A DNA stretch of 50,745 bases from Candidatus Riesia pediculischaeffi (GTDB taxonomy: Bacteria > Pseudomonadota > Gammaproteobacteria > Enterobacterales > Enterobacteriaceae), in assembly GCF_002073895.1 (NCBI RefSeq), contig NZ_CP012839.1, forward strand, positions 161,044 to 211,788. Reading direction: 5' to 3'. The translations under genes and the position numbers were made by a program. A model generated the notes under the pieces. It did no database searches and was not told where the DNA came from. It saw nothing but the letters and a program-made list of their open reading frames with translations. Positions 1 to 50,745 of the stretch are shown in pieces; positions within the stretch are counted from its first letter, which is position 1, and each line of letters starts with the position of its first letter.

Positions 1-176
1 CTAATAAAATCCCCGTGATCAAGGCTGTAAGATCCTTGATGAACTTAGGACTAAAGGAAGCAAAAGATACCGTGGAATCTTGTCCATCTGTTTTGAAAGA
101 ATCTACTACAAAAGAAGATGCTGAAACTATTAAAAGTACATTGGAGAAATCCGGGGCGTCTGTTACTGTGGAGTAA
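1..176 (+). CDS. rplL: 50S ribosomal protein L7/L12, C-terminal part
   Basis: This is the 3' end of the gene for the L7/L12 stalk protein, which recruits translation factors to the 50S subunit. The frame runs from base 3 to a TAA at 174-176 and gives 57 residues. The motif [20 protein letters not shown] matches the globular C-terminal domain (E. coli [20 protein letters not shown]), and the protein ends in SVTVE, as the family ends in a short acidic tail. The start and the N-terminal dimerisation domain lie before the window. It stands directly upstream of rpoB, as in the rplKAJL-rpoBC order of gammaproteobacteria. Only the truncation by the window edge limits the call. Confidence 0.95.
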
Positions 177-178
177 AA

Positions 179-196
179 CGTCGCGATATGCGAGCG
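179..196 (+). promoter_or_regulatory. short hairpin in the rplL-rpoB spacer
   Basis: Three bases after the rplL stop, CG+TCGC pairs with GCGA+CG around a GATAT loop, with one bulged G at 194. In E. coli this spacer carries an attenuator and an RNase III site that set rpoBC levels relative to ribosomal proteins. The hairpin here could be a remnant of that control, but no T-run follows it, so it is not an intact Rho-independent terminator. The spacer is 160 bases, roughly half the E. coli length. Confidence 0.25.
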
Positions 197-336
197 AACC
201 TTACAGAAGTTCATCGCTTAACATTCATCATCTTCTCTCGAAAGAACTACAAGATAACTTAACAATCAGAGATGATAGCACAGAAGATCCTCATGTTATC
301 AACTAAAGTTCTCGCGTAAATTATATAAGGAATCAT

Positions 337-3300
337 ATGGGTTTAGTTCATACAGAAAAAAAACGTATCAGAAAAAATTTCGGTAAAAGACCACAAGTTC
401 TAGGTGTACCTTATCTACTATCTATTCAGATAGATTCTTTCTCTAAATTTATCAACAATTGCGGAAAAAAGAGCGGTTTAGAATCCGCCTTCCATTCTAT
501 ATTTCCCATCAGAAGTTATAATGGAAACGCTGAACTGAGATACATCGAATATCGTCTGGAAGAACCAACATTCGATGTGAGAGAATGTAGAACAAGGAGT
601 GCAACCTACTCTTCCTCCTTGAAGGTTAAATTAAGACTAGTGGTATACGAGAAGGAGTCTTCTAAAAAAATACAGTACGTAAGAGATCAAGAAGTATACA
701 TGGGAGAGATTCCGATCATGACTGAAAATGGAACTTTTATCGTCAATGGAACTGAACGGGTTGTCGTTTCTCAACTGCACCGTAGTCCAGGTGTTTTCTT
801 CGATAGCGATAAAGGAAAAACACATTCTTCAGGAAAAATTCTATATAACGCTAGGATCATACCGTATCGTGGATCATGGTTAGACTTCGAATTTGATATT
901 AAGGATCATATATTCGTAAGAATCGATAGGAGAAGAAAGTTACCGGCGACTGTCATATTACGTGCAATAGGTTATGACAATGAAGAGATGTTAAACCTTT
1001 TTTTTGAAAAGACCACCTTCAGGCAAGATCAAGAGGGGATCTTCTTCATGGATTTGGTTCCCAAAAGATTACGAGGTGAAACAGCTTCCTTCGACATCGT
1101 AAGTGGTGGAAAAACCTACGTCAAGAAAGGGATCAGAATAACCGCATCTCACGTTGAAAGTTTAGAGAAAGATAATGTTCGAGAAATTGAAGTTCCATCG
1201 GATTATCTAATCGGTAGGATAGTTGATAAAAGTTACTTTGATAAAAGTGACGGAAAATTGATCTGTTCAGCGAACTCTAAGATATCGAAAGAAATTTTAG
1301 AAGACTTGAAGAGATCTCGAAACAGATCTATTCGAACACTCTTCATAAATGATCTAGATCGAGGATCCTATATCTCCAACACGTTGAGAATCGATAATAC
1401 GAAAGATCGAATAGATGCCTTGATAGAAATCTACAGAATGATGAGGCCAGGAGAACCTCCTACAAAGGAATCAGCGGAAAGTTTGTTCAACAGTCTCTTC
1501 TTTTCTGAAGATCGATACGATCTATCTCCGGTTGGAAGGATGAAGTTCGACCTTTCCCTTTCCAGAGAAAGAAACACAGAATCTAACGTGTTGAACAATC
1601 AAGATATCATTGACGTGATTAAAAAACTAATTGATATTAGGGATGGAAGAGGAGAGGTGGATGATATCGATCATTTAGGGAACAGAAGGATACGTTCGAT
1701 TGGAGAGATGGCGGAGAATCAGTTCAGGTTAGGACTGATCAGGGTTGAAAGAGCCGTAAAGGAGAGATTATCATTGGGGGATCTAGACTCTTTATCTCCC
1801 CAAGACATGATCAATGCGAAACCGATCTCTGCTGCTGTAAAAGAATTTTTTGGATCCAGTCAACTATCTCAATTCATGGATCAGAACAATCCCTTATCTG
1901 AAATAACTCACAAACGTCGAATTTCAGCTTTGGGTCCGGGGGGGTTAACTAGAGAGAGAGCAGGATTCGAAGTACGGGATGTTCATCCAACACACTATGG
2001 TAGAATGTGTCCGATAGAAACTCCGGAAGGGCCGAACATAGGGTTGATTAATTCACTTTCTGTCTACGCGAGAACTAATCAATATGGGTTTTTAGAAACT
2101 CCATATCGGATAGTGAGGAATGGGGTAGTTAGCAACGATATCCGGTATCTTTCCGCAATTGAGGAAGGAAATCATATCATCGCACAGGCGAACACCATGT
2201 TGAACGAAGATGGATCATTTCGGACAGAACTGGTGACCTGCAGAAACAAAGGAGAATCTAACCTATTTAACAAAACACAGGTGGAGTATATGGATGTTTC
2301 TACGCAGCAAATCGTATCTGTCGGAGCATCTTTGATACCGTTTCTTGAACATGATGATGCAAACCGTGCATTGATGGGCGCTAACATGCAAAGACAGGCG
2401 GTACCTACCTTACGAACGGAGAAGCCGTTGGTAGGAACGGGCATGGAAAGTGTAGTAGCAAAAGATTCTGGAGTAACAGTGATCGCCAAAAGATCAGGAA
2501 CGGTGCAATATGTGGATTCTTCCAAGATAGTGATCAAAACGGAGAAGGAAGGTCATTCCTTGCAGGATTTCGGAATCGATATGTACGATCTGACGAAATA
2601 TTCTAGATCGAACCAAAATACATGTATCAATCAAGTACCTTGCGTTTCCATGGGAGATAAAGTCAGATCTGGAGAGGTGTTAGCAGACGGTCCTTCCACC
2701 GATTTAGGAGAGCTGGCTTTAGGACAAAACATGCGGGTCGCATTCATGCCGTGGAATGGATACAACTTCGAAGATTCGATTCTAATATCGGAGAGGGTAG
2801 TTCAAGAGGATCGATTCACAACCATCCATATACAGGAACTATCTTGTATCTCAAGGGATACCAAACTAGGACCGGAAGAGATCACAGCGGATATTCCAAA
2901 TGTTGGAGCATCATCTTTATCCAAGTTAGATGAATCTGGTATCGTATATATCGGAGCAGAGGTGATTGGGGGTGAGATACTGGTTGGAAAAGTGACACCA
3001 AAAGGAGAGACTCAGCTTACCCCTGAAGAAAAGTTGTTAAGGGCTATTTTCGGAGAAAAAGCATCCGACGTAAAAGATTCCTCTTTAAGAGTTCCCAACG
3101 GAACTTCAGGTACCGTGATAGACGTTCAAATATTCACAAGAGATGGAGTCAAAAAAGACAAGAGAACTCTGGAGATCGAAGAAATTCGATTAAAAGAGGC
3201 GGAAAAAGATATTCTTGAAGAACTTACTATCCTCGAATCTTGCCTATTTTACGATGTTCGTTCTTTTCTCACAAAAAATGGAATAGATCGTGTAACAGTT

Positions 3301-4365
3301 GACAATCTGGTCGGGGAAAGGTTGTTTCAAATAAAGTTAGCAGATAATTCTCTAAACGATGTGTTGGATCGATTTCAAAAAAAACACCATGAGTTGAAAA
3401 AACAGTTTTCAGAAAAATTATGTAAAAGAAGACATCAGATCGCTCAGGGAGATGACTTATCTCCTGGCGTTCTGAAAGTTGTTAAAGTACATTTGGCCGT
3501 AAAGAGACAGGTACAACCGGGGGATAAGATGGCCGGACGTCACGGAAACAAGGGTGTGATCTCCAAGATCAGCCCTATAGAAGATATGCCGTATGATCAA
3601 AATGGAAATCCTGTAGATATAGTTTTGAACCCATTGGGTGTTCCATCTAGGATGAATATCGGGCAAATCTTGGAAACACATCTAGGGATGGCTGCCCGAG
3701 GGATTGGAAACAAGATCAATCAGATGATACGGAGTAAAGAGAAAGTCAAAAATATCAAGGAGTTTATTCAACAAGCTTACGACATTGGTGTTGGAAATCA
3801 TCAAAGGATAGATTTGGATGAACTCTCTGACGAAGAGACTATGGACTTAGCACATCGTCTGAAAGACGGTTTACCGATATCTACTCCAGTATTCGATGGA
3901 GCAAAAGAACATGAAATTAAAGAAATGTTGAAACTAGCAGATCTTCCACAATCGGGACAGATTACATTGTTCGATGGATGCACCGGAGAACGGTTTGAGA
4001 GGTTGGTCACCGTAGGATATATGTACATGTTGAAGTTGAACCATCTTGTAGATGACAAAATGCATGCTCGTTCGACAGGTTCTTACAGTTTGGTTACACA
4101 GCAGCCATTGGGAGGAAAAGCACAATTCGGAGGACAGAGATTCGGAGAAATGGAAGTTTGGGCTTTAGAAGCTTATGGTGCCTCCCACGCGTTACAGGAG
4201 ATGTTAACCGTAAAATCAGATGATGTCAATGGAAGGACAAAGATGTATAAGAACATCGTCAACGGAGAACATAAGATGGAACCTGGTATGCCAGATTCTT
4301 TTAATGTCTTGTTAAAAGAAATCAGATCTTTAGGAATTAATATAGAGTTAGAGAAGAAACGATAG
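337..4365 (+). CDS. rpoB: DNA-directed RNA polymerase beta subunit
   Basis: This encodes the beta subunit of RNA polymerase, which forms one side of the active-site cleft. The protein is 1342 residues, the same length as the E. coli protein, and aligns from [20 protein letters not shown] at the N-terminus to [12 protein letters not shown] at the C-terminus. The rifampicin-binding segment ([20 protein letters not shown], then [10 protein letters not shown]) has the wild-type residues, so sensitivity to rifamycins is predicted. The active-site segments [12 protein letters not shown] and the C-terminal [20 protein letters not shown] are intact. The ATG at 337 has AAGGA about eight bases upstream. 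Sequence drift is concentrated in the lineage-specific surface region near residues 970-1040. It is followed after 75 bases by rpoC and is presumably co-transcribed with it. Confidence 0.99.
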
Positions 4366-4440
4366 ATCGGATATTGAGCGATCTTCTTCTGTATTTAACG
4401 TTAATCATGTTAAAATCAATATCAGAAGGTTTTATACCAC

Positions 4441-5229
4441 ATGAAAGAGCTACTGCATTTTTTAAAATCATACGATCGAAATGAAGAATTCGATACGATC
4501 AAGATATCTCTAGCTTCTCCCGACACGATACGGTCTTGGTCGTTTGGAGAAGTAAAAAAACCAGAGACCATCAACTATCGAACCTTTAAACCTGAAAGGG
4601 ATGGCCTATTTTGTTCCAGAATATTTGGTCCGGTAAAAGATTACGAATGCCTATGCGGAAAATATAAGAGATTGAAACATCGAGGTGTGGTATGTGAAAA
4701 ATGTGGAGTAGAGGTGACTCAATCCAAAGTGCGTAGAGAAAGGATGGGACATATAGAGCTAGCTTCACCGATCGCTCACATATGGTTTTTAAAATCTCTT
4801 CCATCAAGAATCGGTTTATTGCTCGATATTCCTTTAAGGGATATCGAAAGGGTTCTATATTTCGAATCTTACGTAGTTACGCAGGAAGGAACCACGGATC
4901 TTAAGGTTGGACAGATATTGACAGAAGAACAGCACTTAAAATCCTTAGAAGAGTTCGGAGATGAATTTTCAGCAGGAATGGGTGCAGAATCTATACAAGA
5001 TCTGTTGAAAAATCTTCATCTAGAGTCGACATGTAAAGATTTAAGAATCGAGCTCAATCGATCTGGATCTGAAACAAAAAGAAAAAAAATTTCTAAAAGA
5101 ATCAAGCTTATTGAATCATTTATCCATTCTGGAAACAAGCCAGAATGGATGATATTGAACGCACTTCCCGTGTTACCACCGGATTTACGTCCTTTAGTTC
5201 CTTTAGAAGGAGGAAGGTTCGCTACCTAA
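4441..5229 (+). CDS. rpoC: RNA polymerase beta' subunit, N-terminal segment (frame interrupted)
   Basis: The first 262 residues correspond to the clamp region of beta'. They carry the N-terminal zinc ribbon ([20 protein letters not shown]) and run through [20 protein letters not shown] to EGGRFAT, where a TAA at 5227-5229 ends the frame. E. coli continues from here as SDLNDLYRR. The continuation is present here in the -1 frame, starting with the codon at 5223 (YLNDLYRR), so the gene is interrupted exactly in the loop known as the lid. Relative to E. coli, seven bases are missing between GCTAC and CTAAAC. No homopolymer lies at the junction. The gene cannot be dispensable, so the interruption must be a split but working subunit, a recoding site or a sequence error. 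Confidence 0.93.
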
Positions 5230-8200
5230 ACGATCTGTACAGGAGGGTGATAAATCGAAACAACAGATTGAAGAGATTGCTCGACTTATCTGCTCCAGAA
5301 ATCATCATCAGAAATGAAAAAAGGATGTTGCAGGAATCCGTGGATGCTCTGTTGGACAATGGTAGGAGAGGAAGGGCGATATCTGGATCTAATAAGAGAC
5401 CTTTGAAATCTCTAGCGGATATGATCAAAGGAAAACAAGGAAGATTTCGACAGAATCTTCTCGGAAAGCGGGTAGATTACTCTGGAAGATCAGTGATAAC
5501 CGTAGGACCTTATCTAAAGTTGCATCAATGTGGTCTTCCAAAAAGAATGGCGTTAGAACTATTTAAGCCGTTCATATATGGAAAGTTAGAAAGAAGAGGG
5601 TTGGCGAGCACTATCAAAGCTGCGAAAAAGATGGTAGAAAGAGAGGAATCGATCGTTTGGGACGTCTTGGATGAGGTTATTAAAAGACATCCAGTGATGC
5701 TAAACAGAGCTCCTACGTTACATCGGTTGGGTATCCAAGCTTTTGAACCCATATTGATCGAAGGAAAAGCGATTCAATTACATCCTTTGGTATGCGCTGC
5801 TTATAACGCTGATTTCGATGGTGATCAGATGGCTGTCCATGTCCCGTTGACATATGAGGCTCAGTTAGAAGCCCGTTCTCTGATGATGTCGACTAAAAAC
5901 ATCTTGTCACCTGCGAGTGGAGATCCCATCATCGTTCCTTCTCAAGATGTCGTATTAGGATTGTATTACATGACCAGAGATTGTATCAACGCTAAAGGAG
6001 AGGGGATGATATTATCCAGCCCAAAAGAAGCGGAGAAAGCATATAGAATTCGCGTCGCATCTTTAAATGCTAAAGTTAAGGTACGAATAGAAGAATCCAT
6101 GATGGATTCGAAGATGAGCATCCGTCATTCAAAGAAGATTGTCGATACCACTATCGGAAGAGCGATATTTTGGATGATTGTTCCAAAAGGTTTATCCTAC
6201 GATTTAGTTAACCGACCCCTTGATAAGAAGGCTATATCTTCAATGTTGAACACATGTTACAGGATCCTAGGTCTTGAAAAAACCGTTGAATTCGCAGATC
6301 AGATCATGTACACAGGATTTCACTACGCCGCTCGATCCGGAGCATCCGTAGGAATAGATGATATGGAGATACCAAAAAAGAAAGCTGAAATCATATCAGA
6401 AGCAGAGAAGGAAGTGGCAGAAATTCAAGAGCAGTTCCAGTCTGGTCTAGTCACCGTTGGTGAACGATACAATAAGGTTATCGACATATGGTCGGTAGCG
6501 AATGAACGGGTAGCCACCGCAATGATGGAAAATCTATCTACAGAAACAGTGATCAACAAACACCTTGAAGAAGAACAACAGACCTCTTTCAACAGTATAT
6601 TCATGATGGCAGACTCTGGTGCAAGAGGATCCGCAGCGCAAATACGGCAGCTCGCAGGTATGAGAGGATTGATGGCCAAACCAGATGGATCAATCATTGA
6701 AACGCCCATCACAGCGAACTTCAGGGAGGGACTGAACGTATTACAGTATTTTATATCAACGCATGGAGCTAGAAAAGGATTAGCTGATACGGCTCTAAAA
6801 ACAGCAAATTCCGGATATTTGACGAGAAGGTTGGTGGATGTTGCACAAGATCTGGTGATCACTGAAAGAGATTGTAACACTGAAGAAGGAGTTGTGATCA
6901 CTTCCATGATTGATGGTGGAGGGACAAAAGAATTCTTAAGAGATAAAATATTAGGTCGAGTAACAGCAGAAGATGTTCGATTATCTTCCGAGGATGAATC
7001 GATGTTCATACCAAGAAACACGTTATTGAATGAAAAACTGTGTGAACAGATAGAGATCTACTCGATAGATTCGATAAAAGTTCGATCTGTCATCTGTTGT
7101 GAGACGAATTTCGGAGTCTGTTCCTATTGTTATGGAAGAGATCTAGCAAGAGGAAAACTGATCGATATAGGAGAAGCTGTCGGGGTGATCGCAGCACAAT
7201 CTATCGGAGAACCAGGAACTCAGCTAACTATGCGGACTTTTCACATAGGAGGAGCAGCTTCAAGAGTTGCTTCCGAATCCAACGTCAGAGTTCGTAACTC
7301 CGGTACGATATCCTTAGAAAACACGAAGTTCATCCGAGATCGCGTCGATTGTCTCGTAGTGATATCTCGTCATTCAGAACTGAGGGTGATGGATAGTTTT
7401 GGAAAGATTATAGAGAATCATAAATTACCGTACGGTGCACATCTTAACAAGGATGAAGGACAGGAAGTAAAAAAGGGAGAAATTGTCGCCACCTGGGATC
7501 CTCATGCTATTCCGATAATTTCAGAAGTTTCTGGGATCGTATGTTTTCAAGATATGATAGAAGGACAATCTGTCGTACGTCAGACAGACGAATTAACAGG
7601 AATTTCCTCAACGATCGTACTGGAAACTTCTGAACGATCTTCTTCAGCGAAGGATCTAAGACCGACATTGAAGATCATGGATGAAAAACGTCAGAACGTC
7701 GTTCATTCTTCAGGTGTTCCTGCACAATATTTCTTACCAGGAAGATCAATAGTACAACTTGGTGATGGATCTTCGGTAAGTGCTGGGATGATATTGGCAA
7801 AAATTCCACAAGAATCTACTGTGACGAAGGATATCACCGGTGGTCTACCGAGGGTGGCTGATTTATTCGAAGCTAGACAACCTAAAGAACCTGCCATACT
7901 TGCCGAAATGAGCGGACGTATCTCCTTCGGAAGAGAAACAAAGGGTAAACGTAGATTGATCATAACATCATCCGACGGACAAGAAACTCATGAAGAGATG
8001 ATTCCTAAATGGAGACAGTTGAACGTCTTCGAGGGAGATGTCGTATCTATAGGAGAAATAATCTCGGATGGACCAGAATCTCCTCACGATATTCTACGAC
8101 TCAGAGGAGCTCATGAAGTTTCCAGATATATCACACAAGAAGTACAAGAAGTATACCGTCTGCAAGGAGTGAAGATCAACGATAAACATATCGAAGTCAT

Positions 8201-8582
8201 AGTCCGACAAATGCTCAGAAAAGTTACCGTCATTCATTCTGGAGATTCAGATTTTTTAGAAGGGGAACAGATAGAATACACCAAGATACAGGAGAAGAAT
8301 AAACAACTATCTTCGTCCGGAAAAGCTCCGATCGTTTATCGAAGAGATCTTCTAGGAATTACGAAAGCTTCTTTGACAACAGAATCTTTCGTATCCGCCG
8401 CTTCTTTTCAAGAAACTACCAGAGTCCTGACAGAAGCAGCAATCTCTGGAAGGAGAGATGATCTAAGAGGGTTAAAAGAGAACGTGATAGTCGGAAGGTT
8501 GATACCAGCGGGTACAGGATACCCATATCATAACAGAAAAAAGAAGGAGCATAAGTCCAGTTTAGATTCTTTCAAAGATTAA
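5145..8582 (+). CDS. rpoC: RNA polymerase beta' subunit, C-terminal segment (in -1 frame relative to the N-terminal segment)
   Basis: This frame holds the rest of beta'. Residues from about 27 onward ([18 protein letters not shown]) align with E. coli through to the end; the first 26 residues after the ATG at 5145 are an out-of-frame reading of the upstream segment and are probably not native. The catalytic NADFDGDQM motif places the three magnesium-binding aspartates at residues 223, 225 and 227. The second zinc site is visible (C in RDCNTEEG and [14 protein letters not shown]), as is the bridge/trigger region [20 protein letters not shown]. Joined at 5223, both segments give about 1380 residues, against 1407 in E. 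coli. No other interruption is seen over 3.3 kb, which argues for a functional gene. A weak GGAAAC stretch precedes the ATG at 5145. The 3' end faces pssA with a 36-base gap and no obvious terminator. Confidence 0.93.
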
Positions 8583-8618
8583 CCGATCAGATTTCGAAAA
8601 CTCTGAAAGATCCTTCGT

Positions 8619-9983
8619 TCATATCACCATTTTGATCAATCGATCCATCTTTGTCCTATGTATTCGATCTATTCTTCTTTGAACTTTTTCGGGATAACTG
8701 CAGATATTTTCAATCTGTTCGTAATGTAAGATAGACCTTGTATGTAGCTGTATGAATCGCATCTCCTTTTCGATCTGGTTCGAGTTTCTTTCCATCGGAT
8801 CGTGGATCAAGATAGCGTTTTCCAGATCGAAATACCACGATCTACGGTTAAAATTGTTTCCTGTGATCAACTGCCAGTTCGAATCAATCCATATACCCTT
8901 GAGATGATAGCTGTGATTATCATATTTCCAATGTCGTATGATCAACTGTCGGTTGTTGACAAATCTCTGTAGGATATTTACGAAATCTCTCAAATTAATC
9001 TCGTAGAGATAAGGTAGGATGTTAATCCATCTGAAAGATCTTTTTTTTGGATCAACGTAAAAATCATTTGTCGTTTTATCTCCCACAATAATTTCTATCC
9101 TCTTTCCAAAAGTTAACAATTCTCGGATCATTTTGATCATTTCTACGGGAAGGTTAAAATATGGAGTACAAATCGTCATATATCTTTTTGTACTACCCAT
9201 CAGGTTCAATATAGTTCGATTCAAATAGTTTCTCCGTCCCATCCCGATGATTGGACATACAGAGAGTTCTTCGTTGGAAGCGATATTCTTAAACTGATAA
9301 TGACACTTTTTTAATCTTTTTCGAAACTGATTGGTATACCTTTTTCTAAACTTAATAAATTTATGATCGATATCATATCTTTGAACAGCTGGAGATCTTA
9401 AGATCTCTTTATCAATGAAATTCTTCATTATTTTAGCGAGATCTGCATTATGAAACATATGATATCGATCGTATCGATGTCTTTTCTCCTTATGAAAATA
9501 TAAATTGCTAATACTCGCTCCGCTGTAAATAACGCTATCATCAATGATTATCCCTTTCAGATGAAAGGTACCGAATATCTCTATCATACCAACTGGTATA
9601 CCGAATATACGTATCTCATGATTAGAGAAATTAAGAGAAAGTAAACGATACCAGTCCTTATTAGTCATCAACTGATTATTTGATTCTCCTATCCTATTTC
9701 TTTTAGCACGGTACCAATCTACCATGATCTTGATATCCAAATCTGGTTCTCTTTTTTTAGAAAGAGAAAGAGCTTCGAAAACTTCTTTACCTGAGTCATC
9801 TTTTTCAAAATAAAGAACTGGAATATAAATATGTTTTTTCGCAACCTTTATTTTTTCGAGGATGATCTTCCTAAAACTTCTTGCTCGATACAAAGTTATC
9901 ATATCAGATGGTATTTGAGGTAACTTCTTTAAGTTTGTTAAAGATTTATGATAATTCAAATTATTTTTAATAGAAGTTAACAT
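8619..9983 (-). CDS. pssA: CDP-diacylglycerol-serine O-phosphatidyltransferase (phosphatidylserine synthase)
   Basis: This enzyme makes phosphatidylserine from CDP-diacylglycerol and serine, the committed step to phosphatidylethanolamine, at the inner face of the membrane. The 454-residue protein (E. coli 451) belongs to the phospholipase D superfamily and has two HKD-type motifs: FHLKGIIIDDSVIYSGAS near residue 140 and HLKGIWIDSNWQLITGNN near residue 360. Long stretches match E. coli PssA, including CTPYFNLP, IEIIVGDKT and LPYLYEINLRDF, and the end IHRTKMDRLIKMVI. This distinguishes it from cardiolipin synthase, which shares the fold but not these segments. In E. coli pssA is far from rpoC, so the rpoC/pssA junction is a rearrangement. 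The partner decarboxylase gene psd is not in the window. Confidence 0.95.
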   Translation of the reverse strand: MLTSIKNNLNYHKSLTNLKKLPQIPSDMITLYRARSFRKIILEKIKVAKKHIYIPVLYFEKDDSGKEVFEALSLSKKREPDLDIKIMVDWYRAKRNRIGESNNQLMTNKDWYRLLSLNFSNHEIRIFGIPVGMIEIFGTFHLKGIIIDDSVIYSGASISNLYFHKEKRHRYDRYHMFHNADLAKIMKNFIDKEILRSPAVQRYDIDHKFIKFRKRYTNQFRKRLKKCHYQFKNIASNEELSVCPIIGMGRRNYLNRTILNLMGSTKRYMTICTPYFNLPVEMIKMIRELLTFGKRIEIIVGDKTTNDFYVDPKKRSFRWINILPYLYEINLRDFVNILQRFVNNRQLIIRHWKYDNHSYHLKGIWIDSNWQLITGNNFNRRSWYFDLENAILIHDPMERNSNQIEKEMRFIQLHTRSILHYEQIENICSYPEKVQRRIDRIHRTKMDRLIKMVI

Positions 9984-10574
9984 ACAAAAATCTAAAAATT
10001 AACTATCATTTAATTTATTAGATCAAAAAAAAAATATGATCTTCTGTATATCCCAAGGCTTAATCAACCAGTCAAAAACATTAAAGATCTCTATATAAAC
10101 TTGATCAAAGATCAATCTTTTATCTCTTACATAAACGTTCAAAAAGATAAAGACTATAAAGAAATTCGGTAATACCTATTAATTATTTTTATGAAAGAAA
10201 TTTTATATTCTTTCGAGACAGAAACTTTATAAATCGAATATATTTGAAATATTTCTCAACTTCTAAAGGTTATCGAAAAACAATCTTTCAAATCAAACCA
10301 TGTCGAACATCTTTTATAAGGCCTTCAATGAAATTCTGATCGAAATCAGAAAGATATACATGATTTAACGAGTTGAAAAATATGTAAGAGAGTTCTTACC
10401 GTTAAATTTCGGGTACAGAGAACAACAGAAACGATTCTATATTCAAAAAAAAAAGAACAATCCTACCAAAATATTCTATATATAATTTGTAAAAATCTTA
10501 ACAACGAAACCTTTAACAGATTATTCTTTCGATAATTCGTACAATAAACTCAAGGAAATAAGCATCAAACTAAA
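9984..10574. other. intergenic AT-rich stretch between hinT and pssA
   Basis: There are 591 bases without a recognisable gene, RNA or repeat. Many short A- and T-runs and frequent stops in all frames fit an eroded region. It lies at a breakpoint between two blocks of E. coli-like gene order. Confidence 0.6.
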
Positions 10575-10931
10575 CTATTTTTCCATTTCCAGAAAATCAC
10601 CCAACGGTTTTCCTCCCAATAAATGCATATGAAGATAACTTACTTCTTGACCTGAATTTCTATTACAATTCATGACCAATCGATATCCTGAATCATGTAT
10701 TTTTTTTTCTCTTGCTATCTTAGAGCATATCAGAACCATATGACCTAACAATCTCTCATGATTCTCCGTTATATCATTTAGATTTACGATGTATATATTG
10801 GGTACGACCAAGATATGGATCGGACATTTCGGTTTGATATCCTCGAAAGCAGTTACTAGATGATCTTGGTACACTATCTTAGAACTTACTTCCTTGCATA
10901 TTATTTTATGAAATATTGTTCTTTCCATCAT
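10575..10931 (-). CDS. hinT: HIT-family purine nucleoside phosphoramidase
   Basis: HinT proteins hydrolyse adenosine phosphoramidates and acyl-adenylates. The 118-residue protein aligns over its full length with E. coli HinT (119 aa): ETIFSKII corresponds to RTIFHKII here, followed by [19 protein letters not shown], the helix region, and the C-terminal [12 protein letters not shown]. The histidine triad normally reads H-x-H-x-H; here it reads Y99-L-H101-M-H103. The nucleophilic middle histidine and the last one are present, but the first is tyrosine. It is the last gene of a minus-strand run and sits 11 bases after ycfH; E. coli has ptsG and fhuE between them. Either ATG of the tandem ATGATG could be used. 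The family call is secure; full activity is less so. Confidence 0.93.
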
Positions 10932-10942
10932 ATTTGTCCATT

Positions 10943-11746
10943 TTATAGATTTATTTGATGAAACGGTATATCTTTAAATAACCTAAAAAAATTTTCAGTA
11001 GTTTTCGTCGTAAAAACAGATATATCAATGTTTTTAATCGAAGAAACACAATCCGCGATATGTATTAAATTAGACGGTTTATTCATCCTTCCTCTCAATG
11101 GAACAGGAGAGAGATATGGAGAATCTGTTTCTATCATTAATCTATCCATTGGAACAAATTTTGCAGAACTTTTCACCTCATGAGAATTTTGAAAAGTCAC
11201 CACCCCAGAAAAAGAGATGTACATACCTAAATCTAGAAAAATTTTTGCTTGATATTTATTTCCAGTGAAACAATGAATGATTGCTCCACATTCTTCCAAT
11301 CCTTCTTCTCTTACTATCTTATAAACATCTTCGAAAGAATTTCTCATATGTATTATGATAGGTTTCTTTAATTTCTTAGCTACTTTGATATGCTTCAAAA
11401 AAGAAAACCTTTGAAAATCCATATCTTCAGAAGAACAATTTCTTTGATAATCTAATCCAGTTTCACCGATTGCAACGATATCCTTACTGTTAGAAGCTTT
11501 CAACAAAACATCAAAATTTATATTTTTATCTATCATAAGCGGATGAACACCGCACGAAAAATAGATATACTTCCGAAGATCTGAACGAATCTTAAAGTTT
11601 TTGAAATCATCCAGCTTTACCGAAACGGACAACATACATCTAACGTTGTTCTTTATCGAATCTGATACGACATCGTTAACATTATACGGAAGATTATTAC
11701 CGCTCGGATAATATTGTAAATGACAATGCGAATCTGACAGAAACAT
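10943..11746 (-). CDS. ycfH: TatD-family metal-dependent hydrolase YcfH
   Basis: This is a TIM-barrel metallohydrolase of the TatD family (267 aa, E. coli YcfH 265). Metal-ligand motifs are visible in order: DSHCHL at residues 5-10, GETGLDY, IIHMRNS, IHCFTGN and [15 protein letters not shown]. The last motif, and the pairing with holB, separate YcfH from TatD and YjjV. The cellular substrate is not firmly known; related proteins are deoxyribonucleases or deacylases. The gene begins 13 bases after the holB stop, so co-translation from one transcript (tmk-holB-ycfH-hinT) is likely, as in E. coli. Retention in so small a genome suggests a core role. Confidence 0.92.
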
Positions 11747-11759
11747 AAAGTACCCTGCT

Positions 11760-12743
11760 TTATATGAAACAACTTCTCAAATTACAAGTTTGTATGATGA
11801 TTTGTAGATCTAAATTTGTAAAAGAAACTACATTCAAATTCCTTACAAATTTTTCTAAACTTTCAACCATTGACAACAAAGTTCTTGTAGAGACAACCTT
11901 GTTGATGTACCTAATTAAATCTAATTTATCCTGATTGATACAATTAAAAACAGCATTCTTTCTATATTTTATGGAATCTAAAAGTAAAATCATTAACAAT
12001 GATATCTTTTCAAAGACATCTTCCTTTCTGAGCTCCCTTAAGAATCCAACAAGATCGTTTCCATGAATTATATTCTTTGTAAACTTAAAATAAAATGATT
12101 CCCTACTGTCCCAATTTTTTTTCTTTAAGAGATTTAAAGCTTTCAAAGGAGAACCAGAATGTGATCTGGTGGCTATTCTTACGTTAATTTCTGGAAAACT
12201 GTGATTCTCATTTATCCACTTCATAACCGTTTCATCACTGGGTTCTTTCAAAGAGAAATGAAGACATTTGCTATTTAAAGAAGATAAATATGGGAGGATT
12301 TGATGACATTCTAAAAAAAAATAGGTATTTTTCTCCGAAAAATCTTCCAAAATTTTTATCAGACAATACCTCGCTTCCTTCGTCAATAATCGAATCTCCT
12401 TTATCCAAACTACTCTCTTAGAATTATAGATAGTATAATTCTGAACAATTTCACCGATCTTTCGGATATCTTCAACCTTTATAGAGTTCTCTTTTTTTAA
12501 GACATCTATCTTATAAAAATCTGGATGTATATCAGATGAAACCATTTTGCAGTTCTCACACTGATTACAAGTTGCGATATCACGACGCTTCTCACACATA
12601 ATCCAACGAACCAATGCACGCACGAGAAGCTCACTTCCAACGCCAAGGTTAGAATACAACAGTATGGAAAGACATCTTTTCTTCTTCATAAGAAGCGCAA
12701 CCAATCTTCTATAATCTTGATCCAACCAAGGATACCAAATCAT
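11760..12743 (-). CDS. holB: DNA polymerase III delta' subunit
   Basis: Delta' is the stator of the clamp loader that places the sliding clamp on DNA. The protein begins IWYPWLDQDYRRL (E. coli RWYPWLRPDFEKL) and is 327 residues, against 334 in E. coli. The four-cysteine zinc module (C near residue 50, then CNQCENC) and SDIHPDFYKID are intact. The nucleotide-binding loop is degenerate, as expected for delta', which does not hydrolyse ATP. The sensor segment SSLNSKCLHFSL is recognisable. I chose the ATG at 12743: its A is also the last base of the tmk stop (TGATG overlap), whereas a start one codon earlier would be TTG. The C-terminal collar domain is more divergent than the rest. Confidence 0.93.
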   Translation of the reverse strand: MIWYPWLDQDYRRLVALLMKKKRCLSILLYSNLGVGSELLVRALVRWIMCEKRRDIATCNQCENCKMVSSDIHPDFYKIDVLKKENSIKVEDIRKIGEIVQNYTIYNSKRVVWIKEIRLLTKEARYCLIKILEDFSEKNTYFFLECHQILPYLSSLNSKCLHFSLKEPSDETVMKWINENHSFPEINVRIATRSHSGSPLKALNLLKKKNWDSRESFYFKFTKNIIHGNDLVGFLRELRKEDVFEKISLLMILLLDSIKYRKNAVFNCINQDKLDLIRYINKVVSTRTLLSMVESLEKFVRNLNVVSFTNLDLQIIIQTCNLRSCFI

Positions 12744-13405
12744 CAAGCTTCACTCCGAAAGTGATTTCTTACAAACTTGTGCAATTTAATACGTAAATCA
12801 TCTTTAACAACGTTCAAACTACGATTAGCATCAACTATCATATAATTCTTTAACTTCTTTATTGAATCTAAATATCGATGACGAACACCATGAAAGAAGT
12901 CCAGCGACCTTCTTTCAATCCTATCTGATCTCGAATACGTTCTATTACGAACCCTAGATATCCCTACCTCTGGAAAAACATCGAGATAAATGGTAAAATC
13001 TGGTCCAATCCGTCCGACCGATATTCTATGTATCTCATCGATATCTTCATCTACTACTCCACTCTTTCCTCCTTGATAAGCATATGATGAAAGAAAACAC
13101 CTATCTCCAATAACCCACTTTCCACACCTCAGATATGGTGATATCACATTTTTTAGCAGTTGTATACGAGCAGCATAAAACATAAATAATTCTGTTTTAA
13201 TTGAAATCTTTTCTATGTGTCTTCTCTTCATCAAATTTCGGATCTCTTCTGAAATCGGTGTTCCTCCAGGTTCTCTAACAGTTGAAACATTTGAAATACC
13301 TTCTTGGATCAATATCTCTTTGATGACTTCCACCATCGTCGTCTTACCAGACCCTTCTAAACCTTCTACAGCAATATAACGACCGAAATTATGACCATTA
13401 TCCAT
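12743..13405 (-). CDS. tmk: thymidylate kinase
   Basis: Tmk phosphorylates dTMP to dTDP, a step shared by de novo and salvage dTTP synthesis. The 220-residue protein has the P-loop GLEGSGKTT at residues 15-23, the TREPGGTPISEEIR substrate segment, the DR motif in VIGDRCFLSSYAYQGG, and the lid DRIERRSLDFF. E. coli Tmk is 213 residues. It works together with thyA further along this window. The TGATG overlap with holB implies translational coupling. In E. coli mltG (yceG) lies just upstream; here there is only a 278-base AT-rich spacer. Confidence 0.95.
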   Translation of the reverse strand: MDNGHNFGRYIAVEGLEGSGKTTMVEVIKEILIQEGISNVSTVREPGGTPISEEIRNLMKRRHIEKISIKTELFMFYAARIQLLKNVISPYLRCGKWVIGDRCFLSSYAYQGGKSGVVDEDIDEIHRISVGRIGPDFTIYLDVFPEVGISRVRNRTYSRSDRIERRSLDFFHGVRHRYLDSIKKLKNYMIVDANRSLNVVKDDLRIKLHKFVRNHFRSEA

Positions 13406-13683
13406 AAATTCAATAACTTTTCATTTTAAAATAAAAAATTGAAATTTAAACTATCTAATATGCCGTTGTTCAAAACGATTCATCTGTTTTCAGAAAATTA
13501 AAATCGGTATACAAACGATAACACCACTATATCCTAAAGATCAACGATAAACACTATAAAATTTGATTTTATCAAAAATTCATTTGAATATTAACATTAT
13601 TTGAACAGTTCAATTTAATATAAACAGAGATACATCAGAGTTTGAGGAAAAATTTTTCAAAGATTCGAAAATAACCGATTATC

Positions 13684-14517
13684 TTATAAAATTATTGGAA
13701 CAAGAAAATCAAATAAATCTCTGGATTTTTTTTTCCATATCGTTCTTTTTCGATCATGTGATAAAATTCTATTTATCGTAAAAATCGGCATTAAAGAGTT
13801 GGAGATGAAGATCTCTTCACTTGAAAGAAATTCTTTTAAGGAATCGTTCGTATATACGATACGATATCTAGTACTCTTTAGAATGTCAATTATTCTCCCT
13901 CGTGTTATCCCTTCTACTCCAGAATAAAATAGGTCGGGAGTGCAAACCCTATCCATTGTTCGAAAAAAAATATTTGACGCACAACATCCCACCAAGTTTC
14001 CTTCTGTATCTAAAACGATGCATTCATCAAACTCATAAGAAACGGATTCTCTCTTTATCAACACTTGCTCCAACCTATTCAAATGCTTAATCCTGGACAA
14101 CCTATGATTCCTACTGATCCGAAAAGTACTAAAGGTTAGATCTATTCCGTTTTTCCTTTTTTTATGGTAATCTTCCGGATATTCCGTCAAAGATATGATC
14201 AAGTTAGGAAAAGGTAAACAAGTTTTCCAATATCCCCTTTTGCACTCCCCTCTACTAATGATAACCTTGATAACCGCAAGATCATCCTCATTGTAGGATG
14301 CTGCATTGAATATCCCTTTTTTTACATTCTTCCAATTCACTCCATCGATAAACAAGAGATCAGAAGAAATTCGCAATCTCTTCAAATGATCGTCGATAAA
14401 TAGCGGCTCCCTATTCTTTACCATAATTGTCGTAAAGAAACCATCTCCGAAATGTATAGATCGATCATCAATGGATAAGAGATGACTTTTCTTTCCATTA
14501 ATCCAATGTATTGACAT
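13684..14517 (-). CDS. pabC: aminodeoxychorismate lyase
   Basis: PabC releases pyruvate from 4-amino-4-deoxychorismate to give p-aminobenzoate for folate synthesis. It is a fold-type IV PLP enzyme; the Schiff-base lysine is the K in RIKHLNRLEQVLI. Other matches to E. coli PabC are INGKK, DRSIHFGDGFFTT, VIKVIISRGECKRGYW, VLDTEGNLVGCCASNIFFR and ISNSLMPIF. The length is 277 residues (E. coli 269) from the ATG at 14517; a TTG two codons earlier is the only other nearby start. It sits between acpP and tmk as in E. coli, but fabF, which normally intervenes, is absent. With folA in this window it supports a folate pathway. Confidence 0.93.
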   Translation of the reverse strand: MSIHWINGKKSHLLSIDDRSIHFGDGFFTTIMVKNREPLFIDDHLKRLRISSDLLFIDGVNWKNVKKGIFNAASYNEDDLAVIKVIISRGECKRGYWKTCLPFPNLIISLTEYPEDYHKKRKNGIDLTFSTFRISRNHRLSRIKHLNRLEQVLIKRESVSYEFDECIVLDTEGNLVGCCASNIFFRTMDRVCTPDLFYSGVEGITRGRIIDILKSTRYRIVYTNDSLKEFLSSEEIFISNSLMPIFTINRILSHDRKRTIWKKKSRDLFDFLVPIIL

Positions 14518-14668
14518 ATTCAAGAATAATGTTTTTATAGCTCGACATCATTCGATGAATTAAAAAATAATCATCAAATGACGATCTATAAAGCTGTTAA
14601 ATCCGATAATCTACAAGCACAGTGTTAAAAAATCTCTACGATTCAATGATCTTTCTCTAAAAATCCTT

Positions 14669-14923
14669 TTAGACTTTTGCCTTGCGTTCTAACTCTTTTT
14701 GAATATACTGTATAGCAAACTGAACCGTTGTAATCTTTTCAGCTTCTTCATCTGGTATCTCAACACCAAACTCCTCTTCCAACGCCATGACTAATTCGAC
14801 AGTATCTAAGGAATCAGCTCCGAGATCTTCTACGAAAGAAGAATCATCTAGTATGTTCTCCTGTTTTACCCCCAACTGATCTGATATTATTTTTTTGATT
14901 TTTTTTTCAATGGTAACGTTCAT
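14669..14923 (-). CDS. acpP: acyl carrier protein
   Basis: AcpP carries the growing acyl chain during fatty-acid synthesis. The 84-residue acidic protein has the phosphopantetheine attachment motif [20 protein letters not shown] with the modified serine near residue 38, and the end [14 protein letters not shown]. coli AcpP is 78 residues; the extra residues are a short lysine-rich tail. AGGA lies about seven bases before the ATG. It follows fabG in the fab cluster. Confidence 0.97.
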
Positions 14924-14989
14924 GATATTTTCCTGTATATTTTTTTACAAATGATGATAACGAACTGTAATAATAATCGACTTCTCCAA

Positions 14990-15724
14990 TTAGATCATTG
15001 TAATTCCACCATTAACATGTATCGTTTCTCCAGTAATATAAGAAGCATAATCGGACGCTAAAAATAATACAACACTCGCAACTTCATCGGATGTACCGAA
15101 ACGTTTCATAGGAATATAGGAAAGTATTTCCTTTTTTCTATTTTCGTTCAGATTTTTTGTCATTCCAGCATTAATAAAACCAGGAGAAACTACGTTAACT
15201 GTGATTCCATATTTAGCAACCTCCATGGCGAGGGATTTACTGAAACCAATCAGTCCAGATTTAGAAGAAGAATAATTAGTTTGACCAATATTGCCTCTAA
15301 AACCGACCACAGATCCGATTGATATGATCCTACCGTATTTCTTTTTGATCATCGATCTTATTATTGTTTTAATGATATTGAATATCGAAACTAAATTAAC
15401 ATGGATGACATCTTCCCAATCTTTTCTCGACATTCTGACCAATAAGTTATCCCTCACTATTCCAACGTTGTTGACCAAGATATCTATTCCTCCAAAATCT
15501 TTTTTGATTTTGTCGAAACAATTTAGAACAGATTTTTCATCCTGAACATCCATGACATATCCTTTTCCGCCGTTTTTAACATAATCATCTATTTTCTTTG
15601 CGCCGATACTATTCGTTGAAGTACCAACCACTGTAGCTCCACTTCTCATCAATAACTTGGATATTGCTACACCGATTCCTCTACTAGCCCCTGTAACCAA
15701 AGCTAGTTTTCCATAAAGATTCAT
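14990..15724 (-). CDS. fabG: 3-oxoacyl-[acyl-carrier-protein] reductase
   Basis: FabG carries out the first reduction of each fatty-acid elongation cycle using NADPH. From the ATG at 15724 the protein is 244 residues, exactly the E. coli length, and begins MNLYGKLALVTGASRGIG (Rossmann glycine motif). The NNVG segment, the catalytic serine in SIGSVVGFRG and the YSSSK tyrosine/lysine pair are present. The end reads YITGETIHVNGGITMI. A GTG three codons earlier is possible, but the ATG agrees with the family and has a GGTGGG element a few bases upstream. Only one base separates it from the fabD stop, so the two genes are almost certainly co-translated. Confidence 0.96.
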   Translation of the reverse strand: MNLYGKLALVTGASRGIGVAISKLLMRSGATVVGTSTNSIGAKKIDDYVKNGGKGYVMDVQDEKSVLNCFDKIKKDFGGIDILVNNVGIVRDNLLVRMSRKDWEDVIHVNLVSIFNIIKTIIRSMIKKKYGRIISIGSVVGFRGNIGQTNYSSSKSGLIGFSKSLAMEVAKYGITVNVVSPGFINAGMTKNLNENRKKEILSYIPMKRFGTSDEVASVVLFLASDYASYITGETIHVNGGITMI

Positions 15725-15725
15725 G

Positions 15726-16676
15726 TTACCCACCTTTTATTTTAATTAAAGAAGACCTTATAGAATCTATATCATTTACAGCAAACGAATCACATCTTTT
15801 TCCAAGAATTCTTCGATTCAACTTGGTTAAAACTGATCCGGGACCAATTTCTAAGAAACAAATGTAACCTTTTTCGCTAATTAAATCGATTGTTTTTTTC
15901 CATTTTACGGGACTATACATTTGCTTAATCAAGGATTCTTTAATTTTATTAGGAGAGTATTCGATCGTTGCATCGACGTTATTAACTACCGCGATCTTAG
16001 GTATCTTAAAACCTACTTTCTCTATAATTTTTTTGAATTTTTGCGCTGCAGGTTTCATAAGTGCACAATGAGATGGAACTCCGATTGAAAGTTTTTGCAC
16101 CAACTTAGCTCCATATTTTTTACATAAATCTGCTACTTTTCTGACACATTCTGTTTGACCAGATACAACAACTTGCCTATCCGAATTAAAACTAGCGATT
16201 GAGACTGTTTTTGTATAACTTTTACTAATTTCTTCACATAATCGAGATACCTTTCTTACGTTCAATCCGATGACAGCGTACATTTCTCCATTTGTATAAC
16301 GGACAGATTCTTCCATCAACTTACCACGTAATTCTACCAATCGAACTGCAGTTTTAAAATCAATTACCTCTGAACTAACTAAAGCAGAGTATTCTCCAAG
16401 ACTATGTCCAGCCATAATCCCCGGCATTCCACCTCCTATCTTTTTCCAAACCCTCAAAATAGCAATAGAAGAAGATAGGATAGCAGGCTGAACGATGCTA
16501 GTCTTCTCCAATTTTCCTACAATTCTTTTTTGCGTTGTTTTCCATAGGTCATATCCTAAAATGTTAGAAGATTCCCAAAAAGTTTCTTGAACCTCTGGAT
16601 ATCTTTTTGAAAGTTCAGATAGCATGCCAACCGATTGCGATCCTTGTCCCGGAAATATCATACAAAAACGAATCAT
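15726..16676 (-). CDS. fabD: malonyl-CoA:ACP transacylase
   Basis: FabD loads malonyl groups onto AcpP. The catalytic serine lies in GHSLGEYSA, the histidine in SVPSHCALMKPAA, and the N-terminal motif is FPGQGSQSVGML. From the ATG at 16676 the protein (MIRFCMIFPGQGSQ) is 316 residues, against 309 in E. coli. An upstream in-frame ATG at 16715 has a strong GGAGGAGGA before it, but that sequence encodes the conserved GGGFVWGS end of FabH, and a start there would overlap fabH by 28 bases; I prefer 16676, 11 bases after fabH. Order fabH-fabD-fabG-acpP is as in E. coli. Confidence 0.95.
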   Translation of the reverse strand: MIRFCMIFPGQGSQSVGMLSELSKRYPEVQETFWESSNILGYDLWKTTQKRIVGKLEKTSIVQPAILSSSIAILRVWKKIGGGMPGIMAGHSLGEYSALVSSEVIDFKTAVRLVELRGKLMEESVRYTNGEMYAVIGLNVRKVSRLCEEISKSYTKTVSIASFNSDRQVVVSGQTECVRKVADLCKKYGAKLVQKLSIGVPSHCALMKPAAQKFKKIIEKVGFKIPKIAVVNNVDATIEYSPNKIKESLIKQMYSPVKWKKTIDLISEKGYICFLEIGPGSVLTKLNRRILGKRCDSFAVNDIDSIRSSLIKIKGG

Positions 16677-16687
16677 ATCTGGATTGC

Positions 16688-17641
16688 TTAAAAAATTATT
16701 AATGCTGATCCCCATACAAATCCTCCTCCAAATGATTCCAACAATACTTTATGTCCTCTCTTAATTCTTCCATCTCTAATGGCCTGATCTAAAGCAGTTG
16801 GAACAGAAGCTGCCGAAGTATTTCCATAGCGATCTAACGTAATAATTATTTTTTTCATAGATATTTTTAACTTCTTGGAGATGGCTTGAATGATTCTCAA
16901 ATTAGATTGATGTGGTACTAACCAATCTAATAGACCTCTATCCAGACTATTTACTTTCAGAGTCTTTTCTAAAATTTCCGTCAATTTATTTACAGCAACT
17001 CTAAACACCTCGTTACCATGCATTTTTATATACGAAGGAGAGACTTCTTTATCAAACTCTTGTTTTTTGAGCTTCAACAAATTTTCGAAGGTTCCGTCAG
17101 AATATAGATGAGTAGATAATATTCCTGGATTCTTTGAATCTACGACAACTATCGCTCCAGCTCCGTCTCCAAACAGAATCATAGTATTCCTATCTTTTGG
17201 ATCCAAAAATTTTGATAATACATCAGAACCGATAATCAACGCTGTTTTAATCGTTCCATTCTTGATGTACTGATCGCATATACTTAAAGCATATGAGAAT
17301 CCAGCACAAGCTGCCGCAACATCAAAAGCAACACATTGTTTTATTCCTAACATCTTCTGAATACGACAAGCAGCGCTTGGAAAAGCATAAGAAGAAGACG
17401 TAGTAGCTACGATAATTAAGTCAACCTTATCGACTTCTATGTTAGCCATTTCTAACGCTTTCTTTGCAGCTTCAGCTCCCATCACACAAACGTTTTCTTG
17501 ATAATCAGCCATTCTCCTCTCTTTGATCCCGGTCCTTGAAATTATCCAATCGTCTGTAGTATCAAACATTATTTCTAAATCCGTATTTTTTATGATCTTT
17601 TTTGGAAAATAACTTCCAGTTCCTAATATTTTTGTATACAT
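16688..17641 (-). CDS. fabH: 3-oxoacyl-[acyl-carrier-protein] synthase III
   Basis: FabH starts fatty-acid synthesis by condensing acetyl-CoA with malonyl-ACP. The protein is 317 residues, identical in length to E. coli, and begins [15 protein letters not shown]. The catalytic triad is visible: Cys in [15 protein letters not shown], His in [12 protein letters not shown] and Asn in [13 protein letters not shown]. The end is [13 protein letters not shown]. It is the first fab gene of the cluster; plsX, which precedes it in E. coli, is missing. Retention of FabH with loss of fabF from the locus implies that elongation depends on a FabB encoded elsewhere. Confidence 0.96.
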
Positions 17642-18182
17642 TTTAGTCTATTTTCTTTGTAAAATGTCGAATCAAATATCATAAGTTAAACGCTAACAAT
17701 CACAATCTATATTACATATTCGTCTCATACTGAAGACTAGCATGATAAAGATTACTTTCGACGAATTTTTAACGGATGCTCAAATTTGATACATATCCTT
17801 TAATAAGGGTTTAATATTCTGAAAAGTTCACAAACTTTCTTTATAAAAAGAAATTACATGATGTTACAAATGTCTTAAAATTCTATTACATCTTCTCTTA
17901 ATATATAATAGATATCTCCATTAAACATAGATAAAGTTCTCTCTACATTGAGAAAAGTATTTAAATAAAAAAGACTGTTACTCTTTTAAAAGAATTGATC
18001 ACTTTGAAAAAAATGAACGGAAGGAACCCTGAAAATATTCGAGAAGTTTCAAAAACTAGATGAACCTTAAAAATCATCATCTTGGTTAAACAACCTACAC
18101 TTTCGTTAAGAAATCTTTAATTAGAGGAAAGTGAACAACTTTTTAAAATAAATTTCGATTTTAAATAAAGAGAAAAATAAAA
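17642..18182. other. gap between fabH and rpmF, former plsX position
   Basis: There are 541 bases with no open frame of note and no RNA gene that I can recognise. In E. coli plsX (about 1.07 kb) occupies this position. I could not align any remnant to it by eye. The promoter for fabHDG-acpP should lie here; I see no convincing -35/-10 pair. Confidence 0.6.
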
Positions 18183-18347
18183 TTAAAGTATTTTCTTTCC
18201 TTTATAAAAACCTTCTGTTGTCATATGATGACGAATATGGGTTTTTTTCGTAGTTTTATCGATTGATAATATTGGAACCTTTATCGAACTGTGAGAACGA
18301 CGCATGTCCCTCTTAGATCTGGTTTTTCTATTCTGTTGCACAGCCAT
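18183..18347 (-). CDS. rpmF: 50S ribosomal protein L32
   Basis: This short gene encodes 54 residues. [20 protein letters not shown] matches E. coli L32 ([20 protein letters not shown]), and the second half [17 protein letters not shown] matches LRHHITADGYYRGRKVIAK. L32 binds near the peptidyl-transferase exit region of the large subunit. It lies between rluC and fabH on the minus strand, as in E. coli, where it is co-transcribed with the fab cluster. The neighbouring yceD and plsX are lost. Confidence 0.96.
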
Positions 18348-18700
18348 TTCAATTTACCAACAAAGATTATATGGGAACCATAACTCTCTCGTGATTATCG
18401 CATAAATGATAGAAATAATCAAGATATCTACGATAGACAAGCGAACCTTACAAAAATATTCTAATAATAATACAATATATCTACCCTTCGTTGGTTCATA
18501 TTTAACATCTGAAGTCGGCCACATACAAATAATTGAACTATCAGGAATTGTTAGAAATTAAAGCTACGAAAATCTCGAAAGAATTTATTAACATCAATTA
18601 TTTGATTCAAAAGTAGTATGAGATTGAAGATGTAATTCAAACGTTCTGTACCAACTATTTATCAGGTAAATGATTCTTAAATCATACAACACAAGCGTTC
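18348..18700. other. gap between rpmF and rluC, former yceD-yceF position
   Basis: There are 353 bases with no recognisable gene. E. coli has yceD (the usual first gene before rpmF) and yceF here. Nothing structured is seen. Confidence 0.55.
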
Positions 18701-19639
18701 TTACTTTCGATCGTTCTCCCTGATCCACATTAAACATTGTTCTAGATTCTTATCTATCGGGGATAAAAAAGTTAGATCCACCAGGTTTTTGGGATGGTTT
18801 ATAGTGATCGAACGAGCATGCAAAAACAATCTTTTCAGACCAGATTTCTTCAGAAGTTTATCTAATTCTCGGTTTCCGTACCTTTTATCCAATACAATCG
18901 GATGGTTAACATATTTTGCGTGCAATCTGATCTGATGATTTCTTCCAGTGGTTGGAGTTGCCACCATCAGCGTAAAAGATGAAAATCTTTCTTTAACCGT
19001 AAAAAGAGTTTCTGATTTTTCATCATATTTTGAAGATTCTCCTATTCTCCTTCTTTTTATCTTTTTTTTTGATAATGTACATGATATTCTATCAACTTCG
19101 TCCGGCCAGATTCCATGAGCCAAAAAGATGTATCTTTTGATAACTGTTTTAAGTCGAAATTGATTTTGTATGGTTCGAAGAGAAGTTATAGATCTCGCTA
19201 ATAATAGAATTCCAGAAGTCTCCTTATCTATTCGATGAATTAACTCTAAATAATTTCCGTCACGAAAAACTTGCCTTAAGATCTCTATAATTCCAAAGGT
19301 AGACTTGCTTCCTGAATGAACGGGAATTCCAGAAGGTTTATCTAGTACTAAGATTTCAGAATCTTCGTAAATTACTCTTTTTTTGATCCAATAAAATTTA
19401 CTCTTCTGCGGTAAATATTGTATATCTTTACGATAAGGAAAAGAAATCGGTATCTTGATGATATCTTTCGTTTCAACTTTATATTTTGGATCAATTTTAC
19501 GATCGTTTATCTTTATTTTTCCTATCCGAATAAATCGATAAATTAAACTTTTTGGAACGTTCTTAAATGTTCTAAATAGAAAATTGTCGATTCTTTGATG
19601 CCAAAAGTTCTTATCAACAAAAATTAGATTGAATTTCAT
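18701..19639 (-). CDS. rluC: 23S rRNA pseudouridine synthase C
   Basis: RluC makes pseudouridines at 955, 2504 and 2580 of 23S rRNA in E. coli. The 312-residue protein (E. coli 319) has an S4-like RNA-binding N-terminus (RIDNFLFRTFKNVPKSLIYR), the catalytic aspartate in LIHRIDKETSGILLLA, and the family segments ILVLDKPSGIPVHSGS and TPTTGRNHQIRLHAKYVNHP. The end, NRELDKLLKKSGLKRLFLHA, follows E. coli RluC rather than RluD or RluA. It is divergent from rne, the same arrangement as in E. coli, which strengthens the choice of RluC. Confidence 0.93.
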   Translation of the reverse strand: MKFNLIFVDKNFWHQRIDNFLFRTFKNVPKSLIYRFIRIGKIKINDRKIDPKYKVETKDIIKIPISFPYRKDIQYLPQKSKFYWIKKRVIYEDSEILVLDKPSGIPVHSGSKSTFGIIEILRQVFRDGNYLELIHRIDKETSGILLLARSITSLRTIQNQFRLKTVIKRYIFLAHGIWPDEVDRISCTLSKKKIKRRRIGESSKYDEKSETLFTVKERFSSFTLMVATPTTGRNHQIRLHAKYVNHPIVLDKRYGNRELDKLLKKSGLKRLFLHARSITINHPKNLVDLTFLSPIDKNLEQCLMWIRENDRK

Positions 19640-20011
19640 TATATTTTTGTAGTTTTTCGAATATAATTTTATAAAATTTCTTTATTTATAATTTCGTTGA
19701 AATAATCAACAAATTTAATTTAAAAATTTATGTTTCATTTAAAATATATAGAAAAGATAGTTTAAAACAACAAAGATTTTAAAAAATCGAATCAAGTTCA
19801 TATTTATTTGAATCCACAGAGATAAAGAATTTAAGTTAGACCGTTGATATTATCAATCAACATCACTGTGTCAAATAAAATTCATACGAAAATTAATACT
19901 TTACACAATATAATCATTATTATTTCTAAATACTTCTACCACTTTTGACCAAACTGGTACAACAAAAACAGAAATAATCAACAGTTTGTGAATTTTTAAA
20001 AGAGTTTGATC
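19640..20011. other. divergent rluC-rne spacer
   Basis: The 372-base region must hold promoters for both rluC (minus) and rne (plus). A TATAAT occurs at 19909-19914, about 98 bases before the rne ATG, but no matching -35 hexamer is visible at 16-18 bases. E. coli rne has a structured leader of about 360 bases through which RNase E regulates itself; the length here is similar, but I could not identify its conserved stem-loops. Confidence 0.4.
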
Positions 20012-21844
20012 ATGAAAAGAATGTTAATCAACGCTTCTCAGAAGGAAGAACTTCGTGTTGCTATTGTAGATGGTCAGCGTCTTTACGATTTAAATATAGA
20101 AACCATTAGACGAGAAAAAAAAAAATCAAATATATATAAAGGAAAAGTAATTCGACTGGAACCAAGTTTAGGAGCAGCGTTTATAGATTATGGATCAATG
20201 AGACATGGTTTCTTACCGATTAAAGAAATCGCTAAAGAATACTTCTTAAATCAATGCCGTGGAAACCCTAGATTGAACATAAGAGATATTTTGAAAGAAG
20301 GACAAGAAATTATTATTCAAATCAGCAAAGAAGAGAGAGGACATAAGGGTGCATCTCTAACAACTTTCATTAGTTTAGCAGGATGTTATCTGGTATTAAT
20401 GCCGAACAATCCGAAAGCTGGTGGAATATCTAGAAGAATAGAAGGTGAAGATAGAGCAGAGATCAAAGAAATTATACCCTTACTTAATGTTCCAAATGGA
20501 ATGGGTTTGATCGTCCGAACAGCTGGTTTGGGAAAATCAACCGAAGTTTTGCAAAAAGATCTTCAATATCGACTAAATCATTGGGAAGCAATTAAAAAAG
20601 CTTCCTTGAATAAAAATGCTCCGTTTTTAATTCATCAGGAGAGTAACGTCATAATTAGGGCTATTCGAGATCATCTTCATCCGGACGTACAAGAAATTAT
20701 TATAGACGAGTTTGAAACTGTAGAAATGGTTAAAAACCATATTGAATCAATTGGAAGAAAAGAGTTTTCAAACAAAATAAAACATTACAGCGGAAAAATA
20801 CCGATATTTAGTCATTATCAGATCGAATCTCAAATTGAATCAGCTTTTCAAAGGGAAGTTCGTCTGCCATCTGGAGGATCTATAATGATAGATACCACGG
20901 AAGCTTTAACTGCGATCGATGTAAACTCTTCACGATCAACAAAGGGGACAGATATTGAAGAAACCGCATTCAATACTAATTTAGAAGCAGTAGAAGAAAT
21001 TGCGAGACAATTAAGATTACGTGATCTTGGTGGGTTAATAGTGATTGATTTCATTGATATGTCAATTCAAACCCATCAGAGAGAGATAGAAAACAAGATT
21101 CGAGAAGCTGTTCGTAAAGACCGAGCGAAAGTACGATGTTCTAGAATATCTAAATTTGGATTATTAGAGATGTCCAGACAAAGATTAACCTCCTCACTAT
21201 GTGAATCAAGTCATTATATTTGTCCACGTTGCAATGGGTCCGGGACTATCAGAGATGATGAATCTTTATCCTTATCTATCTTGAGAATTATTGAAGAAGA
21301 AGTCTTTAAAGATAACACGCATGAGGTACACGCTATCGTTCCTATTCAGATTGCCTCTTATATATTGAACAAGAAGAGAAACTTTATAAATGATATTGAA
21401 CGTAAGAAGGATGATATCAAAATTATTATAGTTCCGAACAACCGTATACAATCACCTCAATTTAATATCATTAGAATTCGTAAAGGAGAAAGAGTATATT
21501 CTACTAATTATTATCTTGCGAAGTACAACAACTTTGGAAATAATTACCTCTCTTCTGTTCATTCTAATCAAGCAAGGAGAACATACGTCAACAAATCTTC
21601 CATGTTTTCAAACGATCCTTACAAAACAAAATTTAAAAAGATACGAAAGCCTAACATTTTTGAAGATACGGAAAATAGACTGGAGAATATCACTTTCAAA
21701 AGTTTCCTAAAAAATTGTCACCAAAATTGGAATAATTTGATTCTTTACTATAAAAAATTGTATCAATCTCTGTTAAAAAAAATCGAACAAAAGTTAAAAA
21801 ACAGGGAAGATACGGAAAAAAAAGTCGACAACAAGATCATATGA
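20012..21844 (+). CDS. rne: ribonuclease E, catalytic half
   Basis: RNase E starts decay of most mRNAs and processes rRNA and tRNA precursors. From the ATG at 20012 (MKRMLINASQKEELRVAIVD) the protein is 610 residues; E. coli RNase E is 1061. Residues 1 to about 510 align closely with the catalytic domain: S1 domain (NIYKGKVIRLEPSLGAAFID), 5' sensor/RNase H-like region, the DNase I-like site with TAIDVNSS and GGLIVIDFIDM carrying the two metal-binding aspartates, and the zinc-link CPRCNGSG. The last 100 residues are lysine- and asparagine-rich and match nothing I know; the degradosome scaffold that binds RhlB, enolase and PNPase is absent. A segment near the end could form an amphipathic membrane helix. 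A run of 11 A lies at 20115-20125 in frame. Confidence 0.95.
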   Translation: MKRMLINASQKEELRVAIVDGQRLYDLNIETIRREKKKSNIYKGKVIRLEPSLGAAFIDYGSMRHGFLPIKEIAKEYFLNQCRGNPRLNIRDILKEGQEIIIQISKEERGHKGASLTTFISLAGCYLVLMPNNPKAGGISRRIEGEDRAEIKEIIPLLNVPNGMGLIVRTAGLGKSTEVLQKDLQYRLNHWEAIKKASLNKNAPFLIHQESNVIIRAIRDHLHPDVQEIIIDEFETVEMVKNHIESIGRKEFSNKIKHYSGKIPIFSHYQIESQIESAFQREVRLPSGGSIMIDTTEALTAIDVNSSRSTKGTDIEETAFNTNLEAVEEIARQLRLRDLGGLIVIDFIDMSIQTHQREIENKIREAVRKDRAKVRCSRISKFGLLEMSRQRLTSSLCESSHYICPRCNGSGTIRDDESLSLSILRIIEEEVFKDNTHEVHAIVPIQIASYILNKKRNFINDIERKKDDIKIIIVPNNRIQSPQFNIIRIRKGERVYSTNYYLAKYNNFGNNYLSSVHSNQARRTYVNKSSMFSNDPYKTKFKKIRKPNIFEDTENRLENITFKSFLKNCHQNWNNLILYYKKLYQSLLKKIEQKLKNREDTEKKVDNKII

Positions 21845-22555
21845 GGATTTCATGTCAACTTACCGATAGATAAAAAAATGAACTTACGATTTACATGAAA
21901 TAGATGTTTACATTGATAATGCATCTAAAATCGCTCTCTTTCGGTATTTAAAAATTATCTCTTCTGTTTAAATTATGAAAATGTATAGAAAAATTATTTT
22001 TCATTGAACTTCCATAATATTTTTCGATAATTCATTTAAACATCATCTAATGTAACAAAATAAATAACAATCTCCGTATATCATTATGAAATAAAAAGCT
22101 TATCTAAAATTTTAAAAAAACATAACAACTAAGATATATACGAAAATCTATAAAATCCTTCTATCAATATGCGATAGATTAAACGATATATAAAAATCTA
22201 TTTCAAAATCATTCATTGTAGGCATACCTATTAAACTAACTTTCTGAGAAATTCAAAATATTAAATACGACGATTTAAATAAAGTTATAAATTCTATAAA
22301 GGATATTAGTTTTCAATGAACTTCACATTACTACTTTACTATTTTAAAATTTAACCAATCAAATTAAAAATATACACGATTTTTAAAAAAAATAATTTAA
22401 ATCTTGTGATAGACATCATTTTTTTGATCATTTTAAACTAAATATGAACAACCATATCGAACAAACTTATTCATAAAATAATTAAATATCATAGTTTTCA
22501 AAATCGACATCTAAGTGTTATCATCTAATCGTATTTTTTAATTTTTCGAAATCAA
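21845..22555. other. gap between rne and rpmE
   Basis: This 711-base AT-rich stretch at a gene-order breakpoint contains no recognisable gene. It starts with an inverted repeat (listed separately). Stops are dense in every frame. Confidence 0.55.
21847..21901 (+). repeat. inverted repeat just after the rne stop
   Basis: ATTTCATGT (21847-21855) is the perfect reverse complement of ACATGAAAT (21893-21901), with 37 bases between. It begins two bases after the rne stop codon. It could protect the 3' end of rne mRNA or be a chance pairing; no T-run follows, so it is not a standard terminator. Confidence 0.3.
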
Positions 22556-22774
22556 TTACAGCAGCATATCTTTAGAAATATGAAACTTGTTCTTAAATTT
22601 TTCAGCTCTACTTCCAGAGATTAGAGTTCTCTGTTTTCCCGTATAAAAAGAGTGACATTTATTGCAAACATCTAAATTAATATTGGAACGTATGACAGAA
22701 TAAAAAGATATCTTATTTCCACAAGAACAATTTGCAGATATTTTGTAGCATTTAGGATGGATTTTCTTTTTCAT
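22556..22774 (-). CDS. rpmE: 50S ribosomal protein L31
   Basis: The 72-residue protein is the zinc-binding form of L31, which bridges the subunits. It starts MKKKIHPKCYKISANCSCGN (E. coli [20 protein letters not shown]) and keeps LDVCNKCHSFYTGKQR, so the CxC and CxxC zinc ligands are present. Residues after GSRAEKFKNKF are shorter and divergent, as is usual. It is divergent from priA, the E. coli arrangement. Presence of all four cysteines indicates the C+ paralog rather than the zinc-independent YkgM form. Confidence 0.96.
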   Translation of the reverse strand: MKKKIHPKCYKISANCSCGNKISFYSVIRSNINLDVCNKCHSFYTGKQRTLISGSRAEKFKNKFHISKDMLL

Positions 22775-22913
22775 TTTATAGTATATCTCTCACTGTTCTG
22801 CATTGATAACGCACCAATGTTACCATTTTTTTTTAAATATTCAAAATATATCCTATTCGGTATTTTAATCAGATAGGACAAAAATAAATCAGAAAAATTA
22901 TGATAAAATCGAT

Positions 22914-25109
22914 ATGATTACTATTATTCAAGTAGTTTTTTATAAAGAAGTCACTTTTCCACTCGAATATATTTTACCAAACGGTATGTTTCTACCGAAG
23001 AAAGGTTGTCGAGTGTTAGTTCCAATCAAGAAAAGAAAGGTGATAGGTATTGTATGGTCTTGTAAAAAAAAAAATACGGTACGCTATAATAAATTGAAAT
23101 CAATCTACAAAATATTAGATAATGAACCTTTATTTTCGAAAGATATGTGGAAATTGTTGTGTTTGGCCTCTCAATATTATCATCATCCCATAGGATCAGT
23201 TTTATTTAACGCTTTACCTAACATATTAAGAAGAGAGAAATCGTTTCCGGTAAAAATATTCTCTTATTGGAAGATTACTGATAGCGGTATGATCTTTGAA
23301 TCAAATCGTTTAAAAAGATACCCGCAACAAAAAAGAGCTCTAACAATACTTCAATCTAAAATTGCGATAAGTTCAGATGAAGTAAAAAAACTTTCTATCA
23401 ATATCTATTCTCTAAAATCTTTAAAAAAAAAAAAATTAGTTCAACTTTCTAAAAGTTCAAATAATGAAGTATTTTGGAGGAATAATATTGAGGTGTCTGA
23501 AAAAAAACCGAAGTTAAATTTAGAACAGTCTGAAATCGTCAAAAAAATTACTTCAGATAAAATGCTTGTTCCTTGGTTACTAGTAGGAATCACAGGATCC
23601 GGAAAAACGGAAGTATATCTTAGAATAATAGAAAATATATTAATTTCCGGAAAACAAACCCTCATGTTAGTTCCAGAAATTAGCTTAACTCCTCAAACCA
23701 CAAGAAGATTTTACGAAAGATTCAATGTTCCGATCGAAGTACTGCATTCTTCTTTAAACAATCGTGAAAAATTCTTTATTTGGGAACGATCTAAAAACGG
23801 GGAAAATGCAATTATCATCGGAACAAGATCGGCATTATTTACCAACTTTAAAAATCTTGGTCTTATAATAGTAGATGAAGAACATGACAGTTCATACAAG
23901 CAACAACATGGATGGTGCTATCACGCAAGAAATATGGCAATCTGGAGAGCTAAACAAGAAAACATTCCCATTATTATGGGTACAGCAACACCATCTTTAG
24001 AAAGCTTATTTAACGTAGAAATAGGGAAATATAGAAGAATAGATTTAACGAGAAGACCTGAAGGTTATTTACCATCACATCATATTTTTGATCTTAAGGG
24101 AAGACCATCGACATGCAATTTATCTAGATCATTAATTCACAGTATCAAAAATCAAGTTTCTCAAAACAATCAAGTAATGTTATTCTTGAACAGAAGAGGA
24201 TATTCTCCAGTACTTATTTGTCACAAATGTGGATTGGTCTCGGAATGTCTAAGATGTGAACACTATTATACATTGCATAAAAATCAGAAAAAGATAGAGT
24301 GTCATTATTGTAACCAGAGCTTTCCAATTCCGATACAATGTAGCAAATGTAGTTCTACTGACCTCATTTCATTAGGATTCGGTACTGAAAAATTAGAAGA
24401 AAGGATACGTCAAATCTTTCCAAACATACCTGTTGTACGCATTGATAAAGATACGGTAAAAAACACATATCTTCTTAAGGAGAAATTATCTTTGATAAAT
24501 ACCAAGGAAGCAAAAATTCTAATCGGTACACAAATGTTAGCTAAAGGTCATCATTTTTCAAACGTCACTTTGGTAGCTCTGATAGATATTGACGGTGTAT
24601 TTTTTTCCAATGATTATAGAGCTTCAGAAAAATTCGCTCAACTTTTCACACAAGTATCTGGAAGAGCTGGGAGATCTCTAAAAAAAGGAAAAGTGATATT
24701 ACAGACACACCATCCGAATCATCCAGTTCTATCATCTCTTATTAAGAAAGGATACATTGAATTTGCGTTAGAAATTCTAAAAGAGAGAAAAGAATCTCTT
24801 TTACCACCATATAGCAGCCATATAATAATTCGTTCAAGAGATAGAAATGGATCGAACTCCTTAAATTTCTTGACGGAAGTTAGAAAAATCATTCTGAAAC
24901 ACATGGACAATACGAATTTATATCTCAGTAATCCTATACCTTCCACGATACCGAAAAAAAAAGGTTTTTTTCGATGGTTTCTTCTCATTCAACATAGCTC
25001 TAAAATTTTTTTAAATATTATGTTATCTAAAATGATCAAAAAAATTCAAAATATTCCAGAGGGGAAAAACGTTCGTTGGAATATAGATGTAGATCCTATT
25101 GAACACTGA
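22914..25109 (+). CDS. priA: primosomal replication protein N' (helicase PriA)
   Basis: PriA recognises stalled or D-loop forks and reloads the replicative helicase. The 731-residue protein (E. coli 732) has the N-terminal DNA-binding domain (YYHHPIGSVLFNALP), Walker A GITGSGKTE near residue 229, the DEEH box in VDEEHDSSYKQQHGW, GTATPSLESL, the double zinc site (CHKCGLVSECLRC, CHYCNQ, CSKC), and motifs GTQMLAKGHHF and QVSGRAGR. The end, NIDVDPIEH, matches E. coli LDVDPIEG. A 13-A run at 23423-23435 lies in frame. A possible promoter (AGGACA at 22875, TATGAT at 22899) would leave almost no leader before the ATG; this is uncertain. Keeping priA although recBCD is missing from its usual neighbourhood here is notable. 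Confidence 0.96.
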   Translation: MITIIQVVFYKEVTFPLEYILPNGMFLPKKGCRVLVPIKKRKVIGIVWSCKKKNTVRYNKLKSIYKILDNEPLFSKDMWKLLCLASQYYHHPIGSVLFNALPNILRREKSFPVKIFSYWKITDSGMIFESNRLKRYPQQKRALTILQSKIAISSDEVKKLSINIYSLKSLKKKKLVQLSKSSNNEVFWRNNIEVSEKKPKLNLEQSEIVKKITSDKMLVPWLLVGITGSGKTEVYLRIIENILISGKQTLMLVPEISLTPQTTRRFYERFNVPIEVLHSSLNNREKFFIWERSKNGENAIIIGTRSALFTNFKNLGLIIVDEEHDSSYKQQHGWCYHARNMAIWRAKQENIPIIMGTATPSLESLFNVEIGKYRRIDLTRRPEGYLPSHHIFDLKGRPSTCNLSRSLIHSIKNQVSQNNQVMLFLNRRGYSPVLICHKCGLVSECLRCEHYYTLHKNQKKIECHYCNQSFPIPIQCSKCSSTDLISLGFGTEKLEERIRQIFPNIPVVRIDKDTVKNTYLLKEKLSLINTKEAKILIGTQMLAKGHHFSNVTLVALIDIDGVFFSNDYRASEKFAQLFTQVSGRAGRSLKKGKVILQTHHPNHPVLSSLIKKGYIEFALEILKERKESLLPPYSSHIIIRSRDRNGSNSLNFLTEVRKIILKHMDNTNLYLSNPIPSTIPKKKGFFRWFLLIQHSSKIFLNIMLSKMIKKIQNIPEGKNVRWNIDVDPIEH

Positions 25110-25543
25110 AGTTTTAAAAAAGCCAGACCCCCTCAATAAAAGAACGAGTATCCATAATGACATTCATTTGGAAAAATTTTCCCATTATTTTATAATTTCA
25201 TTGTTTTAACATTTCATACAACCTTTCAAGATATCTTTAAAAATCATCGAAATTTTACTGATCTTGTCTCTAAATTATACGATCCCTAGCAAAATGAATA
25301 ATTTTTCATCGTTAGCATATATCAACATGATATGGATCAGAAAACATTTGAAACAAGTACATCGCACCACATAATACTATCTTTATAAAAATCAATATAA
25401 AAAGATCTTGAAATATGTTTTATAAACATTAAAAATGTTGTAGTTGAAAAAAATCCATCCTAGATTTATTATGCCATTTCAATATGGGTTAAAATTATTG
25501 AAACAATACTTTATTATTATAATTATTGTATAGGATCAAGTTT
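25110..25543. other. gap between priA and hslV, former cytR-ftsN position
   Basis: The 434 bases hold no recognisable gene. In E. coli cytR and ftsN lie here. A CTTGAAA at 25408-25414 resembles the -35 of heat-shock (sigma-32) promoters, but no CCCATnT-type -10 follows at the right distance, so I do not call an hslVU heat-shock promoter. Confidence 0.5.
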
Positions 25544-26074
25544 ATGACCACAATTATTAGTGTTCGTCGAAACAAACATGTTGTCATCGGAGGAGATGGT
25601 CAAGCTACCATGGGAAACACAATAATCAAAGGTAACGTTAAAAAAATACGACGTCTCTACCAGGAAAGAGTTATTGCTGGATTCGCCGGTGGAACTGCTG
25701 ACGCTTTCTCTTTGTTTGATCTGTTCGAAAAGAAATTAGAGATCTGTCAGGGACATCTAGTGAAAGCTGCAGTTGAATTGACCAAAGAATGGAGAACAGA
25801 TCGTATGTTAAGAAGATTAGAAGCAATTTTAGCGGTTGCAGATCATGCTAATTCGCTTATTATCACTGGAAACGGTGATGTAATTCAACCAGAGAACAGT
25901 TTAATCGCAATCGGTTCGGGAGGTCCATATGGAAAAGCAGCAGCTCAAGCCATGTTAGAAAATACCAAAATGAGCGCAAGAGATATTACAGAGAAAGCAT
26001 TAAGTATTGCAAGTGAAATCTGCATATATACGAATCATAACTTTAACTTTGAAGAACTTTCTTCAAAATTGTGA
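25544..26074 (+). CDS. hslV: ATP-dependent protease HslV, proteolytic subunit
   Basis: HslV forms the proteasome-like chamber that degrades proteins unfolded by HslU. From the ATG at 25544 the protein is 176 residues, the E. coli length, and begins [10 protein letters not shown]; removal of Met exposes the catalytic N-terminal threonine. [34 protein letters not shown] and [17 protein letters not shown] are conserved. Upstream in-frame alternative starts would block exposure of Thr1 and are rejected. The stop TGA is followed after 11 bases by hslU. Confidence 0.97.
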
Positions 26075-26085
26075 GGATCAAAGAT

Positions 26086-27426
26086 ATGTCTGAAATGACG
26101 CCTCGAGAAATTGTAAGTGAATTAGACAATTATATTATTGGACAAGAGAAAGCGAAACGCTCTGTTGCTATTGCATTACGTAATCGTTGGCGTCGAATGC
26201 AAATACATGAGAATCTTCGTCAGGAAATCACTCCTAAGAACATACTCATGATAGGTCCTACAGGGGTTGGAAAGACCGAAATCGCTCGTAGATTAGCTAA
26301 ATTAGCTAAAGCACCTTTCATTAAAGTAGAAGCAACAAAATTTACAGAAGTCGGTTACGTTGGAAAAGAAGTAGATTCTATCATTCGAGATCTAACAGAT
26401 GCTGCGGTAAAAATGATTCACTTACAGTCGATAAAAAAGAATAAAACTCGCGCAGAAGGGATAGCAGAAGAAAAAATATTAGATATCTTAGTATCTTCTA
26501 TTTTGAGAAATAGCAACGAATGGAACGAAAAAAAAGAAAAAGATTTTAAAGATATCATCAGAAAATCTACAAGAAAAAAATTAAGAAAAGGTGAATTAGA
26601 TGATCAAGAAATAGAGATAGAAGTATCTACATCTCCTCCTATGGGTATTGAAATTATGGCGCCACCTGGCATGGAAGAAATGACAAGTCAATTACAATCG
26701 ATGTTTCAAAACCTTGCTGGACAAAAGCAGAAATCAAAGAGAATGAGAGTAAAGGAAGCAATTAAAGTTTTAAAAGAAGAAGCTGCAAGGTTGGTTAATC
26801 CGGAAGAATTAAAACAGAAAGCCATAGATACCGTAGAACAAAACGGAATAGTATTTATCGACGAAATAGATAAGATTTGTAGAAAAGGACACTACACTAA
26901 CTCAGATGTATCAAGAGAAGGAGTACAAAGAGATCTTCTCCCTCTAGTAGAGGGTTGCACAGTTTCTACTAAACATGGAATGGTTAAAACGGATCATATC
27001 TTATTTATCGCTTCTGGGGCTTTTCAGGTTTCTAGTCCATCTGATTTAATACCGGAGCTTCAAGGAAGATTACCAATTAGAGTTGAACTACAAGCTTTAA
27101 CGGCAAATGATTTTAAAAGAATTCTCACCGAACCGAATGCTTCATTAACCATGCAGTACAAAGAATTGATGTTGACAGAAGGTTTAAACATCGAGTTTAC
27201 CCAAGATGGGATCAGCAGGATCGCTGAAATCGCTTGGCAAGTAAATGAAAAAACAGAAAATATTGGATCTAGAAGATTACATACGATTCTTGAAAGGTTA
27301 ATGGAAGATCTATCGTTTTCTGCTGATGAAAGAAGTGGGGAAACCATCATAATTGATTCGAACTATGTTTCTTCTCATCTTGATGAACTAGTTTCAGATG
27401 AAGATTTGAGCAGATTTATTTTATGA
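26086..27426 (+). CDS. hslU: ATP-dependent protease HslU, ATPase subunit
   Basis: HslU is the AAA+ unfoldase that feeds HslV. The protein is 446 residues (E. coli 443), starting [20 protein letters not shown]. Walker A is GPTGVGKTE near residue 60, the pore motif is EVGYVGKE, and Walker B is [10 protein letters not shown]. Sensor and arginine-finger segments ([22 protein letters not shown]) are present. The C-terminal peptide EDLSRFIL, which docks into HslV, is intact, so the pair should function. The central I-domain is the most divergent part. GAGG lies upstream of the ATG within the end of hslV; a GTG at 26071 overlapping the hslV stop is less likely. Confidence 0.97.
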
Positions 27427-27748
27427 GAACTTTATAAAATGAAAGATGATCTTATTGACGATGCAAAAAAATAATCAAAATTAGCTCGTACAATTAAAAG
27501 ATTAGATTCTGATTCGACGATTGTTATCATCTCGATAAAGTTACAAAGCAAACGGTCTCATACGAATATATTGCACATTGAAACATGTTCAGATATCTTG
27601 TATAAGATGAGATGGTGTTCCTAGTTTGTTAATTTGAACGTTGGATAGTTTTTTACATCTGAATCTTATAAGAGGATCTCTTGAAACTATCTTCAAATGA
27701 ACAGATTTTTTAAAAACTACAAATCGACGATATTCTATAGATTGCGAG
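27427..27748. other. gap between hslU and glpK
   Basis: This 322-base stretch replaces menA, rraA, zapB and glpF of the E. coli order. I see no gene, no glpF remnant that I can recognise, and no clear terminator after hslU. Confidence 0.5.
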
Positions 27749-29287
27749 ATGAACAAAATCAAAAAGTATATTTTAGCCTTAGATCAAGGAACTACTTCTT
27801 CAAGAAGCGCGTTATTCGATCATGAGGTCAACTTGTTATCTCTTGCAAAACGTTCGCTATCTCAGATTTGTCCAGAAAAAGGGTGGGTAGAAAACGATCC
27901 CGAAGAAATATGGAGCACACAATATGAAACTATCCTCGAGGTTATTAGAGATGTTCAAATACAGTTCGATCAGATAGTAGGAATCGGAATCTCCAACCAA
28001 AGGGAAACAACCATCGTTTGGGATAAAAAAACTGGAAAGCCTATTTATAATGCGATATCATGGTCATGTCGTAGAACAGAGGAGTTCTGCAAACAGTTGA
28101 AGGAAGAAGAAAAAGAGTTAACCATTTATATTAGGAACAACACGGGATTAAAAGTCAACCCGTATTTTTCTGGTACAAAGTTGCGATGGATATTGGATAA
28201 CGTTGAAAAAGCACGAGAAAGAGCAGAAATTGGAGAGTTGTTGTTTGGAACGGTAGATTCTTGGTTGATCTGGAGGATGACAAATGGAGCATTACACGTT
28301 ACAGATTATACCAATGCTTCTAGGACTATGCTATTTAATATTCGTCGGTTAAGTTGGGATCAAAGGATAATAAATGTATTGAAAATTCCAAAAATCATCT
28401 TACCGAGGGTTTGCTCTTCTTCCAAGATATTCGCAAAAGTTATCTTTTCTAATCTTCAAAGAACAAAAATACCTATATCTAGCGTGATGGGCGATCAACA
28501 GTCTTCTCTGTATGGACAGTTATGTTTTTCATTCGGAGAAACAAAAAGTACCTATGGAACTGGATGTTTTTCTCTGATGAACATTGAAAAAAGATTTTTG
28601 ATTTCAAAGAATGAACTATTAACAACAATTTCATGCGGACCAAAAGGAGAATTTCAATATGCGTTAGAAGGTCCTATACCTTTCGGAGGAGCTTCTATTC
28701 AATGGTTAAAGGATCAAATAAAAATTATTCATTCTTTAGACGACCAATCTATATGGTCAAATATGGTAGATAGTAGCGAAGGTGTATATTTCATTCCAGA
28801 TTCATCGTTCGATTTTGATTCAGAGGATTGGAATCCATTTCTAAAAGGGGCCATAATTGGAATCACAAGGGATTCCAATAGATTTCATATCATCCGAGCA
28901 ATATTAGAGTCCATCACCTTTCAAAATATGGATATTTTAGAATGCATGAAGAAAGATATAGGTCGAAATGATGTATATAGAGAGTTAAAAGTAGACGGTA
29001 ATGCTTCCTGTAATGATATTATGATGCAATTTCAATCAAATATATTAGGAATACCGGTCAAACGTCCAGCAGTTAAAGAGAGATCCATTTTAGGAACGGC
29101 ATTATTAGCTGGAATTACAGTGGGTTTCTGGAAGGATGTGCAAGAGGTCCAATGTAAGATCAACGAACACAAGATCTTTTTTCCTGAGATGACTTCAAAA
29201 GAAGGATATATGAAATATTTAGGATGGAAAAGAATCTATTCTATCTTATCAAATTTAAGAAAATCAGTTCCTAAAGTAGAAAACTAA
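27749..29287 (+). CDS. glpK: glycerol kinase
   Basis: GlpK phosphorylates glycerol to sn-glycerol 3-phosphate. The 512-residue protein (E. coli 502) has the N-terminal phosphate loop ALDQGTTSSRSALFD, the substrate segment GIGISNQRETTIVWDKKTGKP, the adenosine-binding area GDQQSSLYGQLCF with STYGTGCF, and the C-terminal DGNASCNDIMMQFQSNILG and LGTALLAGITVGFW. The E. coli neighbour glpF is missing upstream and glpX downstream. In a symbiont with plsC and pssA this enzyme may provide the glycerol-phosphate backbone for phospholipids from host glycerol; that role is inferred. Confidence 0.96.
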   Translation: MNKIKKYILALDQGTTSSRSALFDHEVNLLSLAKRSLSQICPEKGWVENDPEEIWSTQYETILEVIRDVQIQFDQIVGIGISNQRETTIVWDKKTGKPIYNAISWSCRRTEEFCKQLKEEEKELTIYIRNNTGLKVNPYFSGTKLRWILDNVEKARERAEIGELLFGTVDSWLIWRMTNGALHVTDYTNASRTMLFNIRRLSWDQRIINVLKIPKIILPRVCSSSKIFAKVIFSNLQRTKIPISSVMGDQQSSLYGQLCFSFGETKSTYGTGCFSLMNIEKRFLISKNELLTTISCGPKGEFQYALEGPIPFGGASIQWLKDQIKIIHSLDDQSIWSNMVDSSEGVYFIPDSSFDFDSEDWNPFLKGAIIGITRDSNRFHIIRAILESITFQNMDILECMKKDIGRNDVYRELKVDGNASCNDIMMQFQSNILGIPVKRPAVKERSILGTALLAGITVGFWKDVQEVQCKINEHKIFFPEMTSKEGYMKYLGWKRIYSILSNLRKSVPKVEN

Positions 29288-29451
29288 CCACGAATACAGA
29301 TATATAATAGGAATGAAAAATAATAAAAATATGTTTGCGACAGATAATCATTTTATACAGAACGAAAGTACAAATTCACAACATCCATCCAAATTATTGT
29401 CGTAAAAATAGAATGAATCAGAATATGAAAATTATTTCGAAAGAAGTTGAC

Positions 29452-30198
29452 ATGAAAAAATGGTCGATTGGAAAAGTGATCGAAAATCGATCCTGGAATA
29501 ATCTATTGTTTTCATTAAAGATACGAGCAAATATCGACGCATTTACGGCAGGTCAATTTACGAAATTAGCTTTATTTTTTGGAAAAAATTTCATCCAGAA
29601 ACCATATTCATACGTTAATCCTCCCGCTTCAAAAGATCTTGAGTTTTATATAGTGAATACAAAATCAACTGGATTAAGCGCAAAACTGTCAAATTTAAAA
29701 GATGGGGATTTAATATATGTTGAAAAAAGATCGATGGGAAATTTAACATTGAAAGAAGTTCCAGAATGTAAAATTCTCTGGATGTTGTCTACAGGAACTG
29801 CAGTGGGTCCTTTTTTATCCATTTTACAATCTACTATCGGATTAGAAAGATTTAAAAAGATTATATTAGTTCATTCTGTACGTTATGAGGAAGATTTAAA
29901 CTATTTATCCTTGATGAGAAATCTGGAGAAAAGAAGTGCCGGTAGACTAATGGTGAGAACTGTAGTAAGTAGAGAAAAAGTAAAACATTCGTTATATGGA
30001 AGAATACCGTATCTGATAAAGAATGGAAATCTAGAAGATTCGACGGAAACAAAAATTCATCAGAAAGATAGTCATATTATGATTTGTGGAAATCCAGAAA
30101 TGATACGAGATACGATAGAAATATTAGAAAAAGAAAAGGGAATTAAGCGATATTCTACTGATAAGAAAAGGAACATCACTTTTGAACGATACTGGTGA
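29452..30198 (+). CDS. fpr: ferredoxin/flavodoxin-NADP+ reductase
   Basis: Fpr transfers electrons between NADPH and flavodoxin or ferredoxin, serving radical and iron-sulfur enzymes. From the ATG at 29452 (MKKWSIGKVIENRSWN) the protein is exactly 248 residues, like E. coli Fpr; the frame is open 39 codons further upstream but that part matches nothing. FTAGQFTKLALFF, LEFYIVNTKSTGLSAKL, LWMLSTGTAVGPFLSIL and the C-terminal FERYW are conserved. The FAD motif usually RxYS reads KPYS here (arginine to lysine), a conservative but uncommon change. It follows glpK and precedes tpiA, as in E. coli once glpX and other genes are removed. Confidence 0.95.
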   Translation: MKKWSIGKVIENRSWNNLLFSLKIRANIDAFTAGQFTKLALFFGKNFIQKPYSYVNPPASKDLEFYIVNTKSTGLSAKLSNLKDGDLIYVEKRSMGNLTLKEVPECKILWMLSTGTAVGPFLSILQSTIGLERFKKIILVHSVRYEEDLNYLSLMRNLEKRSAGRLMVRTVVSREKVKHSLYGRIPYLIKNGNLEDSTETKIHQKDSHIMICGNPEMIRDTIEILEKEKGIKRYSTDKKRNITFERYW

Positions 30199-30264
30199 TT
30201 TTAAAAATAAGATGGGTTGATACAAATCGTATTACAGAGAAAAGTAGAGTTCTCGACTCAATCA

Positions 30265-30294
30265 TTACAACTACCGAAAAGATTTTGGTATAAT
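30265..30294 (+). promoter_or_regulatory. candidate extended -10 promoter of tpiA
   Basis: A TATAAT at 30289-30294 is preceded by TG one base away (TGGTATAAT), an extended -10 element. A poor -35 (TTACAA, 30265-30270) lies 18 bases upstream. Transcription would begin near 30301, shortly before tpiA. Extended -10 promoters do not need a good -35. Confidence 0.45.
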
Positions 30295-30331
30295 TTATCA
30301 TACTTCGGTGTTCCTTATGACCAACGGAAAA

Positions 30332-31087
30332 ATGAAAAAAAAAATTATAATTGGAAACTGGAAATTAAACGGAAGTCTCAACATGATTGAAAACTTCTTT
30401 AAAAACCTAAGGATAGAGATGTTTCAATCGAGTGCACTTGACTTTGTGATTGCCCCTCCGTTCCCATATCTGATGAACGTCGGAAGGATGATAAGAAGAT
30501 ATCATAATGTGTTTCTTGGAGCACAGAACGTAGATTTACATCTGATTGGAGCATATACTGGAGAAATATCATCCCTCATTTTGAAGGATGTCGGAGTAAA
30601 ATACACTATTGTAGGACATTCCGAAAGGAGGATGTATCATCTTGAAAAAGATGCGGAAATTGCAAAAAAGTTTCTCTTATTACAAAAAGAAGGTATAATA
30701 CCGATATTATGTGTTGGAGAATCTTTGTCAGAAAAAAGATCGGGAAATACTGAATCAATTCTTATGAAACAGATTCGTCCAATCATCGAGATGATCAGAA
30801 ATACAGATTTTTTGAAAATTATGATCGCCTATGAACCGGTTTGGTCTATTGGAACTGGAAATTCGGAAGACCCTAGTTCCGTTCAGAAAACCGCAGAGTT
30901 TATCAAAGGATACATATTAGATAACTTAGACATCAGAAGAGAGTTTTTGTTCATACATTACGGAGGATCAGTAAACAGTAAAAATTTTCAAGAATTTATA
31001 GAAAAACCTGACATAGATGGTCTTTTGATAGGAAAATGTTCTATAGAATACAGATCGATCTCTGAAATTTTTAGTAAGATCAAGTAA
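30332..31087 (+). CDS. tpiA: triosephosphate isomerase
   Basis: TpiA interconverts dihydroxyacetone phosphate and glyceraldehyde 3-phosphate. The protein is 251 residues from the ATG at 30332 (MKKKIIIGNWKLNGS), against 255 in E. coli; an ATG at 30317 is possible. The catalytic lysine (NWKLNG), histidine (GHSERRMYH) and glutamate (AYEPVWSIGTGNS) with the flexible loop are intact. The phosphate-binding loop near the end, normally LVGGASL, reads LIGKCSI, so the second glycine is lysine at about residue 235. The gene ends 63 bases before the convergent ubiK. Function is likely but the loop change is unusual. Confidence 0.95.
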   Translation: MKKKIIIGNWKLNGSLNMIENFFKNLRIEMFQSSALDFVIAPPFPYLMNVGRMIRRYHNVFLGAQNVDLHLIGAYTGEISSLILKDVGVKYTIVGHSERRMYHLEKDAEIAKKFLLLQKEGIIPILCVGESLSEKRSGNTESILMKQIRPIIEMIRNTDFLKIMIAYEPVWSIGTGNSEDPSSVQKTAEFIKGYILDNLDIRREFLFIHYGGSVNSKNFQEFIEKPDIDGLLIGKCSIEYRSISEIFSKIK

Positions 31088-31150
31088 TCTAAGAATAAAT
31101 CGTTGTGATCTCCGTGATCCTTTCGCGTAAATAACGGCGAATTTTCGCGT

Positions 31151-31405
31151 TCAGTCATCGTAATGTGGTTTGAAATTTGCAATCTTCTCTAGCTTTTGGA
31201 TCCTTTTTTCCACTTCTGAAATTTTCTTGACGATGTTAGACAAGATTTCAGATTGAACCTCGTATTCCTCTTTAGAAACCATACGTAATTTCTCAATCTT
31301 CTTAGAGATGATAAATTTGACTTTTTTTTCAATATCATTCTTTACGTTACGTATTTCTTCCAGAACGACTTTTTTTATCATGTGAATAATACCCTTGATT
31401 TCCAT
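31151..31405 (-). CDS. ubiK: ubiquinone biosynthesis accessory factor UbiK (BMFP family)
   Basis: UbiK (YqiC) is a small coiled-coil protein that supports the Ubi complex in aerobic ubiquinone synthesis. The 84-residue protein is mostly predicted helix rich in K, E and I; its best match is VSKEEYEVQSEIL (E. coli VSREEFDVQTQVL), followed by the heptad-like VKKISEVEKRIQKLEKI. Length and position fit: in E. coli yqiC is adjacent to and divergent from ribB, exactly as here. The N-terminal half is weakly conserved and the start at 31405 could instead be the ATG eight codons later. It is a modest-identity call supported by gene order. Confidence 0.85.
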   Translation of the reverse strand: MEIKGIIHMIKKVVLEEIRNVKNDIEKKVKFIISKKIEKLRMVSKEEYEVQSEILSNIVKKISEVEKRIQKLEKIANFKPHYDD

Positions 31406-31662
31406 AGTTTCTTGAGATCTTCGGAAAAACTAATCATGATATTCTAAAATATATTTTTTATTTTGACAAATCGAAAATCGATCGTGAAATCTATTGTCGT
31501 CTTCGAATAAACGTGAATACACTGAACGCATCGAATTATCTCTTGAACCGATAAATGGTCGCTTCGATTAAATAAGTAGCATGAAATCGCCGGATATGTC
31601 ATATACACTTTCATTGACTCATGCCAAACTTGCTGAAGTTGAATATTTTGGAGAAAACCATC

Positions 31663-32310
31663 ATGAAAAAAACACTTAAAGAACAAGAATCAATTAAAAG
31701 AGTTAAAGAAGCTGTCGATTCTTTAAGAATCGGAGGTGGAGTAATTGTAGTAGATGACTTTAATAGAGAAAACGAAGGAGATATTATCTTTTCAGCGGAA
31801 AAGATGACCGTACAACAAATGGCTTTGACTATTCGACATGGTAGCGGGATAGTATGTTTGTGTCTCACCGAAGAAAAAAGGAGGCAATTACAATTGCCAA
31901 TGATGGTTCAGAAGAATTCGAGCATGTTTCAAACTGCTTTTACCGTATCGATAGAATCTTCTGAAGGAGTTACTACTGGAGTTTCTGCCTATGATAGGAT
32001 AACAACGATCAAAAAAGCGATTCATAGAAGTTCTAAACCAGAAGATTTACGTAGACCAGGACATGTGTTTCCTTTAGTAGCGAAGAATGGTGGGATATTC
32101 GAGAGGAGAGGTCATACGGAAGCTACGATCGATCTAATGAGATTGTGCGGTTTCGACGAGCCTTTTGGGGTGTTGTGTGAGCTGACAAATGATGACGGAA
32201 CGATGTCTAGATTTCCAGAAATTATTAAATTTTCTAAGGTACATCATCTTCCTTTGATTACTATCGATGATCTATCTAACTTTATAAGATTAAAAAAATC
32301 TTACCTGTGA
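31663..32310 (+). CDS. ribB: 3,4-dihydroxy-2-butanone-4-phosphate synthase
   Basis: RibB converts ribulose 5-phosphate to the four-carbon precursor of riboflavin. From the ATG at 31663 the protein is 215 residues (E. coli 217). The metal/substrate motif [47 protein letters not shown] and [15 protein letters not shown] are intact, as is [13 protein letters not shown]. There is no fused GTP cyclohydrolase II domain. GGAG lies nine bases before the chosen ATG; an ATG at 31621 would add 14 unconserved residues. E. coli ribB is controlled by an FMN riboswitch; I see no RFN element in the 257-base leader, so expression is probably constitutive. Confidence 0.96.
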
Positions 32311-33189
32311 TCGATCTGTTGGTCAAAATGGAGAACAAAATTGAACCTTATAAAAATATCGAAGATGATCGATCATTTTTAAAAATTCAAACCGTTTAAA
32401 TTAAAAAAGTAGATTCTCTTCATGTTATCAATAAGAACATGATTGAAAAGATCGATTTAAACGATTTAGAATAGATGCGGATTGTTGAATTGCCAAAGTT
32501 AGATGATCCTATTCGTTTCGAAAGGTATTCCTTCGTGAAAACTGAAGTATTTAAAAATCATCTAAAAAATTTGATAGTACGATGAATATCTGTACGTCTT
32601 TAGTAACTGATTGAATCCATCTCGAAGTATATAACTTGTAAAAGATATGTGACAAATCGATCGTAAGAAAACCTACGATACAATAAGGCCATCGAACATC
32701 TTATCCACTATGTCAAGAACATTCTTCCTTCCCTGTAAAATTTATAGAAGCTATGCTGTTCTGATCGTACGTTCAAATTCATGAAAGATTTTATGATTTT
32801 TTCATAAAATGAAACGGTATTAAGATCTACCAGCACGGAGAAATCATCATGATATTCTTCGTAGAACAATTGATAAATACTGTTCACATCCTTCTTAAGA
32901 TTTATTTTTCGTTAACCATGAGATGTCCATACATAATTGAACGATACCGTTCTTCTCAAGAGAAGGTGTTTTAAAGTTAATAAAGGAGAACTTAATGTTT
33001 TACTCATTATCTGCGACCCCATTCCTTTCTATTACATCATTTATGAACGGAATTTTGGATAGTTCAGTTCGTATGCGATACGAGCTTCAGGTGGATGGTT
33101 TAACAACTGTGCACGATATGTAGAGAGTTTCTTCGGTATTTCAACTTTTATATATGAACAAAATTTAACGGTAAATAGGAAGATAAAAA
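32311..33189. other. gap between ribB and plsC, possible recently decayed genes
   Basis: These 879 bases are less AT-rich than the other gaps in the window and contain stretches that read like coding sequence before hitting stops, for example 36 codons from the ATG at 32474. In E. coli tolC, parE, parC and others separate ribB from plsC. I could not match any piece to these by eye. A 12-base palindrome (ATGATCGATCAT, 32364-32375) and a 9-bp hairpin (32788-32810) are present. It is probably one or more pseudogenes. Confidence 0.4.
32995..33123 (+). CDS. short hypothetical ORF with strong ribosome binding site
   Basis: A 42-codon frame starts MFYSLSATPFLSITSF and ends TTVHDM before TAG. It has AAAGGAG at 32982-32988, six bases before the ATG, which is better than most ribosome binding sites in this window. 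Base composition is coding-like. I do not recognise the protein, and it may be the 5' remnant of a larger gene that has since acquired a stop. Treat as unproven. Confidence 0.25.
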   Translation: MFYSLSATPFLSITSFMNGILDSSVRMRYELQVDGLTTVHDM

Positions 33190-33903
33190 ATGTTAGCTAT
33201 CGTCAGAATAGTATTGTTGATCTTTTCTGTGTTTTTAATTTGTCTATTCGGATTTTTTAATTTTTTTATTAATCCAAGAAGTTCACAACATACTTTCATT
33301 CTTGGAAGGATCTTTGGAAAATTATCCAAAATCCTAGGGGTTAAGGTGATTGTTCGTGTTTCAAAGAAATCAAAAGATCTTATAGAACCGGTTATCTACA
33401 TCGGAAACCATCAGAGTCTCTATGACATGTTTATCATGTCGAACGCAATTCGACCGAATACTATAACGGTTGGAAAGAAAAGTTTAATTTTTATTCCGAT
33501 ATTTGGGCAGTTGTATTGGATTGCTGGAAATATCTTATTAGATAGAAATGATAGAAGCAAGATTCGCAAATCCGTTTTTAAAATTATCGATCGAATTAAG
33601 AACCAAGGAAGATCAGTTTGGATATTTCCAGAAGGAACTAGAAGCGGAGGAAAAGGTCTCTTACCATTTAAGAATGGTGCATTCCGAATCGCGAGTATCG
33701 CTAGGGTACCGATCATACCAGTTTGTTCTTCTGAAATATCTGATAAAATCAAATTAAACCGATGGAGAAACGGTACGGTGATAGTCGAAATACTTGATCC
33801 AATCTTTGTAGATCGAAACTACGGTGAATCTAACCCTTTAAATGAATTTTGTTTTAAGATTATGAAAAAAAAAATTTCTTTGTTGAATAGAGAAGTCAAC
33901 TAA
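33190..33903 (+). CDS. plsC: 1-acyl-sn-glycerol-3-phosphate acyltransferase
   Basis: PlsC acylates lysophosphatidate to phosphatidate, the precursor of all membrane phospholipids. The 237-residue protein (E. coli 245) starts with a hydrophobic membrane segment (residues 5-27). The NHQSLYD (HX4D) catalytic motif, GKKSLIFIPIFGQLYWIAGN, FPEGTRSGGKGLLPFKNGAF and VPIIPVCSSE are all present. AGGAAG lies eight bases before the ATG. plsX and plsB/plsY for the preceding step are not seen here. Together with pssA and glpK it shows a retained phospholipid route. Confidence 0.95.
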   Translation: MLAIVRIVLLIFSVFLICLFGFFNFFINPRSSQHTFILGRIFGKLSKILGVKVIVRVSKKSKDLIEPVIYIGNHQSLYDMFIMSNAIRPNTITVGKKSLIFIPIFGQLYWIAGNILLDRNDRSKIRKSVFKIIDRIKNQGRSVWIFPEGTRSGGKGLLPFKNGAFRIASIARVPIIPVCSSEISDKIKLNRWRNGTVIVEILDPIFVDRNYGESNPLNEFCFKIMKKKISLLNREVN

Positions 33904-34003
33904 AAGATTAATGTTTCGATTATACATCAAAAAAAGATATTTTCATCGTTAAAAAAATTGAGATGATCTTCAAAAGATCTCGATGTGAACACTGATTATA
34001 AAA

Positions 34004-34513
34004 ATGAAAAAAATTAGTTTAATATCTGCAGTTAGCCGATTCAACTCTGCAATCGGGTATAAAACTTTGATTCCGTGGAAGTTATCGAACGATATAAAGT
34101 GGTTTAAAAGAATAACCGTCAACAAACCGGTCATCGTAGGAAGAACAACACATGAAATCATCGGAAAACTTCCGATGCGGATGAACATCGTTCTTAGTAG
34201 AGATCAAAAAACTTCTGAAAGTAAAGAAATGGATCGTATATGGGTCAGTTCGGTTGAACAAGCATTATCATCCGTTCCAGATAAAACAAAAGAAATAATG
34301 ATAATCGGTGGAGAGAAAATCTACAGACTTTTTTTTCCGATTGCAAATAGGTTGTACATAACTTACGTAGATTATCAAGGAAAAGGAGACACATTCTTTC
34401 CATCTATATCTAAGAAGGATTGGATATGTTCCTATGTCAGCAGAACAATTGATCCTGATCGAAACAATTCGCATAGACACGTCCATAAGATATTTAAAAA
34501 AAGGAAACCTTAG
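34004..34513 (+). CDS. folA: dihydrofolate reductase
   Basis: FolA reduces dihydrofolate to tetrahydrofolate, replenishing the cofactor consumed by ThyA. The 169-residue protein (E. coli 159) has the catalytic aspartate in PWKLSNDIKWFKRIT, the NADPH motif VIVGRTTHEIIGKLP, MIIGGEKIYRLFFP and YVDYQGKGDTFFP. Departures from E. coli are an isoleucine at the Met20 loop position, HT-W replaced by TT-H after the GR, and a one-residue deletion in the GRPLPGR turn. The C-terminus is a basic tail (KIFKKRKP). It is convergent with apaH, as in E. coli; here the two stop codons abut as TAGCTA. Confidence 0.95.
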   Translation: MKKISLISAVSRFNSAIGYKTLIPWKLSNDIKWFKRITVNKPVIVGRTTHEIIGKLPMRMNIVLSRDQKTSESKEMDRIWVSSVEQALSSVPDKTKEIMIIGGEKIYRLFFPIANRLYITYVDYQGKGDTFFPSISKKDWICSYVSRTIDPDRNNSHRHVHKIFKKRKP

Positions 34514-35386
34514 CTAAAATTGCTGAATTTTTCTAACCATGCAAGGTACATCAAAATATCTTTTATCCTCCCATCTTAACGCAGTTAGCCTTCTACCCCA
34601 ACAACAACCAGTATCCATAGGATATATGTTCTTCTGACTACATTTTCCGTTTAAAGATGACCAGTGACCGAATACAATCGAATATCTTCGATCTATCTTC
34701 CTATCGAAAAGAAACCAAGGTTTAAAACTTTTACATTTCGATACCTGATAATCATCCTTTATGTTCATATTTAAGTTACCGTTCTTATAGCAATATCTCA
34801 TTCTAGTAAAGACATTAATGTTAAACTTGATCTTCTCAAAATTGTTGAAATATTTCTTTTTCCACCTATACGAACGGTTCAGTTGAATAAATCTTTCAAA
34901 AAATTCAGCTTCTTCTATTCGGATAAAATTTTCTATATCTCTTGCGTAAGAGATGACATCTTGTAAACTCCAGTAAGGATGTATTCCTGCATGCACCATA
35001 ATTATTTTTTTTTCGGAATCTATTTGAAGAATGGGTTGACTCTTTAACCATATAACTAAATCTTCTATATCATTTTCTAGAAACATCCTTTGAAAATCTA
35101 TATTATTCCTGATATTTTCTTTTTTTTCATTTTCAGCAAAGAATTTTTTTTTAAAATTGTTATAAAAAAGATTTATCATAGAAAGCTCATGATTTCCTAA
35201 GACTATCTTTGAAGAATCACCCAAACTTTTTATATATCTCAAAACCCGAACTGATTCAGGTCCTCTAGATAACATATCCCCAGTGATCCATAGGGTGTCC
35301 GAGATTGGATCGAAATCTATCTTATCGATTAATTCCATTAATTCTCGATAACATCCGTGAATATCTCCTATAAAATAATTAGTCAT
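34514..35386 (-). CDS. apaH: bis(5'-nucleosyl)-tetraphosphatase, symmetrical
   Basis: ApaH hydrolyses Ap4A and related dinucleotides and can act as an RNA decapping enzyme. The 290-residue protein (E. coli 280) has the metallophosphatase motifs GDIHGCYRELMELI, GDMLSRGPESVRVLRYIKSL, GNHELSMINLF and the late FGHWSSLNGK, MDTGCCWGRRLTALRW. The ATG at 35386 has GAGGG eight bases upstream and gives the family start MTNYFIGDIHG; an ATG five codons earlier is less likely. apaG, which lies between rsmA and apaH in E. coli, is missing. Spacing to rsmA is 75 bases. Confidence 0.95.
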   Translation of the reverse strand: MTNYFIGDIHGCYRELMELIDKIDFDPISDTLWITGDMLSRGPESVRVLRYIKSLGDSSKIVLGNHELSMINLFYNNFKKKFFAENEKKENIRNNIDFQRMFLENDIEDLVIWLKSQPILQIDSEKKIIMVHAGIHPYWSLQDVISYARDIENFIRIEEAEFFERFIQLNRSYRWKKKYFNNFEKIKFNINVFTRMRYCYKNGNLNMNIKDDYQVSKCKSFKPWFLFDRKIDRRYSIVFGHWSSLNGKCSQKNIYPMDTGCCWGRRLTALRWEDKRYFDVPCMVRKIQQF

Positions 35387-35461
35387 CACGAAAACCCTCA
35401 TTTTTCTAAAATACAGAAATCTATGTTAAAAATTCTTCACGATGGATACAATAAATTTATA

Positions 35462-36280
35462 TCACTCTTCGAAATGATCATGTCTTCTTTTTGAAGAAAG
35501 TTCGTTCGATAGATTACAATAATCTAAAACTGTTAAATTTTCTGCCCGCATATTTTCATCGATATGTAACTTTTTATAATCATCGATACTGAACAATCCT
35601 TTAAGACTATTTAAGATTTTTTTTCTTCTTTGATGAAAAGCAACTCTTGTAATTAATTGCAATAGATCTATTTCACAAGAAGGATAAAAATTTTTATGTG
35701 GACGAAACCGTACGAAGGTAGAATTTACCTTTGGAACAGGGTTGAAAGATTTTGAAGATATATCAAAAAATCGATCGATCTTAAAATAATATTGAAAAAG
35801 AACGCTAATACGACCGTATGATTTATGGTTAGGTTTCGCGGTTAATCTGTCTGCTATCTCTTCTTGAAGCACGAAATGCATGTCAAATAAGTTTTCGTAA
35901 CGTGAAAGAAACTTTAACATTATTGGGATGGCAATATTGTACGGTAAACTGCCGAAGATCCTATATTTGGTAGATTTTTTAATAAGAAGATCAAGATGCA
36001 ATTTCATGATATCAAATTCTAAAATCCGTACAACTTTAAAGATCTCAGAATGAAAAAATAGTACATAATGAACCAGATCTCGATCGATTTCTATCGTGAT
36101 AAATCTATGTTTTATCCTTTCATATATTGGTATTGTAAGATTTCCTAAACCTGTTCCGATCTCAATGATAGACTGTCCAGATTTTGGGTTAAAACATGAA
36201 ATAATTCGATCTTGAACAAAAGGGTCGTTTAAAAAATTTTGTCCTAACCTCTTCTTAGATCTTAAGGAATAGGGTTTCAT
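35462..36280 (-). CDS. rsmA: 16S rRNA (adenine1518/1519-N6)-dimethyltransferase
   Basis: RsmA (KsgA) dimethylates two adjacent adenines near the 3' end of 16S rRNA during 30S maturation. From the ATG at 36280 the protein is 272 residues (E. coli 273): KKRLGQNFLNDPFVQDRII, SAM motif IIEIGTGLGNLT, YGRISVLFQYYFK, PVPKVNSTFVRF and RRKKILNSLKGLF. The catalytic NLPY motif reads SLPY (S111). Serine is allowed in N6-adenine methyltransferases generally, but RsmA normally has asparagine. It begins one base after the pdxA stop. A TTG start overlapping pdxA is possible but unneeded. Confidence 0.95.
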   Translation of the reverse strand: MKPYSLRSKKRLGQNFLNDPFVQDRIISCFNPKSGQSIIEIGTGLGNLTIPIYERIKHRFITIEIDRDLVHYVLFFHSEIFKVVRILEFDIMKLHLDLLIKKSTKYRIFGSLPYNIAIPIMLKFLSRYENLFDMHFVLQEEIADRLTAKPNHKSYGRISVLFQYYFKIDRFFDISSKSFNPVPKVNSTFVRFRPHKNFYPSCEIDLLQLITRVAFHQRRKKILNSLKGLFSIDDYKKLHIDENMRAENLTVLDYCNLSNELSSKRRHDHFEE

Positions 36281-36281
36281 T

Positions 36282-37262
36282 TTATGAAATCTCAATAGCC
36301 AATTTTAGTGCTTCTATCATACTACTTTCCTCAACCTCTGAAGTCCCAGCAATTTGTAGAGCTGTTCCATGATCTACTGATGTTCGAATAAACGGTAATC
36401 CTAAAGTTAGATTAACAGAATGAAAGAATCCAATGTTTTTTAAAACTGGCATTCCTTGATCATGATACATAGCTAACACCACATCAATATGTTTAAGATT
36501 TTCTTTCTGGAAGATAGAATCTGCAGGAAACGGACCATGTACGTTCAACCCTTTTTTATTTAGAGCAGAGATCGTCGGAGAAATCACTTCAATCTCTTCT
36601 TTTCCAAAATATCCTTGTTCTCCAGCATGAGGATTTAATCCACATACATGAATAATTGGATTAGGAATATTAAAAATCGAGCTGATCTCATTATGAAGGA
36701 TCAACAAAGTATCCGTTAAACTTTTAACATTGATCAGATTCGGAACATCTCTTAAAGAGACGTGTGTCGTCAAAAAAGCGACCTTTAGTGTATTAGATAC
36801 TAGAAGCATGACTGTTCTTTCTATATTGCAAAGCGATGCCAAAAATTCAGTATGCCCAGTAAACTGTGTACCGCAATCGTTGATTATTCCTTTATGAACC
36901 GGTCCCGTTATTATTCCATCAAAATCACCTCTTAAACATCCGAAACAAGATTTTCTTAGCATCTCGATTACATATTTGCTATTTCTCTTGTCGAGTTTAC
37001 CTGGTATGACAGGGTGTCTAAGTTGAATTGGTTTTATGTAGATCGAACGCCTTGGTTGAAGGTGTATCGAATAACTCTTAGAATATGGAATCAAATTTAA
37101 TCTTAAATTGAGAGATTTTGCTCTTTCTATTAATAGAAACGGATCAGATATGGTAACTAATCTCACCGGCCACCTACGTTGAACTAATTTGATTAGTATA
37201 TCTGGACCTATACCGGAAGGTTCTCCGGTAGTTATTACGAACGTCTTTTGAATATTTTCCAT
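36282..37262 (-). CDS. pdxA: 4-hydroxythreonine-4-phosphate dehydrogenase
   Basis: PdxA oxidises 4-phosphohydroxy-L-threonine in the pyridoxal phosphate pathway. The 326-residue protein (E. coli 329) starts with ITTGEPSGIGPDILI and contains ITGPVHKGIINDCG, FTGHTEFL, HVCGLNPHAGEQG and AMYHDQGMPVLKN with the metal-binding histidines, ending RTSVDHGTALQIAG and EALKLAIEIS. Its retention suggests that the symbiont makes vitamin B6, which also serves PabC here. surA, normally the next gene upstream, is gone. Confidence 0.96.
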   Translation of the reverse strand: MENIQKTFVITTGEPSGIGPDILIKLVQRRWPVRLVTISDPFLLIERAKSLNLRLNLIPYSKSYSIHLQPRRSIYIKPIQLRHPVIPGKLDKRNSKYVIEMLRKSCFGCLRGDFDGIITGPVHKGIINDCGTQFTGHTEFLASLCNIERTVMLLVSNTLKVAFLTTHVSLRDVPNLINVKSLTDTLLILHNEISSIFNIPNPIIHVCGLNPHAGEQGYFGKEEIEVISPTISALNKKGLNVHGPFPADSIFQKENLKHIDVVLAMYHDQGMPVLKNIGFFHSVNLTLGLPFIRTSVDHGTALQIAGTSEVEESSMIEALKLAIEIS

Positions 37263-39313
37263 ACTATATGAACCTTATACATAACCTTCCAGATTGAAAC
37301 ATAACGGATGAGAACCGAACTGTCTCGTTATTTTAATTAACAACATCTTACAAATATATCAATTAAAAAGATAATTTTAAAAAATCAGAACATAACGTTT
37401 TGATGGAAATATTGCAAATGAATCGATGAAATCATATATCCAACTAGATTGAACTAACGTATCCTTACCTACGGTTATGGGATAAAAATAAAACAGTAAA
37501 AATAATTTTGGTTCTAAAACACTTTTTATATCGATATGGATATGAATATAACGAAACCATCATAACCTTACTGCACTGAAATGTATCTGAGCTCCTGCCA
37601 ATTTGATTTTTTTGAAACTTATTTATAAACCTTTATGATGGAGGTTTATATAGCTTATATCAGAGATAAATAGATAAATAGTTACGTAATATGTTCATTA
37701 TTTTAATACGATTGTATTCAAAAAATTTTTAAAACTATACCATTTTGGTTACTAATCTTAAAATTATGAATAAAATTATATAGAATATATCCGATATTAC
37801 TTCATAAAAATAGACGTTCGTTCGATGCTTCATAACAGGTAATTCTTTAACAATCCTGTAGTTTTAAAAAATATCCGTAAAGATACTTCTTAGGGATATC
37901 TTATAAAACAACCTGATATAATCTTTAGTATCTTTTGTACCTCTGTACATGAAGTAGATACGTTCGTTAGGACAGTTTTAATTTGCGAAAAATCGGTTAT
38001 TATAAGTTCTTAAACTGTTTTGTAAAAGAACTGGTCTTATCGATTTATATTTCCCATATTTATTAGCTTATTTTTTGTATCTGTTGTTTTTACCGTACCA
38101 ATCTAGTAATATCTTTATTTTTTTTAAAGTTAGAATCATACAGAGATATAAACGAGAATAATCTTCAACTGTAAGTAAACTGATTCAATCTAAATTGAAT
38201 AGAAACTACAAAAATTAATTTCTTAAACTATATTTATATAAAAGTATAATCATCACAACATGGTATGAAAGATTTTAACTTCTCTGATCTGCACATGAAC
38301 CTTAACTTATAAAACAATATATTGCAAATTCCAATATTTCAATGTTGAATATCCTATATTCAACCTATTAAAAATGTAACATCCTACTCTTTACAGATTG
38401 TTCACATTAACATAAATAGATTTCAACTCAAGAAAATTTAAAATTCGTATATTTTTACAGAAGAAATGAAATATGGTTATTTGTAAAGAATGGGATGTAC
38501 TATTATATGATGTGAAAACTAATATTTTTAATCATAAAAAATCTAGTTGATTCATTTGATAAAAGTTATCTTTATTAGATTATCTCAAAAATATGACGTA
38601 ATATATCCTGTTAGAATTTGATTTTTTTTTATTAAAAACAGAATAGATCATCGTCAATTTCATACAACATCATAAATACCGTTTATATAGTTTTACAGAT
38701 ATGATTCTAGATCAAAATCAATTAGAATGTGATATTAATGTCAAGATCCTAAATGATTCTCCGTCGATAAAATTGTTTAAACAATATACTTATATGTTCA
38801 GTTGATACTTTCATAAAAATGTCGCTTTGAAATATGAATTTTAAAATGATAATCTATTCTCAATATTCCAGTGAAAACTACTTTTTTTTGATCGTATGAT
38901 CTTTTAAAAATAGATATGATGTTATCAAAACATTTCTAAATAGTTTATATAATCTATCTATTCAATTTCAATAGATTTATTTAAAAATCTGATTCCTTGA
39001 TAATCAAAAATTATATCATTTTTTTAACGAAACCTTTCGTAAAGCAATTTTTATTCGAGATTAATATATCTTTCCTAAAAATGTTTTAGTTCAATAGAAC
39101 GAATCTTTTCATGCAAAAACCTTTCATGAAATATATATTTAATTAATACAAATGACGCTTTATAAAACAAAAACGTATATTAATGTTATATATTGATATA
39201 TTAAAAAAAGTTTAGAAAAATATGAAATAAGTTTTTATTATCGATACAAAGGTTTGATCTTAATTGGTAGATGATAGATCGATTCATATTTCAAGATATA
39301 AAAAGAGCAACTT
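37263..39313. other. 2-kb non-coding desert at the former surA-lptD position
   Basis: The 2051 bases between pdxA and djlA are the most AT-rich part of the window, and no reading frame longer than a few dozen codons or RNA gene is recognisable. In E. coli surA (1.3 kb) and lptD (2.35 kb) sit exactly here. Only a short hairpin at 37624-37650 and a slightly less AT-rich patch at 37550-37615 stand out. I interpret it as eroded remains of those genes, beyond recognition by eye. Confidence 0.6.
37624..37650 (+). repeat. 9-bp inverted repeat in the pdxA-djlA gap
   Basis: TATAAACCT and AGGTTTATA are perfect reverse complements around a nine-base loop. The structure lies about 360 bases upstream of pdxA. 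No T-run follows on either strand, so it is not a typical terminator; its role is unknown. Confidence 0.35.
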
Positions 39314-40144
39314 ATGCAATATTTCGGAAGAATAATTGGAATTATTTTAGGGATGATGATGGGAACTCATCTTTTCAGCATAATTATGGGATTTATAATT
39401 GGACATATATACGATAAAAATATTAATGGAAAATATTTTAACGAAAAATATAAAGATGAAAACATAGATTTATCGTTCATAACTATTGTTTTTCAGGTTT
39501 TAGGATATCTATCAAAATCAAAAGGAATGGTAACTAAGACAGATATTAAAATGGCTATAAATATCATGGAAGAAATGCAACTTTGCAATCATTATGAAAA
39601 TTTTGCAAAAAACGCCTTTTTATGTGGTAAGAAAGATACATTTCTATTAAAAAATGTGTTGAATAAACTTCGCCACAATTTTTCAAACAAACCAGAACTA
39701 ATTCAATATTTTTTAGAGATACAAATTAGAGCCGCATTTTCCGATCATTTCTTGCATCATAGGGAAAGAAACGTTTTATTGACAATCATAAGGGAGCTAA
39801 ACATATCTTTGCAAGATTTCGAATGGATATTTAAAAAAGAAGCAATTAAATCTGGGTTTTATGCTCAATATTCTAATTTTTTTCAAAATGAATACAATGA
39901 TCAACAAAGATCTTCTTACCAGAAGGATATTAACTTAGCTGAGGCTTACAGCATATTAAAGATTGCTCCAAATTCTGATATGGATCAAGTTAAAAGATCT
40001 TATCGTGCTCTCATGAAAAAATATCATCCAGACAAGTTGTATTCGAAAGGATTATCTAAAGCTGACTTAGATAAAGCAAATAGAAAAGCACAAAGAATCC
40101 AATCTGCCTATAACTTGATTAGAAATTCAAAAAATATCGGATAA
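39314..40144 (+). CDS. djlA: DnaJ-like membrane chaperone DjlA
   Basis: DjlA is an inner-membrane co-chaperone that stimulates DnaK through a C-terminal J domain. The 276-residue protein (E. coli 271) has the N-terminal transmembrane segment (residues 6-30, glycine-rich, followed by IGHIYDKN), the TerB-like central domain (YLSKSKGMVTKTDI and FLEIQIRAAFSDHFLHHRERN) and the J domain AYSILKIAPNSDMDQVKRSY with the HPD motif in KKYHPDKLYSKGLS. GAG lies six bases before the ATG. Retention is unusual, as DjlA is non-essential in E. coli. It sits between the lost lptD and thiQ, preserving the E. coli order. Confidence 0.94.
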   Translation: MQYFGRIIGIILGMMMGTHLFSIIMGFIIGHIYDKNINGKYFNEKYKDENIDLSFITIVFQVLGYLSKSKGMVTKTDIKMAINIMEEMQLCNHYENFAKNAFLCGKKDTFLLKNVLNKLRHNFSNKPELIQYFLEIQIRAAFSDHFLHHRERNVLLTIIRELNISLQDFEWIFKKEAIKSGFYAQYSNFFQNEYNDQQRSSYQKDINLAEAYSILKIAPNSDMDQVKRSYRALMKKYHPDKLYSKGLSKADLDKANRKAQRIQSAYNLIRNSKNIG

Positions 40145-40291
40145 TCGTTTATATATAAATGCAACGACGATATCGAATCGTATAAGAGAGATGTCTCTCG
40201 ATTGTAAAGATGATAGTTTCATTTATTTCAATATTTTTACGACCAACTTGGTCATGTTTTATATCATTCATATCTACTGAGTTTCAAAATT

Positions 40292-40993
40292 TTAAAATAT
40301 TCTCTGGCGGAATGGATCAAGATGTTTCCATAAAAGATGATTTTCTTGAGCAACAGATCCATCATAAACGACGAAACCCTTTTTTAATACGATGAATCGA
40401 TCAGAAACTCTGGTCGCATCTTTAAAATCATGTAAAACGGTCAATAAGGTAATCTTCTCCTCACAACAAACTTGATTAAGAATGTTTAAAATTTTTTCTT
40501 TTGAAATAGCATCGATTGAAGAAAACGGTTCATCTAACAACATAATAGGTTGTTTTCTAATCAAACAACGAGCTAGTGCGACAAGTTGTTTTTGTCCACC
40601 TGAGATTTGAGTTGGAAATTTATTTCTACATCCGTTAAGCTCCGTAAGTTCTATAATTTCATCTATCATCTTTCTTTTTTCTTCTGATAACCGTAATTTA
40701 TAAGAAACTCCGAGAGATATATTTTGAAAAACTGTAAGATGAGAAAATAAATTATTACCTTGAAAAATTATGGATATTGGACGGAAAGATGGAGGAGTAC
40801 AAGTATGATTAGATCCGTCGATGAATATATTACCTCCAGAAGGATGATAAAACCCAGATATCAGGTTCAACAATGTGCTTTTCCCAGATCCATTTGGTCC
40901 AAGTATAGAAACTTTCTCTCCTTTTTTAATCTGAAAATCAAGATGCATAGATAGACCTTGACAATTGTAAAGAACAGATTGTGCTTTAATCAT
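40292..40993 (-). CDS. thiQ: thiamine ABC transporter, ATP-binding protein
   Basis: ThiQ powers uptake of thiamine, thiamine phosphate and thiamine diphosphate. The 233-residue protein (E. coli 232) has Walker A GPNGSGKST, Q-loop IIFQGNNLFSHLTV, signature ISGGQKQLVALARCL, Walker B IMLLDEPFSSIDA and the H-loop in TVLHDFKDA. NNLFSHLTV and GFYHPSGG match ThiQ specifically. The start overlaps the thiP stop by eight bases (ATGATTAA), a sign of coupled translation. It is convergent with djlA; rluA, rapA, polB and the ara genes between them in E. coli are all missing. Confidence 0.94.
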   Translation of the reverse strand: MIKAQSVLYNCQGLSMHLDFQIKKGEKVSILGPNGSGKSTLLNLISGFYHPSGGNIFIDGSNHTCTPPSFRPISIIFQGNNLFSHLTVFQNISLGVSYKLRLSEEKRKMIDEIIELTELNGCRNKFPTQISGGQKQLVALARCLIRKQPIMLLDEPFSSIDAISKEKILNILNQVCCEEKITLLTVLHDFKDATRVSDRFIVLKKGFVVYDGSVAQENHLLWKHLDPFRQRIF

Positions 40994-42569
40994 ATTTTTT
41001 TTGAAAAGATTTTCTTAAAGATAAAAATAAAATCATATAGAAAAATAACATCAGCAAGGAAGTTGATGACGCCTCTTTAACACAATAATGATTTAGATGG
41101 TCATATAGATAATAAGGTAAAGTTGAAAATTGATTTTCTTCAAATATTGTAAGGGTACTGATATCTCCAAAAGAAAAAGCACAAGATAAAACAAACGATT
41201 TTTTTATATCATAACTTAATTTATCATATTCAATTACGAAGAATCTGTTCAATCCAGTAATTTTAAGCGATAAACATAAGTTATTATAATACTGAAATGT
41301 ATCGTTCATAGGGATCTCTAACATTTTAATTGAATAAGGAACGAACATTAAAGCATTGATGAAGATTATTAATGGATAAGGAGAACGTATTATAAGAAAA
41401 TCATTTAATAAATGGGATAAAGATATAACCAAACTCGTATTTGGTAAAACAATCAAAGTCATACTGATCATCTTAAATGATCTGTATAGAAAAAACATTT
41501 TCTGAAAATATAGTTCTCTACTGCTCCATAAAAATATTATTGCAAATAAAGTACACAAAGAACTAGACCCAATCGCTATCACGGCAGAATTCCAAAAAGA
41601 TTGCCAGAAGTAAGGATCTTTTAAAATTTTAAATAGCTCTACATTTATCCCATCCAAGATAATTGCAGACAAAGGAGAGATAAAAAACACAATAGATATT
41701 AAAATGATTATTTTATTAACGATACTATCGTGATAAATATGAGAACAATATCTATTGTGAGACAGTTCTTCGTAATCATTTTCAATCATCGGAAATATGT
41801 TTATTTTTTGCACAAAAGTAATCAATAATAAACAACACATCATCTGAACAAATGTTAGAAAAGCAGCTTGAAAATAGTTGGGTCCAAAATTTATCATCTG
41901 ATAAATAGCCAGCTCTATCGTTGTAGAAGATGGTCCTCCACCGACAATCAATATAATTGAAAAATTAGAAAAAGATAATACAAAAATTAAAATAAAAACT
42001 GGAACGATTTGACGTTTTAGATAATACCATTCTACTCTGATGAAGTATTCTAAATGTCTCATTCCGAGTTGATCAATGATTTTCCATTGATCGCTAGAGA
42101 TGATACGAATAGATCTCAGCAAAAGTTGTATAGCAAATGGCAAATTAATAAACACATTGGTCAATATAACCCCATTGAATCCATATGGATTAAAAGAATA
42201 TTCAAATTTGATAGTGTTAAAAAATTGAGAGATCCATCCTGAACGACCGTACACCATCAGCATACCAATGGTGATAATTGTTGTCGGCAATACAAAAATA
42301 GTTGAACTCAATTTTAGGAATATATTGCAAAAAAAGTTGTTTCGAAAATATGATTTGGATAAAAGAAGCGCTATCAGAACCGATAGTAAAGCAGATAAAA
42401 ACGCCTGAAAAAAAGTAAATTTGATAACTTTCCATAAATATGTATTTATGATGATATTTCGTAGACTCACATCTTCAGGATGTGATAAGAGCACAAAAAA
42501 AACTGAAAATACAATAGATAACATTAACGAACATATTGTGATTCCAGGTAATAAAATAGGTTTTACCAT
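40986..42569 (-). CDS. thiP: thiamine ABC transporter, permease
   Basis: ThiP is the inner-membrane channel of the thiamine importer. The protein has two homologous halves with many hydrophobic segments. Matches to E. coli ThiP include TFFQAFLSALLSVLIALLLS, YGRSGWISQFF, GGGPSSTTIELAIYQ, and in the second half LLWSSRELY-like sequence, FINALMFVPYSIKMLE and SFGDISTLTIF, which holds the cytoplasmic EAA-type loop region. I chose the ATG at 42569, giving 527 residues and a seven-base overlap with thiB (ATGGTAA); earlier in-frame starts at 42602 or 42611 (TTG) would give up to 541, against 536 in E. coli. Confidence 0.93.
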   Translation of the reverse strand: MVKPILLPGITICSLMLSIVFSVFFVLLSHPEDVSLRNIIINTYLWKVIKFTFFQAFLSALLSVLIALLLSKSYFRNNFFCNIFLKLSSTIFVLPTTIITIGMLMVYGRSGWISQFFNTIKFEYSFNPYGFNGVILTNVFINLPFAIQLLLRSIRIISSDQWKIIDQLGMRHLEYFIRVEWYYLKRQIVPVFILIFVLSFSNFSIILIVGGGPSSTTIELAIYQMINFGPNYFQAAFLTFVQMMCCLLLITFVQKINIFPMIENDYEELSHNRYCSHIYHDSIVNKIIILISIVFFISPLSAIILDGINVELFKILKDPYFWQSFWNSAVIAIGSSSLCTLFAIIFLWSSRELYFQKMFFLYRSFKMISMTLIVLPNTSLVISLSHLLNDFLIIRSPYPLIIFINALMFVPYSIKMLEIPMNDTFQYYNNLCLSLKITGLNRFFVIEYDKLSYDIKKSFVLSCAFSFGDISTLTIFEENQFSTLPYYLYDHLNHYCVKEASSTSLLMLFFYMILFLSLRKSFQKKYD

Positions 42570-43573
42570 TGAGTTAGTGCTAACAACCATTCTTGAACCC
42601 ATTTTTGACAATTTTGATCAGTTTCTTGTATATCAAATTGAAGGATTTTCTTTGGTTCTGGGATAGAATTATATACTTCTGGTAGTTCAGTGTCGATAGA
42701 AGGATACATCCAGTTATATATTGATAACATTCTCTGTAACTTTGGAGAAAGTATGAATTCAATAAATTTTTCAGCGAGTCTTATGTTTCGACTTTGTGAA
42801 AGTATTCCAACTAATTCTGTCTGTAAGTAATGTCCTTCCTTAAACATAGCGGACGAATAATTGTAATTTTTTTTGATCAAAAAATGACCCGGAGAAGAAC
42901 TATAGCTCAATAAGAAATCTCCTTCTCCTTTTAAGAAGAGTTTGTATGATTCGCCCCAACCCTTTGTCACAGTAACAGTTTTTTTTGCAACTCTTTTCCA
43001 AAACTTTGAGCTACCGTCTCCGTAAATTTTTTTTATCCAAAATAACAAACCTAATCCTGAAGAACTCGTCCTAGGATCTTGATAGATAATTTTCCATGAA
43101 TTTTCCTCTGATATCAGTTCATCGAAGCTATTTGGAACTTTTTTAACCTTCCTATTATCGTAGATAAACGAAAGATATCCATAATTATATGGAATCAAGA
43201 ATTTATTATATTCCTCCAAAGGTAATTTAAATTGTACGTTTTTTAAACGATTTTCAATAAAGAGATCTTTTATTCGAAACGATCCAACCCTATTAGAATC
43301 GATTCCTAGCACGATATCTGCATAAAACTTTTTTTCTTTTCTTTTTAAAATGTTCAATAAAGCTTGTTCATCTCGAAACGGTAGAAAACTTAATTTACAA
43401 TCATATCTTTTTTCAAATTCTGATTTCACTAATTTTCCAATTCCTAGATTGGATAAAAATAGATTGCAAGAATATATTTTTAAAGTTGATTCTGCGTAAA
43501 CAAAGAAGTTTACAAAAAAGATTAGAAGAATATCCAAAGAAATTTTTGCAATTAATCTCTTCATGGTTGACAT
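42563..43573 (-). CDS. thiB: thiamine-binding periplasmic protein
   Basis: ThiB captures thiamine and its phosphates in the periplasm for ThiPQ. The 336-residue precursor has a signal peptide (basic MKRLIAK, hydrophobic core to about residue 25, likely cleavage after FVYA). IIYQDPRTSSSGLGLLFWIK, KKTVTVTKGWGESYKLFLKG, LLSYSSSPGHFL and EGHYLQTELVG match E. coli ThiB closely, including the tryptophan and tyrosines of the binding site. The end, QKWVQEWLLALTQW, also aligns. Start may be 43573 or 43564. E. coli thiB is preceded by a TPP riboswitch; only a faint resemblance is seen upstream here. Confidence 0.94.
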   Translation of the reverse strand: MSTMKRLIAKISLDILLIFFVNFFVYAESTLKIYSCNLFLSNLGIGKLVKSEFEKRYDCKLSFLPFRDEQALLNILKRKEKKFYADIVLGIDSNRVGSFRIKDLFIENRLKNVQFKLPLEEYNKFLIPYNYGYLSFIYDNRKVKKVPNSFDELISEENSWKIIYQDPRTSSSGLGLLFWIKKIYGDGSSKFWKRVAKKTVTVTKGWGESYKLFLKGEGDFLLSYSSSPGHFLIKKNYNYSSAMFKEGHYLQTELVGILSQSRNIRLAEKFIEFILSPKLQRMLSIYNWMYPSIDTELPEVYNSIPEPKKILQFDIQETDQNCQKWVQEWLLALTQW

Positions 43574-44011
43574 GTCAGACTATATCGCTACTTAAGAAGT
43601 AGTAATCACAATTCAAATAGATCAAGGTAAACAGCTGAGTTTTAGTCAATAAATATTTTGATTTTTTCAAAGTTAATTATGAAAATAAATAGATATACTG
43701 CAATTTATACTTACTTAAAAATAACAAAATGTAATTTAGTTAGATCGATAGTTCATAAAAACTTATCTAAAATACTGATCACAAATATACCGATTACCTT
43801 AATAAAAATATAATTTTAAATGTGTTATATTGATCGATAAAAATCGATTTTATGTGGTACTTTAAAGAAAGTATCTTATAAAATATATGGATAACATGAA
43901 ATTATTTTAAAAATTATACATGGACAAACAATCTGATCGACATTAAATTGATATGATATCTATCACAAGATTCTTTTCATATCTTTATTACTTAGATTGT
44001 TTTCGATTAAG
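43574..44011. other. divergent spacer between thiB and lgt
   Basis: This 438-base AT-rich region should contain promoters for thiBPQ (minus) and lgt-thyA (plus). On the minus strand at about 43620-43650 the sequence ACCTTGATCT recalls the ACCTGATCT core of TPP riboswitches, but the companion CTGAGA element and the GGATAAT segment are not intact. No other feature is recognised. Confidence 0.4.
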
Positions 44012-44863
44012 ATGATGAAAGAATATCACTACGTTAAACATGATATTGACCCAATAGCAATATCTTTTGGAAATGTTATCATCCATTGGTATGGATTAAT
44101 ATATTTTTTAAATTTTTTTGTTTTCCGATGGTTATTTTTTAAAAAGGTTGATAAGAAGATTTTTAAAAAATCAGAGATAGAAAACCTTTTATACCTCATT
44201 TTTTTAGGATCTCTTCTTGGTGGAAGGTTAGGTTACGTATTCTTATATAATTTTTCGTATTTTTTGAAAAATCTACATTGCATTTTCTACATTTGGAATG
44301 GAGGAATGTCATTTCATGGAGGACTAATCGGAGTTATTTTAATGATATGGGTTTACAGTGTTTTTTATAAGAGAAGTTTTCTTAAAACTACTGATCTCAT
44401 AGCACCGTTGGTTCCAATCGTAATTGGTTTTGGAAGATTAGGAAATTTTATTAATGGAGAACTTTGGGGAAAAGTCACGTTCGTACCTTGGGCGATCATC
44501 TTTCCAAAGTCGATAAATGACGATATAATATATATCACAGAGAATCCGATTTTCAAACCTATTTTTAAAAAATATTTAGCTCTTCCAAGACATCCTTCAC
44601 AATTATATGAAATGTTATTAGAGGGCGTTTTTCTTTTTTTCATTTTGAGAAGTTTTGAGAAAAGCATTTTACCGACTGGAGTTCTATCTGCTAATTTTTT
44701 ATTTTTCTATGGAATATTCAGGATTTTAATCGAAATATTTCGTCAACCAGATTATCAAGTAGGTCTACTTTATGGATTGAGTTTAGGTCAAATCCTATCA
44801 TTACCAATGGTTTTTTTTGGACTATCTATCTATATTGGACGTATTAAAGATAAAAAGAATTGA
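44012..44863 (+). CDS. lgt: prolipoprotein diacylglyceryl transferase
   Basis: Lgt attaches diacylglycerol to the lipobox cysteine of prolipoproteins at the inner membrane. The 283-residue protein (E. coli 291) has about seven hydrophobic segments. SFGNVIIHWYGLIYF, LGSLLGGRLGYVFLYN, WNGGMSFHGGLIGVI with the key histidine, and the Lgt signature GFGRLGNFINGELWGKV are present, as are LPRHPSQLYEMLLEG and FRILIEIFRQPDYQVG. I chose the ATG at 44012 (ATGATG tandem); the upstream TTG at 43997 is unlikely. It precedes thyA by 25 bases as in E. coli. Retention implies that at least some lipoproteins are still made. Confidence 0.96.
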   Translation: MMKEYHYVKHDIDPIAISFGNVIIHWYGLIYFLNFFVFRWLFFKKVDKKIFKKSEIENLLYLIFLGSLLGGRLGYVFLYNFSYFLKNLHCIFYIWNGGMSFHGGLIGVILMIWVYSVFYKRSFLKTTDLIAPLVPIVIGFGRLGNFINGELWGKVTFVPWAIIFPKSINDDIIYITENPIFKPIFKKYLALPRHPSQLYEMLLEGVFLFFILRSFEKSILPTGVLSANFLFFYGIFRILIEIFRQPDYQVGLLYGLSLGQILSLPMVFFGLSIYIGRIKDKKN

Positions 44864-44888
44864 AACAATATTTAATTGGATAAACTCG

Positions 44889-45740
44889 ATGAGACAATAT
44901 ATTGATCTGTGTCAAAAAATAATTCAAGAAGGTCATTGGATCAGAAATAATCGGACTAAAACAAACTGTCTAACTTTAATTAATGTTGACATGGAATATG
45001 ATGTGGAAAACAATCGATTTCCACTGATTACAACTAGAAAAATCCCATATAAATCTGCAATTTCAGAAATGATAGGACACATCAGAGGGTATAGCAATGT
45101 ACAACAATTTAAAAATTTAGGTTGTGATGTTTGGGAAGCTAATGCAAACAAAGATCAAAAATGGTTACGTAATCCAAATAGAAAAGGAAAAGACGATCTT
45201 GGTAGAATTTATGGAGTACAAGGACGATCTTGGAAAAGACCTGACGGTTCTAAATTAGATCAATTAAAAAAAATTGTTCAACATCTCAAGAATAGAAACG
45301 ATAACCGTGCAGAGATAGTTACATTTTATAATCCTGGAGAAATAGAGATGGGTTGTATAATTCCTTGTATGCACACACATACTTTTTCCATTTTTCGTGA
45401 TAAACTATATTTAACATCTTACCAGAGAAGTTGTGACGTCCCTTTAGGGTTGAGTTTTAATCAAATTCAATGTTTCATACTACTTGCTTTAATATCAAAA
45501 ATTACTGATATCAATCCTGGAAGGGTGTACCATAAGATAATAAATGCACACATATATGAGAATCAACTCTCTTTAATGAGAGATGTTCAACTTAAAAGAT
45601 CACCGTATCCACTTGCTAAACTATTTATTAATCCAGAGATAAAAAATCTAAAAGATATTGAAACTTGGGTAAGTAGCGATGATTTTAAAGTGGTAGGTTA
45701 TCGAACGCATGAAGCAATCAACTACCCGTTAAATATATGA
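44889..45740 (+). CDS. thyA: thymidylate synthase
   Basis: ThyA methylates dUMP to dTMP with methylenetetrahydrofolate. From the ATG at 44889 (MRQYIDLCQKIIQEG) the protein is 283 residues. It resembles the longer ThyA form known from Haemophilus and Vibrio (GRIYGVQGRSWKRPDG, FYNPGEIEMGC, IPCMHTHTFSIF, HKIINAHIYENQLSLMRDVQ) rather than the 264-residue E. coli type. The nucleophilic cysteine is in IPCMHTH, the phosphate-binding arginine in YQRSCDVPLG. It is the dTMP source feeding Tmk, and produces dihydrofolate recycled by FolA. Upstream reading from 44817 overlaps lgt and is not conserved. Confidence 0.95.
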   Translation: MRQYIDLCQKIIQEGHWIRNNRTKTNCLTLINVDMEYDVENNRFPLITTRKIPYKSAISEMIGHIRGYSNVQQFKNLGCDVWEANANKDQKWLRNPNRKGKDDLGRIYGVQGRSWKRPDGSKLDQLKKIVQHLKNRNDNRAEIVTFYNPGEIEMGCIIPCMHTHTFSIFRDKLYLTSYQRSCDVPLGLSFNQIQCFILLALISKITDINPGRVYHKIINAHIYENQLSLMRDVQLKRSPYPLAKLFINPEIKNLKDIETWVSSDDFKVVGYRTHEAINYPLNI

Positions 45741-46838
45741 TGAAAAATAAAGTTGATCAGATAAGATAAATCTTTTAACATGACTCTTGATCTTGGAATA
45801 TACAAATCCAAGAATATCTTTTACCTATCGAATATATGCTAAACAGTCCATATAAAAGGTATTTACCAACGATTGTGGTTCACGAGTTGAACGTTAAAAC
45901 CGGTTGATGATCTTAAAATCTCTACTGCATCCACATTCTGAGTTGGATAATAGGAAAAAAGTACTAAGGATGATAAAGATAATTCTTACAAAGTACACGA
46001 AACTATTAGATAAAAAGATAATTTTTCTACAACCATGTTGATAAGAGGAATCAAAAGTTTGATTTTTGTATAGAAATTAACCTGTGGATATGGATCGAAT
46101 CATTTAATCATTATCTAGTTATAGAGACCTCGGTAAGATCGATATAATTCATGATAAAATAAATGACAAACTCGTAATAAAAGAATACCTTTTCACATTT
46201 CTTTATAGATAAAATCTGTCATCTTCTCACAGACCATCGCATTTTATCAAGTTTGATTATTTTTTATTATTCCTCTTCTTAATTGAAGAGGTCTTCTTGC
46301 TATGCAACGTAGAAGGTTGATCTTCAAATGATTCAAATTTTTATGATTGATATTCTTCATTACACAGAAAAATATAATGGCAAAACAGGAAATTTTTTTT
46401 AAAGTTTTGAAAAATTTCGTAAATCTACGATTCCTTTTTAGAAAGATGAGTTATACACATCTTTTTATGAAGTACGCATTGATATGAAGTTTTGTACTTT
46501 TTTTTCAGTATGATGCATCCTTTCCCTTTTTATCATAGATCAAATTAAGATAAAACACCATCATTCAAACAGTATCGTTTTAAAATATTAAATAGACTAA
46601 AAGTCTATCAACGATAAAAATGATAAGAAACATCTTAGTTCTTTCTTACGACGTTAAAATCAATAAACGATAACATTGTGTACATTGTCTACAAAATATT
46701 TGATTAGAAATCAACATTACGGATGTTAAAAAAACTTATTTCTACTATAATTTCATACATCTTTAACATTAAGTATAGAAAGATGATGAAAATTTTTTGA
46801 AAATAGCATGCTAAATACAGTAGAAATTGTAGAAAAGG
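45741..46838. other. 1.1-kb gap between thyA and amiC, former recC-ptrA-recB-recD position
   Basis: No gene is recognised in 1098 bases. In E. coli this interval carries ppdA-ygdB-ppdC-recC-ptrA-recB-recD-argA, about 15 kb. Two small hairpins are present: CTTGGA/TCCAAG near 45793 and CCTCTTC/GAAGAGG at 46272-46291. A TTATACACA matching the loose DnaA-box consensus occurs near 46450 but such matches are expected by chance. I see no RNA gene. Confidence 0.55.
46272..46291 (+). repeat. 7-bp hairpin in the thyA-amiC gap
   Basis: CCTCTTC and GAAGAGG pair perfectly around TTAATT. The stem is fairly G+C-rich for this region. It is preceded rather than followed by a T-rich run on the plus strand and A-rich on the minus strand, so it does not read as a terminator in either direction. 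It may be a remnant of a lost gene. Confidence 0.35.
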
Positions 46839-48035
46839 ATGTTCTATTTAACTGCTTTTTTAAAAAAAAAAATCATGATTTTAATCTTACTGCTAATATA
46901 TCCTTTTCGATGTTCTTCTTCTAATACGCTGTACGTTAACCATGATAATACCAAACTTTCCCCATACACGACGAAATCCCAAAAAACTTTCGAAGATTGT
47001 CAACATTTTTGTTTGAAAGATCTTAAAAAAAATTGCTCAAATTCAAAAAAAATAATATTAAGTTGTTTCAATCTTAAAAAAAGGAACTTTAACAGATTCA
47101 AGAAGCTTAAATGTTTTCAAACATCTCAAAAAAACCATGTATTCTTCGTACTTTCATCGAAAAAGATCCAACAAAAATGTCTCAAAAAGATCTTTTCATG
47201 TTTTCGAAAATATTTGAGAAATACTAAGATAGATCTCTATCTATTGTGCAAAGAAGATCAATATCGATCAGTCAATGATGATCGATATCAAAAGATTTTT
47301 TCAAACAAATTAAACGATAAAAAATCAACTCAACAAAATTACATAAAATCACACGTTTCAAAAAAGAAAAATAAAAAAAAACAACTAGTGATCATGATTG
47401 ACCCTGGACATGGCGGAGAAGATCCGGGAGCCATAGGGAAATATGGAACTCTTGAAAAGAATGTGTCTTTGAGCATTTCAAAAAACTTAAATAAATTGAT
47501 CAATTCAGATAAAAAAATGAAGTCTTACATGACTAGAAAAGAGGATAAATTCATCTCTTTAAACGAAAGGTTGAGTAAAACGTATCAGACAAAGGCAAAC
47601 TTGTTGGTCTCAATTCATGCAAACTCCTGTAGGAACAGAAATGCTGTAGGATCTTCTGTATTTGTATCTTCATTCAACGATCGAAGAAGCTTCTATTCAA
47701 ACAACATATTGAAAGATTATTTCTATTTTAAAAATCAAAAAGTCAACAGGAATCAAACTATCAAGCTTAAAACTATCCAAGATAGTTTTAAGCTGGGAAA
47801 TTTTATCTTGAAGAAAATCTCTAAGATTAACAAACTACATAAAAGAGAAGTAGAAACTGCCAATTTCATCATCTTAGGAATACCTGAGATTCCATCCGTT
47901 CTTGTAGAAACAGCTTTCATCAGCAATATAGAAGAAGAAAAAAAATTGAATAAATTACAGTTTCAAAAAAAAATAGCGGAGTCAATATTTCAAGGAATCA
48001 AAATATATTCTGAAACAAATTTAAAAAATCTATAA
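46839..48035 (+). CDS. amiC: N-acetylmuramoyl-L-alanine amidase (AmiC type)
   Basis: The C-terminal half, from about residue 184, is an Amidase_3 domain that cuts the peptide stems from murein during daughter-cell separation. Zinc ligands are His191 (IDPGHGGEDPGA) and His260 (VSIHANSC); the catalytic glutamate is Glu357 (LVETAFISNIEEEKKL). KINKLHKREVETANF follows E. coli AmiC, and the position after thyA agrees with amiC rather than amiB. The first 180 residues are odd: after a hydrophobic signal (residues 10-24) comes a lysine-rich stretch with nine cysteines that does not resemble the AMIN targeting domain of E. coli AmiC. No lipobox is evident. An 11-A run lies at 46862-46872. Start is uncertain; an ATG at 46875 is possible. 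Confidence 0.88.
   Translation: MFYLTAFLKKKIMILILLLIYPFRCSSSNTLYVNHDNTKLSPYTTKSQKTFEDCQHFCLKDLKKNCSNSKKIILSCFNLKKRNFNRFKKLKCFQTSQKNHVFFVLSSKKIQQKCLKKIFSCFRKYLRNTKIDLYLLCKEDQYRSVNDDRYQKIFSNKLNDKKSTQQNYIKSHVSKKKNKKKQLVIMIDPGHGGEDPGAIGKYGTLEKNVSLSISKNLNKLINSDKKMKSYMTRKEDKFISLNERLSKTYQTKANLLVSIHANSCRNRNAVGSSVFVSSFNDRRSFYSNNILKDYFYFKNQKVNRNQTIKLKTIQDSFKLGNFILKKISKINKLHKREVETANFIILGIPEIPSVLVETAFISNIEEEKKLNKLQFQKKIAESIFQGIKIYSETNLKNL
47764..47794 (+). repeat. perfect 14-bp inverted repeat inside amiC
   Basis: AGCTTAAAACTATC (47764-47777) is followed by CAA and then its exact reverse complement GATAGTTTTAAGCT (47781-47794). It encodes the end of the IKLKTIQDSFKLG segment of AmiC, which aligns with the family, so the reading frame is not disturbed. 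A 14-bp stem with a 3-base loop is much longer than expected by chance in coding DNA. No T-run follows. Confidence 0.8.
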
Positions 48036-48066
48036 CGAAATTTTCCTTATATGGTTCATTTATATG

Positions 48067-48888
48067 CTATATATCTCTCAACAAATGATTAATGGAAATC
48101 TTTTTTTCCGTGTTAACATCCACCTTTTTAGCGATAATAGCGCACGATATATCACATCTTCCAAATTTGTCCGGAATGGTTCCAGGTATCACAACAGATC
48201 TTGATGGAACTACTCCATAAATCACTTTACCTGTTTCTCTATCATAAATCTTAGTACTTTTCCCAATATATACACCCATTGCGATCACAGAACGCTCTTG
48301 TACAATGATTCCCTCAGCTATTTCAGATCTAGCACCAATGAAACAGCCATCTTCTATTATAGTCGGATTTTCTTGAATCGGCTCCAACACTCCTCCTATT
48401 CCAACTCCACCGGAAATATGCACATTATTTCCAATTTGTGCGCAAGAACCTATCGTGGACCATGTATCAATCATAGTTCCTCTACCAATGTAAGCTCCAA
48501 TGTTGACATAACAAGGCATTAGTATAGAATTTTTATCAATAAAAGAACCGTATCTTACTGTAGCTGTCGGAACAACGCGGATCTTTTCTTCATTAAAATT
48601 ATCATAACTGTATCTTGAAAACTTAGAATCAATTTTATCGAAATATTTTGTTCTTCCTTCATGATAAATCTTATTTTTGCTAATTTTAAAATAAATCAAT
48701 ATAGCTTGTTTAATCCAATGATTAATCTTCCAAACATTATCAATTTTTTCTGCTATCCTAATTTTTCCTATGTTTAAATTGAATATAACTTTTTCAACGA
48801 TATGTTTAGCATTTTGATCGATATTATTGGAATTGATTTCCTCTATATTTTTAAACAAATTTTTTATATATTTTTTGGAGTACTCCAT
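48067..48888 (-). CDS. dapD: 2,3,4,5-tetrahydropyridine-2,6-dicarboxylate N-succinyltransferase
   Basis: DapD succinylates tetrahydrodipicolinate on the way to meso-diaminopimelate and lysine. From the ATG at 48888 the protein is 273 residues (E. coli 274). It has a helical N-terminus and a left-handed beta helix of hexapeptide repeats: NIGAYIGRGTMIDTWSTIGS, IGNNVHISGGVGIGGVLEP, EDGCFIGARSEIAEGIIV, ISMGVYIG-like AMGVYIGKSTKIYDRETG. It is convergent with amiC (31-base gap). In E. coli glnD lies between dapD and map; it is missing here. Presence of dapD and amiC together indicates a DAP-type murein wall. Confidence 0.96.
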   Translation of the reverse strand: MEYSKKYIKNLFKNIEEINSNNIDQNAKHIVEKVIFNLNIGKIRIAEKIDNVWKINHWIKQAILIYFKISKNKIYHEGRTKYFDKIDSKFSRYSYDNFNEEKIRVVPTATVRYGSFIDKNSILMPCYVNIGAYIGRGTMIDTWSTIGSCAQIGNNVHISGGVGIGGVLEPIQENPTIIEDGCFIGARSEIAEGIIVQERSVIAMGVYIGKSTKIYDRETGKVIYGVVPSRSVVIPGTIPDKFGRCDISCAIIAKKVDVNTEKKISINHLLRDI

Positions 48889-49049
48889 GGTATCAACTTT
48901 TAAGATCAATCATATTTTCAAAACAACTGATGTATAATGAAATTTTTTGTGAACTCTAATTTAAACCATATCTAACGGCAACTTTTCTATCTACAATAAA
49001 TTGATTATTTGAGAGATCAGTAATCGTGACTATACTTACTTTAAAACTA

Positions 49050-49832
49050 TTAAAGTTCTTGCAGAAACGATTCTTCTTCTCTTAAAGTTAGTACTTCGCA
49101 TCCATCTTCTGTAACTAAAACGGTATGTTCATATTGCGCCGATAAGCTTTCATCAATAGTTTTGACGGTCCATCCATCTTTCATTAACTTTGACTTGCTG
49201 CTTCCAGAATTAACCATCGGTTCTATAGTAAATATCATACCCTTTTTTAATTTTATCCCTTTATCGTCCGTATCATAGTGTAAGATCGGAGGATCTTCGT
49301 GTAACGATCTTCCAATTCCATGCCCACAATATTCTTTAACAACTGAAAAATGATTTTTTTCAACAAATTCTTGAATCGTTTTGCCGATTGATCGTAGGCG
49401 CAAACCTGGTTTAATCAACTTTATTGCAAGATATAAACTTAGCTGTGCAACTTTACATAAAAATTCGCTATTTTTATTTGGTTTACCGACAAAAAACATT
49501 TTAGATGTATCACTGTAAAAACCATCTTTAAATACTGCGACATCTACATTGATGATATCTTTATCCTTTAAAATATCGTATTTATTTGGTATTCCATGAC
49601 AAATCACATCATTTATAGAGGTACAAATCGATTTCGGAAATCCATGATAATTTAAACATGCAGGAAAAGCTCGCATGTTCTTAGTAATGTAATCATGACA
49701 GATATTATCTATTTCTTCTGTAGATATTCCTGGTTGAATATATGGATGTATAAACTCCAGAACCCTAGCTGATATTTTTCCAACAATTCGCATTTTTTGA
49801 ATATCTTCTTTATTTGTAATTAGATTAATCAT
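49050..49832 (-). CDS. map: methionine aminopeptidase, type I
   Basis: Map removes the initiator methionine from nascent proteins, including HslV, whose Thr1 must be exposed. The 260-residue protein (E. coli 264) keeps the five metal ligands: two aspartates in NVDVAVFKDGFYSDTSKMF, His in EYCGHGIGRSLHEDPP, Glu in FTIEPMVNSG and Glu in SAQYEHTVLVTEDG. The N-terminus IQKMRIVGKISARVLEFI aligns with EKMRVAGRLAAEVLEMI. It is divergent from rpsB, as in E. coli. Confidence 0.97.
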   Translation of the reverse strand: MINLITNKEDIQKMRIVGKISARVLEFIHPYIQPGISTEEIDNICHDYITKNMRAFPACLNYHGFPKSICTSINDVICHGIPNKYDILKDKDIINVDVAVFKDGFYSDTSKMFFVGKPNKNSEFLCKVAQLSLYLAIKLIKPGLRLRSIGKTIQEFVEKNHFSVVKEYCGHGIGRSLHEDPPILHYDTDDKGIKLKKGMIFTIEPMVNSGSSKSKLMKDGWTVKTIDESLSAQYEHTVLVTEDGCEVLTLREEESFLQEL

Positions 49833-50118
49833 ATCTTAAGATTCAAGGTATTTACTCATCGAGTGAGGTAACAATTATCGATCAAACATATAATTTAAGA
49901 TAATTACTGTAAATTTGTTGTCAAGAAAAATAATATAATCCGATTAACTTTTCTTTGTACATACAATAATTAATTCATGTAAAATATAGGAATCTTACTT
50001 TCAAAAAATATATATTCTATATGACTCTTCCGAAGAAGTGTCAATGAAATTTAGATAGTTTTAATATATTATAGATCATATGAGACATTAGTTAGAAATT
50101 CAAGTTATAGGAGATTAA

Positions 50119-50745
50119 ATGACGAATTTTGAGATATCGGAGATGATCGAATGTGGAATACACTTTGGTCATCAGAAAAAATACTGGAATCCAAAGATGA
50201 AAGATTACATCTTCGGTATTCAAAATAATATCCATATAATAGATTTAGAAAAAACATCTTTTCTATTACAGGAAGCTGCTGAAAAAATCGGTAATATTGT
50301 TAGTAAAAATGGAAAGATTTTATTTGTAGGGACAAAAAGATCTGCTAGCAGACTGATTCGAGAATCAGCCACTGATTGTGGACAATATTTTGTAGATAAA
50401 AGATGGTTGGGAGGAATGTTAACGAATTGGAAAACAGTTCGTCAATCCATTAAGAAGTTGAATGAACTAGAAATACAGATGAAAGACGGTACTTTTAAAA
50501 AGTTTACTAAAAAGGAAGCTCTAATACAGACTAAAAGGTTACAAAAATTAGAGAGTAGTTTAGGAGGAATTAAAAAAATGTCAACTTTACCCGATGCAAT
50601 CTTCATAATTGATGTAGATCATGAAAAAATTGCAGTCAAAGAAGCTAACATTTTGAAAATTCAAACTTTTGCCATAGTCGATACTAATTCGAATCCAAAT
50701 GGAATTGATTATGTTATTCCTGGAAATGATGATTCTATTAAATCA
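50119..50745 (+). CDS. rpsB: 30S ribosomal protein S2, N-terminal part
   Basis: The frame from the ATG at 50119 is open to the window end (209 codons) and continues beyond it. It starts [20 protein letters not shown] and contains [88 protein letters not shown] and [20 protein letters not shown], all standard for S2, which recruits S1 to the 30S platform. GGAG lies six to nine bases before the ATG. In E. coli the leader is autoregulated by S2; the 286-base spacer to map leaves room for that. tsf is expected just downstream. Confidence 0.97.

Follow-up and report, generated by a model that had tools for sequence, protein, structure and literature searches.

In archaea, the largest subunit of RNA polymerase consists of two polypeptides, A' and A'', with the cut near its C-terminal part. 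In cyanobacteria and plastids, it is encoded by two reading frames, rpoC1 and rpoC2, which are either adjoining or separate; PMC10802570 describes the cyanobacterial split as fixed across a large lineage. Frame breaks in rpoB and rpoC have also been recorded elsewhere, each as an exception within its species, and many of them are treated as suspected errors in PMC6403173. In the lid of the beta' subunit, V253, L255, D256 and R259 are described as contacting the hybrid, with D256 bridging to the beta flap and R259 guiding the template strand (PMC5386594). E. coli RNA polymerase has been purified with GG in place of beta' P251-S263, and is reported to form open complexes in which the lifetime of the open bubble is reduced (PMC8783055); likewise, a lid-deleted enzyme is reported to form elongation complexes (PMC5100998).

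The rpoC locus of Candidatus Riesia pediculischaeffi shares with the rpoC1/rpoC2 arrangement the presence of the largest subunit in two reading frames. The cut is placed differently, since the cyanobacterial gamma chains (624-625 aa) run more than 350 residues past the Riesia break, which lies after residue 262; the distinction from rpoC1/rpoC2 drawn in an initial sequence-only reading of this DNA is thus borne out. The split is moreover limited here to one symbiont species, in contrast to the large cyanobacterial lineage. The archaeal A'/A'' pair is comparable in its two polypeptides per subunit, and differs in that its cut is not at the lid. The E. coli GG variant is altered at the same loop as the Riesia locus, and still forms open complexes; that variant is, however, an engineered and continuous chain, whereas Riesia keeps V253-R259 and is cut after T262. 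The suspected-error frameshifts listed in PMC6403173 also combine a broken frame with whole genes in relatives, but the change is of seven bases here and is apparently found in two strains. If beta' is indeed made in two pieces, this would be a new split point within the known class of split largest subunits, and no new class.

Layout of the break in rpoC

The window, i.e., the whole stretch of 50,745 nucleotides that was analysed, comes from a genome made up of two contigs (566,667 and 5,197 bases; 571,864 bases in total), and its GC content ranges from 28% to 40% across ten 5-kb steps. PTSK, the R. pediculischaeffi of the chimpanzee louse Pediculus schaeffi, is described in PMC12175528 with 566,667 bp and 31.7% GC. 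The sister species R. pediculicola (G001, contig of 574,389 bases), from which it is separated by about 5.4 million years according to PMC4232544, was used as the reference for DNA and protein comparisons. A plasmid search with the small contig (5,197 bases) gave a single record, the plasmid of R. pediculicola USDA, with 72% over 29%. Two sigma-70 family genes (G000:C2:9071-9283 and 566000-566209), with open frames of 514 and 290 aa, are found near opposite ends of the 566,667-bp contig.

The rpoC frame is broken in this sequence, and one continuous reading frame for beta' is absent from the ORFs, the profile pieces and the DNA alignment (Table 1). As had been read from the letters alone, the frame opened by ATG 4441 ends with EGGRFAT and a stop (TAA 5227-5229) after 262 codons. 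The conserved continuation had been placed one frame back, which holds, and from 5223, which does not: the Tyr codon at 5223 has no counterpart in relatives, and the continuation resumes at a Leu codon at 5226 and stays open up to the stop at 8580-8582. S263 and D264 of beta' are encoded by neither frame. Residues 1-262 of the N part align to residues 1-262 of solved beta' chains, including E. coli chain 10ma_J, and the alignment with 8g1s_J is ungapped. The N part ends after residue 262, which agrees with the location in the beta' lid proposed earlier.

Both parts match Rpb1 domains, with domain 1 divided between them. PF04997 occurs at one locus in the genome, in two pieces (profile 2-232 and 234-312), and a separate domain search matched profile positions 2-231 in the N part. 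The Rpb1 domains follow each other in order, with the start of domain 1 in the N part and the end of domain 1 and domains 2, 3, 4 and 5 in the C part, whose ORF translation contains the catalytic NADFDGD motif. Searches of the genome found no second rpoC locus. The N and C parts are 92% (241/262) and 85% (953/1116) identical, respectively, to R. pediculicola RpoC, so that "perfectly conserved", as both halves had been called, was too strong. On the minus strand, an ORF of 454 aa (8619-9983) adjoins rpoC, and its R. pediculicola counterpart is 69% identical.

Table 1. Positions, within the window, of rpoC, its break and neighbouring features.
Feature	Positions	Strand	Remarks
rpoB	337..4365	+	Whole, 1342 aa, single ORF; upstream neighbour of rpoC; 85% identical to R. 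pediculicola RpoB (P0242)
rpoC 5' part	4441..5229	+	ORF; beta' 1-262 and stop TAA
Both frames open	5115..5226	+	Last upstream stop of the -1 frame is TGA 5112-5114
Break	5223..5229	+	Seven bases fewer than R. pediculicola; exact gap placement ambiguous in the alignment
rpoC 3' part, -1 frame	5226..8582	+	beta' 265 to end; ORF 5145-8582
AGGAGG followed by GTG (5247)	5241..5249	+	Possible start of the second piece, with poor spacing; first codon of P0001 (other strain)
TTG	5268..5270	+	Annotated start of P0002 (other strain); no Shine-Dalgarno match

Relatives, a second strain and the question of error

Between 3734 and 10066, the window is 76.7% identical to R. pediculicola in a DNA alignment with 12 gaps. 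Five of these lie within rpoC; four have lengths divisible by three, and the remaining one, of seven bases after 5223, corresponds to the seven missing bases deduced earlier by comparison with E. coli. The non-triplet gaps found elsewhere in the alignment (4429, 9983 and 10014) all lie outside ORFs. Among related symbionts, RpoC is intact across the site in R. pediculicola (P0003) and in Riesia sp. GBBU (P0089). More broadly, the GGRFATSDLNDLYRR segment is unbroken in 112 of 114 scanned loci, the remaining two (L117 and L118) spanning other genes; four of the 112 are one R. pediculicola gene, the collections may overlap, and seven loci had been left out before the scan (three being the window's own gene and four lacking rpoC). 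A survey of 392 genomes of the family, read by the best-E column for PF04997 and thus covering that domain rather than the rest of rpoC, retrieved it in 390 of them. The best E value is at most 5.1e-81 in all but two, namely the window's genome (2e-50) and G045, which is 49% complete (1.5e-52). In the same family, a 4.6-Mb single-contig genome (G402:C1:4238897-4239880) has a whole PF04997, although its open frame for rpoC extends over just 383 aa.

Two near-identical RpoC fragments of 1111 aa (P0001) and 1104 aa (P0002), encoded on the same 233,299-bp contig, came up among the best 120 of 7,998 scored proteins. Both begin just downstream of the break and, besides the initiator, show six residue differences from the window, which indicates that they belong to another strain. 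No Riesia N-part fragment was present among the best 120 of 7,999 scored proteins; as a guess, that of the second strain could belong to the 90% cluster of P0003, which has three members and to which the N part of the window is 92% identical.

A contig edge was considered as the cause of the truncation of P0001 and P0002, and was set aside by comparing the contig span with the rRNA positions. The 16S genes end here at 233,278 and 537,364 (304,086 apart, both confirmed as SSU rRNA), which puts about 233 kb between the chromosome end and the first rRNA operon and about 304 kb between operons. The PTSU draft is described with 5 contigs and an N50 of 303,941 (PMC4232544), and the contig of P0001 is very probably one of these. 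Since 233,299 bp fits the first of these two distances, the rpoC gene of the second strain, which lies at 165.5-169.6 kb here, appears to be far from either contig end. The truncated proteins of this strain thus suggest that it carries the same lesion.

These observations bear on the question of whether the gene is really whole and the break an assembly or consensus error, perhaps passed between strains by reference-guided assembly. RNA polymerase is essential and rpoC is whole in the sister species. In addition, 25 of 2,307 proteobacterial genomes are listed in PMC6403173 with RpoB/RpoB' annotation issues, mostly frameshifts and often suspected errors. A loss of seven bases is, however, unlike a homopolymer miscount, and RpoC is also truncated just past the site in the second strain despite its different residues. 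For PTSU, the likely source of these truncated proteins, PMC4232544 describes a de novo assembly built on Illumina data (reads SRX390495) of 120-150x depth. The window itself looks clean: among 43 counterpart R. pediculicola ORFs of at least 150 aa, 35 match the window and 8 lie beyond its two ends, and the 35 matched comprise 33 that run in one frame without a stop, one with a single stop, and rpoC as the sole case of a frame change. In the reverse comparison, all 36 window ORFs match R. pediculicola (31 clean, four with stops, one of which is antisense to rpoC, and one, priA, with a frame change in R. pediculicola). Separately, the 18 matches listed by three further genome-wide family searches are all free of internal stops. 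An error had been one of the options left open from the sequence; the second strain and the otherwise clean window weaken it, and it is now judged unlikely. As for priA, it is a single 731-aa ORF in the window (22914-25109), whereas its R. pediculicola counterpart (G001) is split by a single-base difference into ORFs of 180 and 529 aa, which is either a broken replication-restart gene of that species or an error.

A mixture has also to be weighed, in which an unbroken gene in some genome copies or lice would supply beta' while the assemblies show the commoner, broken allele. The PTSU library was prepared from four pooled lice, as indicated in PMC4232544, and assembly would flatten mixed alleles. 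Such a mixture would nevertheless require the broken allele to be the majority in both strains, and the present assembly contains no second rpoC copy, so that this explanation is considered improbable. The break is not mentioned in the literature surveyed on Riesia and rpoC, which did not include the PTSK description paper, and the words "rpoC" and "frameshift" are both absent from the text of PMC4232544. The sequence does carry the rpoC break and, with fairly high confidence, so does the organism.

Frame restoration and gene decay as rival readings

Given a real break, translation could restore the frame by a -1 shift or hop, yielding a single beta' with a lid shortened by a residue or two. 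Such a shift would have to take place between the -1-frame stop at 5112 and TAA 5227, where the open frames overlap over about 110 bases. This arrangement is reminiscent of dnaX-type programmed -1 frameshift genes, which also combine two overlapping frames with a Shine-Dalgarno-like sequence upstream: a strong AAGGAGG element precedes the last sense codons by about 10 bases, a distance that stimulates -1 shifts in dnaX. Unlike in these genes, no in-frame slippery heptamer (XXXYYYZ) is found in the overlap (5115-5227), the five such heptamers of the N part being all upstream of the -1-frame stop at 5112. Most of AAGGAGG is also present in the unbroken R. pediculicola gene, and it is therefore no new element. 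Correction could otherwise occur in the transcript, where the polymerase may slip on a homopolymer, a mechanism reported from other insect symbionts. A run of eight A is present at 5084-5091, but it lies upstream of the -1-frame stop at 5112; within the usable overlap, no base occurs more than three times in a row, which makes this route very improbable. Recoding, which had been put forward from the sequence, thus draws no support from slippery sites or homopolymers; a translational shift is rather improbable, and less likely than a beta' made in two pieces.

It could also be argued that rpoC is simply dead in this lineage, since gene loss is typical of reduced symbiont genomes. This is barely credible in view of the state of the locus, where rpoB is whole beside the broken rpoC, which shows no second frame-breaking gap and no excess of changes at conserved sites. 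The latter point was analysed at columns invariant in six outgroups, by counting the changes unique to the window and those unique to R. pediculicola. The respective counts are 1 and 3 in the N part (202 columns), 15 and 23 in the C part (770 columns), and 27 and 27 in RpoB (982 columns), with no significant difference in any of the three; the C part of the other strain gives 16 versus 23. The dN/dS ratios relative to R. pediculicola, for which dS is saturated, are 0.021 for the N part, 0.055 for the C part and 0.026 for RpoB. Neither half of rpoC seems to decay faster than RpoB, although a very recent break would escape such tests. Two of the six differences between the strains fall at sites identical in six compared relatives, namely E600 in the window and R694 in the other strain (P0001 numbering). 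These two differences, together with the highest dN/dS being that of the C part, count against a beta' functioning in two pieces. A search of the genome for the phage-type polymerase family PF00940 gave no match, but its control matched nowhere either.

A proposed two-piece beta' and its implications

The favoured reading is that R. pediculischaeffi has fixed a small deletion, located at the C-terminal base of the beta' lid, and that beta' would be made as two polypeptides: beta'N, comprising residues 1-262, and beta'C, starting from about V272 or another nearby start. Both would assemble with beta and alpha into a working RNA polymerase, and the symbiont would tolerate the deletion owing to this two-polypeptide beta'. 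Among the three options raised initially, namely two pieces, recoding or a wrong sequence, the first is thus preferred by elimination, its production and assembly being inferred. A real deletion combined with two polypeptides assembling into a working polymerase is given about an even chance, and a two-piece beta' is, at that same overall level, the likeliest consequence of the break.

As regards the origin of the deletion, the proposal of a loss between short repeats looks plausible, since a direct repeat of 4 bases, with a period of 7 bases, is present at this site in the R. pediculicola rpoC; slippage between such copies would remove seven bases. A direct repeat of at least 4 bases is found at the site in 10 of the 112 loci, four of the ten being the same R. 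pediculicola gene.

The start of beta'C is the weak point of this scheme. As a first guess, it could arise by reinitiation after the TAA at GTG 5247, 17 bases further on, in which case L265-R271 would be omitted. The genome has the anti-Shine-Dalgarno end of 16S rRNA, and AGGAGG would pair strongly with it, but with zero spacing to the GTG. The Shine-Dalgarno match of ATG 5145 is weak and TTG 5268 has none, but weakness of this kind is also seen at several further starts in the window. The lack of a good start signal for beta'C counts against its production as a separate chain. The AGG-AGG-GTG codons correspond to AGG-AGA-GTA in R. pediculicola, a change that may be due to chance: across rpoB and rpoC, GTG accounts for 38 of 188 Val codons and AGG for 37 of 197 Arg codons.

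The position of the break, after T262, leaves the lid residues V253-R259 in the N part, and beta'N would hence retain V253, L255, D256 and R259. Since enzymes with a replaced or deleted lid form open or elongation complexes, the chain is interrupted at a site with a known tolerance of alteration in vitro. The cut is thus at one of the more tolerable places of beta', and the separate chains might assemble there.

To our knowledge, split largest subunits are confined to a few deep lineages, and the tolerance of a new split has thus not yet been seen in action. If the two-piece beta' is true, an essential gene would have survived a frame break by becoming two proteins, and the whole gene of R. 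pediculicola, about 5.4 million years away, would provide a before-and-after pair. With such a pair, it could be tested if chain continuity is required in the lid, and what degree of damage to its core transcription enzyme a host-dependent symbiont can sustain.
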